Origin: Teichococcus rhizosphaerae
Lineage (GTDB): Bacteria; Pseudomonadota; Alphaproteobacteria; Acetobacterales; Acetobacteraceae
Length of the DNA: 40,325 nt
Assembly (NCBI RefSeq): GCF_002631185.1
Contig: NZ_PDNU01000046.1
Location: 1-40,325, forward strand
Direction of reading: 5' to 3'
The notes below the pieces were generated by a model, which saw only the letters and a list, made by a program, of their open reading frames with translations, ran no database searches and was not told the DNA's origin. The position numbers and the translations under genes are program-made. Shown in pieces: positions 1 to 40,325 of the stretch (position 1 is the first letter of the stretch; every line of letters begins with the position of its first letter).

Positions 1-78
1 GCGAGGCGTAGGGAATATCAGCGGTTCGGCTTTATCAAACAGGCAGCAGGATGCAGCAGGCCAATCGATGATGCAGCT

Positions 79-462
79 CTAGCCCCTCGCGTTGGCATCC
101 TCGGTGTTCAGCTTTTCCAAACCCAATTCCTGCCGGACATGCGCGTACTGCACCGGATCCAGGCCCCGGCGCTCTCCGGCAAGGCGCCGTAGGGTGGCCA
201 GACCAGCTTCCGTGAAGAAAGCCCGCGCGAACGGCCCTGGTCCCGGCCGGACCATCATCAGGCCGCGCTCCACCATGCTCTGCACCGCCACCGGCAGCTT
301 CGGCTGCCCCGCCTGCGGTCCGCCGCGCCATGTCCGCAGATGGATACCGTCGGCCAGGCGCGGCGAGGTGCCAAACCGTACCCCCAGTTCCCGCCGGATC
401 AGGTTCCGCTCCGCGGCCGTGAAGGTCGGTGAGGAACGGGAGGAGGAAACAGGGTCGGTCAT
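79..462 (-). CDS. Hypothetical protein, 127 aa
   Basis: I do not recognise this protein. The start chosen is the ATG at 462, because the residues encoded upstream of it look like untranslated sequence. The protein is basic, with no signal peptide or membrane segment. Its N-terminal half reads TAAERNLIRRELGVRFG and then a Trp-Arg-Gly-Gly stretch. The middle (MVERGLMMVR...FTEAGLATLRRLA) has the look of a winged-helix or MarR-like fold with a recognition-helix style 'FTEAGLATLR', but this is inference only. It lies about 190 bases downstream of the traKLM-like genes on the same strand and could be the last gene of that leader operon, or an independent plasmid regulator. Confidence 0.55.
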   Translation of the reverse strand: MTDPVSSSRSSPTFTAAERNLIRRELGVRFGTSPRLADGIHLRTWRGGPQAGQPKLPVAVQSMVERGLMMVRPGPGPFARAFFTEAGLATLRRLAGERRGLDPVQYAHVRQELGLEKLNTEDANARG

Positions 463-654
463 AGGGCCATCATAGCATTGGCAGGACTTCAGGACCCGCA
501 CGCCGCGCATCAATCCAGTCTCTTGGTCAGCCGGCGCGTCCTTCCGGATCCGCTCCGGCATCGAGCATATACTTTGCCGCCCAGAAGCACCGCATGGCGT
601 GGTTCGTCCGCACCATTGGCCTAGCCCGGAGGAGGCGATGAACTTCGGTTGCTG

Positions 655-1167
655 TCAGGGCGGATCGGGTGTCCCGCCTGCGCGCCAGAGCGGCAACTGA
701 CACCAGCGCCGGCCCTCCTGCGGCGGCTGATCGACACAGGCCCGGTACGCCGCATCCAGGTCATTGCTCCTGAACGCGGCGACAGCGTCGCGCGACAGCG
801 GCCCGAGATCGGTCTGCACCGGCATGCGCCATCCGGCGACAAACCCCACCAGCAGCGCCAGAACGGGCACCGCGCCGTACAGCACCTTGCGGGTCAGGCT
901 GAGCTCGTGCGCCGCCCGGCGCATACCATCTCGCACCTCCCGGAGTGCGGCATCCGCCGCCCGCCGCGCCGCATCCTGGCCGATGCGGTCCATCTCCTGA
1001 CGCAGCCTGTCCTGCGCGCGCGCCGAGCTGGTCAGCAGCAGCCGCAGCGGCTCCTCCGGTTCCATGCCCATCCTGGCGCAGGCCTGCTCGACCTCGGCCG
1101 CCGCGCTGGTGTCCGCCCTCTGCGGGTCCACGGCCAACGTCGCTCGGCCCGTCGCCTCCGGCCTCAC
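655..1167 (-). CDS. TraM-like conjugation accessory protein with one membrane segment
   Basis: 170 aa, starting with GTG at 1167. The start overlaps the stop of the upstream gene (GTGA), which shows translational coupling. The first 90 residues are charged and helical (EVEQACARMGMEPEEPLRLL, then RQEMDRIGQDAARRAADAAL), a likely coiled coil. One clear hydrophobic segment follows at about residues 94-112 (VLYGAVPVLALLVGFVAGW), then a short tail with two cysteines. The gene is third in a leftward set that diverges from the relaxase gene, the position traM holds in IncP plasmids. Size and order fit, but sequence identity to TraM was not tested. An alternative is a plasmid-specific membrane protein of unknown role. 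Confidence 0.6.
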   Translation of the reverse strand: MRPEATGRATLAVDPQRADTSAAAEVEQACARMGMEPEEPLRLLLTSSARAQDRLRQEMDRIGQDAARRAADAALREVRDGMRRAAHELSLTRKVLYGAVPVLALLVGFVAGWRMPVQTDLGPLSRDAVAAFRSNDLDAAYRACVDQPPQEGRRWCQLPLWRAGGTPDPP

Positions 1168-1955
1168 GGCAGCCAGGCACCGACCTCCCGCATCTCGGCC
1201 TGCAGCGCGGCATTCCAGCTCTTGACCTGCCAGGCGCGGGTGGGACCCAGCTTGCCGTCGCCTCGGCCCGGCCGGTCGGCCATGGCAGCCTCGAAGTTCA
1301 GCAACAGCTCCCGCATGGCGTCCAGCGGCGCCAGCGAGCGCATGTAGACCGGGACCGCTCCCGCCTCGACCCAGGCGATGAAGTCGGGATCGGCCTGGAT
1401 GCCCTGAAAGGCACCGGCCGGGTTCTGGCCGCGCTTCAGCACGCCCTCGTTCAGCACCAGCAGCGTCTGCGGCGTGTTGAAGTAGCCTTCGCGCCAGATC
1501 GCATGCGCGTGGGCGAAATCATCCGCCTCCGGACCCAGGAAGTAGACCGCGACCGGCAGCACGCCGACGTCGTGGCAGAACGCCAGCAGATCCAGGTCGC
1601 GCACATACTCGGCCAGGGTGCTGTCCTGGCCGCCACCGAGATCGAGCACCGCCGAGCGGCGCTCGGTCAGCATGCGGTCCAGCACCGAGGTCAGCCAGTC
1701 CTTGACCTCCACCACATCGGTGGAGGACGGCGTCAGCGCCTCGCCCGGGTAGAGCCGCGACAGGGTCGGGTTGCGCGCGGCGTCGGCGATGATGGGATCG
1801 CGCCCTTCCCGTCGCGCCCGCTGCACCATCCAGTCGAGGCCGGTGGTGCCGCCGGTCCGGCCGCGGCCCAGACGCACCACCAGCCTGGGCTGCATCTCCG
1901 GAACGCCGCCCACAGCCGGGGTCGGAACCGCCAGGGCGGTCTTGCGCGTCACCAT
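1164..1955 (-). CDS. TraL-like ParA/MinD-family protein with a degenerate P-loop
   Basis: 263 aa from the ATG at 1955. GGAAGGA lies 9 bases upstream and the stop of the preceding gene is one base away (TGACATG), so I prefer this start to a GTG six codons earlier. The N-terminal region reads PRLVVRLGRGRTGGTTGLDW, in the position of a deviant Walker A, followed by PIIADAARNPTLSRLYPG and later VLDLGGGQDSTLAEYV, which resembles the switch II/Walker B strand of ParA-like NTPases. The signature lysines of the P-loop are absent, so ATP hydrolysis is doubtful. RP4 TraL is a P-loop protein of similar length in the same position between TraK and TraM. The TraL call is therefore by fold features and synteny, not by database match. 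Confidence 0.6.
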   Translation of the reverse strand: MVTRKTALAVPTPAVGGVPEMQPRLVVRLGRGRTGGTTGLDWMVQRARREGRDPIIADAARNPTLSRLYPGEALTPSSTDVVEVKDWLTSVLDRMLTERRSAVLDLGGGQDSTLAEYVRDLDLLAFCHDVGVLPVAVYFLGPEADDFAHAHAIWREGYFNTPQTLLVLNEGVLKRGQNPAGAFQGIQADPDFIAWVEAGAVPVYMRSLAPLDAMRELLLNFEAAMADRPGRGDGKLGPTRAWQVKSWNAALQAEMREVGAWLP

Positions 1956-1956
1956 G

Positions 1957-2442
1957 TCATGCTTTCCTTCCACTGCGGTCGAGGGTTTGCCGCTTCAGCC
2001 GCGCCAGCCGGTCCTGCGCCTTGCTCGAACTCTCCCCCGCGGGGTATGCGGTCGGCAGCGCCACCGGCGCGGGCGGCGCAGCAACCGCCTCCGGGCTGGG
2101 CCTTGCCGCCATGGCACCGCGGTCGAGCTGAGCCCGCGCCCAGGCCTTGCGCGCCGTCTCCGCCACCCGGCGACGGGCCTTGTGCCCCTCCGGCCCCGGC
2201 GCGTCGAAATGCTCCGGGCGCGGCAGCAAGCCCTCCTCGACGAACACCGCCCCGAAGCGCTCCCAGTTCACCCCACCTTCCCTCAGGATACGGGCGAACG
2301 CCTCGCGATGGCGGAGCAGCCAGTTCGCCAAGGGTGAGCGGCGAGGACCCTCAGCCCGGGCAGCCTGGATCCGCGCCAGGATCGGATCAGTCACGGCCGA
2401 CAGCTCTGCAACATCAGCGGAATCGTACCTGCGGTTGTGCAT
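1957..2442 (-). CDS. TraK-like protein, first gene of the leader operon
   Basis: 161 aa from the ATG at 2442. A longer in-frame reading to 2502 would run through the inverted repeat of the divergent control region, so the later start is preferred. The N-terminal domain (about 1-75) is helical and ends in NWERFGAVFVEEGLLPRPEHF, a pattern of small plasmid proteins that count as TraK or MobC-like accessory factors. The C-terminal part is a Pro/Ala-rich linker and a basic tail (DRLARLKRQTLDRSGRKA) suited to DNA contact. It is the promoter-proximal gene beside the putative oriT, where an oriT-binding protein is expected. Function is inferred from position and composition. Confidence 0.55.
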   Translation of the reverse strand: MHNRRYDSADVAELSAVTDPILARIQAARAEGPRRSPLANWLLRHREAFARILREGGVNWERFGAVFVEEGLLPRPEHFDAPGPEGHKARRRVAETARKAWARAQLDRGAMAARPSPEAVAAPPAPVALPTAYPAGESSSKAQDRLARLKRQTLDRSGRKA

Positions 2443-2468
2443 CCTGCCAAGAGACACACGTGGGACAG

Positions 2469-2490
2469 TTGCACAGATAGGATTGTGCAA
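2469..2490. repeat. Perfect 7-bp inverted repeat in the divergent traK-like/relaxase gap (candidate oriT or operator)
   Basis: TTGCACA at 2469-2475 and TGTGCAA at 2484-2490 are exact inverted copies separated by GATAGGAT. The 180-base gap between the leftward traK-like gene and the rightward relaxase operon is where oriT lies in many conjugative plasmids. The repeat could be the hairpin next to nic or the binding site of the small flanking proteins. No nic site could be assigned. Confidence 0.5.
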
Positions 2491-2623
2491 AGTTGTTGGC
2501 ATTGAGGTTGTGGTGACGGGACACAGACGCTACCCAGACGGGAAAGGGCTGGAGCGGCAATATCCCTACAGACCATTGCACCGCCGCTGGCAGTGCTGGG
2601 ACAGGAGCGGGACGAAAGCGGAC

Positions 2624-2923
2624 ATGGACGCGACACGACTGAGCCAGGAACTGGGGGCGCTGCGGGACCAGGTGAGCGCCCTGGAGGCCGGCCAGGACAA
2701 TCTGGTGCGGGCCATCGGCGAGTTGGCGCCGCTGCTCGGCACTGTCATCGAGGAGCTGCGCCTGCTCTCCCAGGCGGCCTCGGCGGAGGGCCCGGCCAGC
2801 GATCTCGGCCCGGAGTTGCGGCGCCTGGCGGAGGCGGTGGACGGCAACACCGCGGCGGTCACCGCGCTGCTGCGGCAGTTGCCGGTCTCTCCTGCCGAGG
2901 AGGGTGCAGGCCCGCCGGCATGA
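2624..2923 (+). CDS. Small coiled-coil protein upstream of the relaxase
   Basis: 99 aa from the ATG at 2624, with AGGAG about 20 bases and a GAAAGCGG stretch just upstream. The stop overlaps the relaxase start in an ATGA, so the two are co-translated. Residues 1-60 form a leucine-rich heptad pattern (LSQELGALRDQVSALEAGQ, then VIEELRLLSQAA) and a second amphipathic helix follows (ELRRLAEAVDGNTAAVTALLRQL). There is no membrane segment. The coupling and place suggest a relaxosome accessory protein that dimerises by coiled coil, comparable in position to MobC or TrwA, though it lacks an obvious ribbon-helix-helix. It could instead be a structural partner of the relaxase. Confidence 0.7.
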   Translation: MDATRLSQELGALRDQVSALEAGQDNLVRAIGELAPLLGTVIEELRLLSQAASAEGPASDLGPELRRLAEAVDGNTAAVTALLRQLPVSPAEEGAGPPA

Positions 2924-5900
2924 TGACCTTCCGGGCCGGTGCGCCCGGCGGCGTCGCCCAGGCGGCGGCCTACACCGCGCATCTGCTGGAGCGCACGATC
3001 GATCCGGCGCAGCAGGCGCTGGCTGACTACTACGGTCGGGAGAGTTCCTTAGACCCGGAGCGTTCTGAGGGGCTGGGCAGCACCCCCCGCCCCTCGCCGG
3101 TGATGGCGCCGGAGATGGCCAGGGCACTGGGGATCGATGCCAGCCGGCCGCTGACCGCCGCGGAGCTGGGCAACATCCTGGGTGGGCTGCGCGCCGATGG
3201 CGGCGCCATGCCGGGTCACCAGCGGGACCTGCGGACTTACCGGAACCGGGCGGGTCAGGCGGAGGGTGGGGGCGAGCGCAGCCGCATCGCCTGGATCGAC
3301 CTGACCTTCTCGGCGCCCAAGAGCGTCTCGGTAGCCTGGATGGCCGCTGGAACCGAGGCCGAGCGCCAATCCATCTACCAGGCGCACAAGGACGCGGTGC
3401 GGGAGGCGCTCGGCTATGTTGAGCAGGAGGTGGCCCGCGCCACCTTCGGGCATGGCCGCAGCGGCAAGGCCGAGGAGAGCGGCCGGCTCGGCTTTGTCTC
3501 CATCGACCACTTCACCAGCCGGCCCACCGTCGAGATCAGCCGGGCGGATCCGACTACCGGCGTGCAGGCCACCGAGATCTACAGCGTGCCGGTGGCCGGT
3601 GATCCGCAGCTGCACACCCACACCATCGTGCCGAACCTGGTGCTGACCCGCAGCGGAAGGGCGATGAGCATCGACACCACCCGCATCGCCGGGCGGGTGC
3701 ATGAGTTCGGCGCGGTCTACCAGGCACTGCTGGGGCGGAACCTGCGCCGCCTCGGCATGGCGGTGGAACTCGACGAGCGCACCCAGGCGCTGCGCCTCGC
3801 CGCCATCCCGGAGGAAATCTGCCGGGCATTCAGCAAGCGCACGGTCAATGGCGAGCGATCCGCCGAGGAGTGGGCGCTGCGCCACGGCTACAGCGCCGAA
3901 GCCTGGGCGGCGATGCGCCCGGAGCAGCGGATCGCCATGCTCAAGGCCGCGATCAAGGAAGGCCGTTTCGGCAAGGGCGACGACCTGGCCGATCTCGCCG
4001 CCTGGCGGGCGCAGACCGCCGAGCTCGGCTGGCAGTATTCCGGCAGCGCCGTGCGGATGGGGCCGCCGGCGCCGGAACGCAGCCAGCAGCAGCGGGTCGA
4101 GGATGCCCTCGCCGGGGCGACGCCGGTGCTGGAGAGCATGCTGGCGCAGCGCGCGGTGGTCACCGGCAGCGACCTACGGCTGGCGGCGGCGCGCGGGCTG
4201 ATCGCCGGCGGCATGGAAACGCTGGACGACCTGTCGGCGGTGACCCGCGCCATGGCCGAGGGTGGCGTGCGGCAGGATGGGCAGCGGACCGCCCTGTTGT
4301 TTCGTCCGGGCGTGTCCAGCCGGCCCGAGCGGGTGCAGGTGACCACGGCACTGCATCGCGACCAGGAGGCGGAGCTGATCGCCTTGGCCCGCACCGCACG
4401 GGCGCAGCCGGACGCAGCGCTGGCCCCTGCCCGCCTGGCGCAAGCCGCCGCCGCACGCGGCACGCCCCTGACCGAGGAGCAGCAACGCGCCGCCGAGGCG
4501 CTAGGGGCGGGGAACAAGTTCGCCGTGGTGGTCGGCGGTGCGGGAGTTGGCAAGACCACCATCCTGGCGCCGCTGGTGGAGGGGTGGAACGGCCAGGGGC
4601 GCGAGGTCTGGGGCACCGCGCTGGCCTGGCGGCAGGCCAATGCGCTGCAGGAGGCCGGGATCAGCGGCGCGCGCACCCTGGCGCTGGAGCCGCTGCTGGA
4701 TCGGATGGGGCGGCGGCCGCAGGATTTCGGGCCAAGCTCGGTGGTAGCGCTCGACGAGCTGGGCCAGATCGGCACCCGGCAGATGCTGCAGCTGCTGCGG
4801 CAGCAGGCGCAACTCGGCTTCAAGCTGGTGGCGGTGGGCGATGACCGGCAATGCCAGGCGATCGAGGCCGGGCCCACCATCGCGCTGCTGCGCCAGGCGC
4901 TCGGCCCCGAAGCCATTCCGGAGGTGCTGTCCACCGTGCGGCAGGCGACCGATCGCGAGCGCGCGATCGTCGGGATGTTCCGCGACGGCCGGATCGGTGA
5001 GGCGCTGGCCGCCAAGCGGGCCGAGGGCCAGGCGGAGCTGGTCCAGGGCGGCTACGAGGCGGCGGTGCGGCGCGCCGCGGCGCTGTGGGGCGAGCGCGTG
5101 GCGGCCAACCAGCAGGATCCGCGCTACAGCGTCACGGTGTCGGCGCCGACCAACCAGGACGCGCTGGCGGTCAGCCGTGCCATCCGCGAGGTGCGCCGGG
5201 CGTCAGGCCAGCTTGGTCCGGACCGCCTGACGATCGAGGCCAGCGATGCCACCGGCGCCAGCTACGCCCTGCCGCTGGCAGAGGGGGACCGGGTGCGGCT
5301 GTTCCAGCGCACCAGCCGCGCCGGGGCCGGTCGCGACACCATGATGGGCGAGAACGGCTCCGTCCTCACTGTGCGCGAGGTGCGGCCGGACGGGCTCAGG
5401 CTGGTGACGCGCGACGGCAAGGAAGGCTTTGTGCCCTGGAAGGGCTTTCGCGACCGCCGCAGCGGGCAGATCCGGCTGACCTATGGCGATGTGCTGACGA
5501 TCAACACCGCCCAGGGGATCACCAGCGACGAGCACATCCTGGCCATGCCGGCGGGCAGCCGCGGCGTCACCCTCTACGCCGCCCATGTCGGTGCCAGCCG
5601 GCATCGCGTGGCCAGCCACATCGTTGGCAGCCTCGGCGCCGAGGCACGCGAGGTCGAGGAGCACCGGCCGGTGAACGCGCCGAAGCTCACGGGCCAGGCG
5701 GCGCTGGATGCGGCCTGGGCCAATGTGGAGCGGAACTTTGGCCGCGCGCCGGTGAAGGACAGCGCGCTGGCGCTGCTCCGCCGGTTCCAGGACCTCTCGC
5801 AGAAGGCCCGCAACACCTTCCAAGAGGGCATGCGGCGGCGGCAGACGCGGCAGAAGGCGGAGCTGCCGGAAACGCGGCTTGTGCAGCGGGCGCGGGAGAA

Positions 5901-6471
5901 CCGGCAGGCTGAGATCCTGGCACCGGCGTTGCGGCAGATGAGCCTGAACCTGGAGGTGCAGGGCCGGGCCGCCGAGCGTCTCGGGGGTGCGCCACGACAG
6001 CCTGCCGCAATCAGCCTGGAGGCGTTGACCCTGCGCCTGGTGGCGCCGCAGGTGGCGGAGGGCCGCATGTCCTACAGCGCGGCGCTGGACGAGGTGATGC
6101 TCAGCGCGGTGGATGATCGCAGAAGCCGCGTGCAGCGCGACTACGCCTGGAACCCCGTCCATCAGTTACACTTCCCAAAACTTGGCGGCCCGGTGCATGC
6201 CGAGCTCAGCCAGGAGACCATCATGCGCAAACTGGATCAGGCCATTGTCGACTATCAGGCGGGTGGTCCGGCCACGCTGTGGGCAAAGGCAGCAAAGCTG
6301 GAGATACCTGGTTTGGAGGTGGAAGGGCTGAAGGACAAGCCAGGCAGAGCCCTGCCGAAGAGCGTAGAGCGCAAAGCCCGACCCCTGCCCTTGAAGGGCT
6401 ATGCTCAAGGCGCTGAGACTCCCCAACGAAAAGTGCAATTTTTAAGACGAGGGCCCCATAAGCGCCGTTAA
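2920..6471 (+). CDS. traA: MobF conjugative relaxase-helicase (TrwC/TraI type)
   Basis: 1183 aa. The reading frame is open back to 2593, but the ATG pair at 2920/2923 is chosen because 2920 overlaps the stop of the coupled upstream gene. The N-terminal relaxase domain has Tyr18 and a Tyr37-Tyr38 pair as candidate nicking tyrosines. The metal-binding triad is His197 (in DHFTSRP) with His232 and His234 (DPQLHTHTIVPN), the order seen in TrwC/TraI. The C-terminal half is a RecD-like helicase: Walker A GGAGVGKTT at about 539-547, Walker B VALDELGQ near 610-615, then GDDRQCQAIE, and a late INTAQGIT segment. The protein would nick one strand at oriT, stay bound to the 5' end, unwind the plasmid and be passed through the VirB/VirD4 channel encoded downstream. 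The symbol follows common plasmid usage; trwC-like is equally fair. Confidence 0.93.
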   Translation: MMTFRAGAPGGVAQAAAYTAHLLERTIDPAQQALADYYGRESSLDPERSEGLGSTPRPSPVMAPEMARALGIDASRPLTAAELGNILGGLRADGGAMPGHQRDLRTYRNRAGQAEGGGERSRIAWIDLTFSAPKSVSVAWMAAGTEAERQSIYQAHKDAVREALGYVEQEVARATFGHGRSGKAEESGRLGFVSIDHFTSRPTVEISRADPTTGVQATEIYSVPVAGDPQLHTHTIVPNLVLTRSGRAMSIDTTRIAGRVHEFGAVYQALLGRNLRRLGMAVELDERTQALRLAAIPEEICRAFSKRTVNGERSAEEWALRHGYSAEAWAAMRPEQRIAMLKAAIKEGRFGKGDDLADLAAWRAQTAELGWQYSGSAVRMGPPAPERSQQQRVEDALAGATPVLESMLAQRAVVTGSDLRLAAARGLIAGGMETLDDLSAVTRAMAEGGVRQDGQRTALLFRPGVSSRPERVQVTTALHRDQEAELIALARTARAQPDAALAPARLAQAAAARGTPLTEEQQRAAEALGAGNKFAVVVGGAGVGKTTILAPLVEGWNGQGREVWGTALAWRQANALQEAGISGARTLALEPLLDRMGRRPQDFGPSSVVALDELGQIGTRQMLQLLRQQAQLGFKLVAVGDDRQCQAIEAGPTIALLRQALGPEAIPEVLSTVRQATDRERAIVGMFRDGRIGEALAAKRAEGQAELVQGGYEAAVRRAAALWGERVAANQQDPRYSVTVSAPTNQDALAVSRAIREVRRASGQLGPDRLTIEASDATGASYALPLAEGDRVRLFQRTSRAGAGRDTMMGENGSVLTVREVRPDGLRLVTRDGKEGFVPWKGFRDRRSGQIRLTYGDVLTINTAQGITSDEHILAMPAGSRGVTLYAAHVGASRHRVASHIVGSLGAEAREVEEHRPVNAPKLTGQAALDAAWANVERNFGRAPVKDSALALLRRFQDLSQKARNTFQEGMRRRQTRQKAELPETRLVQRARENRQAEILAPALRQMSLNLEVQGRAAERLGGAPRQPAAISLEALTLRLVAPQVAEGRMSYSAALDEVMLSAVDDRRSRVQRDYAWNPVHQLHFPKLGGPVHAELSQETIMRKLDQAIVDYQAGGPATLWAKAAKLEIPGLEVEGLKDKPGRALPKSVERKARPLPLKGYAQGAETPQRKVQFLRRGPHKRR

Positions 6472-6569
6472 GGTTGCAGCACCCTTCTGAATCGCAGACC
6501 GCAGGATCAGCGTGCGAGTGCCTCCCAATGGCGAACTCGTTGTCCCAGCCTGAAAAATCTTACGCAATC

Positions 6570-6615
6570 TTGAGAAGATGCTATGACCAGATATATAACT
6601 GGAAAGGCTAGGAGG
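6570..6615 (+). promoter_or_regulatory. Promoter, near-palindromic operator and RBS of the toxin-antitoxin pair
   Basis: TTGAGA at 6570-6575 is followed after 16 bases by TATATA (6592-6597), or after 18 bases by TATAAC. The -10 is embedded in CCAGATATATAACTGG at 6587-6602, a 16-bp near-perfect palindrome fit for autorepression by the antitoxin. AGGAGG at 6610-6615 sits five bases before the ATG. Confidence 0.55.
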
Positions 6616-6620
6616 CCAAC

Positions 6621-6920
6621 ATGACCAAGGCTCAGCGCCGCGCCATCCAGAACTACCGGTCTCGTCTTGGTGAGCGTGGACTGGCACGCTTCGAAGTGCT
6701 CGGTCGTGACACTGATCGCGATCTGATTCGATCGCTTGCACGCCGCCTGGCCGAGGATACTCCCGAAGCGTTGGCGCTGCGTATGACGGTCAGCCAATCC
6801 ATCACCCATGAACCGCCTCCCAAGGGAGGTATTCTGTCGGCCCTTCGGCGATCTCCCCTCGTGAACTCTGATCTTGATTTGGCTCGTCCTCATGAAGAGG
6901 CGCGCGAGGTCAATTTTTGA
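6621..6920 (+). CDS. Type II antitoxin of a VapBC-type pair
   Basis: 99 aa, with a strong AGGAGG five bases before the ATG. The N-terminal 55 residues (MTKAQRRAIQNYRSRLGERG, then ARFEVLGRDTDRDLIRSLAR) contain a short strand followed by two helices, in keeping with a ribbon-helix-helix-like DNA-binding unit. The C-terminal part is polar and would wrap the toxin. The stop TGA overlaps the TTG start of the PIN-domain toxin, the usual coupling in such pairs, and a near-palindrome covers its own -10. The role is to neutralise the toxin and repress the operon, giving plasmid stabilisation. The VapB family label rests mainly on the partner. Confidence 0.8.
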   Translation: MTKAQRRAIQNYRSRLGERGLARFEVLGRDTDRDLIRSLARRLAEDTPEALALRMTVSQSITHEPPPKGGILSALRRSPLVNSDLDLARPHEEAREVNF

Positions 6921-7348
6921 CGCGGTTCCTGCTCGACACCAATATTATCAGCAATATTGTCAAGCCTAAGCCTTCAGAATCTTTGCTCATCTGGATGGCC
7001 GAGCAGAATGATCAGGATCTCTACATTGCGTCTCTTACAGTGGCCGAGATTCACCGGGGCATTCTGGAAAAGCCACCTGGCAAGCGCCGCCACGAACTGG
7101 AGACGTGGTTCTCCGGCTCTGAAGGTCCTCAAGCTCTCTTTGCGGATCGCGTTCTATCGTTTGATGAGAAAGCTGCGCTTGCTTGGGCAAAGCTCATGGC
7201 TGAAGGAAAGAGGCGTGGACGTCCCCGTAGCGCAATGGACATGATCATTGCCGCTGTCGCCTTGGTGAATGGCTGCGTGGTGGTGACTGACAACGAGAAA
7301 GACTTCGAGGGCTTGGAGGTTCTGAACCCGCTTCGGCCCCCGGCATGA
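6917..7348 (+). CDS. vapC: PIN-domain ribonuclease toxin (VapC family)
   Basis: 143 aa from TTG at 6917, overlapping the antitoxin stop by 3 bases. No ATG in this frame would keep the first PIN motif. The acidic site of PIN nucleases is complete: Asp7 in FLLDTNIIS, Glu44 in TVAEIHRGI, Asp108 in RSAMDMIIAA and Asp125 in VVVTDNEKDF. VapC toxins cut specific tRNA or rRNA with Mg2+ once the unstable antitoxin is lost. The region from about 6500 to 7400 has visibly lower GC and different codon use from the flanking transfer genes, which suggests separate acquisition. It ends convergent with virD4, 57 bases away. Confidence 0.92.
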   Translation: MTRFLLDTNIISNIVKPKPSESLLIWMAEQNDQDLYIASLTVAEIHRGILEKPPGKRRHELETWFSGSEGPQALFADRVLSFDEKAALAWAKLMAEGKRRGRPRSAMDMIIAAVALVNGCVVVTDNEKDFEGLEVLNPLRPPA

Positions 7349-7404
7349 TCGACGAAGCGCAAGCTTGCAGGCCCTGTCTCTTTCCTCAAAGCAGGCCCGC
7401 TGGA

Positions 7405-9138
7405 TCATGGTTGTTGAGCAATCATGCCGCCCTCGACCGTGTCACGCTCCACAGCCACCTCCAGGTTAGGCCATTCGGGCGTTGAACCGCCTCGATCTCG
7501 GAACCACTGATCCTCGAACCAACGGATCCGCTGAAGTCTCATCGGCATGATACCTGGCCGCAGCACCACGACCTGATCCCGCTTCATGCGGCTGATCTCC
7601 TGCGGCAGCATCAGCGCCCGCCGCCGCATGGCCTCGCTCTCGGTCTGCTTGTTGCTCTGGAACCAGGCCAGGTAGCGCGGCCGGCTGCGGGTGACCTCCT
7701 CGACCGTGTCAAAGCCCATCCGCTTGGAGGCTTCCTCCGCCACCTCGATGTCGCAGCCGCCATAAAGCAGCTCCGCCCCGGTGTTGAGGAACAGGTTCTT
7801 CGAGCCTTCCTTGCCGAAGGAGGTGACGGTCTGGTTCTTCGACTGGATGACATAGGCCAGCCGAAAGCCGTAGCTGCGGGTAAAGGCCACGGCATCGGCC
7901 AGCACGCTGACCTCGCCCAGCGCCCAGAATTCGTCCAGCATGACCAGCACGCGATGCCGGTGCGCCGGATCCTCGCCGAACTCCTGCTGCGTGTTGGCAG
8001 CGACAAACTGACTGAAGAACATCTGGTAGATGATGCGCAGCCGGCGGATGTCGTCCGGGCTCGCCACCACAAAGATGCTCATCTTGCGGGTGCGGATGGC
8101 GCCAAGGTCGAAGTCGCTCTCCGCCGTGCCGGCGGCGACACGCGGGATCTCCCAGAGCGCCAGCGCCGTGGTGGTGGTCTCGATGACGCTGGCGGCGCTT
8201 TCATCCTCCTTGCGGCGGATGATGGCGCTGATCGTGTCGACGGCCGCGACCGGGTAGGGCCGTCCCTCCTCCCGCGCCCGCTGCAGCATGGCCTGGAAGT
8301 TCTCCGCCCAGTCCGGCCGCGCCAGCAGGCGCCGCACCGCCTGCACGGTGAGCGGCTCGCTTGGCGTCTCGGCCAGCAGCAGCGCCGCCGCGCCGGCCAG
8401 CCGCCGTCCGGCATTGTCCCAGAACGGGTTCTGCGCCTTGGTTTCCGGCACCAGGCGGAACATCGCCTTCTGGATGTCGTTGAAGGCTTCCGGCGTGCCG
8501 CGCCGCACCTGTCCGAGCGGATTCCAGCGATGCGTCCGCCCGTCATGGCTCATCAGGTCAAATAGAAAGACCTCGTCGCCCAGCCGTTGCCGCTCGGCCG
8601 CGGCCGCCTGGGCCACGTCGCGCTTGACCGAGAAGCAGACCAGCGAGCCGCCCCAGTTCTGGCAGTTGGGCACCACAAATCCGACCCCCTTGCCAGCCCC
8701 GGTGCGGGCATAGAGCGCCACATGGTCCTGGCCCGGCAGGCTGACCAGGTTCTGCCCGTCCCGCCCCAGGACGATGGCGTCGCCGGGCGGGGCCTTGGAC
8801 CAGACCAGCCCATCGGCCTCGCCCTCCTTGCGGGTCAGCCAGCGCGTCTCGCCATGCAGCTTCCGCTTCGGCGTGAGGATCTGGTGGCTGCGCCAGACCA
8901 GCGTGGCGATCAGGGCCGAGGCGCCCGCGGCTGAGATCAGCAGGCTCTGCGGCACCCGGTAATAGTCGAAATAGTGCCAGCCGATCAGGAACCACTGCAG
9001 CGGCAGGTAGTGCGGCGGCAGGGCTTCCGCGGCCTGCCACATCCCCAGCAGGGCGATCAGGGCCAGCGAGGCGACCATGGCCCAGAGGATGGCAAAGACC
9101 ACGGCCAGTCCGGCCCAGCGGGCGCCGAGCTGGGTCAC
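7405..9138 (-). CDS. virD4: VirD4/TraG-type coupling protein
   Basis: 577 aa, the usual size for VirD4. Two N-terminal membrane segments at about 8-33 and 64-82 anchor it in the inner membrane. The cytoplasmic P-loop ATPase domain has Walker A ARTGAGKG around 144-151, and Walker B RVLVMLDEF with Asp402-Glu403. The strand after Walker A reads CFSVKRDV where many relatives have a Asp-x-Lys-x-Glu motif. The protein links the relaxosome to the VirB channel and drives DNA transfer. It is the last gene of the leftward operon and its start overlaps the end of virB11 by 4 bases. This is the intact coupling protein; a second, broken one lies near 25 kb. Confidence 0.95.
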   Translation of the reverse strand: MTQLGARWAGLAVVFAILWAMVASLALIALLGMWQAAEALPPHYLPLQWFLIGWHYFDYYRVPQSLLISAAGASALIATLVWRSHQILTPKRKLHGETRWLTRKEGEADGLVWSKAPPGDAIVLGRDGQNLVSLPGQDHVALYARTGAGKGVGFVVPNCQNWGGSLVCFSVKRDVAQAAAAERQRLGDEVFLFDLMSHDGRTHRWNPLGQVRRGTPEAFNDIQKAMFRLVPETKAQNPFWDNAGRRLAGAAALLLAETPSEPLTVQAVRRLLARPDWAENFQAMLQRAREEGRPYPVAAVDTISAIIRRKEDESAASVIETTTTALALWEIPRVAAGTAESDFDLGAIRTRKMSIFVVASPDDIRRLRIIYQMFFSQFVAANTQQEFGEDPAHRHRVLVMLDEFWALGEVSVLADAVAFTRSYGFRLAYVIQSKNQTVTSFGKEGSKNLFLNTGAELLYGGCDIEVAEEASKRMGFDTVEEVTRSRPRYLAWFQSNKQTESEAMRRRALMLPQEISRMKRDQVVVLRPGIMPMRLQRIRWFEDQWFRDRGGSTPEWPNLEVAVERDTVEGGMIAQQP

Positions 9139-10196
9139 AGCGCATGCTCCGTCAGCAGCGCCGCCGGCGTGCCGCCGTCGCGCAGCACCGCGTCCTTGAA
9201 CCAGACCTCCTTGATGGAGAAGACCCCGGCCTCGTTGCGCAGCGGGATGATGATGTCCACCGCGTCGCCCAGCATGCCGGCCAGATTGTCATCGGCCATG
9301 CTGTTGCCGCCGGCGGTCTTGCAGAAGTTGAACATGCGTCGGAACGCCTCCTGCGGCGTGCGGCCGTGGATGGTGGTGGGGCTGCCGGGATGGCCGGAGA
9401 GGATGCCGCCGAGATAGACCCAGGCCGCCTCACCGGTGCGGATCTCCTGCACCGGCACCCGGTCGGGGCGCATGCGCATAGCCGCAGCGATCAGCTCCGC
9501 CGCCCCGGCGGCGCCGCCGGTCTGGCTGTAGAGCAGGCGCACGGCGTTGGGCTGGGCGAGGATCAGCTCCTGGCTGTCCTCCACCGTGACGATGCGCTCC
9601 TCGAGCGGCACCGCGGCCATCAGGCTCTTGAACAAATCGGTCTTGCCGCCGCCGGTGGCCGCGCACATCCAGATGTTGAGCTTGCGGCGCATGGCCAGCG
9701 TCAGAAAGCCCACCGTGTCGCCCTGGTCATAGAGGGCCAGCAGCTCGCCGGAGAGGCGCTGCCGGATGGCACCGCGCTGGCCCCAGGCATTCCAGCCCTC
9801 GGTCCGGTAGCGCTCGGGAAGGGTGTCGAGCGGCGCCACTGTGTTGCCTGGGCGCCGCCAGGTCAGGCTGATGCTGCCGCCAGGCACGGCCGGCGGCAGG
9901 ATGGCCTGGAGCCGCAGCAAGGACCGGCCACCCTCCCCCGCCGGTCCTGGCATCTCGGTGGAGAGCAGCGGCGAGCGCTCATCGACATCCTGCCCCCGCA
10001 GCGAGCCCGCCAGCATGGCGATACTTTCCAAGGTCTGGAAATCCAGCTCAGGCTGCTGTCGCACGGACCAGCCACCGCCCTGCCGCCACCAGACCTCGCC
10101 CGGCGCGTTGACGGCGACGTCCTGGGTGGCGCGGTCGTGGAACAGATCGGCGAGGGGCGCCATGGCGTAGCCAAGCATGGGCAGTGCCGGGTGCAT
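9135..10196 (-). CDS. virB11: VirB11 secretion ATPase
   Basis: 353 aa. The ATG at 10196 overlaps the virB10 stop (ATGA). The N-terminal domain contains DRATQDVAVNAPGEVWWRQG, typical of the VirB11 membrane-facing half. The catalytic half has Walker A CAATGGGKTDLFKS with Lys185, followed by RIVTVEDSQEL (Asp box), RMRPDRVPVQEIRTGEA (Walker B and surrounding) and GHPGSPTTIHG (His box). VirB11 forms a hexameric ring at the cytoplasmic face, switching the machine between pilus building and substrate transfer. Length and motif order are normal. Confidence 0.95.
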   Translation of the reverse strand: MHPALPMLGYAMAPLADLFHDRATQDVAVNAPGEVWWRQGGGWSVRQQPELDFQTLESIAMLAGSLRGQDVDERSPLLSTEMPGPAGEGGRSLLRLQAILPPAVPGGSISLTWRRPGNTVAPLDTLPERYRTEGWNAWGQRGAIRQRLSGELLALYDQGDTVGFLTLAMRRKLNIWMCAATGGGKTDLFKSLMAAVPLEERIVTVEDSQELILAQPNAVRLLYSQTGGAAGAAELIAAAMRMRPDRVPVQEIRTGEAAWVYLGGILSGHPGSPTTIHGRTPQEAFRRMFNFCKTAGGNSMADDNLAGMLGDAVDIIIPLRNEAGVFSIKEVWFKDAVLRDGGTPAALLTEHAL

Positions 10197-11266
10197 CAGC
10201 GCAGCCTCAGCTCGTAGACGTCGGAGAAGTCGAGGTCGCGGGCGACGAACACCGCCTCCTGCGCGCCGGCCGGCGAGGTGCCGTAGGGCGGGATGTTCAC
10301 CGTGGCGTCGAGGGCGCGGCTGGCTGCGTTGGTGCCGCCGCTGCGCGCCGTGTTGAAGGTGATGCGGGTGCCGTCGCCCTCGGTGGCGTTGGCGGCGGTC
10401 TGCGCCGCCGCCTGCAGCCCGGCATCAATAAAGGACAGCATGATCGCGCCGCCGAAACGGGCCCAGAAATTGGTGTGCACCTCCACCGGGATGCCAGACG
10501 TGCCCATCGGATCAGTGCCCGGGCTGGCCAGATCAACCACCACACTGTCGGGCGTCTCGGCCCGCTGCCACAGAATGAAGGCGCGGTTCTGCCCCTGCAT
10601 CATCGCCTGCCTGACCTGCCCGACCAGCCGCGTGCCGGCCGGCAGCAGCACGGTGGTGCCGGTGGTGGACATCACCGGCTGCGGCACCTGGCAGCGGACA
10701 AAGCCTGGCAGCTGGGTGTTGACCGGCGTTTCCCGGATGCAGCCGATCAGGCTGCCCTGGGTCAGCGTCAGATGCGGGTTGCGCAGCCGGCGGGCCCGCG
10801 CGCCCTCCGTGCGGGTGGCGTGCAGCCGGGCAGCCAGCCCGTCCTCCTCACCTCCGAGCAACCCTCCCTGCCCGACCGGCAGAGTTGGCGTAGCGTGATC
10901 ATCAGTGCCACTTGGGCTGCGCGCCTCGTAGGCCATGATCGGGCTGGGCTTGATTGGCCGCGCAGGCGACGAGGGTGCGGCCTGCGCTGATGGCTGCAGG
11001 GTCATGCTGGGGGGTGGCAGCACCACCGGGGTCGCGGTCAGAGCCGGCTCTGGTGGCGGCATGCGGAACACAGGCCTTGGTGCACCGGCCTCGCCGGAGG
11101 CAGCGCCCACATCCTGCGCCGGCGGCTGGCGCTCCTGTGGACCGCCATTGATCAGCCAGACGGCGAAGGCGGCGCCGATGCAGAGCGTGACGATGCCGAT
11201 CTTGCCGGCGAAGCCCATCGGTCGGCGGCCCTGGCCGACCGGCGGGGCATTCCCAGCTTCGCTCAC
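10196..11266 (-). CDS. virB10: VirB10 channel scaffold protein
   Basis: 356 aa. A short cytoplasmic tail is followed by one membrane segment at about 22-40 (GKIGIVTLCIGAAFAVWLIN) and a long Pro-rich periplasmic linker to about residue 115. The C-terminal beta-barrel domain has typical blocks: TLTQGSLIGCIRETPVNTQL, VLLPAGTRLVGQVRQ, then FWARFGGAIMLSFIDAGLQAA, which forms the outer-membrane crossing antenna. VirB10 spans both membranes and senses ATP use by VirB11/VirD4. The gene overlaps virB9 upstream and virB11 downstream by four bases each. Confidence 0.95.
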   Translation of the reverse strand: MSEAGNAPPVGQGRRPMGFAGKIGIVTLCIGAAFAVWLINGGPQERQPPAQDVGAASGEAGAPRPVFRMPPPEPALTATPVVLPPPSMTLQPSAQAAPSSPARPIKPSPIMAYEARSPSGTDDHATPTLPVGQGGLLGGEEDGLAARLHATRTEGARARRLRNPHLTLTQGSLIGCIRETPVNTQLPGFVRCQVPQPVMSTTGTTVLLPAGTRLVGQVRQAMMQGQNRAFILWQRAETPDSVVVDLASPGTDPMGTSGIPVEVHTNFWARFGGAIMLSFIDAGLQAAAQTAANATEGDGTRITFNTARSGGTNAASRALDATVNIPPYGTSPAGAQEAVFVARDLDFSDVYELRLR

Positions 11267-12180
11267 GACTGCGCCGCCTTGGGCGTCAGCACCACGTCGG
11301 GCGAGACGGTGCCGGTGCCGCGGCCTGCCGGGTCATAGCCCTTGTTGACGACGCAGAGGGTCGCCTGGCCATCGCTCAGGATCAGCCGCGGCGTGTTGGT
11401 ATGCACCACCACCCAGCCCTGCGGGTTCATCGTGTTGTTGGCCACCGCCGGGGTGCCATCGGGCAGCACGGTGGTGATGGCGGGCACGCGCTGGACGCCG
11501 GGAAAGCGCAGAAAAATCTGCCGACCGTCATCGCAGATCTCCGCCGGCGCCAGCCGGGCATCACCGATCCCGACCCAGCGGAAATTCGCGTCTGGTGTGG
11601 CGGCACAGGGCGCAGCCTGGGCTTGGCGCAGCGCCGCCTCGGCCGCCTGCTGCTGGCGGGCGGCGGCGCGTGCCTGCCAGCGCGCCTGGCGCCGCGCCTG
11701 CTCGGCGGCCAGGTTGCGCAGGCGGACGCTGTAGAAGGCCTCCTTGGCGTCCGCCGTCTCCAGCTGAAAGCGGTAGCGCTGCTGCGGCAGGCCGTCGCGC
11801 TCGGTCAGTACAAAGAAGGGCTGCGGCTCGAGCGCGCGATGCGGCTTGAGGGCCACCGTGTTGCCGCGCACCGCGACCGACAAATTGCCGTCGGTCGTGG
11901 CATTGCCCTGAGCACTGCCGGTCCGGGTCAGCGCCTGGGCGCCCAGCATCAGGCTGTTGTCCGAGGCCGGCGTGCCGACCACCCGCTCGCCGGGCGGCAG
12001 TTCGATCAGCGCGGTGGTGCCGGGCTGAATGCGCAGCAGCACGACCCGGTCTTCCGTCGCGGTGATGCAGCGGACGCGGGAGTCTTCGCCGGCCGAGCAG
12101 GGCGATGGTTCCTGCGCCGCCCAGGCTGGCATGGCCGTGAGGCCGGCCAGCACCGCGGCCAAAGCGGGCCTGCGGCTCAT
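11263..12180 (-). CDS. virB9: VirB9 outer-membrane core subunit
   Basis: 305 aa with a Sec signal peptide ending near residue 21-22 (AMPAWAA then QEPSP). The N-terminal domain (RVRCITATEDRVVLLRIQPG) and the C-terminal beta domain (NFRWVGIGDARLAPAEICDD, FLRFPGVQRVPAITTVLPDG, GWVVVHTNTPRLILSDGQ) match the CagX/VirB9 layout. A helical Ala/Arg/Gln-rich insertion sits between the two at about 150-200. VirB9 joins VirB7 and VirB10 in the outer-membrane ring. The gene overlaps its neighbours by 4 bases each. Confidence 0.93.
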   Translation of the reverse strand: MSRRPALAAVLAGLTAMPAWAAQEPSPCSAGEDSRVRCITATEDRVVLLRIQPGTTALIELPPGERVVGTPASDNSLMLGAQALTRTGSAQGNATTDGNLSVAVRGNTVALKPHRALEPQPFFVLTERDGLPQQRYRFQLETADAKEAFYSVRLRNLAAEQARRQARWQARAAARQQQAAEAALRQAQAAPCAATPDANFRWVGIGDARLAPAEICDDGRQIFLRFPGVQRVPAITTVLPDGTPAVANNTMNPQGWVVVHTNTPRLILSDGQATLCVVNKGYDPAGRGTGTVSPDVVLTPKAAQS

Positions 12181-12953
12181 GGCATGGCTCCTTCCTCGGT
12201 GATGGAATATTCGGTGACCTGCAGGCCGAGCGGATTGTGGGTGACCAGTTGCCAGGACGGCACCTTGACCCCGGCCCGGAAGCGGATGGTGGCCGAGTAG
12301 TTGCGGATGAGGGGGCGCTGACCCTCGGTGCGCTGGGTGCGGGTGAACCAGACCTTGTAGCTGTCGGGATCCCGACCGCCGCAGCCTTCCAGGGCGGCGT
12401 CGCGGATACAGAACAAATTCTCGGTGCGGCGTTCGATCTGCGCCTGGGTCCGGGTGCCATAGACCCGGAAGGGGCTCTGCTCGTTCCGGGGATCGACGCT
12501 GGCCTGGTAGGCGTCGCCCACCGCCTTGTCCGAAAGGATGTAGACGAATTGCTGCGCCTCAGGATGCCCGGCCGAGCTGTAGCCTTCGCGGGCCGCCACA
12601 TAGCGCCAAAGGGTCGCCGACATCGCGGCGCGGCGGTCTGAGGTGGTCAGGTCCCGCTCCGAGGCTGAGGTGCGGAAGGTGCCGTCGCTGTTGAAGGCGA
12701 CATAGACGATCTGGGTCTTCTCGCGCGCCAGCAGGAAGACCACGGCCCCGGCGAGGGCCACGGAAACGACGATCTGGCTGATGCCCGTGGCCATGGCCAT
12801 GCGGGAGCGCCGGTTGTCGCGCCGCTGCGAAGCTGCCTGGGACTGGAGGATGCGCTGGTAATGCGCCGCGGCCTGCTCCGGACTGACCACGGCCGCCGTG
12901 GAACTGGCCCGAAAGACGGCCACCGCTTCCTCGGGTGCCGACGAGGCGCTCAT
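12177..12953 (-). CDS. virB8: VirB8 inner-membrane assembly factor
   Basis: 258 aa. A cytoplasmic N-terminus of about 55 residues is followed by a membrane helix at about 55-76 (GISQIVVSVALAGAVVFLL), then a periplasmic NTF2-like domain. That domain has MSATLWRYVAAREGYSSAG, NEQSPFRVYG and later FRAGVKVPSWQLVTHNPLGL with EYSITEE at the end, all usual VirB8 blocks. VirB8 is a nucleation factor that contacts VirB9 and VirB10. The start overlaps the stop of the virB7 gene. Confidence 0.93.
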   Translation of the reverse strand: MSASSAPEEAVAVFRASSTAAVVSPEQAAAHYQRILQSQAASQRRDNRRSRMAMATGISQIVVSVALAGAVVFLLAREKTQIVYVAFNSDGTFRTSASERDLTTSDRRAAMSATLWRYVAAREGYSSAGHPEAQQFVYILSDKAVGDAYQASVDPRNEQSPFRVYGTRTQAQIERRTENLFCIRDAALEGCGGRDPDSYKVWFTRTQRTEGQRPLIRNYSATIRFRAGVKVPSWQLVTHNPLGLQVTEYSITEEGAMP

Positions 12954-13114
12954 CGCAGATCCTCCGGCGCCGGCGTCCAGAGGCCGGCATTCAGCACGAA
13001 GGGCGTGCCCTGGCAGGCCCGTGCCTCCTGCGCCGCATCAAGCCGGGCGCAGCCAGTCAGGGCGGCACAGGCCAAGGTCAGAACCAGGACCAGCGGTCGG
13101 AAAGCGAACATCAT
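12950..13114 (-). CDS. virB7: VirB7-like lipoprotein
   Basis: 54 aa from the ATG at 13114, where a second ATG follows at once; longer in-frame readings lack a signal. Residues 1-22 are a lipoprotein signal ending in the lipobox Leu19-Thr-Gly-Cys22, so Cys22 would be lipidated and the protein held in the outer membrane. The mature part is 33 residues with one further cysteine (ARACQGTP), which may form a disulfide with VirB9 as in the Agrobacterium system. Size, lipobox and place between virB6 and virB8 all support the call. Confidence 0.85.
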   Translation of the reverse strand: MMFAFRPLVLVLTLACAALTGCARLDAAQEARACQGTPFVLNAGLWTPAPEDLR

Positions 13115-13139
13115 GACGGATCGGGTCCTTGTTGCTGTC

Positions 13140-14081
13140 TCAGCGGCCACCACGGCCCATGCTCCGCTTGATCGAGGCACCGATGGCCGCGCCCATACGG
13201 GCGGCCGACGCCGTGCCGCTCACGGCCGCGCCGCTGGCGACTTTGCCCCCAGCCAACCCGGCGCCGACGCTGGTCGCGACACCTGCGCCACCACTGCCAC
13301 CGATCGAGGCCAGCATGGGCAGCCCGACCATGATCAGGGAGCAGATGAAGAACCAGGCACAGAGGCTGAGAAGATCGGAAATGGTCGCCGACATGCCGTT
13401 GTCGGCGGTGAAGCGCTGCTGGATCCAAGTCATGCCACCCGCCAGCGCAATCTCCGTCATGACCCAGGAATACAGCGTCAGGGCAGAGACTGAGATCAGC
13501 TTGCCGAACCAGTCGAGGACGTACTGCCGGCTCGTCTCGAACAAGGCAGCGATCAGCAGGAACGGCCCGGCGGAGATGATCAGCGCGGTGGCCACGCGCG
13601 CGACCTGCCAGACCGCGAACACAAATGCCAGGAAGAGATGCAGGAACAACTGCACGATGCTGACCGACATGCTAGCACGGATATTCCAGAACGGATTGCC
13701 AATACGCTGATCCGCCAGAGCGACGACGTGCTCGATCGCTTGAGCGATGCTGTTGAACCGTTGGGCAGCTGTGATACTCACAGGACCACCATTCAATGCT
13801 GATGCAATACCGTTTGGAATCGTTATCCAGAAAGGCTCACGAATGACGGCGTTGTAGTTTCCGACTTGCAAGAGGGCGAGGACGATGAGCCCCAGGATGA
13901 TCTTGCGGACACCCCAGCTGACCGTCATGTCGCCACGCAACATCAGGACGGCTGCAATTAACACCAGCAGCATCATGGCGCCGCGCAGATAGGACAGCGT
14001 GAACGCGATGCCACCAGCGATGACATTGTCCATCGCCCGGATGGTCAGGCCATCGAAATATGTGACCCATTGCTCGTACAT
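13140..14081 (-). CDS. virB6: VirB6/TrbL polytopic channel protein
   Basis: 313 aa with at least five hydrophobic segments: about 34-48, 60-74, 140-160, 164-182 and 236-262. The central conserved block FWNIRASMSVSIVQLFLHLF and the following LISAGPFLLIAALFETSRQY are characteristic of VirB6/TrbL. The C-terminal 50 residues are Gly/Ala/Ser-rich and end in basic residues. VirB6 forms part of the inner-membrane path for the DNA strand. Base composition of this gene is a little lower in GC than the adjoining virB genes, which may only reflect its hydrophobic content. Confidence 0.92.
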   Translation of the reverse strand: MYEQWVTYFDGLTIRAMDNVIAGGIAFTLSYLRGAMMLLVLIAAVLMLRGDMTVSWGVRKIILGLIVLALLQVGNYNAVIREPFWITIPNGIASALNGGPVSITAAQRFNSIAQAIEHVVALADQRIGNPFWNIRASMSVSIVQLFLHLFLAFVFAVWQVARVATALIISAGPFLLIAALFETSRQYVLDWFGKLISVSALTLYSWVMTEIALAGGMTWIQQRFTADNGMSATISDLLSLCAWFFICSLIMVGLPMLASIGGSGGAGVATSVGAGLAGGKVASGAAVSGTASAARMGAAIGASIKRSMGRGGR

Positions 14082-14087
14082 GGCCGC

Positions 14088-14417
14088 TCAGATCCTGCCG
14101 CAGTACTGCCCAAACATCCCGCGCTGGCTCTCTGGCTTCTTGCATGCATCCTGGATGGCACCCCGCATCAGCGGGCTTTCCGTCGGATCAAAGCCCGGAA
14201 TGGGCGAGGATGGTGCGATCTTCCTGGCGCGCTCGCGATCCTCGGCCTTCTGCGCATTGCCGCAGACCGGATCCTGACCTAGCCGCATATCGTCGCGACA
14301 TTTCCTCAGCCAAGCGCCGCGCTCCGCCGGATGCGCCTGGAACCACGGGATGTCGTGCTCCGCCGCCATGGCGGCGGTCGAGGTGAGCAGGAGCATCGCC
14401 AGAGCGAGGCGGCGCAT
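14088..14417 (-). CDS. EexN-like entry exclusion protein lacking a lipobox
   Basis: 109 aa from the ATG at 14417, which overlaps the virB5 stop (ATGA). Residues 1-18 form a Sec signal with an AMA/A cleavage site. The mature N-terminus, IPWFQAHPAERGAWLRKC followed by DPVCGNAQKAE, matches the pattern of EexN-family exclusion proteins: WF/Y-x-x-HP-x-ER...L-x-x-C...DP-x-C-x-NA. Members of that family are normally lipoproteins; here the signal ends without a cysteine, so the product should be soluble in the periplasm or tethered by other means. A further Cys pair (QDACKK, GQYC) lies in an extended C-terminus. Position between virB5 and virB6 is common for eex genes. It would block redundant uptake of the same plasmid. 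Confidence 0.75.
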   Translation of the reverse strand: MRRLALAMLLLTSTAAMAAEHDIPWFQAHPAERGAWLRKCRDDMRLGQDPVCGNAQKAEDRERARKIAPSSPIPGFDPTESPLMRGAIQDACKKPESQRGMFGQYCGRI

Positions 14418-15112
14418 CACCAGCCTCCCAGGGCGCCGGCGGTGGCCTCGGCGTGGCGGTCCACATCCTGCCGCCATTGCTGCTCATAGCGTTGCTGCGT
14501 CACGCGGTTGTCCGCTTCCAGCAGCATCTGCGTTTGCTGCAGCTGCACCTGCTGCAGCGCTAGCTTCTGGCCCACCAGGGCGATCCCCGCCTGATGCGCG
14601 GCCACCGCGGTGCCGTCCGGCTGCGCCTCGATCTCCGCCTGCATGCGGTCCAGCGACGCCATCTGCGCCTGCGCGTCCACCAGCGCCTGCTCGCTCATCG
14701 CCTTGGCATTGGCGGTGACCGTCTCCCGTCGCGTCATCTCGCGGGTCCATTGATCCACCGTGGGCGGGATGTAGACGCGGTCGAGATCGATCTGCCCGGC
14801 GGCCCGCCCCAGGGTGGAGGCGCCGCGCATGGCGCCCATCAGCTCGCCCGGCAGCGGCAGGTTGGAGCTGGACAGGCCCCCCACCGCGCCCGTCAGCCCG
14901 CCGATGCTGGTGGCGTGGCTGATGGCGTTGTAGGTCGCGACCAGCTGGCGGTATTGCATCTGCATCTCGCGGATCTGCGTCAGCAGCCGCTCGGCCTGCA
15001 GGATGTTGTAGGTGGCGTTGCCGGGATCCCAGACCACCCATTGCGCCTTGGCGGGCGGAGATCCGGCGCCAAGGAAGGTCGCGCCGACCGTGGCCAGCAG
15101 GATGCGCTTCAT
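14417..15112 (-). CDS. virB5: VirB5/TrbJ pilus-associated protein
   Basis: 231 aa with a signal peptide cleaved after AKA (about residue 23), leaving QWVVWDPGNATYNILQAERL. This opening, with a long following helix (LLTQIREMQMQYRQLVATYN), is the TrbJ/VirB5 signature. The C-terminal two-thirds are helical and Gln/Ala-rich. VirB5 is a minor, tip-located pilus subunit. The gene is separated from virB4 by about 108 bases with no gene in it, the only sizeable gap inside the operon, and overlaps the exclusion gene downstream. Confidence 0.85.
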   Translation of the reverse strand: MKRILLATVGATFLGAGSPPAKAQWVVWDPGNATYNILQAERLLTQIREMQMQYRQLVATYNAISHATSIGGLTGAVGGLSSSNLPLPGELMGAMRGASTLGRAAGQIDLDRVYIPPTVDQWTREMTRRETVTANAKAMSEQALVDAQAQMASLDRMQAEIEAQPDGTAVAAHQAGIALVGQKLALQQVQLQQTQMLLEADNRVTQQRYEQQWRQDVDRHAEATAGALGGW

Positions 15113-15220
15113 GGGGTTCTCCCTCCGCTGTCGTCCGGCGCCGTCAGGTCAGCACCAGGTGGTGGTCCAATCGCCGGGGCTCGCCTGATCAGCCTCGACT
15201 CTCATGATGGCCCGCTGATC

Positions 15221-17629
15221 TCAGGGACCGGCCTGGGTGCCTTCCCGCAGCCGCCGCCAGAACACCGGCAGCCAGACCGAAGGGTCCTGGCCATGGTTGC
15301 CGATGGTGTCGGCCATCAGCCTGATGGTGCCGGCACGGCTGGACAGCACCGCCAGATGCTCGGGCAGCGCTCCGAGATCCATCAGGCAGCGCACGGCGTA
15401 GCTTTCCCGCATCAGGATCTTGGAGCGTGGGCCGACCAACATGTCGCGGCTGACCGCCTGGTGAATGCGCGGCGAGCAGCCCAGCCCCTCGACATAGCTG
15501 TCGCGGCGCGCATCCGGATTGGCGTAGAGCACCCGCGTCTTGGCCTGGGCAATCAGCGAAGCCCCCACCGGATGCTCCAGGATGTGCTCCGGCTGCTGGA
15601 TGGCGAGGTCGAGCGAGACCTCCTTCTTGCGGCCGGTGAGCACCAGATCCTCGAAGCCGCGCGCGAAGCGCATTTCCTGGGCGCCGTTCACCATGGCAAT
15701 GGGCGGCATGTAGGCCCGCCCCTCATCGGCATGCACCACGACGCGACGCCCATCAGCGACCAGCCCGGTGCGGTAGAGCAGATAGGCGGCCAACGGCGGC
15801 ATCACCGCCGCGTCCTCCAGCACCTCCGTTGGATCGACGCTGGCGAAGGGGGCGCCAAAGTCAAGCCGATCCGCCTCGCCATCGAAGGCCCAGCCGCGCG
15901 CATTGCCGCGGCACCACACCTCCAGACGGGCCCCGTCGCCCAGGGCATCCCCGTGGTCGAGGAACTGGCGCACCCCGGCCAGGCTGCGCATGGGGGCGGG
16001 CATGCGCATGACCCAGGCGATGCCCTTGTCGAGGCGGCGGTTGCTGTCGGGCCGCAGCGCACCCCGTCCATCAGCCATGATCAGGCCGGAGATGAATTCG
16101 TGCAGCCAGGCGCGATTGGCCTCGGTGTTGTCGAGGCCGCGCAGCGGCGCCGCACCACTGTCCAGGCCACGCCGGATCCGGGCCACCGGCCCGCCCATGG
16201 CGCGCACCAGGATCTCGTTGGCGCCGTCCTTGTCGAAGAGGATCTGGCTGCCGCCCTGGCCGCCCACCAGCGGATCCAGCATCACGGCGTCGAAGGCCAT
16301 GTCCAGCGTCTTGCCGGAGCCGGTCGGCCCGAAGCGCAGCCGGTGGCCGACATCACGCAGGTGCCACGGCACCTCGTAGGGCGTGTTGCCGACCGTGCGG
16401 ACACGGTAGAGCGGCCTACCCCAGTGGTGGCTGGCGTCGCCCCGGGGATGCGCGTGCATCGAAGACATGGCGGCAAAGGCGACGCTCGGCAGGCCACCGG
16501 CCCGGCCGCGCAAATAGTGTGGCGAACCGGGCAGCTGCGCCCAGAAGGCGCCCTCAACCCCGGCATCCTCGGTGGCCACCACGGCGCCGGCATCGGTCAC
16601 GGCGTTGCGGGCCCGGGCACCCCATTCCTCCAGATCCGCCAGCCGGTCGGCGTGCACGGCCAGGGACCAGAGATGCTCGCCCAGCACGTGCTCGCCCCGG
16701 TCGACGGCGTCCATCGCCTCGTCCAGCTCCAGGCGGAGCGACACGGCGCGGTCGCCGGCATTGCTCATATGGCGGGCGCGCAGCGCCATCTTGTCGCTGG
16801 CGCTGGTGCGGCCGAAGAACCCGAAGGAATTGGTCAGCACGAAGCGGAAGGGCTGGCCGATCAGCTGGTCGAACATGCCGACCCGCCAGCGGGTCGGGTA
16901 GATCCGGAAGCCCAGCATCAGCCCGTGCGGGCATTCGGCATAGTCCCGGGCCGGGATCTCGACGCGGAACCCCTTGTCGGCGAAGGTGACGCGGTCATTG
17001 TAGAGCGCGGCACCCATTTGCCCGCCCTCCACCAGCGGCACCGGCATCCAGCGCGCGTAGAGCACCATCCGGTGCGCCTCGGCGATCTCGCTGAACAGCA
17101 CGCCGCCCTCCTCCCGCACGCCGAGCCGACGCGGCTGGAAGCCAGCCAGGGCGCTCATGGCGGCACGAGTCTTGTCCTGCAGCATGGACAGACGCCGATC
17201 GAGCCCGAGGTCGCGCCCAGGCTTGCGGCGGCGGCGCACCAGCGGCGCGCGCGGCCGGACAATCAGGGTCAGGAACCAGGATGTGCCGCGCAGCCCGGCC
17301 AGGCAGGCCTGGTAGTCCCGCGCCAGCGCCGCCCCGTAGAAGGTCCGATGCTGCGTTGGTGGCAACGGGCGGACACTGTCGTGCTGGATCAGGTGTTCAT
17401 AGATGGTGAGTTCCGGCTCGGCGATGTTGCGCAGCAGTTCGGCCCGGACGGCGTGGGCGGTGTTGAGCGCCGCATTGCCGGCGAGTTCGAAGGGGTAGCC
17501 CTCGACCTCGATGACGGCGCAGAGCGAGCCGTCGCGCATCATCATCACGTCCGGCGCGATATGCCCGTGATGCGCGGCATAGGCCGTCGCGGTCCGCTCG
17601 AAGAACGCGGAGGCCAGGCCGTCAAACAT
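15221..17629 (-). CDS. virB4: VirB4 secretion ATPase
   Basis: 802 aa, full length for VirB4/TrbE. The N-terminal half carries the CagE/VirB4 domain (for instance ENxx-like block LRARHMSNAGDRAVSLRLEL). The ATPase half has Walker A RFGPTGSGKT with Lys440 and Walker B VVVHADEGRAYM with Asp635-Glu636. VirB4 energises pilus biogenesis and substrate transport at the inner membrane. The start overlaps the end of virB3 by 8 bases. A 1078-codon open frame on the opposite strand over this gene is a high-GC shadow. Confidence 0.95.
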   Translation of the reverse strand: MFDGLASAFFERTATAYAAHHGHIAPDVMMMRDGSLCAVIEVEGYPFELAGNAALNTAHAVRAELLRNIAEPELTIYEHLIQHDSVRPLPPTQHRTFYGAALARDYQACLAGLRGTSWFLTLIVRPRAPLVRRRRKPGRDLGLDRRLSMLQDKTRAAMSALAGFQPRRLGVREEGGVLFSEIAEAHRMVLYARWMPVPLVEGGQMGAALYNDRVTFADKGFRVEIPARDYAECPHGLMLGFRIYPTRWRVGMFDQLIGQPFRFVLTNSFGFFGRTSASDKMALRARHMSNAGDRAVSLRLELDEAMDAVDRGEHVLGEHLWSLAVHADRLADLEEWGARARNAVTDAGAVVATEDAGVEGAFWAQLPGSPHYLRGRAGGLPSVAFAAMSSMHAHPRGDASHHWGRPLYRVRTVGNTPYEVPWHLRDVGHRLRFGPTGSGKTLDMAFDAVMLDPLVGGQGGSQILFDKDGANEILVRAMGGPVARIRRGLDSGAAPLRGLDNTEANRAWLHEFISGLIMADGRGALRPDSNRRLDKGIAWVMRMPAPMRSLAGVRQFLDHGDALGDGARLEVWCRGNARGWAFDGEADRLDFGAPFASVDPTEVLEDAAVMPPLAAYLLYRTGLVADGRRVVVHADEGRAYMPPIAMVNGAQEMRFARGFEDLVLTGRKKEVSLDLAIQQPEHILEHPVGASLIAQAKTRVLYANPDARRDSYVEGLGCSPRIHQAVSRDMLVGPRSKILMRESYAVRCLMDLGALPEHLAVLSSRAGTIRLMADTIGNHGQDPSVWLPVFWRRLREGTQAGP

Positions 17630-17993
17630 GCCACAGCCCCCTCACCTCCTGCCGGCGGTGCCGCCGGCTCAGCGGAAAATGCGCGATCGACGCACCACCC
17701 CAGCGCGGCGCGTCGAAGGCGGCGCTGGAGGTGCGGAACCAGACGCCAATCACCGCCAGCGCGTACCAGTCGCGCTCCACCCACCAGCGCAGCGGCGCCC
17801 AGATGGCGACAAAGAGGCCGGCGGCGCTGATGGTGCCCGACAGCCCACCCCAGAACATCGCCAGTTCGACGCAGACCAGTCCCAGCAGCAGACAGGCCGA
17901 GAAGGGCAGACCGATCCAGGGCACCAGCGGCGGCCGGGTGGCGCCCAAGGGGATCATTCCCTCCGTGCGATCGACCTCCTCGGCCCGAGCCAT
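17622..17993 (-). CDS. virB3: VirB3 inner-membrane protein
   Basis: 123 aa from the ATG at 17993, one base after the virB2 stop (TGACATG). Two membrane segments (about 24-45 and 53-72) sit near the N-terminus. They are followed by the family block LRWWVERDWYALAVIGVWFR and a soluble C-terminus. VirB3 associates with VirB4 and is required for pilus formation. Some relatives are fused to VirB4; here they are separate genes overlapping by 8 bases. Confidence 0.9.
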   Translation of the reverse strand: MARAEEVDRTEGMIPLGATRPPLVPWIGLPFSACLLLGLVCVELAMFWGGLSGTISAAGLFVAIWAPLRWWVERDWYALAVIGVWFRTSSAAFDAPRWGGASIAHFPLSRRHRRQEVRGLWHV

Positions 17994-17994
17994 G

Positions 17995-18312
17995 TCAGAT
18001 GCCCATCCAGCCGACGATGGTCTCGAGGTTGGCCACCACCAGGCCACCACCGAGCACGCAAAGGATGGCGGCGCCGCGGAACTGCCACAGGAACAGCATC
18101 ACGCCGATCAGGCCGACTGCTGCCATGGCCAGGCCACGGATCCAGGTGCTGCGTGCCCATTCAACACCCAGGGTGAAGGGATCGCCGCCCTGGGCCAGGG
18201 CTAAATCCGGCAGAAGCAGCCCGGCCAGCAGCGCGAGGGAAAGGACGCCAAGGGTGCGGTTCCGCGCGCCAGCCCCGCGGGCCAACGCTTTATGGGCGAA
18301 GAGGGACGTCAT
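17995..18312 (-). CDS. virB2: VirB2 major pilin
   Basis: 105 aa from the ATG at 18312; the open frame continues upstream but that part lies inside virB1. The long signal sequence has a basic start (MTSLFAHKALARGAGARNRT) and a hydrophobic core, with likely cleavage after LALAQ near residue 40. The mature pilin has two hydrophobic helices, the second GAAILCVLGGGLVVANLETI, split by a short loop, as in VirB2/TrbC pilins. The start overlaps virB1 by 23 bases. Confidence 0.88.
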   Translation of the reverse strand: MTSLFAHKALARGAGARNRTLGVLSLALLAGLLLPDLALAQGGDPFTLGVEWARSTWIRGLAMAAVGLIGVMLFLWQFRGAAILCVLGGGLVVANLETIVGWMGI

Positions 18313-19012
18313 TCGGACCTTCCATGGTGATGCCGCGCAGCCTGACCGGCGCCGCCGGCTCAGGATCGGGTGGCGGGGGTTCCGCAGCATCCGGCTGCGG
18401 GCAGCGTGCCCAGACATCCCACGCCGGCACATCACAGCGCGAGCGTGCGGAGATGGGCGCATCAGGGCGAGGCGGCGGCACCGCCGTCGCGCCATCGGCA
18501 TCGCGATGGCGGAGCGCGGGCACGATCTTGGTCTGGTAGGCAGTGTGAACCTTGCCAACGTAGCCGTTGGTCAGGCCGCGCGTCGGCGTGCCGGTGTTGT
18601 AGCAGGAGAGCGTGGCATCCAGCCGCGCCGCCTCCAGCCGGTCGTCGCCAAAGCGCGTCCAGCAATCAACCAGCACATCGGCGGCCACGGATAGGGCTGA
18701 ACAGGGATCAAAGGCCGCCGCGATCGGCAGGCCGAGACGCTGTAGATGGCCGGCACGGTAGTTGATCTGCGCCAGGCCCATGTCGATATTGTCGATGCCA
18801 CTCGACAGCAAGGCCTCGACCGCTGCAACAGCGTCGTCAGCCGAGTTGAAACGCCGCGAGGAGGTGGTGCGGCCCTTCACGTTCGTCGCGACGACGAAGG
18901 GATGGTAGCGGCTCTCTGTGCCGATGACGGCCAGCAGCGTGCCGCGATCCACCGTCGGGGCGCAGCTCGGCGCCATGGCGAGCACGGCCGCGATGGTCAA
19001 CGCGACACTCAC
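18290..19012 (-). CDS. virB1: VirB1 lytic transglycosylase
   Basis: 240 aa with an N-terminal signal-like stretch (about 1-18). The SLT domain has the catalytic glutamate Glu33 in VIGTESRYHPFVVATN, the second motif NIDMGLAQINYRAGHL and the third ATLSCYNTGTPTRGLTNGYV. These are the goose-lysozyme-like motifs of VirB1. The enzyme opens the peptidoglycan for assembly of the channel. The C-terminal 70 residues are Pro-rich with two or three cysteines and no recognisable domain. It is the first recognised virB gene, as in most P-type operons. Confidence 0.92.
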   Translation of the reverse strand: MSVALTIAAVLAMAPSCAPTVDRGTLLAVIGTESRYHPFVVATNVKGRTTSSRRFNSADDAVAAVEALLSSGIDNIDMGLAQINYRAGHLQRLGLPIAAAFDPCSALSVAADVLVDCWTRFGDDRLEAARLDATLSCYNTGTPTRGLTNGYVGKVHTAYQTKIVPALRHRDADGATAVPPPRPDAPISARSRCDVPAWDVWARCPQPDAAEPPPPDPEPAAPVRLRGITMEGPNDVPLRP

Positions 19013-19072
19013 CGAGAGGCTCGGCGCCGTAGCGCCAGCACGCTGGAGCCGCTCTCCAGGCGCGGATGGCGC

Positions 19073-19429
19073 CTAGCGGTCGGATGCCCCGTCAGGCCGA
19101 TCCGAAGGCGCTGGCTCGCTCGCTGCCACGAACAGCGTGCGGTACTTGCGGAGCTTGGGATCGTCGGCCTCATGCAGGACCATCGGGCCCGGGTAGTGCA
19201 GCTCCTCGCGAACAAAGCCGACCAGGCGGGTAAGGTCGCGCCAGGAACGGGTGCCCCGGCCGGCCCACAGGCCAATGGCCACGTAGCCACGCCGCCAGGA
19301 GGCGGCGAAGTAAGGCACGAATTCGGCCCGGCCGTCTGATCCACGCTGCGTGACGACGATGACGTTCTCGATGCGGCCACCATTGGCGATCGCCGCGCGC
19401 GCATCCCCCTCAGCCATGAACTGTGGCAC
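19073..19429 (-). CDS. Hypothetical protein heading the virB operon
   Basis: 118 aa from GTG at 19429, with AAGGGAGAG about ten bases upstream; an ATG at 19417 is the alternative. I do not recognise the family. The sequence has alternating strands and helices (IENVIVVTQRG, VGFVREELHYPGPMVLHEAD) and no signal or membrane segment, so it should be cytoplasmic. Its stop is 60 bases before virB1 on the same strand, so it is probably the first gene of the transfer operon. A regulatory or assembly role is possible but not shown. A short stem (CTCTCC/GGGAGAG) precedes the start and would overlap its ribosome site. Confidence 0.6.
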   Translation of the reverse strand: MPQFMAEGDARAAIANGGRIENVIVVTQRGSDGRAEFVPYFAASWRRGYVAIGLWAGRGTRSWRDLTRLVGFVREELHYPGPMVLHEADDPKLRKYRTLFVAASEPAPSDRPDGASDR

Positions 19430-20430
19430 CCAGCCTGCTCTCCCTTTTGGAGGAGAGGGGTATCGGATGATTCGGGGCCGCTCGGCAACTCACGGGTTGA
19501 CGGGGGGAGCCTTGCCCCGGCCGGGTCTTGATCAAGGCTGCCGGAGCCGAGCGACCATGCGGCATGGCGAATAGGCGCGGGAGCCTCCGCGGGGACTGCG
19601 ACAGAGGATGACGTTCCAGCCGGGCAGGCACGGGGCCGTTCCGGCGGGCGCCGGTAGATCGGTGCCGTCGAGTACCGCTGGTCACCTAACCCGGGTTTGG
19701 TCGTCGACATCACAGACCTGCCCTCATCACCATCCGAACCGCTCGCCGCCGCATCACCGCCAGTATCAAGATCGAAAAGAGGATTTCCCAATTCTCTAAT
19801 CTGCTTTGTCCTCACGGGGTGTAAGCGTATGGGTGCGCGAGCGCTCCGGCAACCCGTTTTTGGCGAGACAGGAAAGAAAATGCAACCCTGGCGTGTTCGA
19901 TCTGACGGATGATTCTGCACCGGCAATATTGCGTTCTCGCAAGATCGGACCCGTCTTCTTCCAGAATCAACCAGCAGAGATTCAAGTGATACACTTCATC
20001 GAAGATGGATTAATCGCTGCCGATCAGCGCGGATTCGGTGGTTGAGCGATGTTGAGCCGGTGAGCAGATGGCTGTCAGCCAACATCGCCTCTGCGCGCCA
20101 CCAACATCATGCTGGTTGCATCTCTCGAGACAATCGAGGCAGAGGATCCGCGGCTTCACTCCGCAGCTGTCAGACGGAATACCTTCAGCAGAAGGCATCG
20201 CGGTCCTTCCAGCGCCCCAGGAGGTCGCCGGTCTCGGAGGAGTTCCTGCGATCGGACGACGGCCTCGCAGGGGCTGGCGTTCGTTCGGCCTCTGTCGGCC
20301 GTTCTGGCTCATTCGGCCGTTTTCGGGCATCCTCGCCGCGGGAATCCACTCTGGGTGGCGACCCGCAAAGGGAATTGGAGCCTGTTGGGTACCGAGCATG
20401 GTGCGCCCGCTGACCGAGAGAACGGCTAAC
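19430..20430. other. Kilobase without a confident gene, upstream of the divergent virB operon
   Basis: Open frames here are short and have the look of shadows. The part from about 19,740 to 20,060 is poorer in GC than both sides and may hold promoters for the leftward virB operon and the rightward RHH gene. I could not place a convincing -35/-10 pair or a terminator. A frame on the plus strand reaches back from the RHH gene to 20068 but has no good start. Confidence 0.5.
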
Positions 20431-20769
20431 ATGGCCAAGCTGGACGCTCCTTTGCCTGCAGGCTTTGCGGAAGCCATTCAGCAGCTCGTGGACCAACGTA
20501 ATCGCGAGGGGGGGCCTGGCCACAGGCGGCTCTACCCTCGGGATCTGCACGAGGAAGCCCTCCGTGAACTGATTGGGCGGGCTGAGGCTGGAGAGGCCAT
20601 CCTGTTCCTGGCGCCGCCCTCCGCGAAGGTCCGCAAGTCATTCTGGATCGATCAGGATCTCAAGCATGGCGTCGACCGTCTCGCGACGGAGCACGGCGTC
20701 ACGAGAACGGCTGTGTTCGTGACGGCCTTGCACACCTACCTGGAGCGGCAACAGGCTCCCTCCAGCTGA
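20431..20769 (+). CDS. Ribbon-helix-helix-type DNA-binding protein next to repC
   Basis: 112 aa from the ATG at 20431 (GTG at 20401 is a possible earlier start). The N-terminal half is helical (AEAIQQLVDQRNREGG). The C-terminal half reads KVRKSFWIDQDLKHGVDRLA followed by HGVTRTAVFVTALHTYLE: a strand, a helix, a turn and a second helix, the plan of a ribbon-helix-helix unit. The gene lies 330 bases upstream of repC, in the place where repB would be in a repABC replicon. It could be a centromere-binding or copy-control protein for this replicon; this is inference from place and fold. Confidence 0.65.
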   Translation: MAKLDAPLPAGFAEAIQQLVDQRNREGGPGHRRLYPRDLHEEALRELIGRAEAGEAILFLAPPSAKVRKSFWIDQDLKHGVDRLATEHGVTRTAVFVTALHTYLERQQAPSS

Positions 20770-20918
20770 GCTTTCGGTCAGAAAAATACGCAATATGCGT
20801 ATCTTTATGGCTAGACATTCGCCTCGTCGCCACGGCAAGTTGGTTCTGCTCGCTACGGTTGTACCGGAGCGGGCGTGATCTCAACCGCCTTCTGGGGCCG
20901 ATGATGGCGCGCTGATAG

Positions 20919-20988
20919 AGAAAACGGCCGGTGCCTGGCAGCACCGACCGTTCCTGAACTCGGCAACCCTAAACTGGGCTCCATTTGC
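20919..20988 (-). ncRNA. Predicted antisense counter-transcript RNA controlling repC
   Basis: On the minus strand, 12-base arms at 20941-20952 and 20923-20934 (one mismatch, six-base loop) form a GC-rich stem followed directly by TTTTCTC, an intrinsic terminator. Upstream on the same strand are TTGACG (21019-21024) and TATCCT (20995-21000) spaced 18 bases, giving a transcript of about 70 nt antisense to the repC leader. RepABC-type plasmids carry a small RNA of this design and place that limits RepC synthesis. The transcript ends are predicted only. Confidence 0.65.
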
Positions 20989-20994
20989 AGACCC

Positions 20995-21024
20995 AGGATA
21001 GGTTTTGGCCTTCCTCCTCGTCAA
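20995..21024 (-). promoter_or_regulatory. Predicted promoter of the antisense RNA
   Basis: TTGACG (-35) and TATCCT (-10) with an 18-base spacer, read on the minus strand, in the leader between the RHH gene and repC. It points toward the terminator hairpin at 20923-20952. Confidence 0.5.
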
Positions 21025-21095
21025 GCAACCTCTTGCCTGACGACAGGAGAGTCGCGTCTAATGAGTTCGGGCGGCGCGCTCGCGAGGAGCGAGCC

Positions 21096-22463
21096 ATGAT
21101 GAGTGATCAACCCGTGCCACGGCTGCCACGACGCACGGGGCGACGTCGCACGACTGGCGCGCAACTGCAGGCGGTTGCCGGCTTGTCCGGACGCCTCGAT
21201 GAACTCGACCGCGGTCGCGTGCTGGCCGCCTTTAAGGCGGCGGCTCCCGCTATGGGCTATGCGCCTTACGTGGTGCATATGCTGGATCTGCTGTTCCGCT
21301 ACTCGGCAAACCAGGATTGGAAAGCCGGGCAGCTCCGCTATGTGTGGCCCTCCAACGAAGTGTTGGTCGGCAGCACCGGGCTCACGCTCAGCGGTGTTCG
21401 CAAGCGGCTACGCCGGCTGATCGACCTCGGCCTGATCCGCGCCCACGACATCGGCACCGGGCGACGCTGGGGACACCGGGACTCGCAGACCGGGTACATT
21501 CTGCAAGCATCAGGCTTCGATCTCAGCCCTGTGGGTGAGCGTATGACCGAGTTCATCGCCGTGGCTGAAGCGGTGGAGGCGCGTCGGCGTGAGATCAGGA
21601 TGCGGCGCCGGGAGTGCAGCGCCTGGTCGCGTAAGACGCTCTCGCTCACCGACCATGGGATCGCGGCCGGATTGGGCGACGTGGATTGGTCGTCTCTCGC
21701 GACCGAGGCCGAGAGGCTCGCCGCTTTGGTACGGACCGAGGGCGATCCCGTGGAGCTCGCCGCCATCGAGGCCCGTCTCCGTCGCCTCCACGAGGAGGCC
21801 GAGCGGCAGCTTCGGGTCGCCTCGCCGGCCCTGGAAGTGGTGGACAGTGCACCCCAGGATGCGCTGCCGGGCACCCCTATTACACCTACAACCCAGCTTT
21901 CTATTGCTGAAGCAGTGACAGCAGCAGAAGGCTATCCAGCGCACCACGATGGCGGTGCGACGACCAGGTCCGCGATGATCGAGCCGATAGTGGCGCGGCA
22001 GCGCTTCGGCCGAAGCGGCGACTTGCTCAATGGGTTCCCCATGAGCCCCGCCCTGTTGCTGCATCTTGTCCCTGCGTATCGGGATTGGGTGAGATCGGCC
22101 GCACCAGCTTGGGACGACATCCAAAAGGCTTGCGAGGTGGTGCGTGCGCAGTTGGAGATCCCACCACAGGTCTATGGCCATGCCAGGGTGGTGTTCGGGA
22201 CAACCGGAGCGCTCATTGCGATCGGCACCATTGCCGTCAAGCACGCCGCGTGGCGTGTCCACAATCCTGCAGGCTACCTGCGGCGCATGATCGAGCGGCA
22301 TCGCTCCGGTGAACTGCATCTCGATCGGACACTGCACGGGCTTGCCGCCGCTGCAGCCCGAGAAAGCCGAGGTCAGGAATCACTGCGCGGTCCAACTCTT
22401 CGCCAGAAAGTTACACAAACCTCGGCCCTTCCTCCATCACAAAGCGAACTTCCAATGCCTTGA
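21096..22463 (+). CDS. repC: Plasmid replication initiator RepC
   Basis: 455 aa from the ATG at 21096 (ATGATG), with GAGGAG eight bases upstream. The N-terminal winged-helix domain reads VWPSNEVLVGSTGLTLSGVR then KRLRRLIDLGLIRAHDIGTG and GYILQASGFDLSPV, the hallmark of RepC of alphaproteobacterial repABC plasmids. A coiled-coil middle (ERLAALVRTEGDPVELAAIE) leads to a C-terminal domain ending in NPAGYLRRMIERHRSGELHL. RepC binds an origin normally located within its own gene. No repA or repB precedes it; the upstream gene is a small RHH protein. Expression is probably limited by the antisense RNA in its leader. This is one of two initiators in the window. Confidence 0.88.
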   Translation: MMSDQPVPRLPRRTGRRRTTGAQLQAVAGLSGRLDELDRGRVLAAFKAAAPAMGYAPYVVHMLDLLFRYSANQDWKAGQLRYVWPSNEVLVGSTGLTLSGVRKRLRRLIDLGLIRAHDIGTGRRWGHRDSQTGYILQASGFDLSPVGERMTEFIAVAEAVEARRREIRMRRRECSAWSRKTLSLTDHGIAAGLGDVDWSSLATEAERLAALVRTEGDPVELAAIEARLRRLHEEAERQLRVASPALEVVDSAPQDALPGTPITPTTQLSIAEAVTAAEGYPAHHDGGATTRSAMIEPIVARQRFGRSGDLLNGFPMSPALLLHLVPAYRDWVRSAAPAWDDIQKACEVVRAQLEIPPQVYGHARVVFGTTGALIAIGTIAVKHAAWRVHNPAGYLRRMIERHRSGELHLDRTLHGLAAAAARESRGQESLRGPTLRQKVTQTSALPPSQSELPMP

Positions 22464-22583
22464 TCAGGCGAGAGGTGGCTCTTCTCGGAGGTGCTTTCCG
22501 TCAATCCGGCCCACCGGCGTCACGCTTATCAACCAGTTCTTTGTTCTTTATTTGTTTTACGAGTCTCATTTAGCGTCGCGCTC

Positions 22584-22772
22584 ATGCCTGACCCCTCGCA
22601 ACCTCCCGCCCCGCCCCCTTTCCCGCTGCCGCCCGGCCTGTCCGCCGCCTCTGCGGAGGAGGTGGCGGACGCCCTGGCCTATGCGCTGCGCTATGACGAA
22701 CGCGGCAAGCCGCCCCCCTCCGACGGCCAGTTGGTATCAAGCGATATCAGGAGCCCGGCCACCGGCTGTTGA
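22584..22772 (+). pseudogene. 5' part of an unrecognised gene, cut off by an ISL3 remnant
   Basis: The ATG at 22584 opens 62 codons: a Pro-rich start (MPDPSQPPAPPPFPLPPG) and then the helical SAEEVADALAYALRYDERGK. The coding character stops at about 22,735, about 50 bases before the ISL3-type end, and the last residues look random. I infer that the rest of the gene was lost with the insertion. Function unknown. Confidence 0.45.
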
Positions 22773-22787
22773 TTTGCGTTGAGACCT

Positions 22788-23214
22788 GGGCTCTCCCGCA
22801 CTTTCCATGCTGCTGTTTTGGCCTCATGAGGGGCAGAGAACGCGGGCACGAAGGAGCTCAAAGCCGGCGCGGCCGTACATCGTGCGCTTGATCATCTTAA
22901 GCCGGTTGATCTGGCCCTCGACAGCGCTGGTACTCCAGGGCAGATCGAGCGCGGCTTGCATAGCCGCGATGTTTTTGCGCAACTCGGCGACAAAGCTCGC
23001 GAGAGAGGTGGCGACGGCCTCGTCCAATACCGCATCGAGCCTGTCGTCGCTCTGCCGCCGCAGCAGGCGGGCGATGCGCTTCGCGACAGCCACTGTTGCT
23101 TGCAGGACAGGTACTTTGCCCAGCAGGCGCATGACGAATGCGCGGTCGAGTTCAGTGGGCATTTCGCCGTTTGCCATCAGCAGGCGCGTGGCAGTCCTCC
23201 GCTCCACGGTTGAT
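22788..23214 (-). mobile_element. ISL3-family remnant (3' end of transposase gene and one terminus)
   Basis: The terminus near 22788 (GGGCTCTCCCGCACTTTCC) resembles ISL3-type ends. It is followed by the C-terminal end of a transposase on the minus strand. The remaining two-thirds of the element are missing: at 23215 it is replaced by an IS3-family element, and the other side of that element does not continue the ISL3 gene. Confidence 0.8.
22824..23214 (-). pseudogene. C-terminal fragment of ISL3-family transposase
   Basis: About 130 codons ending at 22824. The motif LPWSTSAVEGQINRLKMIKR followed by TMYGRAGFELLRARVL is the conserved C-terminus of ISL3 transposases, containing the final catalytic Glu of the DDE triad. 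The N-terminal domains (zinc ribbon, HTH and the two Asp residues) are absent, removed at the IS3 junction. Not functional. Confidence 0.88.
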
Positions 23215-23255
23215 TGAGACACCCCGCAAGCGGACGGTATCCGCCGATGGGGTGC

Positions 23256-23600
23256 ATGATGACGACAGAGAGGATGGATGCCGCTGGTCCTGGCCGCGGT
23301 GGTCGGATGTCGCGGCAGCGCAAGCGGGACGCGGTGCTTTGGTTGCTGCGTGGCGAGGACCTGGAGACGGTCTCGCGGGCGCTGGGTGTGACCGCCGCAA
23401 CGCTCAGCGGCTGGCGCGACGCCTTCCTGGCGGCTGGCGAGGCGAGCCTGGCCACGCGGCCTGCTGATGGTGAGGCGCTGGAGAGCGAGCGGCTCAAGGC
23501 CAGGCTGGGCGAGATGCTGCTGGAACGCGAGTTGCTGGAGGCCAAGGTCGCGGCCCTCGAGGGTGGCCGCCCTTTGGCCCGGCGGAGGTCACGGCCATGA
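23256..23600 (+). CDS. IS3 transposase OrfA
   Basis: 114 aa from the ATG at 23256 (another ATG follows at 23259). A helix-turn-helix is formed by RKRDAVLWLLRGEDLETVSR followed by LGVTAATLSGWRDAFL. A leucine-rich coiled coil (LKARLGEMLLERELLEAKVA) follows, as in IS3 OrfA proteins that bind the IS ends and dimerise with OrfAB. The stop overlaps the OrfB start. The protein appears intact, but the element is probably silent because orfB is broken. Confidence 0.85.
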   Translation: MMTTERMDAAGPGRGGRMSRQRKRDAVLWLLRGEDLETVSRALGVTAATLSGWRDAFLAAGEASLATRPADGEALESERLKARLGEMLLERELLEAKVAALEGGRPLARRRSRP

Positions 23601-24486
23601 GCCTGACGGTCTCGCCCAGCAGCGGCAGGCCCTATGGCTTGACCCGGGTATGCCGGATCTGGCGGGCAGCCCGAGCCACGGTCTACCGCCATCGCTGCCA
23701 CCCCGGACGGAGCCGCCCAGGCGACCTGGGCCGGTCGGGCCAATGCCGGATGCGGCGCTGCTGGAGGCGATCCGGGCCGTCCTCGCGGCCAGCCCCTTTC
23801 ATGGCGAGGGCCACCGCAAGGTCTGGGCAAGGCTGCGCATGCAGGGCGTGCGGACCTCCCGGCGCCGTGTGCTGCGGCTGATGCGCGAGCACGGCCTGCT
23901 CGCCCCATCGCGGGTCGGCAGCCCCCGGGGCCCGCGCAACCACGACAGCACCATCATCCCTGACGCGGTGGACATCATGTGGGGCACTGACATGACCACC
24001 ACCTGGACAGTTGAGGGGCAGGCGGCGGTGTTCGTCGCCGTCGATCACCACAGTGCCGGGTGCGTGGGCCTGCATGCCGCCCGGCGTGGCACGCGCTTCG
24101 AGGCGCTGGAACCTCTCAGGCAGGACTTGCGCCAGCACTTTGGCGGCTTCGCCAAGGGCATCGCAGCAGGTCTCTCGCTGCGTCATGACCACGGCTCGCA
24201 GTACATGTCCGACGCCTTCCAGGGCGAGCTGACGTTCCTCGGCATCAAGAGCACGCCCGCCTTCGTGCGTGCGCCCGAGGGGAACGGATGCGCCGAACGC
24301 TTCATCCGGACGCTGAAGGAGAACCTCCTCTGGGTCCAGACCTTCGACACCGCCGAGCAACTGCGCCAGGCACTGCTCGAGTTCCGGCGCACCTACAACT
24401 CAACCTGGCTGATCGAGCGTCACGGCTTCAGAACACCGGACACCGTCCGCCAGGATCAGCTTTCACCCGAGGCTCTCGCCGCATAG
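23597..24486 (+). pseudogene. IS3 transposase OrfB, frameshifted
   Basis: The N-terminal part runs from ATG 23597 (MSLTVSPSSGRPYGLTRVCR, then IWRAARATVYRHR). The remainder, from PPRRPGPVGPMPDAALLEAI to the stop at 24486, lies in another frame. The switch is between about 23690 and 23715; adding one base there gives 297 codons in all, the normal size. The DDE residues are in the second part: Asp in WGTDMTT, Asp in RHDHGSQYM, Glu in GNGCAERFIRTLKENL. Loss of one base is the simplest explanation. Translation could restart at ATG 23742, giving a catalytic domain without the HTH-like N-terminus. Confidence 0.75.
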
Positions 24487-24505
24487 GCTTCAATGAGGTG
24501 TCTCA

Positions 24506-25361
24506 GAGACTGCGGGCGGTACATAGGCCTGCATCCGGTGGGGCGGCACGACGAAGTAGAGGGACATCGGCTTGCCCGCCACGAGCGCCTTCAGGTCGAT
24601 CGTGGTGCGGTCCGTCAGGCGGCGCACCAGTTCGCTCTCGAACAGGCGGATATATAGGCCACGGTGGTGGCCAGCACACTGCCGCGCGTTTCGCGCTCCG
24701 GCATCTGCAGGAAGGCTGCCCATGCGGCGTTGACTGCCCGTATCAGCGGCCGCTTCGTATCCAACAGCTTGGCGATATCGTACACGGGGTCATCGCCCAT
24801 GTAGAGGTCGTACATCGCCGAAAGCTTCGGGGCGCACTCCTAGGTGAGCTGGTACGCGCTCCCGACGGCCAGCATCGTCTCCGACCAATCAATCCAGAAG
24901 AAATCGCGGTTGAGGGAGGTCGGCCGCTCGACCATCTCCGCCGCGATCGAGCGCGCCACGGCCGCCACGGCGTCGCCCAGCATCACCGCCATGTCCAGCG
25001 GGTTGAGGCAATCGCCGTCAATCTTGCCATCACTAAGATCGATCAGGTGGACGTCCTGCCCCCTCGCTCGCCGATGCTCCGCGGAGAGACGATACGCTTC
25101 CCCCTTCACGTCCAGACAGATGAACTGACCCGGATAGGCGCACGCCGTGCAGATGACCGGGCCGCTGGTCTTGCCGCCGCCGGTCGCCGCGAACGTGATC
25201 AGCGGCGCGTCGCCGTGATAGGCGATGGCATCCGGCTCCGTGCCGGGGGATACCGTGGTAGCGTGACGGAATCCGATCGGGGGACGCGACCGCACGAGGC
25301 GGCGTCCGAGCAGCAGCGGGGCCATGGAGCGCTCGTGTCTGGGAGCGGCGAATCCTTGCAT
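24506..25361 (-). pseudogene. Decayed VirD4/TraG-type coupling protein gene
   Basis: The frame starts at about 25361 (MQGFAAPRHERSMAPLLLGR) and has Walker A TFAATGGGKTSG and the ICLDVKGEAYRLS strand of TraG-type coupling proteins. Three lesions follow. An in-frame TAG lies at 24840-24842, after SAYQLT. Two extra bases (TA) in a TATATA run near 24650-24657 shift VAYI out of frame with RLFESELVRRLTDRTTID. Finally the C-terminal third, including Walker B, is lost at the IS3 end. The N-terminal membrane segments are also missing or very short. This is a second coupling-protein lineage, unlike the intact virD4 at 7.4-9.1 kb. Confidence 0.8.
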
Positions 25362-25589
25362 GGCGGCGAATCCCGGCGCCAGACAAAAGAGCCGGGCGCC
25401 TGCGCAACCGTCAGGAGGCGCTTCGATGCTCCGGCCTCCCGCCACGGCAACCATTTCGAGCATCGGCGCCGTGGAGGTCAGTCACCACCACCTACACTGG
25501 ATTCAATCCGTTTTCGATATCGAAACAGGGCAGTCCGATTCGCCGGGGGAAGGACCATGATGTTCTCCACAGGACCGGTCCCGTCAGCA
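25362..25589. other. Leader of the RepA replicon
   Basis: Between the traG remnant and the first iteron. It holds a perfect 14-bp palindrome TTTCGATATCGAAA at 25512-25525 and a DnaA-box-like TTCTCCACA at 25563-25571 (one mismatch to TTATCCACA). No gene is supported here. Confidence 0.5.
25563..25571 (+). promoter_or_regulatory. DnaA-box-like site beside the iterons
   Basis: TTCTCCACA differs at one position from the DnaA box TTATCCACA. It lies 19 bases before the first iteron, where host DnaA is expected to act in iteron-type origins. A single 9-mer with a mismatch is weak evidence. Confidence 0.35.
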
Positions 25590-25660
25590 TTGGACTCTGG
25601 TGGCGCCATCCTGGACTCTGATGGCGCGACTCGCTTCTATCCCCTGGATTCTGGTGGCAC
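25590..25660 (+). repeat. Three direct 17-bp iterons upstream of repA (putative oriV)
   Basis: TTGGACTCTGGTGGCGC at 25590-25606, CTGGACTCTGATGGCGC at 25611-25627 and CTGGATTCTGGTGGCAC at 25644-25660. Spacing is 21 bases between the first two and 33 to the third, so the first two lie on nearly the same helix face. The copies are degenerate in order of distance. They are the expected binding sites of the RepA encoded downstream. Confidence 0.88.
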
Positions 25661-25698
25661 AGACTAATAGTTCATCTCAAATATCTTTCGAATAGCTC

Positions 25699-25715
25699 GC
25701 GCCACCAAAGTCCAA
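25699..25715 (-). repeat. Inverted iteron in the repA promoter region
   Basis: GCGCCACCAAAGTCCAA is the same iteron on the opposite strand (one mismatch to the consensus), 37 bases before the repA start. Its orientation and place suggest an operator for RepA autorepression. Confidence 0.8.
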
Positions 25716-25751
25716 CTTGCCCTGACCCCGCGGGGCGTTCACGTTGCGGCC

Positions 25752-26657
25752 ATGGCCGACATTCACCGCCTGATCCTGACGCACGGTATCGACGAAGCCC
25801 GTCGGCAAGCCGCCAGTGCGCACGAGCGGGCGGTGGTCGAGGCGGCCTACCAGGTGCTCAGCGAGGAAACGGAGAGCATCGGGTTCACCTACTCGGGCTT
25901 CGCGCTGACCTCCCTGCCCCACAAGGAGCAGCAGGAGATGGTCTGGCGCCGCGAAAGCCACAACCTGAGCCTGGTACTGCAGTCCGGCACCGACCGCCTC
26001 GGCAAGGTCGTGGGGCTCCCCTACGGCTCCTACGCCCGCTTTATCCTGCTGTTCTTGCAAAGCGAAGCGGTCAAGACCGGCAGCCGCGAGATCGAGCTTG
26101 GCCGTTCCATGCAGGTCTGGCTCGGACGCATGGGCCTGTCGATCGGCGGCAACAGCTACCGGCTGGTGAAGGAACAGGCGAAGCGGATCTCGGTGTGCCG
26201 CCTCACCTTTTTCAGCATGAACGGCGACCAGGAAATCCTGCGGAACGGCGGCTTCGTCGAGGGGGCGATCAGCATGACGGGCATCAGCACGTCGCCCGAT
26301 CAGCCGTCCCTCTGGCAGGACAAGGTCCGACTGGACGAGGCCTTCTTCAAAGCGCTGCGCGACCATCCGGTGCCGGTGAGCGAAGGGGCGCTGAAGGCGA
26401 TCGGCCCGCGCTCCATGAGCCTCGATGTCTATATCTGGCTGGCCTACCGCCTGCACGCGCTGAAGCGGGACACCGACGTCACTTGGCCCGCGCTCTACGG
26501 CCAGTTCGGCGCCGGGTTCAAGCGCCTGCGCGCCTTCCGCGCCCAGTTCCTCGAGAGCCTGCAGCTGGCGCTGGCCGCCTATCCGGAGGCGCGGGTGACC
26601 GTGAACGAGGTCGGTGTGACCCTTCACCCCTCGCGCCCGGCCATCGCCAAGCTCTAG
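25752..26657 (+). CDS. repA: Iteron-binding plasmid replication initiator RepA
   Basis: 301 aa from the ATG at 25752 (MADIHRLILTHGIDEARRQA). The central blocks FTYSGFALTSLPHKEQQEMV, YGSYARFILLFLQSEAVKT, IELGRSMQVWLGRMGLSIGG and later RSMSLDVYIWLAYRLHAL fit the RepA C-terminal family (the plasmid-encoded RepA group) of theta-replicating plasmids. Iterons surround it: three direct and one inverted upstream, and one inverted and one direct downstream. It would bind these to open the origin and repress itself. An intrinsic terminator follows the stop. The gene looks intact and its codon use fits its neighbours. A 346-codon frame on the opposite strand is a shadow. Confidence 0.92.
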   Translation: MADIHRLILTHGIDEARRQAASAHERAVVEAAYQVLSEETESIGFTYSGFALTSLPHKEQQEMVWRRESHNLSLVLQSGTDRLGKVVGLPYGSYARFILLFLQSEAVKTGSREIELGRSMQVWLGRMGLSIGGNSYRLVKEQAKRISVCRLTFFSMNGDQEILRNGGFVEGAISMTGISTSPDQPSLWQDKVRLDEAFFKALRDHPVPVSEGALKAIGPRSMSLDVYIWLAYRLHALKRDTDVTWPALYGQFGAGFKRLRAFRAQFLESLQLALAAYPEARVTVNEVGVTLHPSRPAIAKL

Positions 26658-26659
26658 AT

Positions 26660-26676
26660 GCGCCACCAGAGTCCAA
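26660..26676 (-). repeat. Inverted iteron just after repA
   Basis: GCGCCACCAGAGTCCAA begins two bases after the repA stop codon and is an exact reverse complement of the consensus iteron. Confidence 0.85.
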
Positions 26677-26687
26677 CCCTCGATCCA

Positions 26688-26714
26688 GGCCGCCCCCATT
26701 CGGGCGGCCTTTTT
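26688..26714 (+). terminator. Intrinsic terminator of repA
   Basis: GGCCGCCC and GGGCGGCC form an 8-bp perfect stem with the six-base loop CCATTC, followed by TTTTT. It starts 30 bases past the repA stop. Confidence 0.9.
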
Positions 26715-26755
26715 CATGGTTGGGCGGGATTATGGGAGACGCGGCTCCTCGATCC

Positions 26756-26772
26756 TTGGACTCTGGTGGCGC
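26756..26772 (+). repeat. Downstream direct iteron
   Basis: TTGGACTCTGGTGGCGC is identical to the first iteron at 25590 and lies beyond the repA terminator, some 115 bases before the IS21 end. It may serve handcuffing control or be the edge of a second iteron cluster removed by IS21. Confidence 0.8.
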
Positions 26773-26969
26773 CCTGGCCTGCTGCGGACCGCCGCCTGCG
26801 TCCTGACGGCCCTCCGGCAGGACCTCGCCCAAAGCGCAGGGAGCGAATACTGTACAGCATTGGCCGGGCGTCCTCTTTCGGCTATTGTGTTGATTGCCAC
26901 TGAGAGCTGACCCGGGGTTGCCACGAGGATCTGACCCGGGTTGTGGATGCGGGTTTTTTTCAGATCCCG

Positions 26970-27113
26970 TCAGGTGGGCTGTGGTTTCCTTTCGCGATGG
27001 GCCTGGGTGGCGGAGCTGTTCCTGAAGCGGAAGCTGTCGTTGCCGGTCTCCAGGATGTGGCAGTGGTGGGTAAGCCGGTCGAGCAACGCCGTGGTCATCT
27101 TGGCATCCCCGAA
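26970..27113 (-). pseudogene. istB: Detached 3' end of istB
   Basis: On the minus strand the 144 bases encode [20 protein letters not shown] then [13 protein letters not shown] and a basic tail ending at the stop 26970-26972. This is the conserved C-terminus of IstB. It continues the istB gene that breaks off at 29691, about 2.6 kb away. Confidence 0.88.
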
Positions 27114-27157
27114 CATTCCGAGCTGCCCCTGATCTCGAACGCGTGGTGTCTGGTGTC

Positions 27158-27580
27158 ATGGTCACGGACCAGCGCCACCCGCTGTTTGGGCAGCAGCTGA
27201 GATTGCTGTCGCTGACCTGCGGCCGGGGTCCTGCCTTCGTGGCGGTGGCCCTGGCGGATGGGCGCCGCCGGCTGCTGAGGCGGGCGGAGACGGACCTGGA
27301 GCGGCCCCTGGCACCGGAGGCGGCGCTACCCCGCGTCTCGGCCCGCGCGTTGCTGCCACTGGCGCAGCACATTCGGGGCATGCTGGCCGTCTCCCGTCAG
27401 GAGGCGTCCCATGCCGAGTTCCCCGCATCCAGCTCGCCACGACCGACCAGCTTCGACGAGCCCTCCGCGATCCCGCCGGCGCCCATGCCCCGTGCTGCCG
27501 GCAACGACGCGGGCACAGTTGGCACGGCAACTGGCATGGGTGCTCCGGCGCGTCCGGGTCAGGGAGGCGGATCATGCTGA
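27158..27580 (+). CDS. DUF5372-like small protein of the recombinase element
   Basis: 140 aa from the ATG at 27158 (a GTG at 27143 is possible). The N-terminal half (VTDQRHPLFGQQLRLLSLTC followed by AFVAVALADGRRRLLRRAET) resembles the small DUF5372-type proteins found in front of large recombinases in proteobacterial elements: a His-Pro-Leu-Phe-Gly start and a beta-rich body. After about residue 95 the sequence turns Pro/Ser-rich and may be non-conserved. The stop overlaps the recombinase start (ATGCTGA). The role is unknown; it may be an accessory or directionality factor. The family call is from memory of the pattern. Confidence 0.65.
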   Translation: MVTDQRHPLFGQQLRLLSLTCGRGPAFVAVALADGRRRLLRRAETDLERPLAPEAALPRVSARALLPLAQHIRGMLAVSRQEASHAEFPASSSPRPTSFDEPSAIPPAPMPRAAGNDAGTVGTATGMGAPARPGQGGGSC

Positions 27581-27593
27581 CCCGGCCCGCTGA
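27411..27593 (+). CDS. Small basic ORF of the recombinase element
   Basis: 60 aa from the ATG at 27411, with AGGAGG six bases upstream, one of the best ribosome sites in the window. It is in a different frame from the gene it overlaps and its stop lies 20 bases inside the recombinase gene. The N-terminal part is Pro/Ser/Arg-rich; the C-terminal part (TRAQLARQLAWVLRRVRVRE) is a basic amphipathic helix. I judge it a real gene because of the ribosome site and the coupling; its function is unknown. Confidence 0.55.
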   Translation: MPSSPHPARHDRPASTSPPRSRRRPCPVLPATTRAQLARQLAWVLRRVRVREADHADPAR

Positions 27594-29661
27594 GGTGGCC
27601 GAGCGGGTGACCACGGCCCATCGCGCCAAGCTGGCCTATGTCTATATCCGGCAGTCCTCGGCGGGCCAGGTCCGTCAGCACCAGGAGAGCACGGAACTCC
27701 AGTATCGGCTGGTCGACCGGGCCGCCGGCCTTGGCTGGCCGCGCGAGCGGATCGCGGTGATCGACGACGACCTGGGCAAGTCAGGCGCCACCAGTGCTGG
27801 GCGGCAGGGCTTCCAGCACCTGATCGCCGAGATCGGCCTCGGCAAGGCCGGACTGGTCCTCAGCCTCGACGCGTCGCGGCTGGCCCGCAACAACCGCGAC
27901 TGGCACCAGCTGCTGGAATTGTGCTCCATCTTTGGCGTGGTCATCGCCGATGGCGAACGCCTGTATGATCCAGGTGCTTATCATGACCGCCTGCTGCTGG
28001 GGCTGTCGGGCATCATGAGCGAGGCGGAACTGCATCAGATCCGCCTGCGCCTGCACCAGGGCGAACGTCAGAAAGCCGCGCGCGGCGCCCTCCGCCTGCC
28101 GCAGCCGGCCGGGCTGGCCCTCGGGCCTGGTGGCGCGATCATGCTCAACCCGGACGAGGAGGTGCAGGCCCGCCTCCGGCTGGTGTTCAGCACCTTCCAG
28201 GCACTGCAGAGCGCCAAGGCGGTGATGCGGGAACTGCAGCGGCACGGCCTGGCACTGCCGGTCCGTCCGCTCCGCGGGCCAGGGCCGCACGAGGTGGTCT
28301 GGCGGCCAGCGAACAACGCGCGCGTGCTGCAGATCCTGCAGAACCCGGCCTATGCCGGCGCCTACGTCTATGGCCGCCATCGCCACGACCCTCTGCGGCG
28401 CCGTGCCGGTGCACCCCATCCTGCTATCATCAGGGTTCCGGTCGAGCAGTGGCCGGTGTGCCTGCGCGACGCTCATCCAGGCTATATTGGCTGGGAGGAG
28501 TTCATGGCCAACCAGAGGCGCCTGGCCGGCAACGTGGCCTCACACGCGGCGGAACGGCCGGGGGCGGCGCGGCGCGGTTGGGCATTGCTGCAGGGCATCG
28601 CGGCCTGCGGCCGCTGTGGCCGGCGCATGGCGTTGCGGTACTCCGGACCGCATGGTGACTTCCCGCTCTACCAGTGCAGCGCGGATCAGGCCCAGGATGG
28701 CAGCCCGCGTTGCCAGGAGGTGCGGGCCCTGCTGGTGGATGCGGAGGTCGAGCGCCTGCTGCTCGAGGCCCTGGCGCCGGACCAGATTGCCCTGGCGGTC
28801 GCAGCCATCGACGACCTTGATGAGGATACCCGGCTGCTGGAACGGCAATGGGCGCTCAAACGCGAGCGCGCCCGGTACGAGGCCGAGCGGGCGCGCCGGC
28901 AATACGATACGGTCGAGCCGGAGAACCGCCTGGTCGCCCGCTCGCTGGAACGGGTCTGGGAGGAGAAGCTGCGTCAGGTCGAGGTGGTGGAGCAGGAGTA
29001 TGAGGCCTGGCGCCGCAACCAGGGCGCGCCGATAAGCGAGGCCGACCGCTCAGACGTCCTTGCCTTGGCACGAGACCTGTCCCGCGTGTGGCAGTCCGCG
29101 GAGGCGCCGGAGCGCAAACGCATCACACGCCTGGTCATCCGCGATGTCGCGCTGGATCAAAAGCGCGAGCAAGGTGTGGTCTGGCTGCGGATCTCCTGGC
29201 AGAGCGGCGCGATAAGTGAGCACCGCGTGCAGCGCCGGGTGCGGTCCTACGCCGATTGCGCGGACCCGGCTCTGCTGGAGCGACGCATCCGCGCATTGAA
29301 CGCAGCCGGCAAGATGGACCACGAGGTGGCGTCCATCCTCAACGCGGAGGGCATCGTGTCGGCCCGTGGAGCGCCGTTCCTGCACGGCACCGTGCACCTG
29401 CTGCGCAAGCGATGGGGAATCCGGAGCGCCAAGATCAATGGTGACGCCGCCAACCCAGTACGCTGGCCGGACGGCAGCTACTCGATCCGGGGCGCCGCCG
29501 CGGCAGTCGGCGTCACGGCGCAAACGGTGTTCGGCTGGCTCCGGAAAGGCTGTCTGCAAGGGCAGCAGCTGGCGAAGGGCCAACCGTGGCAGATCCACCT
29601 GACCAGTGAGCAGATCGCTGTCCTGCGGCAACAGGTGCGACGCACCAGACGATCCAAATAG
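27574..29661 (+). CDS. Large serine recombinase
   Basis: 695 aa from the ATG at 27574, with AGGGAGG seven bases upstream. The resolvase domain begins with AYVYIRQSSAGQVRQHQEST; Ser28 is the expected nucleophile, with Arg26 and downstream DASRLARNNRDWHQLLELC as active-site parts. The recombinase domain spans about 170-330. A zinc ribbon has CGRCGRRM near residue 345 and later cysteines in YQCSADQ and SPRCQEV. A coiled coil (ERARYEAERARRQYD) follows, then a C-terminal helix-turn-helix (YSIRGAAAAVGVTAQTVFGW) rarely seen in this family. It catalyses insertion and excision by a phosphoserine intermediate. The gene appears intact, so the element could still be active. Confidence 0.93.
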   Translation: MLTRPAEVAERVTTAHRAKLAYVYIRQSSAGQVRQHQESTELQYRLVDRAAGLGWPRERIAVIDDDLGKSGATSAGRQGFQHLIAEIGLGKAGLVLSLDASRLARNNRDWHQLLELCSIFGVVIADGERLYDPGAYHDRLLLGLSGIMSEAELHQIRLRLHQGERQKAARGALRLPQPAGLALGPGGAIMLNPDEEVQARLRLVFSTFQALQSAKAVMRELQRHGLALPVRPLRGPGPHEVVWRPANNARVLQILQNPAYAGAYVYGRHRHDPLRRRAGAPHPAIIRVPVEQWPVCLRDAHPGYIGWEEFMANQRRLAGNVASHAAERPGAARRGWALLQGIAACGRCGRRMALRYSGPHGDFPLYQCSADQAQDGSPRCQEVRALLVDAEVERLLLEALAPDQIALAVAAIDDLDEDTRLLERQWALKRERARYEAERARRQYDTVEPENRLVARSLERVWEEKLRQVEVVEQEYEAWRRNQGAPISEADRSDVLALARDLSRVWQSAEAPERKRITRLVIRDVALDQKREQGVVWLRISWQSGAISEHRVQRRVRSYADCADPALLERRIRALNAAGKMDHEVASILNAEGIVSARGAPFLHGTVHLLRKRWGIRSAKINGDAANPVRWPDGSYSIRGAAAAVGVTAQTVFGWLRKGCLQGQQLAKGQPWQIHLTSEQIAVLRQQVRRTRRSK

Positions 29662-29686
29662 GAGGTATCATGATGTCATCGGCTCT

Positions 29687-30330
29687 CCGAAGATCGCCGC
29701 CCACTCACTGAAACTGAGGTTGGTGGTGATGATGACGCTGGTCTGCTCGTAGAGCTTGCTGAGCAGGTGGAACAGCAGGGCACCCCCTGAGGCGCTGAAC
29801 GGCAGGTAACCCAGCTCGTCGAGGATCAGCAGGTCGGCATGGAGCAGGCGGGTGGCGATCTGCCCGGCCCTTCCGGCGGCTTTCTCCTGCTCGAGCATGT
29901 TGACCAGCTCCACCGTGGAGAAGAACCGCACCCGCTTGCGGTGATGCTCGACGGCCTGGACGCCGAGCGCGGTGGCCACGTGGGTCTTGCCGGTGCCTGG
30001 CCCGCCGACCAGCACGATGTTGTCGGCGCTGTCCATGAAGGCACCGGCGTGGAGCTGGCGCACCAGGGCCTCATTGAGCTGGCTGCTGGTGAAGTCGAAG
30101 CCTGTCAGGTCCTTGTAGGTGGGGAACCGGGCGGCCTTGAGCTGGTAGGCGATGGAGCGGACCTCGCGCTCGGCGAGCTCGGCCTTGAGCAGCTGCGACA
30201 GGATGGGGATCGCGCTCTGGAAGGCAGGCGCGCCCTGCTCCGTCAGTTCGGCCGCGGCCTGCGCCATGCCATGCATCTTGAGGCTGCGCAGCATGATGGT
30301 GATGGCGGCGGCCGCCGGGTCATGACGCAT
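29687..30330 (-). pseudogene. istB: istB, 5' part, split by the recombinase element
   Basis: The start is the ATG at 30330; the frame runs on past the insertion to a stop at 29668. It encodes the AAA+ helper ATPase of IS21: Walker A VGGPGTGKTHVATALG, Walker B LLILDELGYLPFS, and sensor VIITTNLSFSEWAAIFG, after which the native reading is lost. The product would be 221 aa and would lack the last 48 residues, which lie at 26970-27113. IstB normally activates the IstA transposase and selects targets. The start overlaps the end of istA by 11 bases. Confidence 0.9.
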
Positions 30331-31848
30331 GGCGGCCTCCCTGCCTTGGGCGCAGGCTGTCGTAACGGGCGACGTTGGCCTTGGGCTCCTGCGCCAGCAC
30401 CAGGGCCTGGGGCGCCTCGATCGGCGGCACCTGGGAGGTAGCCCCATCGGTCAGCCGGTGCAGCAGGTTGAGGATGTGGGTCTTGCTGGCGACACCGGCC
30501 TGCAGTGCCATCTCCACGGCGACCAGCACAGCCTGCTCGTCGTGCTGCAGCACCAGGGAGAGGATCTCCACCATCTCCCGGTCGCCGCCGGACCTGCCAT
30601 GCAGCTGACGCTGCAGCTGCCGGAACGCCTCTGGCAGTTCGGCGAAGGGTGCGCCGCTGCGCAGGGCGCCGGGTTTGCGCTGGACCACAGCCAGGTAGTG
30701 CCGCCAGTCGTAGACGGTCCGGCCCTGGCCGTGGTGCGACCGCTCGATGATCCGCTGGTGCTCGCAGACGACAGCTCCCTCCGCCACCACCAGGATGCGG
30801 TCGGAATAGATCCGCAGGCTGACCGGCCGGTTGGCGAAGGAGGCGGGCACGCTGTAGCGGTTGCGGTCGAAATGCACGAGGCAGGTGGCGAGACCCGCTT
30901 GGTCTCCTCCACGAAGCCGTCGAACACCCGCCGGACCGGCATCAGGCAGTCCACCTCCTGCCGCCAGGCCGCGGCGACGCTGCCGGGCTCCACCCCGTGC
31001 GGGATCTCCTCCCAAAGGGTGAGGCAGCGTTGCTCCAGCCAGGCGTTCAGCGCCTCCAGGCTGGCGACCTGGGGCATGGGCTGCCACAGCCGGTGCCGGG
31101 CGTCCCGGACGTTTTTCTCGACTTGGCCTTTCTCCCAACCTGACGCCGGATTGCAGAATTCAGGCTCGAACAGATAGTGGCTCGCCATGGCCAGGAAACG
31201 GGCGTTGACCTGCCGCTCCCGGCTCGGGCCGATGCGGTCCACGGCGGTGCGCATGTTGTCGTAGATGCCGCGCCGCGGCACGCCACCCAGCACGCGGAAG
31301 CCGTGGTTGTGGGCGTCGAACAGCATCTCGTGCGTCTGCAGCAGGTAGGCCCGTACCAGGAAAGCCCGGCTATGGCAGAGCTTGAGGTGGGCGACCTGCA
31401 GCTTGGTCCGCTCGCCGCCGATGACGGCATGCTCCTCGCTCCAATCGAACTGGAACGCCTCGCCCGGGCCAAAGGCCAGCGGCACGAAGACACCGCGGCC
31501 GGAAGTCTGCTGCTGGCGCTGCCAGTCGTCCCGCCAGGCCCGCACAAAGGCAGCGACCCGCCGGTACGAGCCATCGTAGCCGAGCCCCACCAGATCGGCG
31601 TGGAACTGCCGCGCGGTGCGTTTCTGTTTGCGTGACCTGCGGGCGTCCGTCCGCAGCCAGGCGGCCAGCCGCTCGGCAAAGGGATCCAGCTTGCTGAGGC
31701 GGTTAGGGGTCCTGAAAACAGGCTCCACAGCCTCGGACCGCAGGTACTTGCGAATGGTGTTCCGCGACAGGCCGGTCCGGCGGGCGATCGCGCGGATCGA
31801 CAGGTGCTCCCGGAAATGCCAGCGCCGGATAACGCTCAACAACGCCAT
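30320..31848 (-). pseudogene. istA: istA transposase, frameshifted
   Basis: From the ATG at 31848 (MALLSVIRRWHFREHLSIRA, an HTH of the IS21 type) the frame includes the DDE core: Asp in FQFDWSEEHAVI, Asp in RRGIYDNMRTAVD and Glu in WEKGQVEKNVRDARHR. Near 30,890 the frame shifts after EETKRVSP; the rest, TCLVHFDRNRYSVPASFANR to the stop at 30320, is in another frame. One lost base in TCGCCACCTGCC explains it: 1529 plus 1 bases give 510 codons, the normal IstA length. Not functional. Confidence 0.88.
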
Positions 31849-31961
31849 GTCCAACACTCCCGCTGCCCCCGCCCAAAAGGCCGAGGCTAGCGTCCGAACA
31901 TGGGTCAACTCTCAGTGGCAACTTCACCCCAAACCGGGTCAGCTCTCAGTGGCAATCAACA

Positions 31962-32610
31962 GGATGACGCCCGGCGGAACCAGCGCGCCTCCATCGAGGG
32001 GTGCCTGGCGGCCGTCGCGCAACTGTTTGACCATCCCATCTTTCAGCGGACCGACCACGTGTCGGTGGACGACTTCCTGTCGACGTCTATGCGGCTGGAT
32101 TTGAGCAAGCTGCCGGACGACATCCGCTTCATCGCCACGGAGACGCTGCTGCGGAAGCTGTTCCGGGTGCTGCGCCTGAAGGGGCCGATCCCGGTCCAGC
32201 CGGCCGACGACCGTCAGCGCTTCCGTCTGTTCGTCATCATCGATGAGGCCAAGATCCTGGGCCTCGGCGGCGGCGACCGCGACCGCTCCGACAACATCCT
32301 GAACGAACTCATCACTGAAGCCCGGAAGTTCGGCCTAGGCATGGTGCTGGCGTCCCAGATGAGCGACCATTTCAGCGAGGAGGTGCGGGCTAACGCCGCC
32401 ACATGGCTCGTGCTGAAGCCGATGGACATGAAGGAGGCGAAGCGCAACGCGCCGAACGTGTCGGTCGATCCGCAGGATCTGCTGCAACTCGCCGGGCGGG
32501 GTGACGGCTACTACCGGGATCGTCCGTCGAGCCGCGCGCGGCGGATCCAGGTCACGTCGCTCTCGGCGCTGGAGCGCGCGGTTGCCGAGCCGGTGACGTC
32601 GAAAGACTGA
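31962..32610 (+). pseudogene. 3' part of a HerA/TraG-like ATPase gene, cut by IS21
   Basis: About 215 codons follow the IS21 end and stop at 32610. Visible blocks are FIATETLLRKLFRVLRLKGP, the Walker B RLFVIIDEAKILGLGG, then ITEARKFGLGMVLASQMSDH and ANAATWLVLKPMDMKEAKRN, and DPQDLLQLAGRGDGYYRDRP. This order (Walker B, then a GMVLASQ sensor and an Arg-rich tail) fits HerA/VirD4-type hexameric ATPases with a role in DNA movement. The Walker A half is not found on the left side of IS21, so it was lost when the flank was rearranged. It differs from both coupling proteins in the window. Confidence 0.7.
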
Positions 32611-32667
32611 GCCGCACCCCGGCGCCGCGGATCCCGGCGGCGCCGGCAACACCAGTTCGGCGTGGCG

Positions 32668-33243
32668 TCAGTTGCCCGGCGGGACAGGCGTCGAGACGGG
32701 GGGTGGCGAGGCGCCCTTGAACAGGGCGAACAGCGAGGGATCGCGCTGGTAGATCATCGCGATCACCAGGACGATCACGCTAAAGGCGAGCGAGGCGATG
32801 ATGCCGGTGAAGGTATTCGGCAGCCAGGTGCCCTTGAACGAGGTGGCCTTTTCGACCCGTTCCCGGATGGCCCGCGCCTCGACCAGCGCCGTCTTGTTGT
32901 TGGCTTCGACGAGGCGGGAGATGCCCTGGACCTCGCCAAAGATGGACGCGCGCACTGCCTCTGCCTTTGCTTTTTCGATCTCGTCGCGCATGTAGGTCTG
33001 CGCCGCCAGCGCGAACGTCTCGGACGCGGTCGCGCGGATTTCGACAAACCGGCTCATCGGCAACTCGGCGATCCATTGATCGACCTCCGCCGGCGCAGGC
33101 GGCCTGCCCTTTAGTTCCTCGAAGCGCGTCGCCCAGTCATACTTGCTAGCGGCGTAGGCGGCGTAGGCAAGGTGCGCCACCTCCGGCGAGGCGTCAGGAT
33201 CAGACAGGAAGTGCTCGAACACCTCCCGGTCGTTGTTCGGCAT
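32668..33243 (-). CDS. Hypothetical protein with a C-terminal membrane anchor
   Basis: 191 aa. The ATG at 33243 directly follows the stop of the upstream gene (TAGATG), so it is translationally coupled. The N-terminus (MPNNDREVFEHFLSDPDASP) and following helices (AYAAYAASKYDWATRFEELK) are soluble; a long coiled coil covers about 85-140 (MRDEIEKAKAEAVRASIFGE). One membrane helix lies at about 150-168 (GIIASLAFSVIVLVIAMIYQ), followed by a Pro-rich tail. I do not know the family. With its basic partner it could be a plasmid maintenance or surface protein. It ends 57 bases from the ATPase remnant, tail to tail. Confidence 0.7.
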   Translation of the reverse strand: MPNNDREVFEHFLSDPDASPEVAHLAYAAYAASKYDWATRFEELKGRPPAPAEVDQWIAELPMSRFVEIRATASETFALAAQTYMRDEIEKAKAEAVRASIFGEVQGISRLVEANNKTALVEARAIRERVEKATSFKGTWLPNTFTGIIASLAFSVIVLVIAMIYQRDPSLFALFKGASPPPVSTPVPPGN

Positions 33244-33426
33244 CTACTTCTTCTTGGTGAACAGGCCGGTCTGCCGGTTGGCAGTCGTCAGCGCGCTGGC
33301 GACCTTCGCCGCGCGGCTCGCCCGCAGGGTGGCCACGGCAGCCGAACTCGCCCGCACGGACGCGCTGAGCGCGACGGTGCGTCCGGTGCTCTTCGTCGTG
33401 TTGCCGCCCGTCTTCGGCGCAGCCAT
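33244..33426 (-). CDS. Small basic protein
   Basis: 60 aa from the ATG at 33426, with AAGGAGA nine bases upstream. It is rich in Ala, Ser, Thr, Arg and Lys, ends in Lys-Lys-Lys, and has no cysteine and no membrane segment. The composition suggests nucleic-acid binding. It is the first gene of a two-gene operon; a TTGTACAA-centred site lies about 200 bases upstream (33625-33632). Family unknown. Confidence 0.6.
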   Translation of the reverse strand: MAAPKTGGNTTKSTGRTVALSASVRASSAAVATLRASRAAKVASALTTANRQTGLFTKKK

Positions 33427-33610
33427 GCCTGCGTCTCCTTGTCTGCCCCTTGGGGCCGTTGGACCCTAACATGGTTGTGGGCTTGGTGAAAATGAATGCC
33501 CACCAGCGTAGTGGCCTTACCGGCCCATCCCTGCCCCGGCGTGACCCGCCGTGCCGCCGTGCCACCCCGCACGCGCCTTCCCACGGGAACGGACGGCGGA
33601 CATGTCTTTT

Positions 33611-33640
33611 TGCCTTAAGACATTTTGTACAAGTCGTTAG
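33611..33640. promoter_or_regulatory. Degenerate TTGTACAA-type site before the basic-protein operon
   Basis: TTTTGTACAAGTC with GAC on the left gives the same TTGTACAA centre (33625-33632) with weak arms (GAC/GTC). GCCTTAAG lies just upstream at 33612. It is between the toprim stop and the small basic gene. Confidence 0.45.
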
Positions 33641-34311
33641 GTGACGTTTGGTCCGTAGGTGTCGGCGAAGTCGAGCCAGTCGGTGCCCTCCTGATGAGGC
33701 GCAAACTCCGGCAGCAGCACCAGCCCGCCGACCGCGGTGGCCGCCTCCTGCGCCTTCTTCTTGCCGACATTCGGCAGCGGCGGATCACGCTGGGGCAGGT
33801 GGTGGTCGTTGTCCGCGGCGAAGACCTGACGGACACTCAGGTATCTTCCCTTCAGTTCCAGCGCGACCGGCAGCAGGTTGCCACTGTTGAAGGCAATGGC
33901 CAACGGTAAGCCGAGCATCTCTCGTAGCGCCGCCGCCGTGGCGAAGCCCTCCGCGACCAGCAATGGGCGGCGGGGGCTCACCTCCTGGGCTCCAAGCAGC
34001 GTGAAGTAGCCGTGCGTGCGTCCGTCCGGCAGGAAGATCTTGCCACCGTCCGGATCGATGATCCGCAGGTTACGGATCCAGCCCCGCTCGTCCTTCAGGG
34101 GCACCAGCAACTTGCCGGTGGCGTCCTGTCGCATCCCGTGCGGCAGGACCCCCTTGCGGGCCAGGTAGGCGTTGCCCGTCGCGTCCAGGCCGCGCATCCA
34201 CATTGCATAGGCCTGCTTGCCAACCCGCTCCTCGGCGGCCTTGCGCTCGACCTCTCGCGCCGCCCGCCTTGGCGCCGGACGCTGGCTTCGCCTCCCAACT
34301 GCGGGACGCAT
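33637..34311 (-). CDS. Toprim-domain protein, short relative of plasmid primases
   Basis: 224 aa from the ATG at 34311, with AAGG about ten bases upstream; the frame is open further back but that part overlaps the promoter. Residues about 25-70 (QAYAMWMRGLDATGNAYLAR then KGVLPHGMRQDATGKLLVPL) match the region before the toprim fold in TraC-like or phage-type primases. The toprim part has LLVAEGFATAAALREMLGLP with its Glu, and VRQVFAADNDHHLP with the Asp-x-Asp. The zinc-finger N-terminus of full primases is missing. Reading in another frame gives MAIPHHQWTVYSCSSGASST, so an upstream frameshift is possible. It may make primers for transferred or replicating plasmid DNA. Confidence 0.7.
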   Translation of the reverse strand: MRPAVGRRSQRPAPRRAAREVERKAAEERVGKQAYAMWMRGLDATGNAYLARKGVLPHGMRQDATGKLLVPLKDERGWIRNLRIIDPDGGKIFLPDGRTHGYFTLLGAQEVSPRRPLLVAEGFATAAALREMLGLPLAIAFNSGNLLPVALELKGRYLSVRQVFAADNDHHLPQRDPPLPNVGKKKAQEAATAVGGLVLLPEFAPHQEGTDWLDFADTYGPNVT

Positions 34312-34433
34312 AGGCCGACGCCTTGGTAGAACTGGCCCCGCTGCTGCAGGAGTACACGGTCCACTGATGGTGGGGAATAGCCATGAAGAAAAAAGAGAAT
34401 AGCGCAGATATACATGTAAATAAATACAGGCGG

Positions 34434-34463
34434 ATTCTACGGGTACGGCGGGTATCCTGTCAA
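34434..34463 (-). promoter_or_regulatory. Near-consensus promoter of the toprim gene
   Basis: On the minus strand TTGACA (34458-34463) and TAGAAT (34434-34439) are 18 bases apart in an AT-rich stretch from about 34,380 to 34,510. It directs a transcript toward the toprim gene with a leader of about 115 bases. Confidence 0.6.
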
Positions 34464-34813
34464 GAAAAACGCTGGAAAAAATCAACAAATACTTTACCAT
34501 CATTTTTCCCGATGCGGTTGTTGCATGATCGGCGTACCCGACATCATTGCTTCAGACCTCGTCGCTCAGCGGCACCACTGCTGAACGGCAAACAGGAACC
34601 TCGGCCAAGGCTCCAACTGCCATCCCGTGCGGCTCTCGCTTCGGCGATCCGCGTCTATGACAGGTCATCCCCTTTTTCCCGGGAGAAGGGCACGGACCTT
34701 CGGGGCGGCGACGGCCGCCGTCGACAGTCACCGGGCGCTGGTCTTCAGCCCGGATTATCCCCGTCTGCGATCACAGACATCATGCTCGGCAATCCACTTG
34801 CCTCACCTCCTTC

Positions 34814-34835
34814 AGGCATCTTGTACAAGATGCCT
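34814..34835. promoter_or_regulatory. Perfect 22-bp palindrome centred on TTGTACAA
   Basis: The site is fully self-complementary, with core CATCTTGTACAAGATG and flanks AGG/CCT. It lies between the unknown gene ending at 34863 and the toprim promoter. Related sites occur at 33625, 36147 and 37299. It is probably an operator or partition site of this backbone module. Confidence 0.7.
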
Positions 34836-34862
34836 TATAGAAACGATCAGCGCTTCGCGGCC

Positions 34863-35732
34863 CTACGCCTCCTTGATATCGAGGCTCCACCGGAACTCCT
34901 CGCGGCAGGGCGAGCCCGGCGCGCTGACCCGCTTGATGCGGACGCGATAGCCATCGAAGGTCAGGTCGTATCGGATCAGGCCCTCGATGAGCGAGAGCGC
35001 CTTCTCGTCCCACACCCGCCAGGTGGCGTTCGTGCTGAGACTGCTCAGTCCGAACGTCAGTTTGCGCGGGGACGGGGCATTCCAGCCCATAAGTTCATCC
35101 GAGAGGTCAAACAGCCGATCGCTGCTCGAAATCACCAGCCGCTCCCCTCGGTAGAAGCGCAGCGTGGAGCGTGGAGGCCATTTGAAGTCGTCCGGCACGA
35201 TCTCCCGCGGCTGCCCCTTACGAGCTTTCTTCGCCGTGGCCACCTTGCGGGTGAGTTGCAACTCCGTCGCGGTGCTACGCGCGATGATGTCTTGATTGCG
35301 CACCAGGAACGTCTGCATCCAGGACCAGATCCAGGCGTAGTGCCCGGAGTTGGCGGTTGAACTGATCTTCTTGACCACCAGTCCGCCGCGCTCGCGGAGA
35401 TCCGCAATGACCTCGCGGATGAAGGCATCGCGGGTGATGGTCTCCGCCCCGGCATCCGCAAGGCGTTCCGCGGTGCGCCGCATGAATTGCAGCAGCTGGC
35501 TCGGCGCGAAGTCATCTTCGGTGAGGCTGTGCTTCACCTCGGCTTCCAGCTTCTGACGCGCCCTCAGGACCGTCATCTCGAAGTCGCTACGGGGTCCCTG
35601 CCCGCTGCTCGGCTCGATGCCGACCGCCTCGGCGAGCACGGCGGTGCAGCGATTGTAGGTTTTCGACGAAGCCCGGATAGCCTCGAGGGAGGTCTTGTCC
35701 TTCTGTGCGCGCCCGGTGGCCGTTCGCGGCAT
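34863..35732 (-). CDS. Unrecognised plasmid backbone protein, 289 aa
   Basis: The start is the ATG at 35732 (MPRTATGRAQKDKTSLEAIR), with GGAGTG eight bases upstream. No motif of a known family was recognised. There is no signal or membrane segment. The N-terminal half is helical and charged (LRARQKLEAEVKHSLTEDDF, then FIREVIADLRERGGLVVKKI). The C-terminal half has many aromatic residues and strands (WRVWDEKALSLIEGLIRYDL, TFDGYRVRIKRV). A helical then beta plan with many basic residues would fit a DNA-binding initiator or regulator. It sits between two copies of the TTGTACAA palindrome and is divergent from parA, the place of a plasmid control gene. Function is open. Confidence 0.65.
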   Translation of the reverse strand: MPRTATGRAQKDKTSLEAIRASSKTYNRCTAVLAEAVGIEPSSGQGPRSDFEMTVLRARQKLEAEVKHSLTEDDFAPSQLLQFMRRTAERLADAGAETITRDAFIREVIADLRERGGLVVKKISSTANSGHYAWIWSWMQTFLVRNQDIIARSTATELQLTRKVATAKKARKGQPREIVPDDFKWPPRSTLRFYRGERLVISSSDRLFDLSDELMGWNAPSPRKLTFGLSSLSTNATWRVWDEKALSLIEGLIRYDLTFDGYRVRIKRVSAPGSPCREEFRWSLDIKEA

Positions 35733-36071
35733 GTCGATGTCACTCCGTGTGGTAATGGCGTGCGGAACCGTCCGCATCAGGCCGCACGGCAGCAGCGCGC
35801 CGGAGAGACCGTGCTTTCCTGAAGAGCACAGTGGCGTCGGCTGCTCAAGCTTGTTCCGTGGAGCACCGCCTCAGCGACAGGTACAAGACGCTTCTCCGCC
35901 TTGATGCCTCTTGTCGATAGTGCCTTGAGCGCGACCAGACGGCTCCTCATGGTCTGATACTGCCAGCAGCGGAAGTCGCCGCTGCCTTCCTGCTCCGGCG
36001 CATCTTCGCCTTGTGGCAGAGAGGCAACATCGCTTCTGGAACAAAAGGCACCAATTCCTTCATGATAAAAC

Positions 36072-36089
36072 GCCTTGAGGCATCAAGGC
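36072..36089. repeat. Inverted repeat GCCTTGA-GGCA-TCAAGGC upstream of parA
   Basis: A 7-bp perfect inverted repeat with a four-base centre. Its arms contain the GATGCCT/AGGCATC half-site of the TTGTACAA palindromes in another arrangement. It is 150 bases before parA. Confidence 0.55.
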
Positions 36090-36140
36090 CGTAAAGCCCT
36101 TGTAACTCGCCGAAAGTCGCGGAAACCCTTCTGCCCGAAG

Positions 36141-36161
36141 TGATCATGTACAAGATGCCTT
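36141..36161. promoter_or_regulatory. Degenerate TTGTACAA-type site before parA
   Basis: The right arm GTACAAGATGCCTT matches the perfect palindrome at 34814; the left arm (TGATCATG) is diverged. It lies about 80 bases upstream of the parA start. Confidence 0.5.
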
Positions 36162-36234
36162 GAAGTGATTAGGCGTTGCGGCCGGAGTGCTTTGCCTCCA
36201 TCTTGCTCTACCGCTTTCAGGCAGGAAGGCATCT

Positions 36235-36897
36235 ATGGCAACGATTTCCGTCGCGAGTGACAAAGGGGGACCGGGCAAGACCACCACGGCCATCCTGATC
36301 GCATCCGAGTTGGCGCTTGACGGGTACCGCGTCACGGTTCTCGACACTGACGTCAACCAGCAGGCCGCCGCCTTCGGCCGGAAGGCCGAGATTGCCGGAC
36401 TGACGGTGGTCGGCGACGTTCGTGAGGACAACATCCTGGCCGAATTGCGCAAGGCAGAGGCGGAGAGCGAGATCGTCATTGTCGACCTGCCCGGCGGATC
36501 CTCCACGCTGGCGCTGAAGGCCATGCACCGCAGCCACTTCGTGCTGGTGCCGACGCAGGCGGCGCTGCCGGACGTCAAGGCGGCCATGAAGACCATCGCC
36601 CAGATCGACGACGCGCAGGAACTGTCGCGCACGCCGATCGCCCGCGCCATCATCTGGACCCGCATACTGCCCGGGTTCGAGAGCCGCGGCGCCCGGCACG
36701 TGCGTCAGTCGGTCGAGGCCGATGAGACGCTGCCCATCCTGAAGGCGTCCATGATGGAGCGTGCCGCATTCCGCGAGATCCACATCACGGGCAAGGTGCC
36801 CCGTCAGATCGATCCGGCCAGCGCCGCGTCCGCCAATGTCGCCGCCGTCACCGCCGAGTTGCTCCAGCGTATCGCCCAACTGGCCGAGGCCGCATGA
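36235..36897 (+). CDS. parA: ParA partition ATPase
   Basis: 220 aa from the ATG at 36235, with AGGAAGG six bases upstream. The deviant Walker A is ISVASDKGGPGKTTTAIL (signature Lys10, catalytic Lys15). Walker A' is VTVLDTDVNQQAAAFGRK, and Walker B is IVIVDLPGGSSTLAL. The length, without an N-terminal HTH, places it with the short ParA proteins of type Ib systems, whose small partner does the DNA binding. The next gene overlaps it by four bases and encodes such a partner. It moves plasmid copies apart at division. Confidence 0.9.
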   Translation: MATISVASDKGGPGKTTTAILIASELALDGYRVTVLDTDVNQQAAAFGRKAEIAGLTVVGDVREDNILAELRKAEAESEIVIVDLPGGSSTLALKAMHRSHFVLVPTQAALPDVKAAMKTIAQIDDAQELSRTPIARAIIWTRILPGFESRGARHVRQSVEADETLPILKASMMERAAFREIHITGKVPRQIDPASAASANVAAVTAELLQRIAQLAEAA

Positions 36898-37280
36898 ACA
36901 AGCTTCCTCCAATCACCGACGAGATCCGCCAGGCCGGCAAGAAGCTGGACCTGAACCTGAAGCCGCGCCCGGAACTGGACGACGCCGCCATTGAGGCCAA
37001 CTCGCGCTCGATCGGGGAGCGCTACGGCTCAAACACGCAGATCTCGTCGGTCGATCCCGTGCGCCCGGCCACCCGCCCCGCCGCGCCGCCACCCCCAGCG
37101 ATGGCGCCACTCACCAGCGTGCGGTTCGACTGCCCGGACTACCTGGACAAGGAACTGGCGATCCGGGCGGCGGAGGAGGGAGTGACCAAGACGTACCTCA
37201 TCCTCAAGGCGCTAGGCGAGGCCGGGTATCGCCTTGATCAGGCCGACCTGGTCAAGGACCGGCGGCGCGTCCGGCGCTAA
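36894..37280 (+). CDS. Ribbon-helix-helix centromere-binding protein, partner of ParA
   Basis: 128 aa; the ATG overlaps the parA stop (ATGA). The N-terminal 65 residues are polar and probably flexible. The C-terminal domain reads LTSVRFDCPDYLDKELAIRA followed by AEEGVTKTYLILKALGEAGY: a strand, two helices, the ribbon-helix-helix plan of ParG/ParB-like proteins. The basic tail ends RRRVRR. It probably binds the inverted repeats before and after the operon, stimulates ParA and represses transcription. The flexible N-terminus of such proteins often carries an arginine finger. Confidence 0.75.
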   Translation: MNKLPPITDEIRQAGKKLDLNLKPRPELDDAAIEANSRSIGERYGSNTQISSVDPVRPATRPAAPPPPAMAPLTSVRFDCPDYLDKELAIRAAEEGVTKTYLILKALGEAGYRLDQADLVKDRRRVRR

Positions 37281-37298
37281 GGCAACAACGCCCAAACA

Positions 37299-37314
37299 CA
37301 TCTTGTACAAGATG
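37299..37314. promoter_or_regulatory. 16-bp palindrome CATCTTGTACAAGATG after the par operon
   Basis: A perfect palindrome, 19 bases after the stop of the ParA partner gene, with the right-hand extension CCTTG also matching the site at 34814. Confidence 0.7.
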
Positions 37315-37499
37315 CCTTGCGGCTTTGTTCCTTTGAGGCATTTTTCGCCTGAAGCGCTGAGTGGGGCACACTGCCTGACGCCGGGCTGTTAGATCGCGCC
37401 TGCCAATGCCCGATGGCCGTCGCAAGGAAGGACGACTCACTGGTCGACGCGGACCGGGTAACGGCAGGCTTGCTCTGGGATAGACGGGCTCGACAGCGA

Positions 37500-37757
37500 C
37501 TAAGGGGCGGGCAGGGGAAGGGGGTGCAATGCCCCAATCAGAACCTGTTCGCTCTCTATCGCTGAGCGATAACGAGGGCGTGCCGGACTACTCCACCCGC
37601 CACCACAGCCGCCCCCGTCCGCGGAGCAGCCTCCGCCGTCACCACCGGTGGAGCCGCCTACGCCGAAGTCATTGCCCCCGCGCTTCACCCGGTCCTGGTT
37701 GCCGCCGTAGGTAAGCCGCACCAACGTGGCCGGCAGTACCACCATCACCAGCAGCAT
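37500..37757 (-). CDS. Possible small glycine-rich membrane peptide
   Basis: 85 aa from the ATG at 37757. The start is hydrophobic (MLLVMVVLPATLVRLTYGGN), followed by a Gly/Cys/Ser-rich part with repeats such as GGDGGG, ADGGGCGGG. The last 25 residues lack this pattern and may be read-through beyond the original end. No good ribosome site was seen. It may be a real small protein or a remnant; function unknown. Confidence 0.35.
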   Translation of the reverse strand: MLLVMVVLPATLVRLTYGGNQDRVKRGGNDFGVGGSTGGDGGGCSADGGGCGGGWSSPARPRYRSAIESEQVLIGALHPLPLPAP

Positions 37758-38052
37758 AGACCATGACCACCTCCGCTTGGGGATCAGGCACGTTCTGTCA
37801 GCCAGGGGGAGTCTACGCCGCCAGCGGATGGCATGTCACCAATAAGGCAATCAGGCTCTGCACGGCGACTCTGGCACGATAATCAGAGGTTATCAGGTGC
37901 AGGACATATCCTGCGGAGGCAGGGCAACAGAAAGTCAGTCGTTCATGTCGTGGATCATGCTGCGCAAGCGACGCCAGCTGGCTCGAAGAATCCACACTGC
38001 CAGCAGCACGGCCGCTGTGATCAGCGCTTCGTCCGGCCAGTCAGGTAACCAG

Positions 38053-38158
38053 CTAGGTGTATGGTCTCGGGGTGTGGTGTGATGGGTTCAGCCCAAAACG
38101 TTCAGGCTCTTCCGTCCAGGCCTAATAGATATACTCGGAAGACGTGAGGCCGCGCAGC
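38053..38158 (-). pseudogene. C-terminal fossil of an IS481-type transposase
   Basis: On the minus strand the sequence reads LRGLTSSEYIY, a TAG stop, AWTEEPERFGLNPSHHTP and a few residues before a final stop at 38053. The pattern (LRGLTPYEYI..W..EPERF.LNP.H..PGL) is the usual end of IS481-family transposases. About 35 codons remain, with one internal stop. Confidence 0.65.
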
Positions 38159-38205
38159 GGCTCGACCGTCGCCCAAAGATCATAGGGAACAAGGGGCTTC
38201 GCCAT
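38155..38205 (-). pseudogene. N-terminal fossil of an IS5-type transposase joined to the IS481 fragment
   Basis: On the minus strand an ATG at 38205 begins MAKPLVPYDLWATVEPL, the common start of IS5-family transposases. After 17 codons it passes, in frame, into the IS481 C-terminus. The junction at about 38155-38160 lies at the shared PL/LR residues. Confidence 0.55.
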
Positions 38206-38358
38206 GCCCCAACAACGTCGCTCAACCAGTTTCGTTAGACATTTTAAATCCACGGCTATGCACGCAAAAGTGAAATCTATAAAATGCCAAAAGGACGATC
38301 GACTTACAACAATCTAACAGCTCCGACACGGGCTGTGTTATGTATACAAAGGTGTGAA

Positions 38359-39684
38359 ATGACAGAAATAAGTAAAATAACCAGTAAAAGAGAAATAATT
38401 CGTAAAGTAATTTTTGAGGAAGACAAAGAAGGAATAATAGAGATATTAGAAAAATACGAGGCTGATGAAATTTCCGGCGATGCGCTCAGCCGGTACTGGG
38501 ATATTGAACCCGGTAAGCGCGATCGATATCAGAACGGCCTTAGACTGCTGGTAGAAACTCATGCCGAAATGGGGTCGAATCCGTTCGACTTTTGGGAGGT
38601 GACATTTCGTCGGATTCACCAAGCCGAAGGGCGTTCCGCTGCCGCTGACTGGATTGAGGCGAACTTCAGCAACCTTCCATGTCATCAGAGAACCTATAGG
38701 ATAGTCATAAAATTCTTCGTCTTCTGCGAACGGCTTCAACAAGCACGCGCGTACTTGGATGAGGCTCTTGTCACTTGGCGCGGCGGCGAATTTAGCGACA
38801 TTCTTCCTATGCTGTACGCGGCAGAAGGAGACTTTGAAAAATGCGCGTCTCTAATTCCGGAAGATGCTTCTAAGCGCGGCTTTGATGCAGTGCGCGCATA
38901 TGCAGGCATCGCAAAAATGACCGGGCGGTGGAACACAGCTAAAAAACTACTCGAGAGCCTTTCAGGCAACCAGAAGGACCACATCGACAAAAGAGCAATC
39001 GCTCAGATCGATACTTTCATTTCGATTTCGGGCCGAGATTTTGAAGGTGAACTTCCCGTCTATGTGATCGCGGATATAGGCTCTCCCCGGTTTAGGCGCG
39101 TTTCGCAATGCCTTAAAAGGTTCGGTTTGCCGTTCCAAACCGTGCCTCCAATTTACGGCTCCGCACTTCCCACCGAGGCGCTCAAAACTTTGTCTCGCCG
39201 ACAATTTTCTAACCAAGCCGAAATGGAAAAGCTTGTCGGAACTTTTTTATCCCACGCCAAAATATGGGAACTGGTTCGATCTCGCGAGCAACGGCGTGCT
39301 CTTGTTCTTGAAGATGATGCTGTCCTTTGCGTTCATCCAAGCGTGGCTCTGACAGCTAATGGCGCAAAAGATTATGACTTCCTGTTCGTCAACGAGCGGA
39401 TGGAGCACTCTGACCTCCTGCCGATTGGAGTGCCGCAAACGATTCCTCTCCCAACCCTTATAGAGCAGAAGAAGCCGCGCGTTATTGGGGCAGATATGTA
39501 CGTACTTAACGACAGATGCGCAGATGGTCTTCTGCGCGAGATGCAATCTGGCGGTGTAGTTATGCACGTGGATAGCTTCATTGCGCACTTTGGGATGAAG
39601 CAAGCAGGATCGCGAGAGGGTCTGAAGTTCGGATGCTCTCTGCCTGCGATAGGCGTTGAATGCGCAAAGTTTTGGCGAGAGTAG
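38359..39684 (+). CDS. Glycosyltransferase family 25 protein with helical N-terminal region
   Basis: 441 aa from the ATG at 38359, with AAAGGTG about six bases upstream; a start at 38284 in the same frame is less likely. Residues 1-225 are helical with repeat-like units (QQARAYLDEALVTW, AEGDFEKCASLIPEDASK), perhaps TPR-like. The C-terminal domain begins PVYVIADIGSPRFRRVSQCL and has the GT25 acid motif RALVLEDDAVL (Glu318-Asp319-Asp320) and KPRVIGADMYVLND. Such enzymes move sugars in LPS or protein glycosylation. Strikingly AT-rich, especially the first 150 bases, against the GC-rich plasmid, so a recent transfer is likely. It has no operon partner here and is flanked by IS fossils. Confidence 0.8.
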   Translation: MTEISKITSKREIIRKVIFEEDKEGIIEILEKYEADEISGDALSRYWDIEPGKRDRYQNGLRLLVETHAEMGSNPFDFWEVTFRRIHQAEGRSAAADWIEANFSNLPCHQRTYRIVIKFFVFCERLQQARAYLDEALVTWRGGEFSDILPMLYAAEGDFEKCASLIPEDASKRGFDAVRAYAGIAKMTGRWNTAKKLLESLSGNQKDHIDKRAIAQIDTFISISGRDFEGELPVYVIADIGSPRFRRVSQCLKRFGLPFQTVPPIYGSALPTEALKTLSRRQFSNQAEMEKLVGTFLSHAKIWELVRSREQRRALVLEDDAVLCVHPSVALTANGAKDYDFLFVNERMEHSDLLPIGVPQTIPLPTLIEQKKPRVIGADMYVLNDRCADGLLREMQSGGVVMHVDSFIAHFGMKQAGSREGLKFGCSLPAIGVECAKFWRE

Positions 39685-40135
39685 TGATTTGAAGTATCTG
39701 ACCACTTCCAGAAACCTCGCGACTTTGGCTGCTGAGAGTGGTTTGAGACTGCTGCGGCGGCAGCGGGAGGGTTGCAAGGTGCATAGCCCTGGCGAGGGGA
39801 CCACTGACCTGGACACTTCAAATACCTCGCTGTTGAGGTGCTGAGCTGATTCTCATGTTCGTTGTCAACGTGCAAGGTCATGAGTATCCGCCGCGCGCGG
39901 CGGTGTCCGGCTGATCAGGTTGCACAGGGGAGGACGCGGCGGCGCAAGACGACGGTTGATCAGACTCTGATGCGCGGGCTGGTTACCGCAGGACCGGTGT
40001 TCGTCTTGGGCCTTCCTCTGTCTCAGTGTCGCGGGTTGGTGCCGCCGAATCAGCGCGAGGGTTGCCCTGACCTGCCGCCGCGCCCACCCCTGTGCAACGA
40101 GGGGACCTCCTTATCCTTTCCAATTGCCGTTTCTG
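39685..40135. other. Gap between the glycosyltransferase gene and IS66
   Basis: No gene is supported. A 9-bp inverted pair, ATTTGAAGT (39687-39695) and ACTTCAAAT (39815-39823), frames about 137 bases and may mark the ends of a small element. A short start (MFVVNVQGHEYPPRAAVSG at 39855-39914) is not recognised. The rest looks like scrambled remnants. Confidence 0.4.
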
Positions 40136-40136
40136 G

Positions 40137-40325
40137 GTACCCATCCGGTGATGGCCGCGGTTGACGTTCAGGCGGCAGCGGTTGCGGGCGCTTGAGCACG
40201 CTGCCAGTTCCACGGCAGAAGTTTATCGAGCCTGGAGGCAGGGTGGTCAGCGATGCGGGCGAGCACATCGGCAAGCCAGGCACGCGGATCCACATTGTTC
40301 AGCTTCGCGGTGGTGATCAGCGCGT
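40137..40325 (-). mobile_element. IS66-family element, running off the window
   Basis: One terminus is probably near 40137 (GGTACCCATCCGGTGATG), about 30 bases after the transposase stop. The exact end could not be fixed because the other terminus is outside the window. Confidence 0.7.
40168..40325 (-). CDS. IS66 transposase (TnpC), C-terminal 52 residues, partial
   Basis: On the minus strand the visible part reads ALITTAKLNNVDPRAWLADV, then LARIADHPASRLDKLLPWNW and an Ala-rich tail to the stop at 40168. The sequence KLN(N/D)VDP.AWLADVLARIADHP and the final LLPWNW are the C-terminal signature of IS66 TnpC. The rest lies beyond the window, so integrity cannot be judged. Confidence 0.9.
   Translation of the reverse strand, partial: ALITTAKLNNVDPRAWLADVLARIADHPASRLDKLLPWNWQRAQAPATAAA

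Follow-up and report, generated by a model that had tools for sequence, protein, structure and literature searches.

Large serine recombinases share a domain order, an attP site with inverted arms and a 2-bp core, and conservative integration into a coding gene. Group II introns homing into insertion sequences use RNA-based retrohoming and are self-splicing. The element described here, found in a window of 40,325 nucleotides (the whole stretch of DNA analysed), resembles the phiC31- and Bxb1-type large serine integrases in domain order, inverted attP arms, 2-bp core and conservative integration into a coding gene, but carries only three small genes, with no phage or conjugation genes, and targets another mobile element's gene, at the same codon in very divergent versions. 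Like group II introns, it is a small selfish element using another mobile element as a landing site, whereas it uses DNA recombination and leaves istB broken.

A multi-targeting clade of large serine recombinases with DUF4368 inserts into several different genes at relaxed T/A-rich sites, according to PMC10083194. The likeness lies in closely related enzymes entering several different genes; in contrast, the window recombinase is without DUF4368, absent from its Pfam matches at E ≤ 0.001, and the sites hit here are for the most part a single homologous codon. The main text of this survey of large serine integrases contains neither 'istB' nor 'IS21'. Helper-embedded PICI satellites (PMC10111431) lie in prophage late genes and carry replication genes. 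There too an integrase clade repeatedly hits another mobile element's genes and is embedded in them, whereas here the target is mostly an IS21 transposition gene and the element has three genes, none of them a satellite gene. Neither a prophage late gene nor the PICI gene set was found at the window locus, where the host gene is istB of IS21. Similarity of the recombinase to XisF and CcrA/CcrB is weak, with 51.5, 24.3 and 20.5 bits against NCBIfam models whose curated cut-offs are far higher (375, 700 and 900). The use of conserved codons in other mobile elements as the target looks new as far as the literature searched goes. The element looks like a parasite landing in other mobile DNA.

A three-gene element inside istB

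The locus is best explained, with high confidence, as an integrated large serine recombinase (LSR) element whose host attachment site is a conserved codon of IS21 istB. Its features are the following.

26888..31961, minus strand: IS21-family host element, about 2496 bp without the insert, with 28-bp identical inverted ends
26970..27107, minus strand: C-terminal half of istB, whose first codon is Asp (GA, read as TC on the plus strand), 45 codons plus stop
27106..27107, no strand: putative left core copy, 2-bp TC, placed from relatives
27108..27137, plus strand: left att arm, starting CCCGAACATTCCGAGCTGCC, holding the left CCGAA, conserved in relatives
27143..27580, plus strand: gene 1, 145 aa, related to DUF5372, predicted to fold as a small barrel plus helix
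27411..27593, plus strand: gene 2, 60 aa, overlapping the 3' end of gene 1, +1 frame
27574..29661, plus strand: gene 3, 695-aa large serine recombinase with Resolvase, Recombinase and Zn ribbon domains, frame intact
29654..29683, minus strand: right att arm, ending AGGAGGTATCATGATGTCATCGGC, an imperfect inverted copy of the left arm
29684..29685, no strand: putative right core copy, 2-bp TC, placed from relatives
29686..30330, minus strand: N-terminal half of istB, ending ...SEWAAIFG

In the window sequence, removal of 2578 bp joined the flanks into an open IstB frame. The N-terminal half alone scored 229.9 bits against NF038214, above the curated 200 bits. Elsewhere in the genome, at G000:C56:21402-23679 and adjoining bases, an uninterrupted IS21 was found, 94–95% identical and with open IstA and IstB frames; this copy is the empty site that the sequence-only reading had proposed to seek. 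That reading had also named IS21 relatives with istB naturally ending at FGEPMTS as evidence against an insertion, and such an end is ruled out by the C56 paralogue, in which istB continues through FGDAKMTT. The insertion in istB is confirmed, and it is as precise as first proposed, given the split gene, the frame regained and the empty paralogue.

The window IstA is shifted in frame near 30887 relative to the C56 copy, which bears on a regulatory reading. The element could be a switch that excises on cue, restores istB and controls IS21, a case of regulated gene integrity; if it excised at the core, istB would be back in frame, and the small co-operonic genes could supply direction. With istA frameshifted, however, a restored istB alone would not revive this IS21, and the switch is considered improbable.

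The account of a compact three-gene serine-recombinase unit, with ends defined to the base and an intact recombinase frame, held up. Gene 3 passed the Pfam cut-offs for PF00239 (66.4 bits), PF07508 (46.4) and PF13408 (30.2). It contains YVYIRQSS at residues 22–29, and Ser28, which we take to be the catalytic serine near the N-terminus, aligns with a Ser of 3guv. For gene 1, described earlier as DUF5372-like, the relatedness in sequence stood, but its 17.6 bits against DUF5372 (PF17342) fall below the Pfam gathering cut-off of 25. Among four near relatives two pass (L039, 28.9; L070, 26) and two fail (L031, 21.4; L083, 13.7), and the distant relatives L127 and L128 score 81.8 and 92.9. The structure model of gene 1 is confident for residues 1–50 and about 67–90. 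Its fold search gave no match at E ≤ 0.001, with a best E of 0.044 among the 50 matches listed; these comprised SH3 domains, ribosomal proteins and photosystem I subunits, from which no function was drawn. Gene 2 was at first thought to be a spurious frame, an impression overturned by its conservation in relatives: the frame runs without early stops in 16 of the 17 sequences compared, the window among them. Both small frames, upstream of the recombinase, are conserved in relatives, and these two co-operonic genes are candidate recombination directionality factors only.

Crossover core and attachment arms

The two CCGAA copies lie at 27109–27113 and 29687–29691, 2578 bp apart, so the span of 27109–29691 proposed from the sequence is exact for both. 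Judging from relatives, the crossover is a 2-bp TC; on the istB strand it reads GA and makes up bases one and two of the Asp codon in FG/D. The element length of 2578 bp is unchanged under this core. The sequence-only reading had taken the 5-bp CCGAA as the core, and this motif is indeed the same at both window junctions, with a differing base before it (C on the left and T on the right; C in the C56 copy). If a TC core is assumed, the T must be a change in the window's istB copy. The window by itself leaves TC versus CCGAA undecided, and the choice rests on relatives whose istB differs at the site (L029, L035, L056 and L058), in which only the 2 bp TC/GA are common to both ends. L029 reads CCCGAG on the left and CACGAA on the right, and L035 reads ACCGAA and CGCGAA. 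In L056 and L058 istB reads Phe-Pro-Asp, with CCCC or TCCA at the site; the junctions are CCC-GA-ACCC or CCA-GA-ACCC on the left and CGGT-GA-TCCC or CGGT-GA-TAAG on the right, leaving only GA in common. Moreover, CCGA recurs in both attP arms and so looks like a recognition motif; the right CCGAA is istB sequence and the left lies within the left att arm. A CCGAA core is therefore very unlikely, and these comparisons indicate that CCGAA is a motif beside the core.

Among the tabulated loci, 26 have TC/TC cores with istB antisense and eight have GA/GA with istB sense, while the cores at the two ends are unequal in L036 and L061 (AA/GA) and in L115 (TT/TC). That core letters agree with orientation was rejected as evidence for the core rule: the argument is largely circular, and no independent proof, because the core at the junction also sits in the target codon.

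The ends had been described as lacking terminal repeats. This is contradicted by the imperfect inverted repeat of the arms, which match at 11 of 22 positions in the window and at a mean of 12.5 of 22 in 37 elements, against 5.6 after shuffling. The ends are like the attP sites of large serine recombinases, with two inverted arms and a 2-bp core common with attB, the core being placed via relatives. In 35 rebuilt attB sites, 34 distinct sequences were found.

The mechanism is ordinary for large serine recombinases. A presumed circular 2578-bp element would form attP from the right arm ending ATGTCATCGGC, the core TC and the left arm beginning CCCGAACATTCC, so that the circle junction would read ..ATGTCATCGGC-TC-CCCGAACATT.. 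The recombinase, presumably active in the window copy, would pair attP with attB in istB (..TTCGGn-GA-nnCC.. on the istB strand), and both sites would be cut at the 2-bp core and joined without gain or loss. This leaves istB as two pieces, the N part ending at the Gly that precedes the portion with sensor II, probably with loss of IstB function. Reversal would call for a directionality (helper) factor, a role that one of the small genes might fill.

Relatives and mobility

Relatives in other genomes recur at one istB codon: of the 85 loci tabulated, with the window among them, 73 lie there, five are in other genes and seven are unresolved. The usual target of the whole clade is istB, in either orientation, a point absent from the sequence-only reading. 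A script called 71 istB loci, from which L085 was dropped as false (an IS630-type gene) and to which L064, L082 and L094 were added by eye; a recount gave 39 istB loci with both junctions called. Twelve of the 73 are plasmid records fetched after the ends were defined, and in this later test all 12 relatives fit, at 61–68% identity, as did L146 and L147 of one further genome. Insertions outside istB account for 5 of 78 resolved loci; three were read as transposases, with IS630- and IS5-type genes among the targets, and L074 and L089 are not in a transposase. In L034 and L075 both flanks are the same half of istB (C or N), and L054, L101, L079, L088, L090, L098 and L104 are without usable ends. 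L103 was counted as an istB locus by its left end, although that end is apparently part of another, degenerate element; the full-length recombinase there is distant (35%). Duplicates or non-element stretches (L001, L003, L024, L028, L044, L052 and L108–L114) were left out before the table was made, as were loci without any segment of at least 54% identity. The R. altiplani copies may be collapsed in the assembly.

Three copies in one M. sophorae genome are identical over all 2624 bp between cores, and their istB flanks match at only 263–291 of 450 and 78–80 of 140 bases. One Mesorhizobium thus carries identical copies in three different istB genes, and therefore the element moves; the mobility proposed from the intact recombinase is supported for the family. 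The same evidence weighs against a compound IS21, in which the recombinase genes would be resident in this IS21 lineage as a passenger and not independently mobile. The element does sit inside IS21, and the one-contig genome of L146 and L147 has two copies of a 3' portion of the element together with its istB flank, which agree at 99.9% over 2778 bp. Yet the window's genome has an IS21 copy without the element, both orientations occur, and IS630- and IS5-type transposase genes are hit too, which makes a passenger very unlikely. An accidental assembly join or homologous recombination is hardly credible, for although this is a draft genome in 113 contigs, the frame restoration is base-exact and the same structure is found in many other assemblies, complete plasmids included. 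An isolated accident is ruled out by the 85 loci, and the arrangement is far beyond chance, as relatives occupy the same codon of very different istB genes.

This family yields precise natural attP/attB pairs, in which compact serine integrases meet one codon in 34 distinct sequences, and it bears on how such enzymes tolerate or select sites. It also offers a simple route for one selfish element to live in another, probably grounding it.

Distant relatives and orientation

In four distant relatives the insertion interrupts a different target: istA, an IS66 transposase, a group II intron gene, or another position in istB. A broader reading, to which we give an even chance, treats DUF5372-type LSR elements as a dedicated hyperparasite class. 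Their recombinases, distant members of the family (33–41% identical) among them, would repeatedly evolve attachment sites in conserved codons of other elements' mobility genes, each insertion breaking the host element, and the 2-bp core, not the arms, would set orientation, so that a core change flips it. The sites would be FG/D and the P-loop in istB, DKAK/VE in istA, G/RKN in IS66, DYN in IS3 orfB, IS630- and IS5-type transposases, and RSF/FDSVD in group II intron reverse transcriptase. The IS3 target rests on half-sites, because the pattern search found the gene on the N-side only in L142 and on the C-side only in L140. Transposase frames adjoin the element on one side only in L128 and L130, the former below the Pfam cut-off, and L129, read by eye as IS5-type, had no Pfam match. 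If the hyperparasite reading is true, mobility genes are plentiful, dispensable and travelling landing sites.

On a quick tree of 104 rows, orientation follows the tree, the sense label changing 7 times against 21.7 after shuffling; the L049 row is at fault, as it was derived from a distant recombinase, the second one at that locus, and groups with the distant rows. Integration orientation changes several times, once between L048 (antisense, TC) and its sister L119 (sense), a fork supported at 98 by SH-aLRT. These sisters of opposite orientation have nearly the same arms, with one difference in 35 left bases and one in the last 20 on the right, and provide a natural experiment on the core dinucleotide setting direction.

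The split istB and its host IS21

An IS21-family element occupies 26888-31961 of the window, with ends identical over 28 bp; no target-site duplication was seen beside them at 26884-26887 and 31962-31965. Its istB, on the minus strand, lies in two pieces 2.6 kb apart, with copies of CCGAA at 27109-27113 and 29687-29691, and an open IstB frame was regained after in silico removal of 2578 bp. A second IS21 in the same genome (G000, contig C56), 94-95% identical, has open IstA and IstB frames without the insert, and is an empty site for the element. Compared with this intact copy, the window istA has single-base indels at 30887, 31701 and 31710. Since its frame is broken near 30887, the window IS21 would be mobile only with help from another copy, and is probably dead without it. 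A RepA_C-type plasmid replication gene lies nearby (25752-26657), so the contig is probably plasmid-borne.

The insert encodes a 695-aa recombinase with Resolvase, Recombinase and zinc-ribbon domains, preceded by two small frames. One copy was found in its own genome, where a further recombinase-like stretch matches it weakly (27% identity, E 7.5e-5). Gene 1 is DUF5372-related: against a cut-off of 25 bits the window gene scored 17.6, near relatives L039 and L070 were above and L031 and L083 below, and distant relatives L127 and L128 gave strong matches. Its predicted structure is a small barrel with one helix (mean pLDDT 75.5, pTM 0.40), confident for residues 1-50 and about 67-90, and a fold search against solved structures gave no significant match. 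Gene 2, in the +1 frame, overlaps the tail of gene 1; the frame is visibly conserved, and 16 of the 17 sequences compared have no early stop in it. The gene 1 stop and the recombinase start also overlap (ATGCTGA in the window).

When the window IstB was aligned to IS5376 IstB (8q3w), the break fell after Gly210, if residue numbers are shifted by 3 to fit the published sensor I Asn199. The conserved sensor II Arg237 (IS5376 IstB numbering; PMC11208146) falls beyond it. The truncated IstB is therefore without the C-terminal AAA+ part, and its loss of function is likely. According to the same paper, strand transfer requires IstB, and ATPase mutants retain activity to varying extents.

Crossover core and arms

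The sequence-only reading had taken CCGAA as a 5-bp core; comparison with relatives shortens it to two bases. In M. sophorae loci L056 and L058, istB reads Phe-Pro-Asp at the site, with CCC-GA-ACCC or CCA-GA-ACCC at the left junction and CGGT-GA-TCCC or CGGT-GA-TAAG at the right. At the left junction istB runs up to GA and at the right junction it resumes after GA; the remaining bases are element, so only 2 bases are common to both ends. L029 and L035 likewise share 2 bases, in the antisense form. With the core in brackets, and with variations, relatives' ends read [TC]nCCGAACA.. (left) and ..TCATCGGC[TC] (right) where istB is antisense to the element, and [GA]nCCAAGCA.. and ..ATCATyGGT[GA] where it is sense.

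By analogy, the window core is assigned to 27106-27107 and 29684-29685. Given a 2-bp core, the C preceding the left CCGAA belongs to the element and the T preceding the right one to istB; the C56 copy has C at that T, a synonymous difference in a pair otherwise 5-6% diverged. The CCGAA run is shared because CCGA adjoins the core in element arms and istB alike. The arms are imperfect inverted repeats, matching at a mean of 12.5 of 22 positions in 37 elements (5.6 when shuffled) and at 11 of 22 in the window.

Other cores occur: AA at both ends of L059, in an Asn codon; AA, TT and CT on single readable ends (L043, L064, L074, L069); and unequal cores at the two ends of L036, L061 and L115. In Rhizobium altiplani (L038, L040, L042, L044, L047), otherwise identical copies have either T or C at the fourth base inward from the right core.

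Relatives and their target genes

The bacterial genome scan gave at least 79 loci (best 80 of 90 stretches), and 16 plasmid records, 12 of them near relatives, were added from 138 with DNA matches. Duplicates and distant relatives were then removed, which left a table of 85 loci, window included. On recount, the script had placed the start or end of an istB half at precisely the predicted codon in 71 loci; the call for L085 was false, leaving 70, and L064, L082 and L094 were added by eye. The total is thus 73 of 85 loci, which are not independent, since 8 istB loci are R. altiplani contigs (in some cases perhaps the two flanks of a single insertion) and Bradyrhizobium accounts for many others. 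Five loci have another target gene, and 7 were not assignable.

Targets other than istB among the 85 loci
L030: presumed IS5-type transposase, named by its motifs; 28-aa C-half, no Pfam match
L084: DDE_3 transposase; C-half 76.2 bits (profile 42-145), N-half 15.4 bits, below cut-off (profile 1-37)
L085: same kind of gene, by likeness to L084; no Pfam match
L074: HerA-like ATPase; 22.8 bits, cut-off 22
L089: start of a Usp-like gene; 15.4 bits, below cut-off

All 12 plasmid relatives (61-68% identity), fetched after the ends were defined, fit the istB site: both junctions were read by script in 5, L125 had one junction read by script and the other by inspection, and 6 have only one readable end. 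In two wider samples, with only a few candidates per genome scored, matches (E <= 1e-150) occurred in 2 genomes out of 385 in one and 1 out of 398 in the other, own genome counted each time; the one new genome also has istB at the insertion site. Within the same order, 22 of 299 genomes match at E <= 1e-60, with near relatives only in the own genome and G285.

Genes of mobile elements also harbour more distant relatives. These targets come from inspection of 25 stretches, not from a census, and one stretch (L144) is a close relative. Both halves of a target were found in 4, one half in 2 and no assignable target in 18; L093 seems to adjoin an ordinary gene.

Targets of distant relatives
L127: istA on an Aromatoleum plasmid; N-half ..KPQDKAK with rve domain, C-half KAKVEV.. 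with Mu-transpos_C_2
L132: group II intron reverse transcriptase; RVT_1 profile 1-82 and 77-204
L138: IS66 transposase; ..LRGIAKG and RKNALFAG..
L009: istB at the P-loop; ..LLVGE and GTGKTH..
L140, L142: IS3 orfB at DYN; one half each

Among the matches listed, open-access titles and abstract openings gave no report that large serine recombinases use istB or transposase genes as targets, and the word DUF5372 was absent from the open-access papers searched. Embedded satellites, as described in PMC10111431, are closest in idea.

Orientation and movement

A quick tree of 104 recombinases was built, with a near clade of 72 rows; the row for one further istB locus, L049, was wrongly built from a second recombinase of that locus. 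Orientation was clustered on the tree, the sense label changing 7 times versus a shuffled mean of 21.7, and it has changed several times. Agreement of core letters with orientation proves little, because the target codon dictates the letters seen at the junction. More telling is L048: it has nearly the same arms as its sister L119, yet it is inserted antisense and its core is TC.

In M. sophorae, three copies spread over two large contigs are identical across all 2624 bp between cores, the few differences being in flanking bases. Their istB flanks, by comparison, match at only 263-291 of 450 bases (N side) and 78-80 of 140 (C side). R. altiplani has at least 4 different left and at least 4 different right istB flanks; its identical copies may reflect assembly collapse.

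L034 is flanked by two istB C-halves and L075 by two N-halves, all cores being TC, as if one end had recombined the wrong way round. In two Agrobacterium vitis genomes (L045 and L105) the recombinases are identical and the istB halves are of one type in L105 and two in L045, which suggests recombination between copies. In a one-contig genome (L146/L147) the element 3' part and its istB flank are present twice, at 99.9% identity over 2778 bp, showing joint duplication of element and IS21. At 2475-5700, L103 carries an apparent degenerate istB-targeting element, with a distant second serine recombinase downstream, beside IS66-like sequence. Another distant second recombinase (38% identity) lies at 10900-12843 of L049, which also carries the element inserted in istB.
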